Part shown: one piece after another, positions 1 to 30,274 of the stretch
How positions within the stretch are numbered: the first letter of the stretch is position 1
Layout of the letters: each line of letters begins with the position of its first letter
Virus record (IMG/VR): IMGVR_UViG_3300025300_000061
Span: 1-30,274 of that record
Reading direction: 5' to 3' (one strand)
DNA length: 30,274 nucleotides
DNA from: a virus
Translations under genes and position numbers: made by a program
Notes under the pieces: model-generated
What the model was told of the DNA's origin: nothing
The model's database searches: none
What the model saw: the letters and a program-made list of their open reading frames with translations, nothing else

Positions 1-582
1 TAATACTGTTAGTTGTTCTTGTGCCTTATCAGGTATTTTTTCTGGTTTCTTAACTTTATATCTTTCATATAAACTTTCTAGCTCGTCATCTAATCCTTTA
101 AATCTAGATTTTTTAAAAGCCGTTGGAGAACTAAAATTGAGATTCTTCCATATGTTTCTGTATAATTCAGGAGTTTCCTTCTCAAGAATCTTTGCTTGAG
201 CATTACGTGATTTTAATTTGGAGGCTTCTTTAACTGTACTTTTATATTGTGATCTTGTTGCTTTATCTGCTGCTTTTGTTTTTCTTCTTTTAGCAGAAGC
301 AGGACTTACTTCTCTGCTTTTAAGTGTACCAGCTGCTTTATCTTCGAAATACTTTCCTGTAGATTTATAACCAGCCCGTCTAGCTTCATTATGTTCTTGA
401 GTTGTATACTTCCTTGGTCTACCTTGTTTTTGTTTTGCAGGTGGAGTAGTTTTTTTAGATTTAGTCTTTGTTTTAGGTACAACAGGTTTTTTAGATCTAG
501 TCTTTAAACTAGTATCATCTATTATTTCTTGTAGTTCTTTGATACCTTTAACTACACCTTTTACTATATTTCTTGCGGCCAT
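1..582 (-). CDS. Lysine-rich protein, 3' end outside window
   Basis: The frame is open from an ATG at 582 to the left edge, 194 codons without a stop, so the C-terminus is missing. The product is strongly basic, with runs such as KTKTKSKK and KRRKTKAADK. It carries a GRPRKY stretch near residue 52 that resembles an AT-hook core, which suggests but does not prove DNA contact. It lies last in the visible structural operon, 7 nt after the preceding stop. I do not recognise a family; a virion-internal or DNA-associated protein is an inference from charge and position. Confidence 0.72.
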   Translation of the reverse strand, partial: MAARNIVKGVVKGIKELQEIIDDTSLKTRSKKPVVPKTKTKSKKTTPPAKQKQGRPRKYTTQEHNEARRAGYKSTGKYFEDKAAGTLKSREVSPASAKRRKTKAADKATRSQYKSTVKEASKLKSRNAQAKILEKETPELYRNIWKNLNFSSPTAFKKSRFKGLDDELESLYERYKVKKPEKIPDKAQEQLTVL

Positions 583-589
583 AGTAATA

Positions 590-790
590 CTACTTAATAT
601 GAATATTCTTTACACTATTATTATCAAGGGTAAAAGTTTCACCCTTTTCATACTTAGAATCTACAACTACTTCATGTGTAGTACCCACAACATCTGGGCC
701 TTTACGAGCAGCTCCGTATCCCTGTCCTGTAGGCTTTCCACAGATCTTTTCAAGATCCGGTGGATTTTTTAATATTGTATGTGGTCCCAT
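590..790 (-). CDS. Small hypothetical protein (66 aa)
   Basis: The ATG at 790 is preceded by AGGAGAATACA, the same ribosome-binding pattern seen ahead of other genes of this leftward operon. The product is a soluble 66-aa protein rich in Gly, Lys and Asp, with no membrane segment and no motif I recognise. It sits between two lysine-rich proteins downstream of the adaptor-like gene, so a virion or head-completion role is possible but unsupported by sequence. Confidence 0.65.
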   Translation of the reverse strand: MGPHTILKNPPDLEKICGKPTGQGYGAARKGPDVVGTTHEVVVDSKYEKGETFTLDNNSVKNIHIK

Positions 791-799
791 TGTATTCTC

Positions 800-1480
800 C
801 TAATCATATAGTTTGGCAACATACTTACTACCATGATGCCCACCGTAAGTTTTCTTAGTCTGTCTCTTTTTATTTGTAGCTTTCTTCTTTTTAGGTGATC
901 CACCATACTTTTTCTTTACGGTCCCACCTTTTGACTTGGAAACTTTACCACCTGCTTTAGCTGCAAAATTAGGATCATTCATACCCCCTATATTTTCTTT
1001 TTTAATACGTTCATATAGGTCTTTTTCGTATTCCTGATCAGTTACTCCTTGCATCTTCAATTTTTTTTCTAGTGCTTGTTTTTTTCTAAGAGCTTTCATT
1101 GCTTCTGTCTCAGGAAGATCTTCAATAGTAACAGGAATAGGATCTTGTGCTGGTTTATGTCCAGAATAAACTTTTTCCCTAGCTCTATCTCCTCTAGCTT
1201 TCCTAGCTCTCTGTGTATTAAAAACTTTGTTAGCAGCATCTTCTCCTATAGCTCTACTACTATCAGCTTCTACATTAGAATCGACTACTTTCTTTGTCGT
1301 CTTCTTCTTCTTCCTCCATTTAGGAGGATTATAGGGACTTGTTCCAGTACCGGGAACCATCTCCCAATCACCACGTTCCCTATTAATCTTCTCTAATGAA
1401 GTTCCCTTACCAGTTTTCTTTCTTCCAACTCCACCAGTTTGTCTACGAATTGTTTTTGAAGTATTAGTTCGACTAACCAT
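800..1480 (-). CDS. Lysine-rich protein with GG motifs (226 aa)
   Basis: The ATG at 1480 overlaps the stop of the adaptor-like gene by one base (TAATG), and AAGGAG lies 8 nt upstream, so the two are translationally coupled. The protein is very basic. The centre is charged and probably helical. The C-terminal third carries AKAGGKV, SKGGTV, KYGGSP and TYGGHH between poly-lysine stretches. Similar Y/x-x-GG-K tags occur in the neighbouring 121-aa protein. Family unknown. The charge suggests binding of DNA or of the acidic capsid interior; this is inference. Confidence 0.75.
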   Translation of the reverse strand: MVSRTNTSKTIRRQTGGVGRKKTGKGTSLEKINRERGDWEMVPGTGTSPYNPPKWRKKKKTTKKVVDSNVEADSSRAIGEDAANKVFNTQRARKARGDRAREKVYSGHKPAQDPIPVTIEDLPETEAMKALRKKQALEKKLKMQGVTDQEYEKDLYERIKKENIGGMNDPNFAAKAGGKVSKSKGGTVKKKYGGSPKKKKATNKKRQTKKTYGGHHGSKYVAKLYD

Positions 1481-2160
1481 TATTGTGCTCCTTGTATTAC
1501 AGGATTTGGACCCCCCACAGGATTCCGTGGACTTTCCATATCATCTTGTCTCATACGTCTAGCTTGATTTCTTAACCCATCAATTGAATATTTATAACTA
1601 CTTTCCCATACTTCTATTACATCCCAACTTTTTGTAAATTTACATGACTCTACCATACATGCATTAAATAAAGCATTATATGTAAACTCACTAAAGTAGT
1701 TGGATGTTGTTGCACTTGTACCTGTTGCAGAAGATAAAGGGATAGGTCTACGAGTATACTGTATTTCTCCTGATACGGCTGAAGCAGGAGTTGGTACTAT
1801 ATAAATGGATGTATTATTCTTACGTGAGTAGTAACGTGGAGTACCTACAGATGCACTGGCATAAGGCCAGTAATCTATAGCATACTCATAAGGTCTTTGT
1901 AGTAGTGTGGTAATGTTAGAAGAAGCACTTGTTTTAAAATTTACATTCCTTACAACAAGTGTATCGGCAGGTAAACTTACCGTTGGATTACTGGCAGTAA
2001 AAGAGAACGAGGCAAAGTTATCCAGACCGGGATCATCCAGTTCTTTCACCAGACGGTCTTCAGCCTTTTCAACAAACTTGGAGATTTGCTCTTCAAATTC
2101 TGTTGAATCATTCTCTGCCGTATTTATAAGATCCGTTTTTAGGAATGAATAATTAGGCAT
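1480..2160 (-). CDS. Phage adaptor (head-tail connector)-like protein
   Basis: This 226-aa protein has a helical N-terminus (FVEKAEDRLVKELDDPGLDN), then a beta-rich section with a WPYAS stretch and IQYTRRPIPLS, then a helical C-terminus. That order resembles the head-tail adaptor proteins of phiEco32/SU10-type podoviruses, which dock below the portal ring and connect it to the tail. The assignment rests on remembered family resemblance and on position after the capsid gene. The C-terminus is Pro/Gly-rich. The ATG at 2160 has AGGATAAGCCT just upstream, a moderate ribosome site. Confidence 0.62.
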   Translation of the reverse strand: MPNYSFLKTDLINTAENDSTEFEEQISKFVEKAEDRLVKELDDPGLDNFASFSFTASNPTVSLPADTLVVRNVNFKTSASSNITTLLQRPYEYAIDYWPYASASVGTPRYYSRKNNTSIYIVPTPASAVSGEIQYTRRPIPLSSATGTSATTSNYFSEFTYNALFNACMVESCKFTKSWDVIEVWESSYKYSIDGLRNQARRMRQDDMESPRNPVGGPNPVIQGAQ

Positions 2161-2164
2161 AGGC

Positions 2165-2485
2165 TTATCCTAATATAGCAGTTACAGGTCCAGCATCAGG
2201 TGCAGATACCGTTACCTTACCGTATACGGCCACACCATTTTCTCCTAAATATGTATCAATTACTCCATTTGCCTGAATAGCTAATCGGATAGCTGTTCCC
2301 TGTGCAGTCTTATTTGTAATCTGCTGCTCACCTATTATCTCAATTATTCCTGATACAGTAGCCGTGGCATGTATAGCCACAATACGAGTAGTCGTACCAT
2401 CAGCACCTACCGTTGCTCCTGTATCCACCCTTTTTAAAGGTCCACTTCCAACTGTTGCCATTGCAACTGTAAGATTTGTAGCCAT
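2165..2485 (-). CDS. Small beta-rich virion protein, unassigned (106 aa)
   Basis: The ATG at 2485 has AAAGGAGAATAAC ahead of it, a strong ribosome site. The protein is small, Ala/Thr/Val/Gly-rich and nearly free of charged clusters, with alternating hydrophobics typical of a beta-sandwich. It lies four bases upstream of the adaptor-like gene in the same operon. Such proteins in this position are often head-fibre, decoration or tail components. No motif decides between these, so the call stays at an unassigned structural protein. Confidence 0.65.
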   Translation of the reverse strand: MATNLTVAMATVGSGPLKRVDTGATVGADGTTTRIVAIHATATVSGIIEIIGEQQITNKTAQGTAIRLAIQANGVIDTYLGENGVAVYGKVTVSAPDAGPVTAILG

Positions 2486-2499
2486 GTTATTCTCCTTTA

Positions 2500-2865
2500 T
2501 TAAACTTTACCACCAGCTTTATAGCCTTGCATTATTTTACCACCAGTATTATACGTCTTCTTTTTGTTCTTTTTCTTTTTCTTCTTTTTTATTACAGGTT
2601 TCCCACCTGTATAATATGCTGGTTTAGAATCCATTAATTCTGTTAGAAGTGTAACGGGAAGAATACCTTTCATTGCATATTTTCCAAATGTTTTTAATTT
2701 GTTTCCAGTTGTTTTCAAAAGTTTATTTCTTTTTAGATATGCCTTTTCTTCCTTTAATCTTTTTACCATCATCTCTTCAGGTGTAATACCTGCTCTAGCT
2801 GCTGATTTTATAATATCAGTAGGTATCTTTATCCCTCTTTGATAACTAGATTTCTTTTCAGCCAT
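2500..2865 (-). CDS. Basic protein with YxxGGK tail repeats (121 aa)
   Basis: The first 90 residues look helical, with a hydrophobic stretch near residue 70 (MKGILPVTLLTEL). The C-terminus alternates YYTGGKP, a run of ten lysines broken by one Asn, YNTGGKI and finally YKAGGKV at the stop. AAGGAAATAAGC precedes the ATG. The gene follows the major capsid gene after a terminator-like hairpin. Function unknown. The repeated tyrosine-glycine-glycine tag suggests a binding or processing signal shared with neighbouring virion proteins. Confidence 0.72.
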   Translation of the reverse strand: MAEKKSSYQRGIKIPTDIIKSAARAGITPEEMMVKRLKEEKAYLKRNKLLKTTGNKLKTFGKYAMKGILPVTLLTELMDSKPAYYTGGKPVIKKKKKKKNKKKTYNTGGKIMQGYKAGGKV

Positions 2866-2884
2866 GCTTATTTCCTTAATAGTA

Positions 2885-2911
2885 AGGGGGATGGCTAACG
2901 CATCACCCCCC
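2885..2911 (-). terminator. Hairpin after the major capsid gene
   Basis: Read on the minus strand, GGGGG(TG)ATG pairs with CATCCCCC around a seven-base loop, 16 nt past the capsid stop, followed by TTACTATT. The stem is GC-rich with one two-base bulge, but the T-tract is weak. It may trim or partly terminate the abundant capsid transcript while letting downstream genes read through. Confidence 0.55.
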
Positions 2912-2926
2912 TCACATTAGTTGCCT

Positions 2927-3826
2927 TTAGCTTCCAGCGTTACCACGCCAGCCTCTCCAATCGGAAACACCGAAGCTATACCGCTCCCGTGCCTTAAATC
3001 GAAGATTGCCAGTGTCGAAATCTGGCTCCATCTTTGTCTGAAGTGGAGTACGTGCAAACATCTTTGTACCATTAGGAACATCGGTCTTTACAAACCAATC
3101 ATCAGTTCCAGTGAACCGTCTATTGACATAGAATCCGTTAGGAACCATGCCCATGTGACGGGTGGCATTGATATCGTTATTAGCACCACCGGGTTTGCCG
3201 GGAGTGTTCAAAACGGTATCAGCAATATTCCATGAATCAACAGGAATATGCAAAGATACAGCACTTGCACCTATGAGGATACCACGATCATCCTTTGTCT
3301 TTTGGACATTGGTGATAGCAGTCTCAAGAGAAGCAATAGCCAATGCACCAGCAGATTCCAGATTACTCTGGTTACCGTCAGAAATGGTAGGATGGGTAGA
3401 AGCAAAGAATGCAACTCCATCACCAATCGTATCGGTAAATCCGTTAGTAAACAGATTGGCAGCTTTGACTTCCTTGGTATTTGCCATTGCACGGGCCAAA
3501 CCTCTGGCACGTAACTTAGCAAACGTATCATACAAGTTGTCTTCCATTGCTTCTTCTGTAATTGCAAAAGCTAGAGCTACAGTCTCTGCTGTATAACGGG
3601 CAGTGTAACTCTCTTGTGCATCATCATAGGATACAGCAGCTCCTTCAGACTTAACTGGAGCAGTGCCGAAACCTGTAAATAGAACTTCTTCTTCAAAGGC
3701 TCGATCAGAGTTTTCGGTGTCATAAAGTGATTTATGCTCATCGTCAACCTGACCATATTCCAACCCGAAGACGGCATTTAAACCGGGGAGAAGTTCTTTA
3801 GCAATACTAGCTCTGTTAATAGCCAT
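2927..3826 (-). CDS. Major capsid protein, Mu gpT-like (HK97 fold)
   Basis: At 299 aa this matches the Mu gpT-like major head subunit family in size and pattern: N-terminal KELLPGLNAVFGLEY, ITEEAMEDNLYD in the first third, a FASTHP segment near the middle, and a C-terminal RFKARERYSFGVSDWRGW. These proteins form the icosahedral shell. The ATG at 3826 is preceded by AAGGAGATAAACA, close to the very strong T7 gene 10 ribosome site and fitting high expression. It follows the scaffold and capsid-associated genes and precedes a terminator-like hairpin. The family call is from recall, with good confidence in the role. Confidence 0.85.
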   Translation of the reverse strand: MAINRASIAKELLPGLNAVFGLEYGQVDDEHKSLYDTENSDRAFEEEVLFTGFGTAPVKSEGAAVSYDDAQESYTARYTAETVALAFAITEEAMEDNLYDTFAKLRARGLARAMANTKEVKAANLFTNGFTDTIGDGVAFFASTHPTISDGNQSNLESAGALAIASLETAITNVQKTKDDRGILIGASAVSLHIPVDSWNIADTVLNTPGKPGGANNDINATRHMGMVPNGFYVNRRFTGTDDWFVKTDVPNGTKMFARTPLQTKMEPDFDTGNLRFKARERYSFGVSDWRGWRGNAGS

Positions 3827-3844
3827 TGTTTATCTCCTTCCTAG

Positions 3845-4462
3845 TTATGCCGTTGAAACTGTAGTAGTCGCAAACCGATCCCTGTGTGTGGGTAACCAAA
3901 CTTCAAGCATTGGGAATTGGTCAAGACCATCGGCTCCTTCACCGGGATCTTTAGCATATCCAACAACTCGTACATTACCTACAATGGTTTCCAAGCCAGC
4001 AGCCGATGTCTCTACAAAAAATGCAGATTGACCTGTCTTGGTACTACCAGCAGAAGCTGTCGAAACAGTTGCTACATAGTTAAGTACTTTACAAATCTCA
4101 CCGTGACTACAGGTTGCATTACCTTGAATGTAATACGTCTGATCAGGATCAGTTATGACATGGAACTCAATACTAGTTGCAGCAGTGATAGCTTCTCCCG
4201 GCCAATACCGTGAGAACTTTTGACTACCATCAGAGTCCACATAGTTACAACCCATGAATACACCCGAAGGCTTCAAGGTTGCACCAATAGATTCTGAAAT
4301 AGTACCACTAGCTTCAATACATATCAAGTCACCAGTATACAGTTTCTTGGGAGCACGAGTTATAGTAGTAGGGGAAATCAAAGTACTTGATCCACCCGTA
4401 TTATAATTCTGTCCCTTTTTTCGAGCAGGAAGGAAGCCACGTAGTGCTCTTGTACTAGACAT
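3845..4462 (-). CDS. Capsid-associated (decoration-type) structural protein
   Basis: This 205-aa protein begins with a short basic arm (RALRGFLPARKKG) and a YNTGGSS tag. A beta-rich body follows, with GVFMGCNYVDSDGSQKFSRY and YYIQGNATCSHGE. Its place directly before the capsid gene, 18 nt away, is where decoration or minor head proteins often lie, and I recall similar proteins in marine phage virions. There are three cysteines and no signal peptide. AAGGAGAATACT precedes the ATG. The exact role, cement protein or minor capsid protein, cannot be settled here. Confidence 0.65.
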   Translation of the reverse strand: MSSTRALRGFLPARKKGQNYNTGGSSTLISPTTITRAPKKLYTGDLICIEASGTISESIGATLKPSGVFMGCNYVDSDGSQKFSRYWPGEAITAATSIEFHVITDPDQTYYIQGNATCSHGEICKVLNYVATVSTASAGSTKTGQSAFFVETSAAGLETIVGNVRVVGYAKDPGEGADGLDQFPMLEVWLPTHRDRFATTTVSTA

Positions 4463-4488
4463 AGTATTCTCCTTCCAATGTTTAAGAA

Positions 4489-4980
4489 CTACTCCTGAAA
4501 CGTAGGAGTTCGTCCTTTAAATGTTCTCGATTTGCTATTATTGGAAATAGGCATCTGTGAACTGGAATGTCTCATCAACTGTGAATTAACAGCTTCCAGC
4601 ATCTCATTAGCCTTATTCCTATAATGCTTTCTTTTGGCCTCTAGCTTTACCGTGGGTATCTTACCCAAGGCTATGTCTCCACGACAGACAACTCCAGCAT
4701 ATCGACCTTCTTCTCTCACGGTAGAAGTGGCTCCCATCTCAGGAACTTCTTCAGGAGAAACAAACTCCCATCCTTGACCTTGTTTCTTACCAACTTCTTG
4801 GTAATCATCCTGACCATTAAGAAGGATACGTAGCCAACCAAGAGACATATCTTGCTGACGATATCTTTCCTCAACTTCACGAGGTATATAAGTTGCGTTT
4901 GGTTCTTCAAAGACGTACTCTGTTTCTTCTCTGGTTTCATTTTCCCTTGTTTGAGAATTACGTGATTCAATACGTGTCAT
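4489..4980 (-). CDS. Conserved-type head-module protein (163 aa)
   Basis: The N-terminal 25 residues are dominated by Arg, Glu and Asn. The middle contains the compact segment MSLGWLRILLNGQDDYQEVGKKQGQGWEF and the C-terminus is basic and Ser-rich. It lies between scaffold and capsid-associated genes, with GGAGGAGAAATT giving a strong ribosome site. I do not recognise a named family. The position suggests a role in head assembly, for example a scaffold partner, but no motif shows this. Confidence 0.7.
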   Translation of the reverse strand: MTRIESRNSQTRENETREETEYVFEEPNATYIPREVEERYRQQDMSLGWLRILLNGQDDYQEVGKKQGQGWEFVSPEEVPEMGATSTVREEGRYAGVVCRGDIALGKIPTVKLEAKRKHYRNKANEMLEAVNSQLMRHSSSQMPISNNSKSRTFKGRTPTFQE

Positions 4981-4995
4981 AATTTCTCCTCCACG

Positions 4996-5931
4996 TTACA
5001 GTTTAATTGCTGTGTATTCGCCATCGGCATCCTGTACCTTTAGCTTTTCAGCAGCATATTGTTCAAGTGGTATACCCCAATTTTGTGCAAGCCTCACATC
5101 TTCTTTCGTCAGCTTTACTTTATTTGGGGCTGGAGTGGAACGTGACGCTCCAGCTACTACTTGAGCAGGTTTTGACGGTTGTTCCTGCACCGAACTTTGA
5201 GTGACATCAGAGTTAAACTTAGTTGGAAATGCTTCCTTAATTCTGTTGTCAACTTCGTTATAAAATTCTGGATCATTTGGATCATACCCCTGTTCTTTTA
5301 ATTCTGCATCTAAAGCCAGAGCAGCAGCGGTCATAATCCTATCCTGTCCAAACCATTCATTTCGTTGTGTCCATTCAACAGCTTTAGGATCTGGCCTATT
5401 CGTCTGTTGTACAGGCTGTACCTGTTGCTGAACTTGTTCAGGCTCTTGTTCAAAATGAGTTTTTGTTACAGTTAATGTTTTAAGATCATTCTGTGCATCA
5501 TTTAAAAACTCTTGTGCTTGTAATATTTTACCTGTGTCTCCCTCATCATGTGCTGATTTGTAGGCAGCTCTGGCAAGTTCTAATTTATCTGTTAACTGCT
5601 TTTCACTTGCATCTAAGTTAAGTTTATTAATATTAGTAAATTCTTTTTCTCTACTGGTAATTCTACTAGAGAGTTGCTCATTCTGTTGTATAAGCTGCGA
5701 GATCTGATCATCACGATCCTTACGTTGTTTAATCAGTTGACGTATACGTTTCTGAGCACCTTTAGTTTCTATACCATCTAATTCTTTTGATTCTTCTTTT
5801 GTTTCGGTATCTGAAGGAGCTTCTGGTTTAGCTGTAACCTTTTCCTCCTCTTGTTCTACTTCAAACTCGACTTTAGTTTCCTCTTTGGACGAGGGTGCTT
5901 CTACTTCAGTCCATTCTTCTTTCTCAATCAT
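4996..5931 (-). CDS. Capsid scaffolding protein (putative)
   Basis: The 311-aa product opens with a Glu-rich acidic region (about residues 1-50). A long coiled-coil-like stretch follows (about 60-165, with RQLIKQRKDRDDQISQLIQQ), then a Gln-rich linker, then a C-terminal domain ending in LEQYAAEKLKVQDADGEYT. Acidic, helical proteins just upstream of the capsid gene are typical scaffolds, which guide shell assembly and then leave. A promoter with consensus spacing lies about 50 bp upstream, so this gene heads its own transcript. AAAGGAAC precedes the ATG. No protease domain is visible. Confidence 0.78.
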   Translation of the reverse strand: MIEKEEWTEVEAPSSKEETKVEFEVEQEEEKVTAKPEAPSDTETKEESKELDGIETKGAQKRIRQLIKQRKDRDDQISQLIQQNEQLSSRITSREKEFTNINKLNLDASEKQLTDKLELARAAYKSAHDEGDTGKILQAQEFLNDAQNDLKTLTVTKTHFEQEPEQVQQQVQPVQQTNRPDPKAVEWTQRNEWFGQDRIMTAAALALDAELKEQGYDPNDPEFYNEVDNRIKEAFPTKFNSDVTQSSVQEQPSKPAQVVAGASRSTPAPNKVKLTKEDVRLAQNWGIPLEQYAAEKLKVQDADGEYTAIKL

Positions 5932-5981
5932 TTCAGTTCCTTTCGTTGCTTACGAAGCATACGGATTTACGTTACTACTTT

Positions 5982-6010
5982 ATTATACTATAAATTATAT
6001 AAATGTGCAA
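5982..6010 (-). promoter_or_regulatory. Sigma70-type promoter for scaffold and capsid genes
   Basis: On the minus strand TTGCAC (6005-6010) and TATAAT (5982-5987) are separated by exactly 17 bases in an AT-rich stretch. The -10 box is perfect and the -35 box matches five of six. It lies just past the GroES-like stop and about 50 bp before the scaffold start, giving the capsid genes a separate strong transcript from host-type RNA polymerase. Confidence 0.8.
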
Positions 6011-6013
6011 GTA

Positions 6014-6436
6014 CTATGATCCAGTTGTTAAATTAAATGTAGGATCTAGATCTCTTGGATGTTCTACTCTACATATTATCTGATCATCAAATAGTAGAAT
6101 AAGTCTTACTGACTTATAAAATAATTTCTGACCAGCATGTTTAGCATAACATACAAAATCTCCTTCTTGGCACCATGCTCCATTTGGAAATTTTCCTTCA
6201 TCGTCATATGCCAGTTCTCCTAAAGATAGGACTTTGCCTACCGTTGTGAGATATGCCATATCATCTCTGGTTGAGTCAGGTAGCATAATGCCACCCTTTG
6301 TCACACCTTTTATACTTATGGGCCTAACTAAAATATGAAAGCCCGGTAGTTCTGGTAGAGGATTGGGATCTTTGACCTCATCCTCTGTGATCCACATATC
6401 ATTCTTGATAGCGTTTCCTAAATGTACCTGTTGCAT
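6014..6436 (-). CDS. GroES-like co-chaperonin
   Basis: The 140-aa protein shows the GroES/Cpn10 layout: ILVRPISIKGVTKGGIMLPDS, where the GGIMLPDS segment matches the mobile loop that docks on GroEL. VGKVLSLGE and GDFVCYAKHAG follow, then the closing KLFYKSVRLILLFDDQII. It is longer than bacterial GroES (about 97 aa) through both ends. Known phage relatives such as T4 gp31 adapt the host chaperonin to fold capsid protein. Its location between portal and scaffold fits that job. GAGGAG overlaps the end of the preceding gene and directs its start. Confidence 0.85.
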   Translation of the reverse strand: MQQVHLGNAIKNDMWITEDEVKDPNPLPELPGFHILVRPISIKGVTKGGIMLPDSTRDDMAYLTTVGKVLSLGELAYDDEGKFPNGAWCQEGDFVCYAKHAGQKLFYKSVRLILLFDDQIICRVEHPRDLDPTFNLTTGS

Positions 6437-6628
6437 TTACTCCTCATCATCATACATTCTCTTCTTGAGAATAGTTGTAAAAATTTCTCTACTCCAACGA
6501 ATACCCTGCATATGTCCAACAAGTTCTCTATAGTTAGAAAAACTTTCGGCACCACCTTCAGAGACTACAGTTTGTAACTTCTGTAATTCGTTATTATATT
6601 CTTTTATTACCTCATCCCAAATTTCCAT
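6437..6628 (-). CDS. Small hypothetical protein (63 aa)
   Basis: An all-helical-looking 63-aa protein with an acidic tail (YDDEE). Its ATG shares one base with the stop of the preceding gene (TAATG), no good ribosome site lies upstream, and its own stop abuts the GroES-like start, so it is probably translated by coupling. Residues 25-50 (SEGGAESFSNYRELVGHMQG) look well packed. I recognise no family. Its fixed place between portal and GroES-like genes suggests a virion-assembly accessory. Confidence 0.7.
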   Translation of the reverse strand: MEIWDEVIKEYNNELQKLQTVVSEGGAESFSNYRELVGHMQGIRWSREIFTTILKKRMYDDEE

Positions 6629-6837
6629 TATCTAACTGGCTTGGGATATTTCCATGCAGATGCATCTCGTTCATTCAGCACACCTTTACGTGCTCTGGCA
6701 CCAACACCGCCATCTGCCTCAGACTTCTTAGTGAAATCACCATATGCACCACCGTCACCGTTGGGTACATGTTCTGGGTATCCATTAGTTACACCCTTAA
6801 AATCGTTAGGGTAGTGTACTCCTCTATACTTAGGCAT
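6628..6837 (-). CDS. Small hypothetical protein (69 aa)
   Basis: A Gly-, Asp- and Lys-rich protein with few hydrophobic residues, probably loosely folded (VPNGDGGAYGDFTKKSEADG). AAAGGAGAATAAG gives a strong ribosome site one base after the portal stop. It is coupled through TAATG to the next gene. No domain is visible. Its location in the portal-scaffold interval suggests a head-assembly or internal virion protein without proof. Confidence 0.65.
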   Translation of the reverse strand: MPKYRGVHYPNDFKGVTNGYPEHVPNGDGGAYGDFTKKSEADGGVGARARKGVLNERDASAWKYPKPVR

Positions 6838-6838
6838 C

Positions 6839-9442
6839 TTATTCTCCTTTCCTATTAGATTTATCTTTCATAAGATCACTTACTATATCAACAAGTTTTA
6901 ACTGCTTATCTTTATCTATATCAGCTGACTTTTCTAAAGCCTTACTTCGTATTTTTTCGATATCCATATTATGTTTATTCTTACCGATAGATGCTTTAAT
7001 TGCCATGTCTACCATTTTTAACTCACTATCTTGATTTAGTTTTAATTCATCTATACCAGCTTTAGTTAGTAATTCAACAGTCTTCATAGTTTCCTTACTT
7101 GCTCTATCCAGATCAGACTTCTCCTGCCTATATGCAGAATTTAAACCTGATTCCATAGCATCTTGAGCTAACTTGGCTTCTTCCAATTGTAACTTCTGTG
7201 CATCCAATGCAGCTTCCGCAGCATTCTGTGCAGCATCTAATTGTAATTTCTGCTGTTGCAATTCTACCTTTTTCTGTTCGAGAGCAACTAGTTGTTGTTC
7301 AGGAGACTGTGCCTGACCCATAGCCTGATTAGCATTAAGTACCTGTTGAGCAGCATAAACCATAGCACCTTCCATAACTTCTGGAGATTGTTCTGGAACC
7401 TGTTGTAATGCCTGTTGAGCAACACCATTAATCTGCTCTTGATACTTATGTACCATATGTTCCTGAATATTAGCTTCCAATATAGGCTTCGTACGTTGCA
7501 TAGCTGGATTCTTTCCATGAACAGGATCTTGTAAATAAGCTGTCTTAACCTGTATATGAGCATCATGATTCTGACCGGGAAAGGCACCAATAGGTATACC
7601 CTTTGTCGCAGCCATGATATCTGATACAGGATCAAGTTCTTTTGGTTTACGTTTAGGTGGAAGTATCTCTTCCATATTCGGCATGTTGGCTGCATTTAAA
7701 ATTGTTCTGTTTAATGCTTCCAAGTTAAACATGCCGGGAGGTGATTGCTGTGCCATTTGCATAGCCATTTGTGCAATCATAAGGCGGTGAGCATTGGATG
7801 GAATATTGGGATCGCTGACGGGGATAACGTCCACTCTTCCATCAAAGTCGGACTTGAATATACTCCGACTTTCATACGGCACATCGTAGGGATATTCACT
7901 TGGTAGATAATCATAATCTATTCTAGCCAAGATCCTAAATTCATCTCTCTGGGATTTATGCAATCTCTTGTGGATTGCAGAGAAGAATTTACTGGATGCT
8001 TCCAGTAGTGCCATAGTTGTACCCACAGGTCCGTAAGAAGATGCTTCCGATACAATCTGTTCTGTACTGTCGGCAAACTTCTGACCTGCTGTTGTTACGA
8101 AACCCAACATCTGGAACAAGGTCGAGGAAGGCTCTTTGTAGGGGAGAGGAACGATAGCCTTTGCCAAGTCCATACCTGTAGATTCAACTTCTTTAAACTC
8201 ACCGGGGCTGATAGGATCATTGTCACCAACCATCCTAACACCTTTTGCCTTAAAGCCTCCCGGCAGGTTCGCAAATTGACCTGCATCAATGAGACTTCTC
8301 ATTGCTGCTGTAGCACTCATGGTTAGATTACCAAGGAAGTGCATGAGGCCAAAACCGTAGAAACCAAAACCCGGTACGAATCTATAATGTACAAAGTGAT
8401 TCACTTTTTCTTTATTCGGATCATCAGGTTTATAGTTTCTACGAATACATAAAACTTTTCTGGATTGTTCTTCTATTGTTACAATGTAGGGAAGTGCTAT
8501 TCCCTCTTCTTTATTAGGTTCATCCAATTCCAGATAACAATGCTGTTCCAGTAAAACATATTGAGGATCTGTATCCTGTGTTGGAGAGAACCCTAATATT
8601 GTATCCATCTTGGATGCAAATGCCGTGGGTTCAGGATTGGATGCTTCCGGTAATTCTGTATCGGAATATATTCCTGAACGAATATCTTTTGCCAAATCAA
8701 CTGGACTACGATAAATTACATGTGTATACCTGTCAGCCTTGGAAAGATTACTGGAATAATAAGATACGTAAAACTGGTCAATAGGTACAAATTCTGACAC
8801 TGGTCGTTTAAGATTTGCATCGTAATATACTTTCTTAAATGCAGAGCCTATTAATGGAAGATGGAAGAGCATCTTTTCAAATTCGTCAAAGTACTCTGGC
8901 ATCTGCTCTGTAAGCTGATAGTTCATAAAGTTCTTAACACGATTAGCTTGTGTCTCACGTTGAGGAGTGGACTTGCCAAGTATCTGTGTCTTTATCGGAC
9001 CTGCTGATGGAAACAATTCCTGTGATGCTTTACTCTGGAACTTCACGGCTGATTCAATTAGCAATGGATGTACAGCCGTACATGCACCTTCAAATGGTTC
9101 GGAGGATTCCTGTATCTTCAGACCAAGCAGATCGAAGCCACGTTCAAACATGGACTCCCATTCTTGTCGGGAGTTCTTATCTGCATCGTAATTATTATAA
9201 GTATCCTCTGCAATTTCTCCCAGAGTACTTTCATCTAGATCTTCTGCAAGATTTGTATACCATTCTTTTATAGGAGCTTCTGCTTCCATTTCAACAGTAT
9301 TGCTAAAATCTACAGTAACTCCACCATCAGGATCTAATTCAAATGTTGCTTCTGTTTCTTCTTCCATAGGAACAGGACTCATAGGAACTACATTAGATAC
9401 TTCCTGTGGTATTTGTTCAAATGGATTTCGTTCTGTTGCCAT
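6839..9442 (-). CDS. Portal protein, large SU10/phiEco32-like type
   Basis: At 867 aa this is a large portal. After an acidic N-terminal 60 residues, the core carries ESSEPFEGACTAVHPLLIES, FMNYQLTEQMPEYFDEFEKM and PIDQFYVSYYSSNLSKADRY. A helical segment with SATAAMRSLIDAGQFANLPGG follows, as in clip and wing regions of podoviral portals. About residues 650-860 are a Gln- and Lys-rich coiled coil, probably the barrel inside the head. Portals form the dodecameric ring through which the terminase pumps DNA. It lies two genes after terminase in the same operon. GGGAAAA before the ATG is only moderate. Confidence 0.85.
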   Translation of the reverse strand: MATERNPFEQIPQEVSNVVPMSPVPMEEETEATFELDPDGGVTVDFSNTVEMEAEAPIKEWYTNLAEDLDESTLGEIAEDTYNNYDADKNSRQEWESMFERGFDLLGLKIQESSEPFEGACTAVHPLLIESAVKFQSKASQELFPSAGPIKTQILGKSTPQRETQANRVKNFMNYQLTEQMPEYFDEFEKMLFHLPLIGSAFKKVYYDANLKRPVSEFVPIDQFYVSYYSSNLSKADRYTHVIYRSPVDLAKDIRSGIYSDTELPEASNPEPTAFASKMDTILGFSPTQDTDPQYVLLEQHCYLELDEPNKEEGIALPYIVTIEEQSRKVLCIRRNYKPDDPNKEKVNHFVHYRFVPGFGFYGFGLMHFLGNLTMSATAAMRSLIDAGQFANLPGGFKAKGVRMVGDNDPISPGEFKEVESTGMDLAKAIVPLPYKEPSSTLFQMLGFVTTAGQKFADSTEQIVSEASSYGPVGTTMALLEASSKFFSAIHKRLHKSQRDEFRILARIDYDYLPSEYPYDVPYESRSIFKSDFDGRVDVIPVSDPNIPSNAHRLMIAQMAMQMAQQSPPGMFNLEALNRTILNAANMPNMEEILPPKRKPKELDPVSDIMAATKGIPIGAFPGQNHDAHIQVKTAYLQDPVHGKNPAMQRTKPILEANIQEHMVHKYQEQINGVAQQALQQVPEQSPEVMEGAMVYAAQQVLNANQAMGQAQSPEQQLVALEQKKVELQQQKLQLDAAQNAAEAALDAQKLQLEEAKLAQDAMESGLNSAYRQEKSDLDRASKETMKTVELLTKAGIDELKLNQDSELKMVDMAIKASIGKNKHNMDIEKIRSKALEKSADIDKDKQLKLVDIVSDLMKDKSNRKGE

Positions 9443-9458
9443 ATTTATTTTCCCGTCT

Positions 9459-10430
9459 TTATCTATCTACTGGTATTTGAAAATCATAATCATCATCATG
9501 TGCTGTAGGTGTTGGACCCATTACATAAGCAGCAGCTCCCAGTGGAGTTCCTCTTTTAAATACTGATAGAGCTGATAGTAATTTATTTATAGATGGCTTA
9601 TCAGTTTCTTTTGGACCTGTTATCTGTTTTGAACCTTTAGGCTTTGTATCTTTTTTATCAGCCAGTTGAGTTAGTAATCTTCCTAATGCATGTGTACCAA
9701 CCGTTTTACCTACATCTTTTATACGTTCTTCTGGTGTATCTTTTTTTCTTTCAGTTGGAAGTTCTGCTACAATATCTTCTATTGAAAATTCATCATCTTC
9801 CGATTCTTCATCATCTTCCCACACATCAACTATCTGATCAAAATTAGTTCCTACAGGTTCTCCAGCTTCATAATCTTTTATTGCAGTATTGATAATATTT
9901 TCCATTTCTGTTTCTATTGCAGTATCTAATTCTTCACCAGAAAGTATTTCAAATTCTGGTTCTTTACCTTCCTCTCCATAATGGTATCCAATAAATTTAG
10001 AATATTTGTCCAGATTCGACATATAACCTTGATAAGTATCTCTAGCTAATCGTGTAGCTATATAGTTAGCTTTATCCTCACTAATTCCATCCTTCATTAA
10101 TTCTTGTTTTAAATTGTGAAAATTATCTGATAGAGCATTCTTAAGATGTTTCCATGAATTTATTCCATGTGTTACATAGTCAGGATTCATTTCCATATCT
10201 TCTCTTTCATTACCAAGATCTAGGAACTTAGATACTAAAGATTTTAGAACTTCAGGTGAAGATCCTTTTGATTTACTAGGTACTATATCACCTAGAGTAA
10301 GATCTGCTATAGCACCGGGAAGGGAAGGCAGAACGGCTCTACCTATTGTTGCTAGACCACCACGTAAAACTTCCCTCCGATCTACTTCAGGTATTATATC
10401 AGGTAAATTTGTTTTCTTATCATTAGCCAC
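9459..10430 (-). CDS. Uncharacterised protein with Tat-like N-terminus (323 aa)
   Basis: The start is a GTG at 10430 with AAAGGGGAA upstream. Residues 17-25 read DRREVLRGG, followed by a mildly hydrophobic stretch and AIA at 40-42. That resembles a twin-arginine signal with an AxA cleavage site, although an Arg at residue 31 interrupts the hydrophobic part. The rest is soluble and acidic in the middle (DEDDEESEDDEF-type stretches near 210), with a Lys-rich, Pro/Gly C-terminus. It sits between terminase and portal. A structural or internal virion protein is likely; true export is unproven. Confidence 0.7.
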   Translation of the reverse strand: MANDKKTNLPDIIPEVDRREVLRGGLATIGRAVLPSLPGAIADLTLGDIVPSKSKGSSPEVLKSLVSKFLDLGNEREDMEMNPDYVTHGINSWKHLKNALSDNFHNLKQELMKDGISEDKANYIATRLARDTYQGYMSNLDKYSKFIGYHYGEEGKEPEFEILSGEELDTAIETEMENIINTAIKDYEAGEPVGTNFDQIVDVWEDDEESEDDEFSIEDIVAELPTERKKDTPEERIKDVGKTVGTHALGRLLTQLADKKDTKPKGSKQITGPKETDKPSINKLLSALSVFKRGTPLGAAAYVMGPTPTAHDDDYDFQIPVDR

Positions 10431-10459
10431 GAGAGTTCCCCTTTAACTCCATTATACAC

Positions 10460-12001
10460 CTAAGTTCTCCAATATGCAACCCTTTGTTGCTTTCTTGGTT
10501 CATCTTCCCATTGAGGATCTTCTGGATGTGTTACATGCCATGATTCTCTTAGGAAATGTATAGCCATTGTCAAGGCATCTACCTGATCATCATGGGCTGC
10601 ATTGGGAAACTGTATCAGTTCTTCTATAAGATCAGCAGCCCACTTCTTATGTACAGGTATCCAAACCTTTCCTGCTTCCATCATGGGAGAAGCTGCATAT
10701 ACCCTGCTGACTTTATCCCTATCTGGAAGATATTCTCTTATAGGTAGGCCACTTCTTCTCATATCCTGTATGAGTGACTGACCACTTGCCTTCTTCTCTA
10801 TAATACATACATCTGGTTTAAACTGATCGTACAACATTTGTGATATTCTACGTAGTTCTGGATATTCAAAGCGACCTTTAAGATTACCAAGAAGAATCAG
10901 ATTGGATACATAAGATTCTCGTCCGTCTTCCTCCTCATCAAACATGGAGAATATACCCCATGTCTGTATTACACTAAAGTCTGCCGTAGTTCGAGTGGAA
11001 AAGGCCGTATCATATGTTTGCAGGATAAAGTCACATGTTGGTGGATCTTCGTATTCCCACTCTCGTATCCATTTCTTCTTTATCAGTCCACCTTCTTCTG
11101 GAGTTGGATCTTGCATGTACAATGCATTCCAGTATCGTGCTCCATTCGAGGCTTTAATCTCATTCTCATCAATTTGTAATACTTCTTTGGGCTTCCATTC
11201 GGGAAAATAGGAAGAACCCACTGGTAGCTCTAAAAGTTCTGCCGCTTCATCATCTAACCATGCAGGTATTCGTACAACTTCCCAAGGTAGAGTCTCATAT
11301 TCACTCATTTCCTCTTGTTGTTTTAGCAACCAGCCACATAAATCATCGAAATGATACCTTGTATTAATGATGAGTATGGAACCATTGGGCATTATACGTG
11401 TACGTAGGCCAGCAGGATACCATTCTTTGACATATCTACGGCCAGCTTCGGAATATGAGTCCTCTTCGGACATCACATCGTCCAATATGGCTATATTAGC
11501 CCCTCGTCCTGCAATCTGACTACGGACCCCGGCTGCGTAATAGGTGCCATTCTGGTTTGTTTTCCACTTTCCTGCTGCTCTAACGTCCGTCCGTAACGAA
11601 ACTCCTTTAAATATCTCCTGAAACTGTTCAGAGTTAACAACGTCACGAACAGAACGGCCAAAATCACTAGAAAGTTGATCACTGTGAGAAACAGTAAGAA
11701 TTTCATGTTCTGGATTTCTCCCTATATACCATGCTGGAAACAATTTGGAACAGATAACAGACTTGGAACTCCGTGGTGGTAGGAATACCATCAGCCTTTT
11801 TATCTCTCCAGCCTCTAATTGTCTTAATTTATTGGAAATTACCTCTATATGCTTACCCATCTTCCAATCGGAGACAAGCATCGGGGCCATTAAACGGACA
11901 AATGACAGGAAATCATCTTTAGTTTCCTGTAGTACACTTAGATTTAATAGACCTTGAAGGTTAACATACGGAGATACAATAGAATCTTCTTGTAAATTCA
12001 T
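10460..12001 (-). CDS. terL: Terminase large subunit
   Basis: The packaging motor ATPase and nuclease, 513 aa, typical length. The Walker A-type motif LPPRSSKS spans residues 74-81, a variant of the usual LPPRHGKS. The Walker B region NIAILDDV has acidic residues at 174-175. The RNase H-like nuclease shows QTYDTAFS, VCIIEKKASGQ and AHDDQVDAL (residues 469-477) with its conserved aspartates. It heads the leftward operon. The ATG at 12001 has only a weak GAG upstream in a very AT-rich leader. No small subunit was recognised in the window. Confidence 0.93.
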   Translation of the reverse strand: MNLQEDSIVSPYVNLQGLLNLSVLQETKDDFLSFVRLMAPMLVSDWKMGKHIEVISNKLRQLEAGEIKRLMVFLPPRSSKSVICSKLFPAWYIGRNPEHEILTVSHSDQLSSDFGRSVRDVVNSEQFQEIFKGVSLRTDVRAAGKWKTNQNGTYYAAGVRSQIAGRGANIAILDDVMSEEDSYSEAGRRYVKEWYPAGLRTRIMPNGSILIINTRYHFDDLCGWLLKQQEEMSEYETLPWEVVRIPAWLDDEAAELLELPVGSSYFPEWKPKEVLQIDENEIKASNGARYWNALYMQDPTPEEGGLIKKKWIREWEYEDPPTCDFILQTYDTAFSTRTTADFSVIQTWGIFSMFDEEEDGRESYVSNLILLGNLKGRFEYPELRRISQMLYDQFKPDVCIIEKKASGQSLIQDMRRSGLPIREYLPDRDKVSRVYAASPMMEAGKVWIPVHKKWAADLIEELIQFPNAAHDDQVDALTMAIHFLRESWHVTHPEDPQWEDEPRKQQRVAYWRT

Positions 12002-12120
12002 TATTAGCTCTAAAAAAATAATAAAAAATAAAAAATATTCAAATAAGTTTTAATAATTTTAGTTGATCTACTTATTTTATATATAATTATACAACAAAAG
12101 TGGTGAACATCCAAATGATT
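12002..12120. other. AT-rich divergent leader, no gene
   Basis: This stretch separates the leftward terminase gene from everything transcribed rightward. It is almost pure A/T from 12010 to 12060 and contains TATAAT at 12082-12087 on the plus strand without a convincing -35 partner. Start signals for both directions are expected here, but I cannot point to a consensus promoter on either strand. Confidence 0.4.
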
Positions 12121-12190
12121 TTTACTATGACCCTGTAATTTTAGGTAAATATGTGGCACCCCATTCTATATATATGATCAAGCCAGCCAT

Positions 12191-12208
12191 TTTTCCCTCC
12201 CCCTCCCC
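12191..12208 (+). other. Pyrimidine tract
   Basis: Eighteen consecutive pyrimidines, mostly C, flanked on both sides by CCATTTTT-like words. The complementary strand is a G-rich run with three G-blocks. It stands out in an AT-rich genome and lies in the gene-free divergence region. Its function is not evident. Confidence 0.5.
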
Positions 12209-12260
12209 ATTTTTGGCTGTTTTGCTTGCTTTTTGGGGCAAAATGATACCTTGGTGATAT

Positions 12261-12316
12261 CCCTAGGTTTTCTCATGGTTTATATGTCTGTTTAGTGGGT
12301 TTTCCCTAGGTTTTCT
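12261..12316 (+). repeat. Short direct repeat CCCTAGGTTTTCT
   Basis: The 13-mer CCCTAGGTTTTCT occurs at 12261-12273 and again at 12304-12316, 43 bases apart, in the gene-free region ahead of the larger hairpin repeats. It contains the palindrome CCTAGG. A protein-binding site is possible. Confidence 0.6.
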
Positions 12317-12358
12317 GCCGTTTTTGGACCTTGGTTGACGATGAAGGTCGATGAAGAT

Positions 12359-12421
12359 TTAGAAACCCTAGACTCCTCCTTCGGAGTCGTAGGGTTTCTT
12401 AGGCTGCAAATTCCACAGCAA
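12359..12421 (+). repeat. 63-bp hairpin repeat, copy 1
   Basis: The first of two tandem copies. Its first 44 bases are identical in both. AGAAACCCTAGACTCC (12361-12376) pairs with 12383-12399 around the loop TCCTTC, with a single bulged G. The unit ends in AATTCCACAGCAA. The structure resembles a bidirectional terminator or a stable non-coding RNA stem. It lies between divergent transcription units and before the first early gene. Confidence 0.8.
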
Positions 12422-12469
12422 ATTTTCATTTCATTTTTCACATCGTTGCAAGGTGAAATCGAAAATCAA

Positions 12470-12532
12470 TTAGAAACCCTAGACTCCTCCTTCGGAGTCG
12501 TAGGGTTTCTTAGCCTACGAATTCCACAGCAA
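12470..12532 (+). repeat. 63-bp hairpin repeat, copy 2
   Basis: The second copy starts 111 bases after the first. It differs at only three positions, all outside the stem, so the hairpin is perfectly kept. In both copies a TTG lies 24 bases before the shared block and TCGA lies 10-13 bases before it, so weak conservation extends upstream. Confidence 0.8.
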
Positions 12533-12551
12533 CCAATTCCGGTTGTTGAAC

Positions 12552-12608
12552 CTAGCTACCAGCAATGGTAGTTAGCCGTTGTTGGTGGCACTTGATCGAA
12601 AGGATCAA
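12552..12608 (+). promoter_or_regulatory. Structured leader of first early gene
   Basis: Two hairpins precede the first rightward gene. CTAGCTACC (12552-12560) pairs with GGTAGTTAG (12567-12575) with one G-U. TTGATC (12592-12597) pairs with GATCAA (12603-12608) around the loop GAAAG. The second places the ribosome-binding AAAGG partly in the loop, so folding could control translation of the gene at 12612. Confidence 0.5.
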
Positions 12609-12611
12609 AAA

Positions 12612-12947
12612 ATGACCACAAAACAACAAGTTACCGACTTAGCCAAGATCGTTCTTGGACTAGCCAATCAGGTCGAAGAACTCACCAATCAGGTGAAAAA
12701 CGACCAACCAACCAAGGCTAAAAAGTCTCGGAAAACGGCGGCTAGAGCCACGAAAGCACCTGCAAAAAAGCAGGTAACTCGTTGGTTTAAGCAAGGTAAA
12801 AATGGCAAGTGGACCGAAACCAAGGATGGATCTAGGGTTCAATTCCAAAAAGACAAGGAAGCCCTAGTCCCTCTGGCCATGTTCAACTCCAAAACTGGAG
12901 AATTGAAAGCATGGAACTCTGACGGTGACGTTTCATTGCCAGTATAG
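12612..12947 (+). CDS. Basic early protein with histone-like linker (111 aa)
   Basis: Three parts are visible. An N-terminal amphipathic coiled coil (about residues 4-28) comes first. A Lys/Ala-rich linker follows (about 33-55, with KKSRKTAARATKAPAKK), resembling bacterial H1-like tails. A C-terminal domain starts at VTRWFKQGKNGKW. It is the first gene of the rightward unit, so a DNA-binding early takeover protein is a reasonable inference. The ATG at 12612 has AAAGGA eight bases upstream; an in-frame start at 12579 lacks this. Base composition is clearly GC-richer than the rest of the window. No known family recognised. Confidence 0.75.
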   Translation: MTTKQQVTDLAKIVLGLANQVEELTNQVKNDQPTKAKKSRKTAARATKAPAKKQVTRWFKQGKNGKWTETKDGSRVQFQKDKEALVPLAMFNSKTGELKAWNSDGDVSLPV

Positions 12948-12963
12948 CTAGGTTAAGCCATGA

Positions 12964-13081
12964 GGGGGGCTATCAAGCCCCCCGATTGGTTTCTATAAGC
13001 CCTATCCGTAGGGTTTATAAAAACCAATTGAGGTTTATCGAATAGGTCTATCATGGCCTATAATGGCCCTATCATGGGCTA
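12964..13081 (+). promoter_or_regulatory. Hairpin leader 1
   Basis: Four consecutive stems lie between two genes. GGGGGGC/GCCCCCC has loop TATCAA (12964-12983). A 20-bp stem of 12985-13004 with 13009-13028 has loop TCCG. ATAGGTC/GGCCTAT has loop TATCAT (13042-13061). TGGCCC/GGGCTA has loop TATCAT (13064-13081). No T-tract follows the first stem, so it is not a standard terminator. The last stem ends 10 bases before the ribosome site of the next gene. Related leaders occur at 13393 and 14252. Confidence 0.75.
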
Positions 13082-13103
13082 ACAATCAGCAAGGGAGTTT
13101 ATT

Positions 13104-13301
13104 GTGACTATCAAGCTGAAAAACTGTGGTAATGCCTTCTTTCTATCAGGCAAGCAAGGCAACGCCGACAAAGACTGCAAGCCTGTAGGCCGTAGACAAA
13201 AACGGCAAGCAAGCAAGCTCTTAAGGCAAATAAGCAGCGAGGAAGCCATTAAGATATTAAATGATGAGACTTACTGGCAGCAGGAAGGAATGAACCAATG
13301 A
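13104..13301 (+). CDS. Small basic early protein (65 aa)
   Basis: The start is a GTG at 13104 with AAGGGAG six bases upstream. The product is short and basic, with GRRQKRQASKLLRQ in the middle, a likely helix that could bind nucleic acid, and an acidic C-terminus. It overlaps the next tiny gene by ATGA. I do not recognise it. It belongs to the cluster of early small genes divided by hairpin leaders. Confidence 0.6.
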   Translation: MTIKLKNCGNAFFLSGKQGNADKDCKPVGRRQKRQASKLLRQISSEEAIKILNDETYWQQEGMNQ

Positions 13302-13378
13302 CAGGCATCATATGGTTAGATGTAGCTATAGGACTAGGTTGTGCTATAGTCATGGTTGCTTTATTTTATACAGATTAA
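13298..13378 (+). CDS. Tiny single-pass membrane protein (26 aa)
   Basis: The ATG overlaps the preceding stop (ATGA) and has AGGAAGGA about nine bases upstream. The 26 residues are nearly all hydrophobic (IIWLDVAIGLGCAIVMVALF) and end in YTD, so a single membrane helix is likely. Spacing and overlap support a real gene despite its size. A membrane-acting early or lysis-related peptide is possible; nothing shows which. Confidence 0.5.
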   Translation: MTGIIWLDVAIGLGCAIVMVALFYTD

Positions 13379-13392
13379 TTCCTCTTTAGCGT

Positions 13393-13491
13393 AGGGGCTA
13401 GGCAAGTTAGTCTAGCCTCTTTCTAAGTAGGAATTAGCACACAACGTGCTGATAATGACCTTATCATAGGTCACTACGGGCTATCATGCCC
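13393..13491 (+). promoter_or_regulatory. Hairpin leader 2
   Basis: AGGGGCTAG (13393-13401) pairs with CTAGCCTCT (13412-13420) and is followed by TT, perhaps a weak terminator. AGCAC/GTGCT with loop ACAAC follows (13436-13450). Then come TGACCT/AGGTCA with loop TATCAT (13456-13473) and GGGC/GCCC with loop TATCAT (13478-13491). The last stem ends three bases before AAAGGAG of the next gene. Confidence 0.72.
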
Positions 13492-13507
13492 AGAAAGGAG
13501 CATCCTT

Positions 13508-13684
13508 GTGGCATCAACCATAAAGGAAGCAATGGCTAATGCTGAACAGCATAAGCAAAATACCGAAGAAGTGCTGGACCTTATAGAAGAAGGTGCAGCT
13601 AAAATATCCCTAGGCAAGGGAGACTATGTTGAAGTCTCCATAAGCCCTAGCGGTAGAGTTAAATTTAACATAGTAGATAAATGA
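13508..13684 (+). CDS. Small hypothetical protein (58 aa)
   Basis: A GTG start at 13508 is preceded by AAAGGAG, and the stop overlaps the next ATG (ATGA). The product is a compact helix-then-strand protein: an Ala/Glu-rich helix to about residue 34, then ISLGKGDYVEVSISPSGRVK, which looks like two beta strands. No family recognised. Both flanking signals make it credible as a gene. Confidence 0.65.
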   Translation: MASTIKEAMANAEQHKQNTEEVLDLIEEGAAKISLGKGDYVEVSISPSGRVKFNIVDK

Positions 13685-13986
13685 AAACTCTCTTTGGTAC
13701 ACCAGTAAATCCTTTGGTATTAGAGGTATCAAAGGACCACCCATTGCACGTTAGCAATCTCAAGGAATGGTACGATCATGCTAAAGAACAGGCAAGGCAG
13801 TGTCGTTCCATGATAAGACTTGCTAAGAAGCAAGGGGATAAACGTGCTACGGATAAGCACATAACCAACCTATATAGCCATAAAGGATATATGAAAAGTA
13901 TCCGTCAGTATGTCAAGTATGGCACATGGGTCGATAACTTTTGGGGTAAAGACCAAGAGTTTCGAGTAACTTGGAGGACGTTATGA
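13681..13986 (+). CDS. Hypothetical basic protein (101 aa)
   Basis: This gene overlaps its neighbours on both sides by ATGA. It has no clear ribosome site of its own, so coupled translation is likely. The protein is helical and basic, with KEWYDHAKEQARQCRSMIRLAKKQ in the middle and aromatic-rich VKYGTWVDNFWGKDQEF near the end. No known motif. Confidence 0.68.
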   Translation: MKTLFGTPVNPLVLEVSKDHPLHVSNLKEWYDHAKEQARQCRSMIRLAKKQGDKRATDKHITNLYSHKGYMKSIRQYVKYGTWVDNFWGKDQEFRVTWRTL

Positions 13987-14231
13987 AGTGGATGAGAGTT
14001 AATTTCTCCCGTTGGTATAAGTATCCTGAAGGAGATTCTCACTTAGAAAACTCCAAATATTATACAGTAGCTTGTCATAATAGATCTCAAGCTATCACCA
14101 AGGCTCATGCTTTGGCAGTTAAGGATAACTTTGGATCTAAAACTTTCAAGTATTTGCTTACACACATACTGAATATGCAATCAAGCTACGATGTTCATGT
14201 TACAGTGGAAGGAGATGTAATGGTAAACTAA
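13983..14231 (+). CDS. Hypothetical protein (82 aa)
   Basis: The ATG at 13983 is chosen because GGAGG lies six bases upstream and it forms an ATGA overlap; an in-frame TTG at 13971 would place the ribosome site inside the gene. The product has an aromatic N-terminus (WMRVNFSRWYKYPEGD) and a C-terminal beta-like YDVHVTVEGDVMV. Family not recognised. Confidence 0.68.
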   Translation: MKWMRVNFSRWYKYPEGDSHLENSKYYTVACHNRSQAITKAHALAVKDNFGSKTFKYLLTHILNMQSSYDVHVTVEGDVMVN

Positions 14232-14251
14232 TATCTCTTGATAGGCCAGTT

Positions 14252-14358
14252 GGGGGCTAACAACCCCCGATTGGTTTATATAAGCCTAATTGGGTTTATA
14301 TAAACCAATTATGGTTTACAGAATAGGTCTTACTATAGACCTATGGGTGGCACACCCA
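14252..14358 (+). promoter_or_regulatory. Hairpin leader 3
   Basis: GGGGG/CCCCC (14252-14268) is followed one base later by an 18-bp stem of 14270-14287 with 14292-14309. Next come ATAGGTCT/AGACCTAT with loop TACTAT (14323-14344) and TGGGTG/CACCCA with loop GCA (14344-14358). The order and much of the sequence match leader 1, with changes that keep base pairing. It ends 28 bases before the next ATG. Confidence 0.75.
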
Positions 14359-14386
14359 CTGTGCTAATGAGTGAAAGGAAATAGCT

Positions 14387-14812
14387 ATGACTATTTACAC
14401 ACCTCATTTTGATGAAACGCCAGTAGTATATAAGCCTATAATCAGGAACATTCGGGCTTTCTGGTGCAAATGGGTCAAATCTGTACCCGGATTTAACTAT
14501 GAAGAAGGGTGGGCAGAAGGGGAGAGTATCCTAGCTCCTGATCGTGCCTTGTATAGTAATTGTGATATCTTAGAGTTAGAAAGATATCGCAGAGGAGAGG
14601 GCTATGAAATAGATCACAAGGGCTATTATGATGGTCATGAGATTATGTTCATAGTTACTTTTCAAATTGGTAGTAGAATGGAGAAAAGGTTCTATAAGCC
14701 TGAACATTTCTTTCAAATACTACATGATGCAAACTTTGAATCTTACGATGAGGAGTTTACATCAAGGGCATTCCCGCCGCAACCTGAGTATAAAGTGGAG
14801 GAATCGAAATGA
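14387..14812 (+). CDS. Hypothetical protein (141 aa)
   Basis: GAAAGGAA lies upstream of the ATG, after hairpin leader 3. The soluble protein is rich in aromatic and acidic residues, with segments such as RAFWCKWVKSVPGFNYEEGW and a central beta-like EIMFIVTFQIGSR. No membrane segment or metal site is visible. It heads a run of four tightly overlapping genes. I do not recognise it. Confidence 0.72.
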   Translation: MTIYTPHFDETPVVYKPIIRNIRAFWCKWVKSVPGFNYEEGWAEGESILAPDRALYSNCDILELERYRRGEGYEIDHKGYYDGHEIMFIVTFQIGSRMEKRFYKPEHFFQILHDANFESYDEEFTSRAFPPQPEYKVEESK

Positions 14813-15201
14813 AGCTCGATGACTTTGACGATTGGGGCGACAGAGTAAACTACCTTGGTAGTAGTCGTCGTCGCATTACTCTAACTATCGATGTAAATAT
14901 GGAATCCTTTACGGGATGGGGAACTGATGTTGACGATCATGTTCAATCCTATGTTCGTATGATCCAAGAGAAGGGAGATTGGTTGAAGCCATTAGTGATA
15001 TCAGCACAATCTTCCATGTCTCCTGTTCAATATGAATATGTGGAAGGAACGGGTCATGGTCTGGTTCCTATAGATGAAACTGAATGGTGGAAATCTATGA
15101 ATGACGAAGAAGAAAAGTTCGTTAAGACGAACATATTTACAGTAAAAGAACATCAACTGTCTGAACCATCGTGGAAAGAGGAGAAAAATAATGACCTATG
15201 A
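14809..15201 (+). CDS. Hypothetical acidic protein (130 aa)
   Basis: ATGA overlap with the previous stop and AGTGGAGG upstream support the start. The N-terminus is strongly acidic (LDDFDDWGDRVNYLG), followed by beta-like RRITLTIDVNMESFTGWG. The acidic surface would suit a DNA mimic or protein inhibitor, but this is speculation from composition alone. Family not recognised. Confidence 0.7.
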   Translation: MKLDDFDDWGDRVNYLGSSRRRITLTIDVNMESFTGWGTDVDDHVQSYVRMIQEKGDWLKPLVISAQSSMSPVQYEYVEGTGHGLVPIDETEWWKSMNDEEEKFVKTNIFTVKEHQLSEPSWKEEKNNDL

Positions 15202-15379
15202 ATGTCCAGAAATGGGTTGTGATTGTCATGTGGAAGGGCCAAGAGTGCTTAAATCAGCAGCCGGATTTTATATCGGGTACTTCTGTAATGAGTGTGGCCC
15301 TTGCACCAGAGATTCTTCCTACTTTTCCAATGAGGAAGAAGCTAGTCGTGTTCTTCATCTAAATAGGGAGTATCTATAA
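15191..15379 (+). CDS. Cysteine-rich zinc-ribbon-like protein (62 aa)
   Basis: Six cysteines fall in two clusters: YECPEMGCDCH at residues 3-12 and YFCNECGPCT near residues 30-38. This spacing fits a small zinc-binding fold. AAAGAGGAG precedes the ATG, and the gene overlaps both neighbours. Small zinc proteins in early phage regions often modify host enzymes, but the target here is unknown. Confidence 0.7.
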   Translation: MTYECPEMGCDCHVEGPRVLKSAAGFYIGYFCNECGPCTRDSSYFSNEEEASRVLHLNREYL

Positions 15380-15618
15380 TGGCTTATGTTGTTGAGTTTA
15401 CCCAACGTGAGTATGATAACAAGTGGATTCGTTGGGAGTTAATGGATTCCAAGAAGAAAAATGGTATTGGTGATACTTCTACTTGGAATCGATTCAAGTG
15501 GGTAATTACAGGTGTTTGGCACCATGAGCCAAAAGATCTGATGAAAAGATTATCCACTAAGCTGCACTCAATACAGGAGAATAAGGATGGTCGTCGCACT
15601 CTCACTTATCATCTGTAG
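15379..15618 (+). CDS. Hypothetical protein (79 aa)
   Basis: The ATG shares one base with the preceding stop (TAATG) and has AGGGAG upstream. The product starts with strand-like YVVEFTQREYDNKWIRWELMD and ends with a helical segment and RRTLTYHL. Its 3' end contains the start of a tiny membrane ORF in another frame. No family recognised. Confidence 0.65.
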   Translation: MAYVVEFTQREYDNKWIRWELMDSKKKNGIGDTSTWNRFKWVITGVWHHEPKDLMKRLSTKLHSIQENKDGRRTLTYHL

Positions 15619-15685
15619 CGTAGTATGTTTGCCGTTTATCATAGCGGTAGGTATGTTTATCCATCATCAACTAACAGAAAGGTAA
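15587..15685 (+). CDS. Tiny membrane protein (32 aa)
   Basis: The ATG lies inside the end of the preceding gene in a different frame, with CAGGAGA eight bases upstream. It fills the gap to the next gene exactly, stopping five bases before its ATG. The product is one long hydrophobic segment (LSLIICSVVCLPFIIAVGMF) with a polar IHHQLTER tail, a typical single-pass peptide. It explains the space better than an upstream extension of the next gene. Confidence 0.5.
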   Translation: MVVALSLIICSVVCLPFIIAVGMFIHHQLTER

Positions 15686-15690
15686 TAAAT

Positions 15691-15879
15691 ATGAAACTAT
15701 TTGGATATAAATTTCACGGTCGTATTCGTAAACCTAATGCACATCAAGTGCGAAAGGGAGTAAGGGATAATAACCCTAGCTTCTTCTACAAAGGAACCAC
15801 CATTAATGCGGAGGGAGTAGTAGGTAAACGGTACGATATAGGAAGATTATATCTTCACGTTGCCAATTACGACAGGTAA
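15691..15879 (+). CDS. Small basic hypothetical protein (62 aa)
   Basis: The ATG at 15691 follows AGAAAGG and is preferred over an in-frame ATG at 15625, which has no ribosome site and would overlap the tiny membrane ORF. The protein is basic with FHGRIRKPNAHQVRKGVRD near the start and a strand-rich end. Family unknown. A strong terminator follows its stop. Confidence 0.62.
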   Translation: MKLFGYKFHGRIRKPNAHQVRKGVRDNNPSFFYKGTTINAEGVVGKRYDIGRLYLHVANYDR

Positions 15880-15888
15880 TGTTATAAT
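15860..15888 (+). promoter_or_regulatory. Sigma70-type promoter ahead of the terminator
   Basis: TTGCCA (15860-15865) and a perfect TATAAT (15883-15888) are spaced by exactly 17 bases. Transcription would begin near 15895, immediately before the hairpin at 15898. The promoter overlaps the end of the preceding gene. It could drive the ParB-like gene with built-in attenuation. Confidence 0.65.
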
Positions 15889-15897
15889 ATAACCTAT

Positions 15898-15935
15898 GGG
15901 ATGGGTGGTATAATCACCATCCATCCCTTTTTATT
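15898..15935 (+). terminator. Intrinsic terminator
   Basis: GGGATGGGTGGT (15898-15909) pairs over 12 bp, with one G-U, with 15916-15927 around a six-base loop. TTTTTATT follows directly. This is the best rho-independent terminator in the window and closes the early small-gene region. Confidence 0.85.
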
Positions 15936-15946
15936 GGAGAAAAATT

Positions 15947-16708
15947 ATGAATACTTACAATGACATACTAAAGGTAACTCCCGCTGATAAAGAGTATTCA
16001 GAACTGGAGTTCTTTAATGGTAATCGAATTATAAATTCTAAGAATCTAGCTACTTTAATTAGAGCTATACACGAATGTAATTTACTACCATTATGCCCAT
16101 TGTTAGTAGTATATCTAGGGGGAAAGTATATAATTGTAGATGGTCAGCATAGATATATGGCAGCTAAAGAATTAAATCTATCATTTTATATGGTAGTTTT
16201 GAAGGAACCCTTTGATCTTTGTATGATAGGTAGATTAAATACCAATCATAAAAACTGGGGGCTTGGTGATTATGCTAGGCATTGGGCTGCTCAACTGGAT
16301 ACATCTGACATATATCAGGAGTATCTTGAGTATTATAATAATAATAATATAACACATGGGATATTAATTGCTATATATAATCGAACACATATCAAACTAC
16401 GAGAAGATGGGGGGAATAAAGTATTCAAAGATGGTAAGTTATTGTGTAATAAAGCTATTCGATTATATATTACAGAACGATTGTATCAATTAAGACAACT
16501 AGAAGGAGCAGCTTTAAATCCTGTACTCACACGATCAACGCTACGAAAGCAGCAGTTTCAAACTGCTATCTTGTTTGCTTTATCTAATGAACACTTCAAC
16601 TATAAAAGATTTCTAAAGAACCTATATAAAAGGAGACATAATTTTAATTTAATTGCAAAACATGTTGACATGGTACATGAAATATATAGAATAGAAAATA
16701 TAAAATAG
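15947..16708 (+). CDS. ParB-like nuclease/CTPase-domain protein
   Basis: The first 100 residues show the ParB/sulfiredoxin-like layout: RIINSKNLATLIRAIHEC, then PLLVVYLGGKYIIVDGQHRYMAAKEL, where the DGQHRYMAAKEL box is the family signature. The remaining 150 residues are helical and basic and may bind DNA, but no clear helix-turn-helix is seen. Phage proteins with this domain act as DNA-binding regulators or nucleases. There is no ParA nearby, so plasmid-type partition is unlikely. TTGGAG precedes the ATG; a terminator and promoter lie just upstream. Confidence 0.75.
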   Translation: MNTYNDILKVTPADKEYSELEFFNGNRIINSKNLATLIRAIHECNLLPLCPLLVVYLGGKYIIVDGQHRYMAAKELNLSFYMVVLKEPFDLCMIGRLNTNHKNWGLGDYARHWAAQLDTSDIYQEYLEYYNNNNITHGILIAIYNRTHIKLREDGGNKVFKDGKLLCNKAIRLYITERLYQLRQLEGAALNPVLTRSTLRKQQFQTAILFALSNEHFNYKRFLKNLYKRRHNFNLIAKHVDMVHEIYRIENIK

Positions 16709-16716
16709 AGGAACCT

Positions 16717-16923
16717 ATGAAAAAACATAGATACATTAAGGTAAAAGATCCTAGTTGTAAAAATGTTAATGATATGTATGCTAATTACTCTGGGTTGTGG
16801 AACTTTTTAAAGTTAAATAAAGTACAACGAAGGGGTGATAGGGGATACATGTTGTGGACAAATGAGCATGTATATAGATTGGAGGTAAGTAATGTCCCAA
16901 CCACCAGCAGAGAGGAAGTATAA
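16717..16923 (+). CDS. Small basic hypothetical protein (68 aa)
   Basis: AGAGGAAC precedes the ATG, nine bases after the ParB-like stop. The protein is basic, with KKHRYIKVKDPS at the start and VQRRGDRGYMLWTNEHVYRLEV in the second half, a likely beta-hairpin. It overlaps the next gene by 32 bases. Family unknown. Confidence 0.6.
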   Translation: MKKHRYIKVKDPSCKNVNDMYANYSGLWNFLKLNKVQRRGDRGYMLWTNEHVYRLEVSNVPTTSREEV

Positions 16924-17098
16924 GTACAAAGATCATAGGGATATTGGCCCTGATATGGTTGATTATCTGCTTTCAGCCGCCGATGTCTCCAATATCTATG
17001 CCTTGGATATTGAGGAGATTAATGATTTTTTAAATGGGCAAGAACAATATCACGATGAACAATATGTACAATATCAACAATCAAATAGGAGTATGTAA
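16892..17098 (+). CDS. Small acidic hypothetical protein (68 aa)
   Basis: GGAGG lies upstream inside the preceding gene. The product is polar and acidic with a Tyr/Gln/Asn-rich C-terminus (EQYHDEQYVQYQQSNRSM). Its stop falls one base before the DUF932-type start. No motif is recognised. Confidence 0.6.
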   Translation: MSQPPAERKYKYKDHRDIGPDMVDYLLSAADVSNIYALDIEEINDFLNGQEQYHDEQYVQYQQSNRSM

Positions 17099-17099
17099 C

Positions 17100-18026
17100 A
17101 TGGGTGTAATGTTTAACCATGACAAGATTGATTTTAATGTAGAGAAGTTTGATCTTTATCATTGGGTATTAAAGGAGAACATCTGGAATACTGATTGTAA
17201 AGTACCAAGTGATATTGGTGTAGGTCTTAGACGTACTGATACTAAGGAACCTCTCTCTATAGTTGCTGAGGCATACGAACCAGTACAGTATAAACCTATA
17301 GTAAATAATGTTGAGCAGTCTATATATAAATCAGGTATGGATAGAACTGATGCTGTATTTGAAACTAATGTCTTTGATAATGGAGCAAGGCTTGAGTTAC
17401 GTGCTAAATTCCCTGCCCATCAGATGCAGATAGCCCAAGGAGACACAGTTATACCTGAGTTTGTCTTTCGTACTTCTCACAATAGAACATGGGCTAACAA
17501 CGGTATGATGGGACTATGGAGAGGCTTCTGCTGGAATACATTAGTATCGGGAGACAAGCTGGCCTATGTCTATGGTAGGCACACCAAGAACTTTAACGTG
17601 CAAGGCTTTGCCTCAAAGATAGAGAAGGCTGCTGAGTATATAGCTAGTGGTGGACTAAAGCAGATGAAGACTTGGTATAATACAGATGTAAGCCGTGATA
17701 ACATAATTCATCTGTTTACTCATACCTTGGCTAAGAAAACTAATAATGTTAGTCGTGAGGTGGAACCTAATAAGGTTATGCTCTCTAATCTAATGAAGAT
17801 CTTTGATGAAGAGAACCGTCACCTACATGGTCGAGCTAACTATGAGAAGTATGCTACTCGTAATCGGGGTACTCTCTGGTCTGCTTATCAGGCTGCTACG
17901 TACTGGTCTAGTCATGACAAGGATGGTGGTAAACAATCCCGTCCATCACATACTGTCATAGGTGGACGAGAAGACAAGGTAAGAAAGATGTTACACTCAC
18001 CACAATGGATGCAACTAGCTGCTTAA
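17100..18026 (+). CDS. DUF932 phage/plasmid-like protein
   Basis: The 308-aa product matches the DUF932 pattern: EPLSIVAEAYEPVQYKPIVN, FDNGARLELRAKFP, VIPEFVFRTSHNRTWANNGMMGLWRGFCWNTLV, HTKNF and a C-terminal helical part with TLWSAYQAATYWSSH. Family members occur widely in phages and plasmids; the biochemical role is unknown. The ATG at 17100 follows AGGAG; a more distant in-frame ATG at 17034 would add 22 Asn-rich residues inside the previous gene and is rejected. A clear terminator follows. Confidence 0.8.
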   Translation: MGVMFNHDKIDFNVEKFDLYHWVLKENIWNTDCKVPSDIGVGLRRTDTKEPLSIVAEAYEPVQYKPIVNNVEQSIYKSGMDRTDAVFETNVFDNGARLELRAKFPAHQMQIAQGDTVIPEFVFRTSHNRTWANNGMMGLWRGFCWNTLVSGDKLAYVYGRHTKNFNVQGFASKIEKAAEYIASGGLKQMKTWYNTDVSRDNIIHLFTHTLAKKTNNVSREVEPNKVMLSNLMKIFDEENRHLHGRANYEKYATRNRGTLWSAYQAATYWSSHDKDGGKQSRPSHTVIGGREDKVRKMLHSPQWMQLAA

Positions 18027-18037
18027 CTAACTGTAAC

Positions 18038-18068
18038 TAGGGAGAGATTAAGTTCTTTCCCTATTTTT
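18038..18068 (+). terminator. Intrinsic terminator after DUF932 gene
   Basis: TAGGGAGAGA (18038-18047) pairs with TCTTTCCCTA (18054-18063) with one G-U around loop TTAAGT, followed by five T. It lies 12 bases past the DUF932 stop. The next gene starts 14 bases later, so reading on needs leakage or an unseen promoter. Confidence 0.8.
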
Positions 18069-18081
18069 AAAGGATAGGATT

Positions 18082-18276
18082 ATGAAAGAACCAGATGTAT
18101 ATCAACAGAATTTAGAGAGAATAACACAAATCGAAGAAGCTGTTGATAAGATGGTAAATGAGTGGGATTTAGAAACACTTATACACTTTGCTTGTGTAGA
18201 TAGAGTAGATTACTTTTGTCAGAATGCTGATAAAGAAGAGGTACAAGAACTATTACGTACATGGGGAAAGGAATAG
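18082..18276 (+). CDS. Small acidic helical protein (64 aa)
   Basis: AAAGGATAGG precedes the ATG. The product is helical and acidic (ERITQIEEAVDKMVNEWDLETLIHFACVD), with DKEEVQELLRTWGKE at the end. It resembles the small helical proteins common between phage genes. Its function is unknown. Confidence 0.65.
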   Translation: MKEPDVYQQNLERITQIEEAVDKMVNEWDLETLIHFACVDRVDYFCQNADKEEVQELLRTWGKE

Positions 18277-18280
18277 AATT

Positions 18281-18601
18281 ATGGATAATGTAATGAATAT
18301 AACAGAAGAAATGTCAGTACATATAGGACCAAAGACAGGATGTATTCTTCTTTGGGAAGAACTACCACAATATTGTGGGAGATATGGGGGTGTTAATATG
18401 TACACTACGAATGTAAGAGATGGATTTACTATAGAGTTTAGAGGGTATGATGTTAATCCTTTACTTAAAAAGATTAAAGAGATTAAAGATAGAAATCTTC
18501 ACTTCCCATTTAATAACCATATTGACAATTTGGAAGAAGATATAAAAAGAGAAGTAAAATTTAGACTGAATGAAGAAATGGACGCAGGATATGGGATATA
18601 G
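18281..18601 (+). CDS. Hypothetical protein (106 aa)
   Basis: The ATG at 18281 follows GGGGAAAGGAA and clears the preceding stop; an in-frame start at 18224 would overlap that gene without a better ribosome site. The product begins with strands (HIGPKTGCILLWEELPQ) and ends in a charged helix (KKIKEIKDR, EEDIKREVKFRLNEEMD). Family not recognised. Confidence 0.65.
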   Translation: MDNVMNITEEMSVHIGPKTGCILLWEELPQYCGRYGGVNMYTTNVRDGFTIEFRGYDVNPLLKKIKEIKDRNLHFPFNNHIDNLEEDIKREVKFRLNEEMDAGYGI

Positions 18602-18604
18602 ACT

Positions 18605-18748
18605 ATGACTATGGAAAAAATAGAATTAACTGAGGAACAGATTAATTATATTAGACTATATATAGAGGAGGAGATTGACTATAATATAGTTGGTTTATCT
18701 AATACAATACGAGATTCTATAGAAGCATACAATGGTGGAGCTAGATAA
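18605..18748 (+). CDS. Small acidic protein (47 aa)
   Basis: A short open frame fills the gap between two genes. The product is helical and acidic (EEQINYIRLYIEEEIDYN). The ribosome site is weak (AGGATATGGGAT), and a second ATG lies two codons in. Tight packing supports it, size argues for caution. Confidence 0.5.
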   Translation: MTMEKIELTEEQINYIRLYIEEEIDYNIVGLSNTIRDSIEAYNGGAR

Positions 18749-18758
18749 GGAATAGAAC

Positions 18759-19385
18759 ATGCCATCAGCTATACATATATCTAAATTAACAGGTAAGCTA
18801 GAGGATTTTCGTGCCATCTCTGTTAATACCTTGACCAATGAGTTCTGTAATAAGATGCACAAGTCAAAGAGGAAGGATCATATATGTCCCAAGTGCTATA
18901 GTTTTGCATTGCTCACGGGCTTTCGTAAGAATGTAGCACCACCATTGGAACGTAACTCACGATTGTTAAGCAGTCGGTTGCTATCTATTGATGATGAGCT
19001 ACCCTTTATTAACGATGCTTACTTTAGGTTCGATGCTCATGGTGAGTTAATAAATCATACACATCTTTTGAACTATATAAATATAGCACGTAAGAATCAC
19101 GGCTGTAACTTTGCTTTGTGGACTAAGAGAAAAGATTTAATAAATAAATACTTTAAGTTAGGACTTACTAAACCTGATAACTTAATCTTAATATACTCTA
19201 ACCCTCTTGTTAGTAGTATCATGGACACACCACCTAAATATTTTGACAGGACATTTAATAATGTACTGGAACATGAAGAGGTGGAACGTCAGAATTGTAC
19301 TGGACAACAGTGCAAGGATTGTTTATTGTGTTACACTCCTAACAATAGAGTTACCACGATAGTCGAGAAAGTTAAGAGGTACTAA
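18759..19385 (+). CDS. GP88-like cysteine-containing phage protein
   Basis: The 208-aa product has HICPKCYSF near residue 42. LLNYINIARKNHGCNFALWTKR lies in the middle, and a C-terminal cluster, CTGQQCKDCLLCYT, supplies four further cysteines. This resembles the phage GP88-type family as I recall it, whose members have paired Cys clusters suggestive of a metal or Fe-S centre. Activity is unknown. AAGGAA precedes the ATG. An Fe-S reading would connect it with the HesB-type carrier downstream, but that is inference. Confidence 0.55.
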   Translation: MPSAIHISKLTGKLEDFRAISVNTLTNEFCNKMHKSKRKDHICPKCYSFALLTGFRKNVAPPLERNSRLLSSRLLSIDDELPFINDAYFRFDAHGELINHTHLLNYINIARKNHGCNFALWTKRKDLINKYFKLGLTKPDNLILIYSNPLVSSIMDTPPKYFDRTFNNVLEHEEVERQNCTGQQCKDCLLCYTPNNRVTTIVEKVKRY

Positions 19386-19522
19386 TGAAGAAAGTTGTTG
19401 GTAAACGTAAGAATAATCCGGTAGCAAAGCAACTTGCTAATCCTAAATGGAGAAAGAGAATTGTTATGAGCAAAGTTATGTATAACAGAAAGAAAATAAA
19501 TGTGGATCATAACGAAATATGA
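19385..19522 (+). CDS. Short basic phage protein (45 aa)
   Basis: The ATG shares one base with the GP88-like stop, with AAGAGG upstream. The 45-aa product is strongly basic (KVVGKRKNNPVAKQLANPKW, then KRIVMSKVMYNRKK). Short proteins of the pattern NPVAK-L-x-P-x-W/Y-R followed by YxRK are, from memory, frequent in phage genomes. A nucleic-acid or regulatory role is guessed from charge only. Confidence 0.65.
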   Translation: MKKVVGKRKNNPVAKQLANPKWRKRIVMSKVMYNRKKINVDHNEI

Positions 19523-19688
19523 AGAGGAGGATTTGTTTGATGTCTTGACAGATGAGGACGGTAACACTATTAAGTTTAGCAATGAGGTGTCTGCTTGGAG
19601 ATATTTAGAATTACTATGTAGTGATTACGATATATCTTCTGAAGATTTTGTTGAAAACGAAGCAATAGAAATATGCAGGATACATTAA
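19500..19688 (+). CDS. Small acidic hypothetical protein (62 aa)
   Basis: The frame overlaps the end of the previous gene by 23 bases. The product has a beta-hairpin start (IITKYEEEDLFDVLTDEDGN) and a helix with SNEVSAWRYLELL. The ribosome site is weak (AAAGAAAATAA). Family unknown. Confidence 0.6.
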   Translation: MWIITKYEEEDLFDVLTDEDGNTIKFSNEVSAWRYLELLCSDYDISSEDFVENEAIEICRIH

Positions 19689-20156
19689 ATGTATAAATAT
19701 ATATTATTAATTTTATTAACTATGTTATTCATAGCTTCAGCAAGTTACGCTGAAGATAACGAAGAGTATCATTGTTTAGTTGAAGCTATTTACTTTGAAG
19801 CTAGATCTGAATCTAAGATAGGGCAATTAGCGGTTGCCAATGTTATCTTAGAAAGAGTAAGACATGAGGATCATCCCGATACTATATGTAAAGTAGTACA
19901 TGAATGGAAATATTATCCTCAATTACATAGATGTTCTTTCTCTTACTACTGTGATGGTAAGAAAGAGATTATGTATGAAAAAGAATCTCTTTCTAACGTC
20001 ATGCATATAGCTACTCTTGCTTTAAAGGGAGCTGTAGTGGAAGATGTATGGGGATCTACTCATTATCATAGTAGACATGTTGAACCATACTGGACAACCG
20101 ATATGTTTTATATTGGTTTAATAGGTGAGCACCTATTTTATGATAGCACACATTAG
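19689..20156 (+). CDS. Secreted cell-wall hydrolase (SleB-like endolysin)
   Basis: The N-terminus is a Sec-type signal: YK, then a hydrophobic core LLILLTMLFIASAS and a likely cut after SYA (residues 19-21). The mature part has the SleB/CwlJ hydrolase pattern: CLVEAIYFEARSES with the catalytic-type Glu, GQLAVANVILERV, DTICKVVHE and STHYHSRHVEPYW near the end. It would cut peptidoglycan in the periplasm. A signal-borne endolysin does not need a holin to cross the inner membrane. No spanin was recognised next to it. Confidence 0.85.
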   Translation: MYKYILLILLTMLFIASASYAEDNEEYHCLVEAIYFEARSESKIGQLAVANVILERVRHEDHPDTICKVVHEWKYYPQLHRCSFSYYCDGKKEIMYEKESLSNVMHIATLALKGAVVEDVWGSTHYHSRHVEPYWTTDMFYIGLIGEHLFYDSTH

Positions 20157-20157
20157 A

Positions 20158-20553
20158 ATGATAAGATATATTCATCAAGGACCAGCCAATGGTATTGGTT
20201 GGCAGGTGTATGTTAATGATTTACTAGGTAACCCATTGATATTGCGAGAGTTTATTAATGAGAGTGAAGCTATTACATATTGGAAAAAATTTAATAACGC
20301 AACAGGTAACGGTATGAATATAGAAAAAGAATTAAGACGTAACGTCAAAGAATTACAAGGACAATTACAACGTGCTTATGAAAGGATTAAATTATTACAG
20401 AACGAAATTCATAATCAAAACAAACGGGAGTATTATAATGATCATTTCTCTAAACAAAATATGTCTGGGTGGGCTATGATGGAAGATCCTCCTGAATATT
20501 TAGAGAAGGGAAAGGATGAACTTCCATATCCTACAGATAAAGATAACGAATGA
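20158..20553 (+). CDS. Hypothetical protein with coiled coil (131 aa)
   Basis: The first 45 residues look like a small beta domain (GIGWQVYVNDLLGNPLILREF). Residues from about 55 form a coiled coil (EKELRRNVKELQGQLQRAYE), and the C-terminus is acidic and Pro-rich. The start is uncertain: ATG at 20158 comes just past the endolysin stop, but no choice (GTG 20125, ATG 20140 or 20158) has a strong ribosome site. It lacks a membrane segment, so it is not an obvious spanin. Confidence 0.62.
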   Translation: MIRYIHQGPANGIGWQVYVNDLLGNPLILREFINESEAITYWKKFNNATGNGMNIEKELRRNVKELQGQLQRAYERIKLLQNEIHNQNKREYYNDHFSKQNMSGWAMMEDPPEYLEKGKDELPYPTDKDNE

Positions 20554-20864
20554 TCAAAGAAGATGCACTCCATTTAAGTCGCTCTAATTTTTTAGAAAAG
20601 TATGGAGATTATAATGAATGGCTTTATGATAAGGTACACGGCGAATTAATTCGACAGGTACTTAAAGAAAGTCTTGAAGCTATAAGAAGAGATAAAGAAA
20701 AGGAATATCTTATGAGTAAGGTAAAGGATTGGTTGATTGAAATGGAAGAAGATGCCGCTTACTTAACACTCCCTGAGTGGGTAGCAAAACACGGGAGCAG
20801 TCACCAAGATATATGGCATAGAATACAAGGTGATACAGAAGATCAATTTGAGATGGAGTTGTGA
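20550..20864 (+). CDS. Hypothetical helical protein (104 aa)
   Basis: ATGA overlap with the previous gene. The product is helical and charged, with RSNFLEKYGDYNEWLYDKVHGE and a second similar half ending LPEWVAKHGSSHQDIWHRIQGD. Both halves carry the pattern W/F-x-x-K-x-G-x2-x-x-W, which suggests an internal duplication. No known family. Confidence 0.65.
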   Translation: MIKEDALHLSRSNFLEKYGDYNEWLYDKVHGELIRQVLKESLEAIRRDKEKEYLMSKVKDWLIEMEEDAAYLTLPEWVAKHGSSHQDIWHRIQGDTEDQFEMEL

Positions 20865-20865
20865 T

Positions 20866-21057
20866 ATGACTACAAGTTTTATACAAAAGGAAAGACAAAG
20901 AATCTTTAGGGATTTAACAAGACAGTACCAACAAGAAGGCTATGCAACTAGAGAAGCAAAGCGAATAGCTAAAAGGGAAACCGATGATATCATGGCAGAT
21001 AAAGAAACTTTTGTTGAGAATTTTGTACAAGATACGTGGGGTGAAATCGATGAGTGA
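20866..21057 (+). CDS. Small basic/helical protein (63 aa)
   Basis: The ATG at 20866 follows ATGGAG and begins one base after the previous stop; the in-frame start at 20830 would run inside the upstream gene. The product is one long charged helix with EGYATREAKRIAKRETDD, then an acidic end. It overlaps the next gene by eight bases. Confidence 0.62.
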   Translation: MTTSFIQKERQRIFRDLTRQYQQEGYATREAKRIAKRETDDIMADKETFVENFVQDTWGEIDE

Positions 21058-21343
21058 AACTGTTATATGTGTGGAGTGGATTGATTCAGCTTCCTATGAA
21101 GATGGCAAGTGGAAAACAGAGGAAGAGAAAAATGAGTTGGTTCCTATGCGAATTAAGTCGTGTGGTATATTAGTAAATGAAGATAAACTATACGTAACTT
21201 TAGCTGGATCAATTAATAATGCTGATAAAGAAACTGAAGCACAGTATGGAGAGTTGATTAGTATACCAAAGTTTGCTATTGTAAAACGGTGGAGTTTTCC
21301 ACGTAGCTTTTTAGACGGCACATGGCCGGGACCGGGGGTATAA
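21050..21343 (+). CDS. Hypothetical protein (97 aa)
   Basis: The ATG at 21050 follows GGGGTGA; an in-frame start at 20984 lacks a ribosome site. Strands alternate through CVEWIDSASYEDGKW, MRIKSCGILVNEDKLYVTLAGS and YGELISIPKFAIVKRW, giving a small beta-barrel impression. The last base of its stop is the first base of the primase-helicase start (TAATG), so the two are likely co-translated. Family unknown. Confidence 0.65.
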   Translation: MSETVICVEWIDSASYEDGKWKTEEEKNELVPMRIKSCGILVNEDKLYVTLAGSINNADKETEAQYGELISIPKFAIVKRWSFPRSFLDGTWPGPGV

Positions 21344-22968
21344 TGCAACAACAAAAATGGTTAGATCGTGGGCCTTGTCCTGAGTGTGGATCAAGTGATG
21401 CCAATGTAACACACTCAGCAGGATATTCTTATTGCTTTTCTTGTAAGACTAGGTTCGGATATAAGAATGAAAATATATTATCAATACCAAAGGTAAAGGT
21501 AAAACGTATGGCAACAACAGGTGAGTGGGGAGATATAACAGATCGTAATATCTCTATGGAAACTGCAAAGAAATTTAATACTAAAGTTAAACGATCCGGT
21601 AATATAATTACTCATCACTTATATCATTACTATAATGATAAGGGTGATCATATAGGTAATAAGATACGGCAGACTAAAGATAAAAAAATGTGGGTAGAAG
21701 GAGAGCTATCGAATGCTGTACTCTTTGGTCAGAATATATTTAATCAGAAGGCAAAGTATATAACTATTTGTGAAGGTGAAGTAGATGCTATGGCAGCTTA
21801 CGAACTTATGGGATCAAAGTGGCCTTCAGTTTCTATAAAAACCGGGGCGGCAGGGGCTTTAAGAGATTGTAAGGAAGCCTTTAATTATCTTGATAAGTAT
21901 GACAACATAATCATATCCTTTGATATGGATAAGCAGGGACAAGAGGCCGCTGAAAAGGTAGCCCAATTGTTTGCTCCTAATAAATGTAAGATTATGAAGA
22001 TGGAGCATAAGGATGCTAACGAATATCTAAAGATGAACCAAAGAGAATCATTCACCCAAGCATGGTGGAATGCTAAATCCTATACACCTGCTGGTATTAT
22101 TAATCTTAAAGATTTAGGTGATAAATTATTTGAGGAAGATTATTGTGAGACTTGTCTCTATCCTTGGCCTAAGATGAATGAGAAGACTTACGGAATGAGA
22201 ACCGGGGAATTAATTACGTTCTGTTCCGGGTCGGGAATGGGAAAATCGTCCATCATACGAGAACTTATGCACCACTTCTTACGTAACACAAAAGATAACA
22301 TAGGTATACTAGCTCTTGAGGAAAGCATTAAGAATACGGCGTGGAATATTATGTCAGTGGAAGCGAGTGCTCGTTTATATATTAAAGAAATAAGAGAAGG
22401 CTTTACACCTGAACAGTTAAAGAAATTCCAAGAAGAAACTATTAACTCTGGTAGGTTCTTTGCCTTCGATCACTTTGGATCAGTAGATAATGACGAGATA
22501 CTAGCAAGGGTTAGGTTTATGGCTCAAGCTCTTGATTGTAAATGGATTTGTTTGGATCACTTGAGTATACTTGTATCAGGTCAGGAAGATACAGATGAAC
22601 GTAAGTCCATCGACATACTAATGACTAAGCTAAGATCTCTGGTGGAACAGACAGGTGTATGCTTGTTACTTGTATCCCATCTACGTAGACCTGCTGGTGA
22701 TATAGGACATGAGGGTGGCAAAGAGGTGACACTTTCACACCTCAGAGGGTCAGCCAGCATCGGTCACTTGTCAGACGGGGTGATAGCTTTGGAAAGAAAT
22801 CAACAGGATGACGATCCTATTATATCTAATACTACAACAATACGTATCCTAAAGAATAGATATACTGGTGATACAGGTATAGCTACTCACCTATTCTATG
22901 ATAAAAATACTGGAAGAATGACAGAGATTGACAACCCCTTTACTGTAGGAGATAACAATGGGAACTAA
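21343..22968 (+). CDS. T7 gp4-like primase-helicase
   Basis: A 541-aa replicative enzyme. The zinc-binding primase domain has Cys 12, 15, 31 and 34, the same spacing as T7 gp4. The Toprim motif follows (ICEGEVDAMAAYEL, then ISFDMDKQGQEAA). The DnaB-type helicase domain has Walker A GSGMGKSS with Lys 301, acidic LALEES, CLDHLSILVSG and LLVSHLRRP. It would make primers and unwind DNA ahead of the polymerase encoded downstream. ATG 21343 is chosen for its GGGGGT site and TAATG overlap; an in-frame ATG at 21322 has no ribosome site. Confidence 0.93.
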   Translation: MQQQKWLDRGPCPECGSSDANVTHSAGYSYCFSCKTRFGYKNENILSIPKVKVKRMATTGEWGDITDRNISMETAKKFNTKVKRSGNIITHHLYHYYNDKGDHIGNKIRQTKDKKMWVEGELSNAVLFGQNIFNQKAKYITICEGEVDAMAAYELMGSKWPSVSIKTGAAGALRDCKEAFNYLDKYDNIIISFDMDKQGQEAAEKVAQLFAPNKCKIMKMEHKDANEYLKMNQRESFTQAWWNAKSYTPAGIINLKDLGDKLFEEDYCETCLYPWPKMNEKTYGMRTGELITFCSGSGMGKSSIIRELMHHFLRNTKDNIGILALEESIKNTAWNIMSVEASARLYIKEIREGFTPEQLKKFQEETINSGRFFAFDHFGSVDNDEILARVRFMAQALDCKWICLDHLSILVSGQEDTDERKSIDILMTKLRSLVEQTGVCLLLVSHLRRPAGDIGHEGGKEVTLSHLRGSASIGHLSDGVIALERNQQDDDPIISNTTTIRILKNRYTGDTGIATHLFYDKNTGRMTEIDNPFTVGDNNGN

Positions 22969-23428
22969 GAAATTTGATAGAGAATTATATAATGTATCGG
23001 ATACTCTTACAAAAGGGGTGATGGGTACATGGTTAGAAGAAGAAGGATATACATCTATAAATGATAAAGAAAATTATGGAGTAGATATATCTTGTGAGAA
23101 AAATAAAACTAAATATTATTTTGAAACAGAGGTGAAGTATGGTTGGAAAGATAAGTGGCCTGATACATGGAAAGAAGTTCGTATTCCCTATCGAAAGAAA
23201 AAGATTATAGATAAATGGATAAGGGAAGGAGCAGATGGATATTTAACTTTCGTAATATTTAGAAAGGATTGTAAACAGGCTTGGTTTATAGATGGTCATG
23301 TGGTAAACGTAAGCGAAGTTCGTTCTATTAATAATAGATATGTATCAGATGAAAAGTTCTATCACATTAATATAGACGATGCTACATTAAAGGATATGGA
23401 AAATGGATCTAGTATCAGTAACAACTGA
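22958..23428 (+). CDS. PD-(D/E)XK-like nuclease (putative)
   Basis: The 156-aa protein has NYGVDISCEKNKTKYYFETEVKYGW around residues 46-70, where D followed by E-x-K on the next strand fits a PD-(D/E)XK catalytic core. Strands and a helix (RKKKIIDKWI) follow, then YLTFVIFRKDCKQAWFI, as in restriction-like folds. Position between helicase and polymerase would suit a resolvase or recombination nuclease, but the family is not firmly recognised. AGGAGA precedes the ATG inside the helicase gene. Confidence 0.55.
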   Translation: MGTKKFDRELYNVSDTLTKGVMGTWLEEEGYTSINDKENYGVDISCEKNKTKYYFETEVKYGWKDKWPDTWKEVRIPYRKKKIIDKWIREGADGYLTFVIFRKDCKQAWFIDGHVVNVSEVRSINNRYVSDEKFYHINIDDATLKDMENGSSISNN

Positions 23429-23726
23429 GGCCAATAATCATCTATCAGATATTGTTAGCTCAGAGAATGCAATAGGTATAGAGCTTGGTGTTAAAGGTGG
23501 TGGTTGTGCTGGCTTTACATATCAATGGGATGTTTTGTTTGACATACCAGATCAACATGATATAATTCCACTTAAGAAAGGTAAGTTATATATTAAGAAA
23601 GATGCAGGGGTTCTAATGATAAATACAACTATAGACTTTTCAAAGGGTATTAATGGTAACTATATTGTATTTAAAAATCCTAATGCTACATCTCAATGTG
23701 GATGTGGAGAAAGTTTTGGGATATGA
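23403..23726 (+). CDS. A-type Fe-S carrier (HesB/IscA-like)
   Basis: At 107 aa this has normal IscA length, with the three ligand cysteines at residues 35 (GGGCAGF), 99 and 101 (CGCGESF), the same numbering as E. coli IscA. These proteins hand Fe-S clusters to apoproteins. Copies are known in marine phages, where they may supply host or phage Fe-S enzymes. The gene overlaps its neighbours on both sides. Possible local clients are the Cys-tailed nuclease downstream and the GP88-like protein. Confidence 0.85.
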   Translation: MDLVSVTTEANNHLSDIVSSENAIGIELGVKGGGCAGFTYQWDVLFDIPDQHDIIPLKKGKLYIKKDAGVLMINTTIDFSKGINGNYIVFKNPNATSQCGCGESFGI

Positions 23727-23929
23727 AATATAAAATGTGGGAACATATGTGTCCGGTGGAACATACTATATTGTATGTAGGAAAGGGAGAGGAGTGTAAC
23801 TGGTGTGGACAAGACGAGGAATATGAAAGTCGCAATCGTAGATATAGAAACAGATTCACTGCAACCAACACTGATCCATTGCATAGTAGCAAAGGATCTA
23901 CAGACATCACAAGTACTAGTGTGGGATAG
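23723..23929 (+). CDS. Small zinc-motif protein overlapping polymerase start
   Basis: ATGA overlap with the HesB-type stop. Residues 1-35 (KMWEHMCPVEHTILYVGKGEECNWCGQDEE) contain a Cys at residue 9 and a C-x2-C, likely a small zinc site; from memory similar short proteins end soon after CNWCG. Here the frame runs on another 33 residues inside the polymerase gene, a 107-base overlap, and that tail looks like unselected sequence. A lost stop codon is one explanation. Confidence 0.55.
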   Translation: MKYKMWEHMCPVEHTILYVGKGEECNWCGQDEEYESRNRRYRNRFTATNTDPLHSSKGSTDITSTSVG

Positions 23930-25460
23930 AAATAATCTAAATCAATTTAAAGATTGGTCTTTATCTATTGATAGATTTGTTATGCATAATGGTATCTCGT
24001 TTGATGCTCCAGTTTTAAATAGATTATTGAATACTAATATAAAACTTAATCAAGTTATTGATACTCTTATATTATCTCAGTTATTTAATCCTATTAGAGA
24101 AGGAGGTCATAGTTTATCTTCTTGGGGTGATAGATTAGGTCATCCTAAATGGGAGCAAGAAGACTTTGCAGTATATACAAAAGATATGTTAGAGTATTGT
24201 AAGAATGATGTTGAAGTTACAGAAAATTTATATAAAGAACTCAGTAAAGAAAGAAGAAACTTTTCTTCATACTCTATTAAACTGGAACATAAGATTAGAG
24301 CTATCATAGATCAACAAGAACGAAATGGTTTTACTTTAAACATGGAGAAAGCCATCGGACTTTTAGCTAGGTTATCTGATGAAGCTAATCGTTTAGAGAA
24401 TTGGGCCAAGAAAGAATTTGAACCAACAGTTGTTGAACTTAAAACTAAAACAAAATACATACCATTTAATATAGGTTCCCGACAACAGATAGCCAATAGA
24501 TTAGTAGAACGTGGCTGGAAACCTAAACGATTTACAGATAAAGGTAATGTGATTGTAAGTGAAGAGATTCTTGATAAAATTAATATGAAAGAAGCTGAAC
24601 AATTTTCTAGATTCTTTCTATTACAAAAGAGAATAGCCCAAATACAATCATGGATTAATAGTTACAACGATAGTACGGGTAGGGTACATGGCAGGGTGTT
24701 GACATTGAAAACTATCACTGGGCGTATGGCACATCATAGTCCTAACATTGCTCAGATACCAGCAGTACGTAGTCCCTTTGGTGCAGAGTGTAGAGATTGT
24801 TGGACTGTAGGTAATCCATACACACATACTCTAGTAGGTACAGATGCTTCTGGTTTAGAGTTAAGATGTCTTGCACATTTAATGAATGATAAGGACTATA
24901 CAAATGAAATATTAAATGGTGATGTACATACCGCTAATATGAAAATGGCTGGCTTAAGCAATAGAGATCAAGCAAAAACTTTCATCTATGCCTTTTGTTA
25001 TGGGGCAGGTGCAGAGAAAATTGGTAAGATTGTTGGAGGAGACAGACATAAGGGACAAGAGTTAATAGATAAATTCTTATCTAAACTTCCTGCCTTAAAG
25101 AGAGTACGTACTAAGGTACAGAAGGCAGCTGAAAGGGGGATGATCAAAGGAATTGATGGTCGTACCTTACGAGTACGTAGTCCTCATTCAAGTCTTAACA
25201 CTTTAATTCAAGGAGCAGGAGCAAGTATATGTAAAGAATGGTTAGTTAATATGACACAAAGAATATCCAGTAGTGGAGTAGATGCTAAGTTAGTAGCTTC
25301 TATTCATGATGAGTATCAATTTGAAGTAGCTAAAGGAGACATACAAAAGTTTGGAAGTATAACAAGAGAAGCAATTAAAGATACTGAACGTAAGTTAAAA
25401 TTCAATTGTCCTCTAGATAGTACATGGAAAGACGGGGAAACTTGGACCATGACACATTAG
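23823..25460 (+). CDS. Family A DNA polymerase, T7-like
   Basis: A 545-aa replicative polymerase, short compared with T7 gp5 (704 aa). The 3'-5' exonuclease is intact: DIETD, HNGISFDAPVL and YCKNDVE. Motif A is TDASGLELRCLAH with Asp 341. Motif B is KTFIYAFCYGAGAEKIG with Lys 385 and Tyr 389, the residue equivalent to T7 Tyr 526 and E. coli Phe 762. Motif C is IHDEYQFEV with Asp 496. The ATG at 23823 follows ACGAGGAAT; the GTG at 23805 is an extension without a better site. Confidence 0.94.
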   Translation: MKVAIVDIETDSLQPTLIHCIVAKDLQTSQVLVWDRNNLNQFKDWSLSIDRFVMHNGISFDAPVLNRLLNTNIKLNQVIDTLILSQLFNPIREGGHSLSSWGDRLGHPKWEQEDFAVYTKDMLEYCKNDVEVTENLYKELSKERRNFSSYSIKLEHKIRAIIDQQERNGFTLNMEKAIGLLARLSDEANRLENWAKKEFEPTVVELKTKTKYIPFNIGSRQQIANRLVERGWKPKRFTDKGNVIVSEEILDKINMKEAEQFSRFFLLQKRIAQIQSWINSYNDSTGRVHGRVLTLKTITGRMAHHSPNIAQIPAVRSPFGAECRDCWTVGNPYTHTLVGTDASGLELRCLAHLMNDKDYTNEILNGDVHTANMKMAGLSNRDQAKTFIYAFCYGAGAEKIGKIVGGDRHKGQELIDKFLSKLPALKRVRTKVQKAAERGMIKGIDGRTLRVRSPHSSLNTLIQGAGASICKEWLVNMTQRISSSGVDAKLVASIHDEYQFEVAKGDIQKFGSITREAIKDTERKLKFNCPLDSTWKDGETWTMTH

Positions 25461-25463
25461 GAC

Positions 25464-25492
25464 TTGACAGGTTATATAAAATATGAGAAACT
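25464..25492 (+). promoter_or_regulatory. Possible promoter before ssDNA-binding protein
   Basis: A perfect TTGACA (25464-25469) lies three bases past the polymerase stop, about 57 bases before the next ATG. No good -10 box is found at normal spacing. However, ATATGAGAAACT downstream aligns with ATGTGAGACAAT at the same distance from a TTGACA at 29957. Confidence 0.4.
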
Positions 25493-25525
25493 ACATTTTT
25501 AAACACAGCAAAAGGAGCTAAAAAT

Positions 25526-25999
25526 ATGTCAGTAATTTCAGGAAATGCTTATTGGGCAGCGATCACCAATCCAAATACTACCTTTGATCCCGATGGTACA
25601 TGGACTATTGATGTTTGTAATCTTAATAAGAAAAACTTGGATACTATTAAGAAGGACGGTCTAACTGTAAAGAATAAAGGTGATGATCGTGGAGATTTTA
25701 TTACTATTAAACGTAAGGTACGTCGTAAGGATGGCTCCCTAAATCGTGCTCCTGATCTTGTGGACGGTCAGAAAAGAACCATGACTCAGACTCTTATAGG
25801 TAATGGTTCTGAAGTTAATGTTCACTATACTACTTATGACTGGGAGTTTAAGGGTCGTGCTGGTGTTAGTGCTGATCTACGAGCAGTCCAAGTAGTTAAT
25901 TTGATTCCTTATAATACAGAAGCGGATGAGGCTTTTGATGTTGTTGATGGTGGTTTTACCAGTGGTGAAGGGGATGAAGACATTCCCTTTGCTTCTTAA
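25526..25999 (+). CDS. ssDNA-binding protein, T7 gp2.5-like
   Basis: The 157-aa protein lies directly after the polymerase. Its N-terminal part has strand-rich segments (NAYWAAITNPNTTF, then GTWTIDVCNLN). The C-terminus is acidic and ends GDEDIPFAS, the tip that recruits replication proteins in SSB families. It would coat single strands made by the helicase. AAAGGAG precedes the ATG. Length and tip fit phage SSBs; T7 gp2.5 itself is longer (232 aa). Confidence 0.82.
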   Translation: MSVISGNAYWAAITNPNTTFDPDGTWTIDVCNLNKKNLDTIKKDGLTVKNKGDDRGDFITIKRKVRRKDGSLNRAPDLVDGQKRTMTQTLIGNGSEVNVHYTTYDWEFKGRAGVSADLRAVQVVNLIPYNTEADEAFDVVDGGFTSGEGDEDIPFAS

Positions 26000-26015
26000 C
26001 TTCTAACTAGGAGAG

Positions 26016-26044
26016 GGGAGAGGTGAAAGCCTCTCCCTATTCTT
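26016..26044 (+). terminator. Terminator-like hairpin after ssb
   Basis: GGGAGAGG (26016-26023) pairs perfectly with CCTCTCCC (26030-26037) around TGAAAG, followed by TATTCTTA. Both it and the hairpin at 18038 are preceded by AACTAGG and end CCCTATT. A possible GTG start of the next gene (26023) lies inside the stem. Confidence 0.6.
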
Positions 26045-26046
26045 AT

Positions 26047-26910
26047 ATGAAAACTATAAATACATTAGTCGAAGATATATATAATCTATTCAATGCTAAA
26101 GATTCTTCTTTAAGTGAAGAAGAAATATTTGAATGCATTGATGAGTTCGGAGATAATATAAAAGAACATCTTAGGTCAGCTTTATATGATCCAGCTGATC
26201 AAGGTAGAAATAATTTAAGATTGTCTGCTATAGGTAGACCGGATAGACAGATATGGTATGATGTTAATTTAAAAACAAAGGATGATCCAATAACTTCTTC
26301 TACTCGTATTAAGTTTTTATATGGTCATCTATTGGAAGAGTTACTTATAGCATTTACAAAATTGTCTGGTCACAAAGTAACAGATGCACAAAAAGAATTA
26401 TATGTTGAAGGAGTAAAAGGACACCAAGACTGTGTGATAGATGGAGTTCTTGTAGATTGTAAGTCTACTTCTCCAAGAGGATTTGAAAAATTTGAGAAGG
26501 GAGACTTAGTTAAAGATGATCCCTTTGGTTATATAGCACAGATCTCAGCATATGCTGAAGGTAATAATGTAGATGAGGCAGCTTTCTTAGCTATTAATAA
26601 GCAAAGTGGGGAGATATGTTTAGCTCCTGTTCATTCTTTAGAAATGATTAATGCAAAGGATAGAGTTAAGTATTTAAAATCTATTGTTAAATCTAAAGTT
26701 ATGCCACCTAAATGTTTCAGTGATGTAAAAGATGGAGCCTCTGGAAATAAAAGATTAGGTACATCTTGTATATACTGTAACCATAAAAGAGAATGCTGGA
26801 AGGATGCCAACAATGGAAAGGGATTACGTGTATTCGATTATGCCAGAGGATACAGGTATCTAACTACAGTAGCCAAGCTGCCTGAAGTACCAGAGGTAGT
26901 TGATTGGTAG
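26047..26910 (+). CDS. RecB/Cas4-like PD-(D/E)XK nuclease
   Basis: The 287-aa product has a GHLLEELLIAF helix, then the active-site strands GHQDCVIDGVLVDCKSTS (Asp and D-x-K pattern). FGYIAQISAYAEG follows, the Gln-Tyr helix of RecB-type nucleases. Near the C-terminus CFSD, CIYCNHKREC give four cysteines, like the Fe-S cluster of Cas4/AddB proteins. It would process DNA ends. The start is ambiguous: ATG 26047 has no ribosome site, while GTG 26023 has one but lies inside the hairpin. The ATG is preferred because the extra eight residues merely translate the stem. Confidence 0.78.
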   Translation: MKTINTLVEDIYNLFNAKDSSLSEEEIFECIDEFGDNIKEHLRSALYDPADQGRNNLRLSAIGRPDRQIWYDVNLKTKDDPITSSTRIKFLYGHLLEELLIAFTKLSGHKVTDAQKELYVEGVKGHQDCVIDGVLVDCKSTSPRGFEKFEKGDLVKDDPFGYIAQISAYAEGNNVDEAAFLAINKQSGEICLAPVHSLEMINAKDRVKYLKSIVKSKVMPPKCFSDVKDGASGNKRLGTSCIYCNHKRECWKDANNGKGLRVFDYARGYRYLTTVAKLPEVPEVVDW

Positions 26911-27341
26911 ATCATCATTGGCTAAAGTTTGGTAGTCGTAAAAAGTTTAAGCCGAATGTAGATAAATTCGGATTTGTCTATGTAATTACTAATCGTCAAA
27001 CAGGTAAAGCATACATAGGATGTAAACAGTATATGGTTAAAGGTAAGTTTGGAGATAAACAATCTAACTGGAAAACATATACTGGTTCATCCAAATGGTT
27101 GAATGAAGATATAGATAAAATAGGAAAGAAAAAATTTAAGTTTGAAATCATAGCTGAATATAAAAATAGACGTAGCCTTAGATATTATGAACTATACTAT
27201 CAGATGAAGTATAATGTTCTAGCTACTACGCTAGAAGGAACAGATGAACCAGCTTACTATAATTCAAGAGTAGGTGGTAAGTTCTATCGTCCGGTTGAAA
27301 GTTATAAAGATCCAGAAAATGTACAAACCAAAGAAAAATGA
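26904..27341 (+). CDS. GIY-YIG nuclease-like protein
   Basis: Residues 23-39 carry the GIY-YIG signature as GFVYVITN and KAYIG. A Tyr/Lys-rich segment with YTGSSKWLNEDI and a helix (RRSLRYYELYYQMKYN) follow, as in small phage GIY-YIG endonucleases. It may be a free-standing homing nuclease or a repair enzyme; no intron is seen. The start is a TTG at 26904 overlapping the previous stop, with AGAGG upstream; the next ATG would remove the motif. Confidence 0.75.
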   Translation: MVDHHWLKFGSRKKFKPNVDKFGFVYVITNRQTGKAYIGCKQYMVKGKFGDKQSNWKTYTGSSKWLNEDIDKIGKKKFKFEIIAEYKNRRSLRYYELYYQMKYNVLATTLEGTDEPAYYNSRVGGKFYRPVESYKDPENVQTKEK

Positions 27342-27645
27342 AGATATATTTATCGATCCTATAGTTCAGTTTGAAAGAAAAGAACCTGAACGTAGATTAT
27401 ATTTGGCTATTATATTACAAGCTCTGTTAGATGCTACCAATAAAACAAATATAGTAGTAAAGGATAGAGCAAGAGCATGGTTCTTCTGTAGTGTCGGAGT
27501 AACGTGTGAAAATTTTGAGTTTATATGTGACAATGCTAATGTAGATACAAATTCTGTAAGAGGATTTGCTTACGAAGTTATTAATAAAAAACAGGAATCA
27601 AATTTTAGATATAGAATTTATCAGATATTATCTGATAACAAATAG
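27319..27645 (+). CDS. Conserved-type phage protein (108 aa)
   Basis: The ATG at 27319 is preferred to an in-frame start at 27274 that would lie deeper in the previous gene; no strong ribosome site supports either. The product has a helix (RRLYLAIILQALLDATN) and RARAWFFCSVGVTCENFEFICDNANVDTNSVR. The order helix, RARAWF, then F-x-x-xCD resembles a phage family seen elsewhere, whose role is not known to me. Confidence 0.65.
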   Translation: MYKPKKNEDIFIDPIVQFERKEPERRLYLAIILQALLDATNKTNIVVKDRARAWFFCSVGVTCENFEFICDNANVDTNSVRGFAYEVINKKQESNFRYRIYQILSDNK

Positions 27646-27655
27646 GAGCATTTGA

Positions 27656-27889
27656 ATGTCAGCTACCAAATACCAAATAGGGGGTAATCATTATAGTAGT
27701 TTAAAAATACAACCGACAGAATATATCATAGCTAATAATCTTAGCTGGTGTGAAGGTAATGCAGTAAAGTATATTACTAGACATCGTATAAAGGGTGAAG
27801 GTAAAGATGATTTATTAAAAGCTAAACATTATATTGACTTATGTATTGAATTTGAATATGGGGAGAATAGTGATGGGACTACCGACTGA
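27656..27889 (+). CDS. DUF3310 protein (T7 gp1.7-like region)
   Basis: The 77-aa protein matches DUF3310: YQIGGNHYSSLKIQPTEYII, then WCEGNAVKYITRHRIKG and DLLKAKHYIDLCIEF. This domain is also found at the end of T7 gp1.7, a nucleotide kinase. Its position immediately before ribonucleotide reductase fits nucleotide metabolism. AGGAG precedes the ATG, and the end overlaps the next gene by 17 bases. Confidence 0.82.
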   Translation: MSATKYQIGGNHYSSLKIQPTEYIIANNLSWCEGNAVKYITRHRIKGEGKDDLLKAKHYIDLCIEFEYGENSDGTTD

Positions 27890-29837
27890 GTACCAGAACT
27901 TTATTTACTTGTCCCGATACTCCCGATGGCTTGAAGAGGAAGGTCGTAGGGAGACATGGGATGAGACTGTTAATAGATTAATTAGTTTCTTTAGAGTACA
28001 TGTGGAAACAAACCTTGGAGTTAAGGATCAACTTGATACCAAGGATTGGACTATGATACGTAATGCTATTCTACATCTGGAAGTAATGCCTAGCATGAGA
28101 TCGTTGATGACTGCTGGACCTGCCCTTGAGAGAGAGAATATAGCTGGATACAATTGTTCCTATATACCAGTAGATAATCCAAAGTCCTTTGACGAGATAC
28201 TTTATATTCTTATGAATGGTACAGGTGTAGGCTTCTCCGTTGAGAGGCAATATGTCAACCAGCTTCCTACTATTCCAGACGTAGCTTTTGATAAGACAGA
28301 TGATGTTATTAGTGTAGCTGATTCCAAAGAGGGATGGGCCAGAGCATTCAAAGACTTGATATCCTATCTGTATACCAACAGAATACCAAAGATAGATGTA
28401 AGCAAAGTACGTCCTGCTGGCTCCAGATTAAAAACCTTTGGTGGTAGAGCCAGTGGTCCTCAACCGTTGGTAGATCTGTTTGACTTTACCATACGTAAGT
28501 TTGAAGAAGCCAGAGGTAGGAAACTAAACTCTATCGAATGTCACGATATAGTTTGTAAAGTAGGTGATGTTGTAGTGGTGGGAGGTGTACGTAGATCTGC
28601 TCTTATATCCTTATCTAATCTATCTGATGATCGCATGAGAACAGCCAAGTCTGGGGCATGGTCACTTACTGACTCACAAAGAGCTTTGGCAAATAACTCT
28701 GCTGTATATACTAACCGTCCTGACTCTGGTATATTTATGAAGGAGTGGCTATCTCTTTATGAAAGTAAGAGTGGAGAACGAGGTATTTTTAATAGAGAAT
28801 CTGCTCAGAAGAAAGCTGCACAGAATGGACGTAGGATATGGGATATAGACTTTGGTACTAATCCATGTTCAGAAATAATATTAAGACCTAATCAATTCTG
28901 TAATCTTACTGAAGTTGTATGTCGTCCGAAAGATGATCGTAATTCTTTAGCAAGAAAGATACGAATAGCTACATTACTGGGTACAATTCAATCCACTCTT
29001 ACTAACTTTGGCTATCTTAGAAAGAGATGGATAACAAATACAGAGGAAGAAAGATTATTGGGTGTATCCCTTACAGGTATTATGGATTGTAAACTACTTA
29101 ATTCCTCACCCTTAAAGCTATCTTATTCTGCTAAGGTTCCTTACCTAGAAGATACACTTCAGTATCTACGTAATGTAGCTATAACAACAAATAAGAAATG
29201 GGCAGAGAAACTAGGTATATCTCAGTCCACTGCCATTACTTGTGTTAAACCTTCTGGTACTGTCAGTCAGTTAGTGGATAGTGCCAGTGGTATACATGCC
29301 AGACATTCTGAATACTATATGAGAACAGTTAGAGGAGACAATAAAGATCCTATGACTATGTTCTTAAAGAGCATCGGCATTCCAAATGAACCACAAATAG
29401 ATGGTAATATAGAATCTAAAGATGTTTCTGTATTCTCCTTCCCTATTCATTCGGATCGTCAATCAATCTTTAGAAATGGGATGAGTGCCATTGAACAGTT
29501 ACAAATTTGGAAAATATATGCTGAACATTGGTGTGAACATAAGCCTAGTGTTACCATTTCAGTAAAGGAAGATGAGTGGCTACCGGTGGGAGCATGGTGT
29601 TGGGAAAACTTTGATCACTTGTCAGGTGTATCTTTCCTTCCTTACTTCGATCATTCATTTCTTCAAGCCCCTTATCAGGAGATTACAAAAGAAGAATATG
29701 TTAAGGCCAAGAGAAACATGCCAAAGAAAGCTATTGATTGGTCGTTGCTTACGGAGTTTGAGAAAGAGGACACAACAAAAGGATCACAGGAATTAGCATG
29801 TACTGCTGGTGTATGTGAACTGGTGGACTTGACATAA
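27873..29837 (+). CDS. nrdJ: Class II (B12-dependent) ribonucleotide reductase, monomeric type
   Basis: The 654-aa enzyme matches the Lactobacillus leichmannii-type triphosphate reductase. Cys 332 in NPCSE fits the thiyl radical Cys 408, with Glu 334. Cys 95 (AGYNCSY) and Cys 343 (QFCNLTE) fit the redox pair 119/419, and Cys 643 and 648 near the C-terminus fit 731/736. GTGVGFSVERQ and GVRRSALISLSNL also match. It makes dNTPs from host ribonucleotides using adenosylcobalamin. ATG 27873 follows GGGGAG; the frame extends upstream to 27834 without a better site. Confidence 0.92.
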   Translation: MGLPTEYQNFIYLSRYSRWLEEEGRRETWDETVNRLISFFRVHVETNLGVKDQLDTKDWTMIRNAILHLEVMPSMRSLMTAGPALERENIAGYNCSYIPVDNPKSFDEILYILMNGTGVGFSVERQYVNQLPTIPDVAFDKTDDVISVADSKEGWARAFKDLISYLYTNRIPKIDVSKVRPAGSRLKTFGGRASGPQPLVDLFDFTIRKFEEARGRKLNSIECHDIVCKVGDVVVVGGVRRSALISLSNLSDDRMRTAKSGAWSLTDSQRALANNSAVYTNRPDSGIFMKEWLSLYESKSGERGIFNRESAQKKAAQNGRRIWDIDFGTNPCSEIILRPNQFCNLTEVVCRPKDDRNSLARKIRIATLLGTIQSTLTNFGYLRKRWITNTEEERLLGVSLTGIMDCKLLNSSPLKLSYSAKVPYLEDTLQYLRNVAITTNKKWAEKLGISQSTAITCVKPSGTVSQLVDSASGIHARHSEYYMRTVRGDNKDPMTMFLKSIGIPNEPQIDGNIESKDVSVFSFPIHSDRQSIFRNGMSAIEQLQIWKIYAEHWCEHKPSVTISVKEDEWLPVGAWCWENFDHLSGVSFLPYFDHSFLQAPYQEITKEEYVKAKRNMPKKAIDWSLLTEFEKEDTTKGSQELACTAGVCELVDLT

Positions 29838-29848
29838 AGGAAGGAAAA

Positions 29849-29941
29849 ATGGGAAAGCATAGTGTACTATTTTATACTGTAACTCTTTTATTCCTTTCAT
29901 TCTATGGATGGCTATGGATGTCTTATGAGTTACTCTTCTAA
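29849..29941 (+). CDS. Tiny single-pass membrane protein (30 aa)
   Basis: AAGGAAGG lies seven bases before the ATG, one of the best ribosome sites in the window, 11 bases after the reductase stop. The product has MGKHS, then one hydrophobic helix rich in Leu, Phe and Trp, and ends SYELLF. A holin-like or envelope-associated peptide is possible. Confidence 0.6.
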   Translation: MGKHSVLFYTVTLLFLSFYGWLWMSYELLF

Positions 29942-29956
29942 TACTTTTAAAAGTTC

Positions 29957-29985
29957 TTGACATATCTATGAATATGTGAGACAAT
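29957..29985 (+). promoter_or_regulatory. Sigma70-type promoter before Hsp20
   Basis: TTGACA (29957-29962) is followed after 17 bases by GACAAT (29980-29985), four of six matches to the -10 consensus. It lies in the gap ahead of the Hsp20 gene. The region between the boxes shares ATGTGAGA with the candidate at 25464. Confidence 0.6.
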
Positions 29986-30031
29986 TACGGAATGGAATGC
30001 CATAATGGATTCCTAAACAAAGGAGAATGCT

Positions 30032-30274
30032 ATGTTAAATTATGATATGTGGCCCAGATATTTTATTGGGTTTGATAGAATGTTGGCTAATATTCCAGCA
30101 TCTAATATAGATGGTGGATATCCACCGTATGACATTGTTAAATCAGGTGAAGACAAATACTGTATAGAGATGGCTCTTGCAGGTTTCACCAAGGATGAGA
30201 TTAAAGTTGAAGTTAAAGAAGAGTATTTAACAATAGCTGGAGATGCAAGTGATAGACATGATAACTCTGACTAT
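30032..30274 (+). CDS. Hsp20 small heat-shock protein, 3' end outside window
   Basis: The first 81 codons are present. PPYDIVKSGEDKYCIEMALAGFTKDEIKVEVKEEYLTIAGD is the start of the alpha-crystallin domain as in IbpA-type proteins, with the short aromatic N-terminus DMWPRYFIGFDRML. These oligomeric holdases keep unfolding proteins soluble; relatives are common in T4-like marine phages. AAAGGAG precedes the ATG, and a promoter lies about 50 bases upstream. Confidence 0.9.
   Translation, partial: MLNYDMWPRYFIGFDRMLANIPASNIDGGYPPYDIVKSGEDKYCIEMALAGFTKDEIKVEVKEEYLTIAGDASDRHDNSDY

Follow-up and report, generated by a model that had tools for sequence, protein, structure and literature searches.

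Results of our analysis indicate that the gaps between the first small early genes of the phage represented by IMG/VR record IMGVR_UViG_3300025300_000061 contain copies of a structured RNA element that is supported by compensatory base changes and is outside Rfam; judged by its sequence, its general kind is that of a structured phage leader. A repeated RNA cassette without a known class had been proposed for this region in the first-pass annotation, and this proposal is supported; that the cassette is regulatory is what we infer. The record (30,274 bases, the whole of which is referred to below as the window) is that of a virus, and its gene set is that of a tailed phage. A run of small genes starts at 12612 on the + strand and is followed by DUF932, primase-helicase, DNA polymerase, and ribonucleotide reductase genes, and three leaders (1, 2, and 3) occupy gaps between the first of these small genes, all of them being co-directional (+). 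The closest named phages, as regards the terminase and the polymerase, are pelagiphages (about 42-45% protein identity), which suggests that the source phage, itself uncultured, likely has a marine host. No DNA match of the early region (12100-16800) was found in the phage collection.

Leader 1 (12964-13081, MFE -60.5), leader 2 (13379-13491, MFE -50.5), and leader 3 (14252-14358, MFE -50.8) have z-scores of -7.1, -7.5, and -6.8, respectively, versus shuffled sequence, and the size-matched stretches just 3' of them have z-scores of -1.3, -3.8, and +0.4. The limits initially assigned to leaders 1 and 3 are retained, but leader 2 starts at 13379, and not at 13393 as first annotated. All three leaders have a common order of elements, namely, a long hairpin with interruptions (P1), a second one in the middle (P2), a short third one (P3), and a ribosome site, and in leaders 1 and 3 a GC hairpin (P0) is located ahead of P1 (Table 1). 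As had been noticed earlier, the leaders end before a ribosome site: the start codon follows the leader end after 16-29 nt, each time with a plausible SD. The P3 of leader 1 is 22 nt upstream of GTG 13104, the second P3 of leader 2 is 16 nt upstream of GTG 13508, and the last hairpin of leader 3 is 29 nt upstream of ATG 14387. The distance between the P3 end and the start codon is 14-29 nt in six measured leaders and 11 nt in L240_a, a leader of one of the related contigs described below. The product of the gene that follows leader 1 (13104-13301) is 65 aa long and has an arginine-rich stretch, RRQKRQASKLLRQ, which may be an RNA-binding motif; at the corresponding place in L240 this gene is absent.

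Table 1. Positions of the predicted leader hairpins and of the terminase gene in the window.
Feature	Position	Strand	Basis and remarks
Terminase large subunit	10460-12001	-	
Leader 0, tandem hairpins	12359-12408, 12470-12519	+	Near-identical to each other in the window
Leader 0, AAUUCC-loop hairpin	12527-12548	+	Compensatory stem changes in L212
Leader 0, stem	12555-12589	+	
Leader 0, SD-containing hairpin TTGATC-GAAAG-GATCAA	12592-12608	+	Unchanged in L212
Leader 1, P0, GC hairpin GGGGGGC-UAUCAA-GCCCCCC	12964-12983	+	Fold; identical in L212; without proper terminator tail
Leader 1, P1, long interrupted ATTGGTTT hairpin	12984-13029	+	Fold; inverted repeat; copy in leader 3
Leader 1, P2, AUAGGUC-UAUCAU-GGCCUAU	13042-13061	+	Fold; G-U to A-U in L212
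Leader 1, P3, UGGCCC-UAUCAU-GGGCUA	13064-13081	+	Fold; G-U to A-U in L212
Leader 2, P1, long interrupted hairpin (P1a and P1b)	13379-13432	+	Fold; covariation in L221 and L240
Leader 2, P2, TTAGCAC..GTGCTGA hairpin	13433-13453	+	Fold; covariation
Leader 2, P3, UGACCU-UAUCAU-AGGUCA	13456-13473	+	Fold; covariation; double change in L212
Leader 2, second P3, GGGC-UAUCAU-GCCC	13478-13491	+	Fold; identical in L212
Leader 3, P0, GGGGG-CUAACAA-CCCCC	14252-14268	+	Fold
Leader 3, P1, 19-bp ATTGGTTT hairpin	14269-14310	+	Fold; likeness to leader 1
Leader 3, P2, AUAGGUCU-UACUAU-AGACCUAU	14323-14344	+	Fold
Leader 3, last hairpin, GGGUG-GCA-CACCC	14345-14357	+	Fold; GGCACACC hairpin kept in L221 and L240

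Evidence for the element also comes from relatives of the window, fetched as loci in which proteins related to its terminase and its DUF932 protein are encoded. One contig (L212/L087) is 95% identical to the window; its leader 1 differs by two G-U to A-U changes, and in P3 of its leader 2 a U-A pair is replaced by C-G, the loop being unchanged. Two further contigs, L221 and L240, have the order characteristic of leader 2, i.e., a long interrupted hairpin, a TTAG-starting hairpin, a UAUCAU-type hairpin, and a start codon. In both of them one leader follows the first early gene and the second one is located after a small membrane-protein frame and before the counterpart of gene 13681, which are the positions of leaders 1 and 2 in the window. 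The second P3 of leader 2 is absent from the L221 and L240 leaders, and in L240 an insert of about 150 nt (1085-1235), with a tandem repeat around GACCTTTAATAGG, splits the second leader between P1 and P2. The two flanking proteins that were compared in L221 have identities of only 31% (13681) and 27% (14387) to their counterparts in the window, and the protein of the first early gene has a barely detectable relative (E 0.039).

In a MAFFT alignment of five leaders from four contigs, onto which the fold of the window was imposed, 94.6% of the pair cells are paired, a percentage that is somewhat favoured by drawing the structure from one row. Two-sided changes, which are less affected by this choice, occur in 14 pairs (22 cells), and none of 500 shuffles gave as high a result; in slid-partner controls of the same five leaders, 34-51% of cells were paired and at most four pairs had a two-sided change. 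Covariation in homologues had been named at the outset as the test of a new RNA family, and the leaders pass it: besides the two-sided pairs, a covariance model built from leader 2 relatives (R2) finds the left-out second leader of L240 (1030-1131) with 46.5 bits; the calibration of our models is short, and their E-values are rough. The folds are thus kept by matched base changes despite neighbouring proteins that are only about 30% alike, which argues for a real RNA element and suggests that the leader does real work. Structured RNA leaders of uncultured phages are poorly catalogued, and in the case described here the support is that of covariation, beyond fold prediction.

The same model matches leader 1 with 29.3 bits, with the ATAGGTC stem aligned to P2 and the stem after it to P3, which indicates that leaders 1 and 2 are, by sequence and fold, one kind of element. 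Leader 3 joins them by its similarity to leader 1: the two are 82% identical over 85 nt, P0 included, in agreement with the shared order of GC, ATTGGTTT, and ATAGGTC stems recognized in the first-pass annotation. Before the corresponding gene of L221 and L240 only the last leader 3 hairpin (GGCACACC) is present and the block of P0, P1, and P2 is absent, which indicates gain or loss of this block in one piece. The UAUCAU hexaloop, the structural link between leaders 1 and 2, leader 0, and the relatives in other phages were not part of the earlier account.

The family as found here comprises four IMG/VR contigs, near-identical copies aside, two of which are 95% identical to each other, so the number of independent events is small. 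The model of leaders 1 and 3 (R1) gave no convincing match beyond the window and L212 in the loci searched, its weak minus-strand matches in L230 (24.3 bits) and L263 (23.5 bits) being not accepted, and R2 gave no accepted match in 76 further loci or in ten loci fetched by the leader 2 motif. Tandem CTATCATG words occur in at least 80 IMG/VR loci; none of those listed has paired flanking stems at both of the words, and they thus look like chance. The exact leader 1/3 motif was absent from the prokaryote genome collection. No Rfam 15 family matched the window at gathering score; the best match below the threshold, Srn266 (24.2 bits vs. 63), is on the opposite strand and was rejected.

A common feature of the leader hairpins is their loop. 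The UAUCAU hexaloop caps differing stems in P2 and P3 of leader 1 and in both P3 hairpins of leader 2, and UAUCAA caps P0 of leader 1. Five of the six TATCAT words of the region lie inside such hairpins, four in leaders and one in a coding frame. Between 12002 and 16000 there are 17 strong hexaloop hairpins (shuffle mean 2.0), of which five have the UAUCAU loop, as compared to a maximum of one per loop in 300 shuffles. The TATCAT-loop hairpin at 15622-15657 was set aside, as it lies within a small membrane-protein frame and the L221 counterpart does not keep it. In relatives the P3 loop is UAUCAC in one case and UAAUAU in another, and a GCA triloop takes its place at the end of leader 3; any recognition of the loop would therefore have to tolerate change. 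A pseudoknot or kissing interaction of the P3 loop with P2 (UAUCA with UGAUA of the P2 3' arm) was considered and rejected, since the complementarity, present in the window and L212 (GCUGAUAA), is lost in L221_a (GCUAAUAA) and L240_a (GCUAGUAA).

A fourth multi-hairpin leader, leader 0 (12340-12608, +), precedes the first early gene, and the stretch of 12302-12601 has a z-score of -10.8. The likely SD of this gene, AAAGGA, sits inside the last hairpin of leader 0. At the place of its tandem hairpins another hairpin pair is present in L212, L221 (1-400), and L240 (150-470), and these replacement pairs are mostly followed by TTA.

The region is dense in inverted repeats, as would be expected if the hairpins were DNA-level palindromes, such as protein operators or cruciforms, but we give this reading almost no credence. 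A constant centre with varying arms is the opposite of what a DNA operator usually shows; for each of the ten leader sequences the + strand gave a better fold than the - strand (-60.5 vs. -49.5 in leader 1), and all strong UAUCAU hairpins are oriented with the genes. Both the strand difference and the orientation favour RNA over DNA. G-U pairs make up about a tenth of the pairs in the ten sequences. Our promoter scan, which covered the consensus sigma-70 type only, found no such promoter on the + strand at the three leaders. An early promoter joined to a stem-loop is not found at the leaders, and only the stretch of 15860-15888 fits this description, beside a different hairpin. There, in front of a ParB-like gene, a near-consensus sigma-70 promoter (TTGCCA-17-TATAAT) has directly 3' of it a terminator-like hairpin with a T-run (15860-15927). 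The layout of this unit resembles that of the promoter early stem-loops (PeSLs) described below. Intrinsic terminators of the type of a GC stem with a U-run were likewise not found at the leaders, in line with the first-pass annotation: the scan flags only the GC stem of leader 1, the tail of which, GATTGGTTTC, is broken.

The leader element probably controls the translation of early genes, as far as can be judged from its sequence and position. The loop mostly stays, the stem changes, and the hairpin is near the ribosome site, which suggests recognition in trans and translation control. The full reading that we prefer, to which we give about an even chance, is that the leaders are copies of a cis-acting RNA of the early operon, the P3 loop of which is read in trans, tuning translation or stability. 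Each leader can form P1, P2, and P3 on the + strand just upstream of an SD, and the leaders would be transcribed within the early mRNA. The P3 loop would then be recognized, most likely by an RNA-binding protein of the phage or the host, and binding beside the ribosome site may set the translation, and perhaps the decay, of each small early gene, with P1 and P2 possibly insulating, stabilizing, or presenting the P3 site. The second leaders of L221 and L240 have an SD-like GGGGAG into which the 3' arm of P3 extends, and opening or fixing of P3 could thus directly change ribosome access. If each leader does bind one early factor, several small early genes would be tuned jointly by RNA, and related phages with other loops would provide a natural series for matching loops with their readers.

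It is possible, although clearly less probable than the reading of the loop in trans, that the role of the leaders is mainly structural, i.e., that they serve the processing or stability of a polycistronic early mRNA as nuclease entry sites or barriers, without a specific loop-binding partner. The length of the P1 stems (about 20 pairs) and the placing of leaders in several gaps of the small-gene run would suit such a role, and the swapping of the leader 0 hairpins with their structure kept indicates that some hairpins need structure and not sequence; what it leaves unexplained is that the P3 loop is mostly UAUCAU while the stems change. This constancy of the loop on a variable stem is also boxB-type logic, and control of transcription by RNA polymerase pausing, termination, or antitermination (of the boxB/N, put, or multi-hairpin terminator type) would accommodate it. 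Termination at hairpin clusters that lack U-tracts has been reported (PMC8355165), and the put RNA of HK022 affects transcription in cis (PMC9378689). We consider such control unlikely, as the elements are located beside the SD of several genes, and not once per transcript, have no U-tract, and match no Rfam family. Still more improbable is that the leaders are primarily mobile or recombinogenic, PeSL-like cassettes that shuffle early genes, with regulation being secondary. The duplicate-like appearance of leaders 1 and 3 would fit this, as would the lack of the leader 3 P0-P1-P2 block in L221 and L240, the variation of hairpin families among close relatives, and the one promoter and stem-loop unit of the window at 15860-15927; the leaders themselves, however, have neither a consensus promoter nor a terminator tail, and those of the leader 2 type hold their position and fold in four contigs.

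Other families of intergenic hairpins are present among the early genes of many relatives, and the one sampled best has a CTTACG-type core. Palindromic hairpins with this core are present upstream of early-gene ribosome sites in L009/L237, L012/L215, L214, L230, L247, L249, L250, L255, L268, and others. Among 30 distinct elements, which were chosen by core as strong hairpins and aligned by closing pair, so that the high pairing, unlike the arm variety, is partly built in, 14 positions are 92% Watson-Crick (36% with mismatched partners; 0 of 2000 shuffles). The arms covary strongly. RNAalifold returned no pairs for these hairpins, since MAFFT aligned the cores and not the stems. G-U pairs are almost absent (6 of 509), a hint that these hairpins originated at the DNA level or from recent copies. 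Three or more strong hairpins with a common 5-base loop word on differing stems were found in 14 of 96 sequences, a set that includes near-duplicate contigs as well as stretches of one contig that overlap, and, in a subset that was also shuffled, in 12 of 60 real and 0 of 60 shuffled sequences. Other repeated intergenic hairpins with constant loops are those of L017 (upstream of the terminase), L034/L287, L263, and L241 (AACAAGTG; TTTTTCGCANTGAGAAAAA; CTACGTAGTATA; TTTTGG). A large group of uncultured phages might control their early genes by lineage-specific "address" loops (UAUCAU here; UAAGUACUUACGU, AACAAGUG, and others in relatives), repeated on varied stems ahead of many early genes, each with a lineage-specific reader, loops and readers co-diverging, but this generalization is doubtful.

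With regard to known systems, the leaders may be compared to the operator of T4 gene 43 (DNA polymerase), which consists of a conserved-loop hairpin about 40 bases upstream of the start and a ribosome-site sequence, with the hairpin top conserved between T4 and RB69 (PMC3014915). The leaders, too, have a conserved-loop hairpin near the ribosome binding site, and the logic of translation control may, by analogy, be similar. However, in T4 one operator with a UAAC loop serves one gene and has a known binder, while the leaders occur in several copies before several genes, have P1 and P2 in addition, and carry the UAUCAU loop. The PeSLs of T4-type phages are repeated intergenic stem-loops that are tied to duplication and reshuffling (mentioned in PMC4503421). 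The likeness concerns repeated stem-loop units between phage genes; a PeSL is an early promoter joined to a stem-loop, while the leaders, which reach up to an SD, contain neither a promoter match nor a U-tract. Hairpins of early transcripts are also a feature of boxB and put sites, and the boxB of lambdoid nut sites has a constant loop on a variable stem. The target of both sites is RNA polymerase, and they normally occur once per early transcript, whereas several small genes of the phage studied here have their own leader beside the SD, with no match to an Rfam model. The put RNA of HK022 works as RNA alone (PMC9378689). Multi-hairpin intrinsic terminators are clusters of adjacent hairpins that do not need a U-tract (PMC8355165). 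They are located 3' of stop codons, at operon ends, while the P3 of the leaders lies 11-29 nt before the next start, inside a co-directional gene run.
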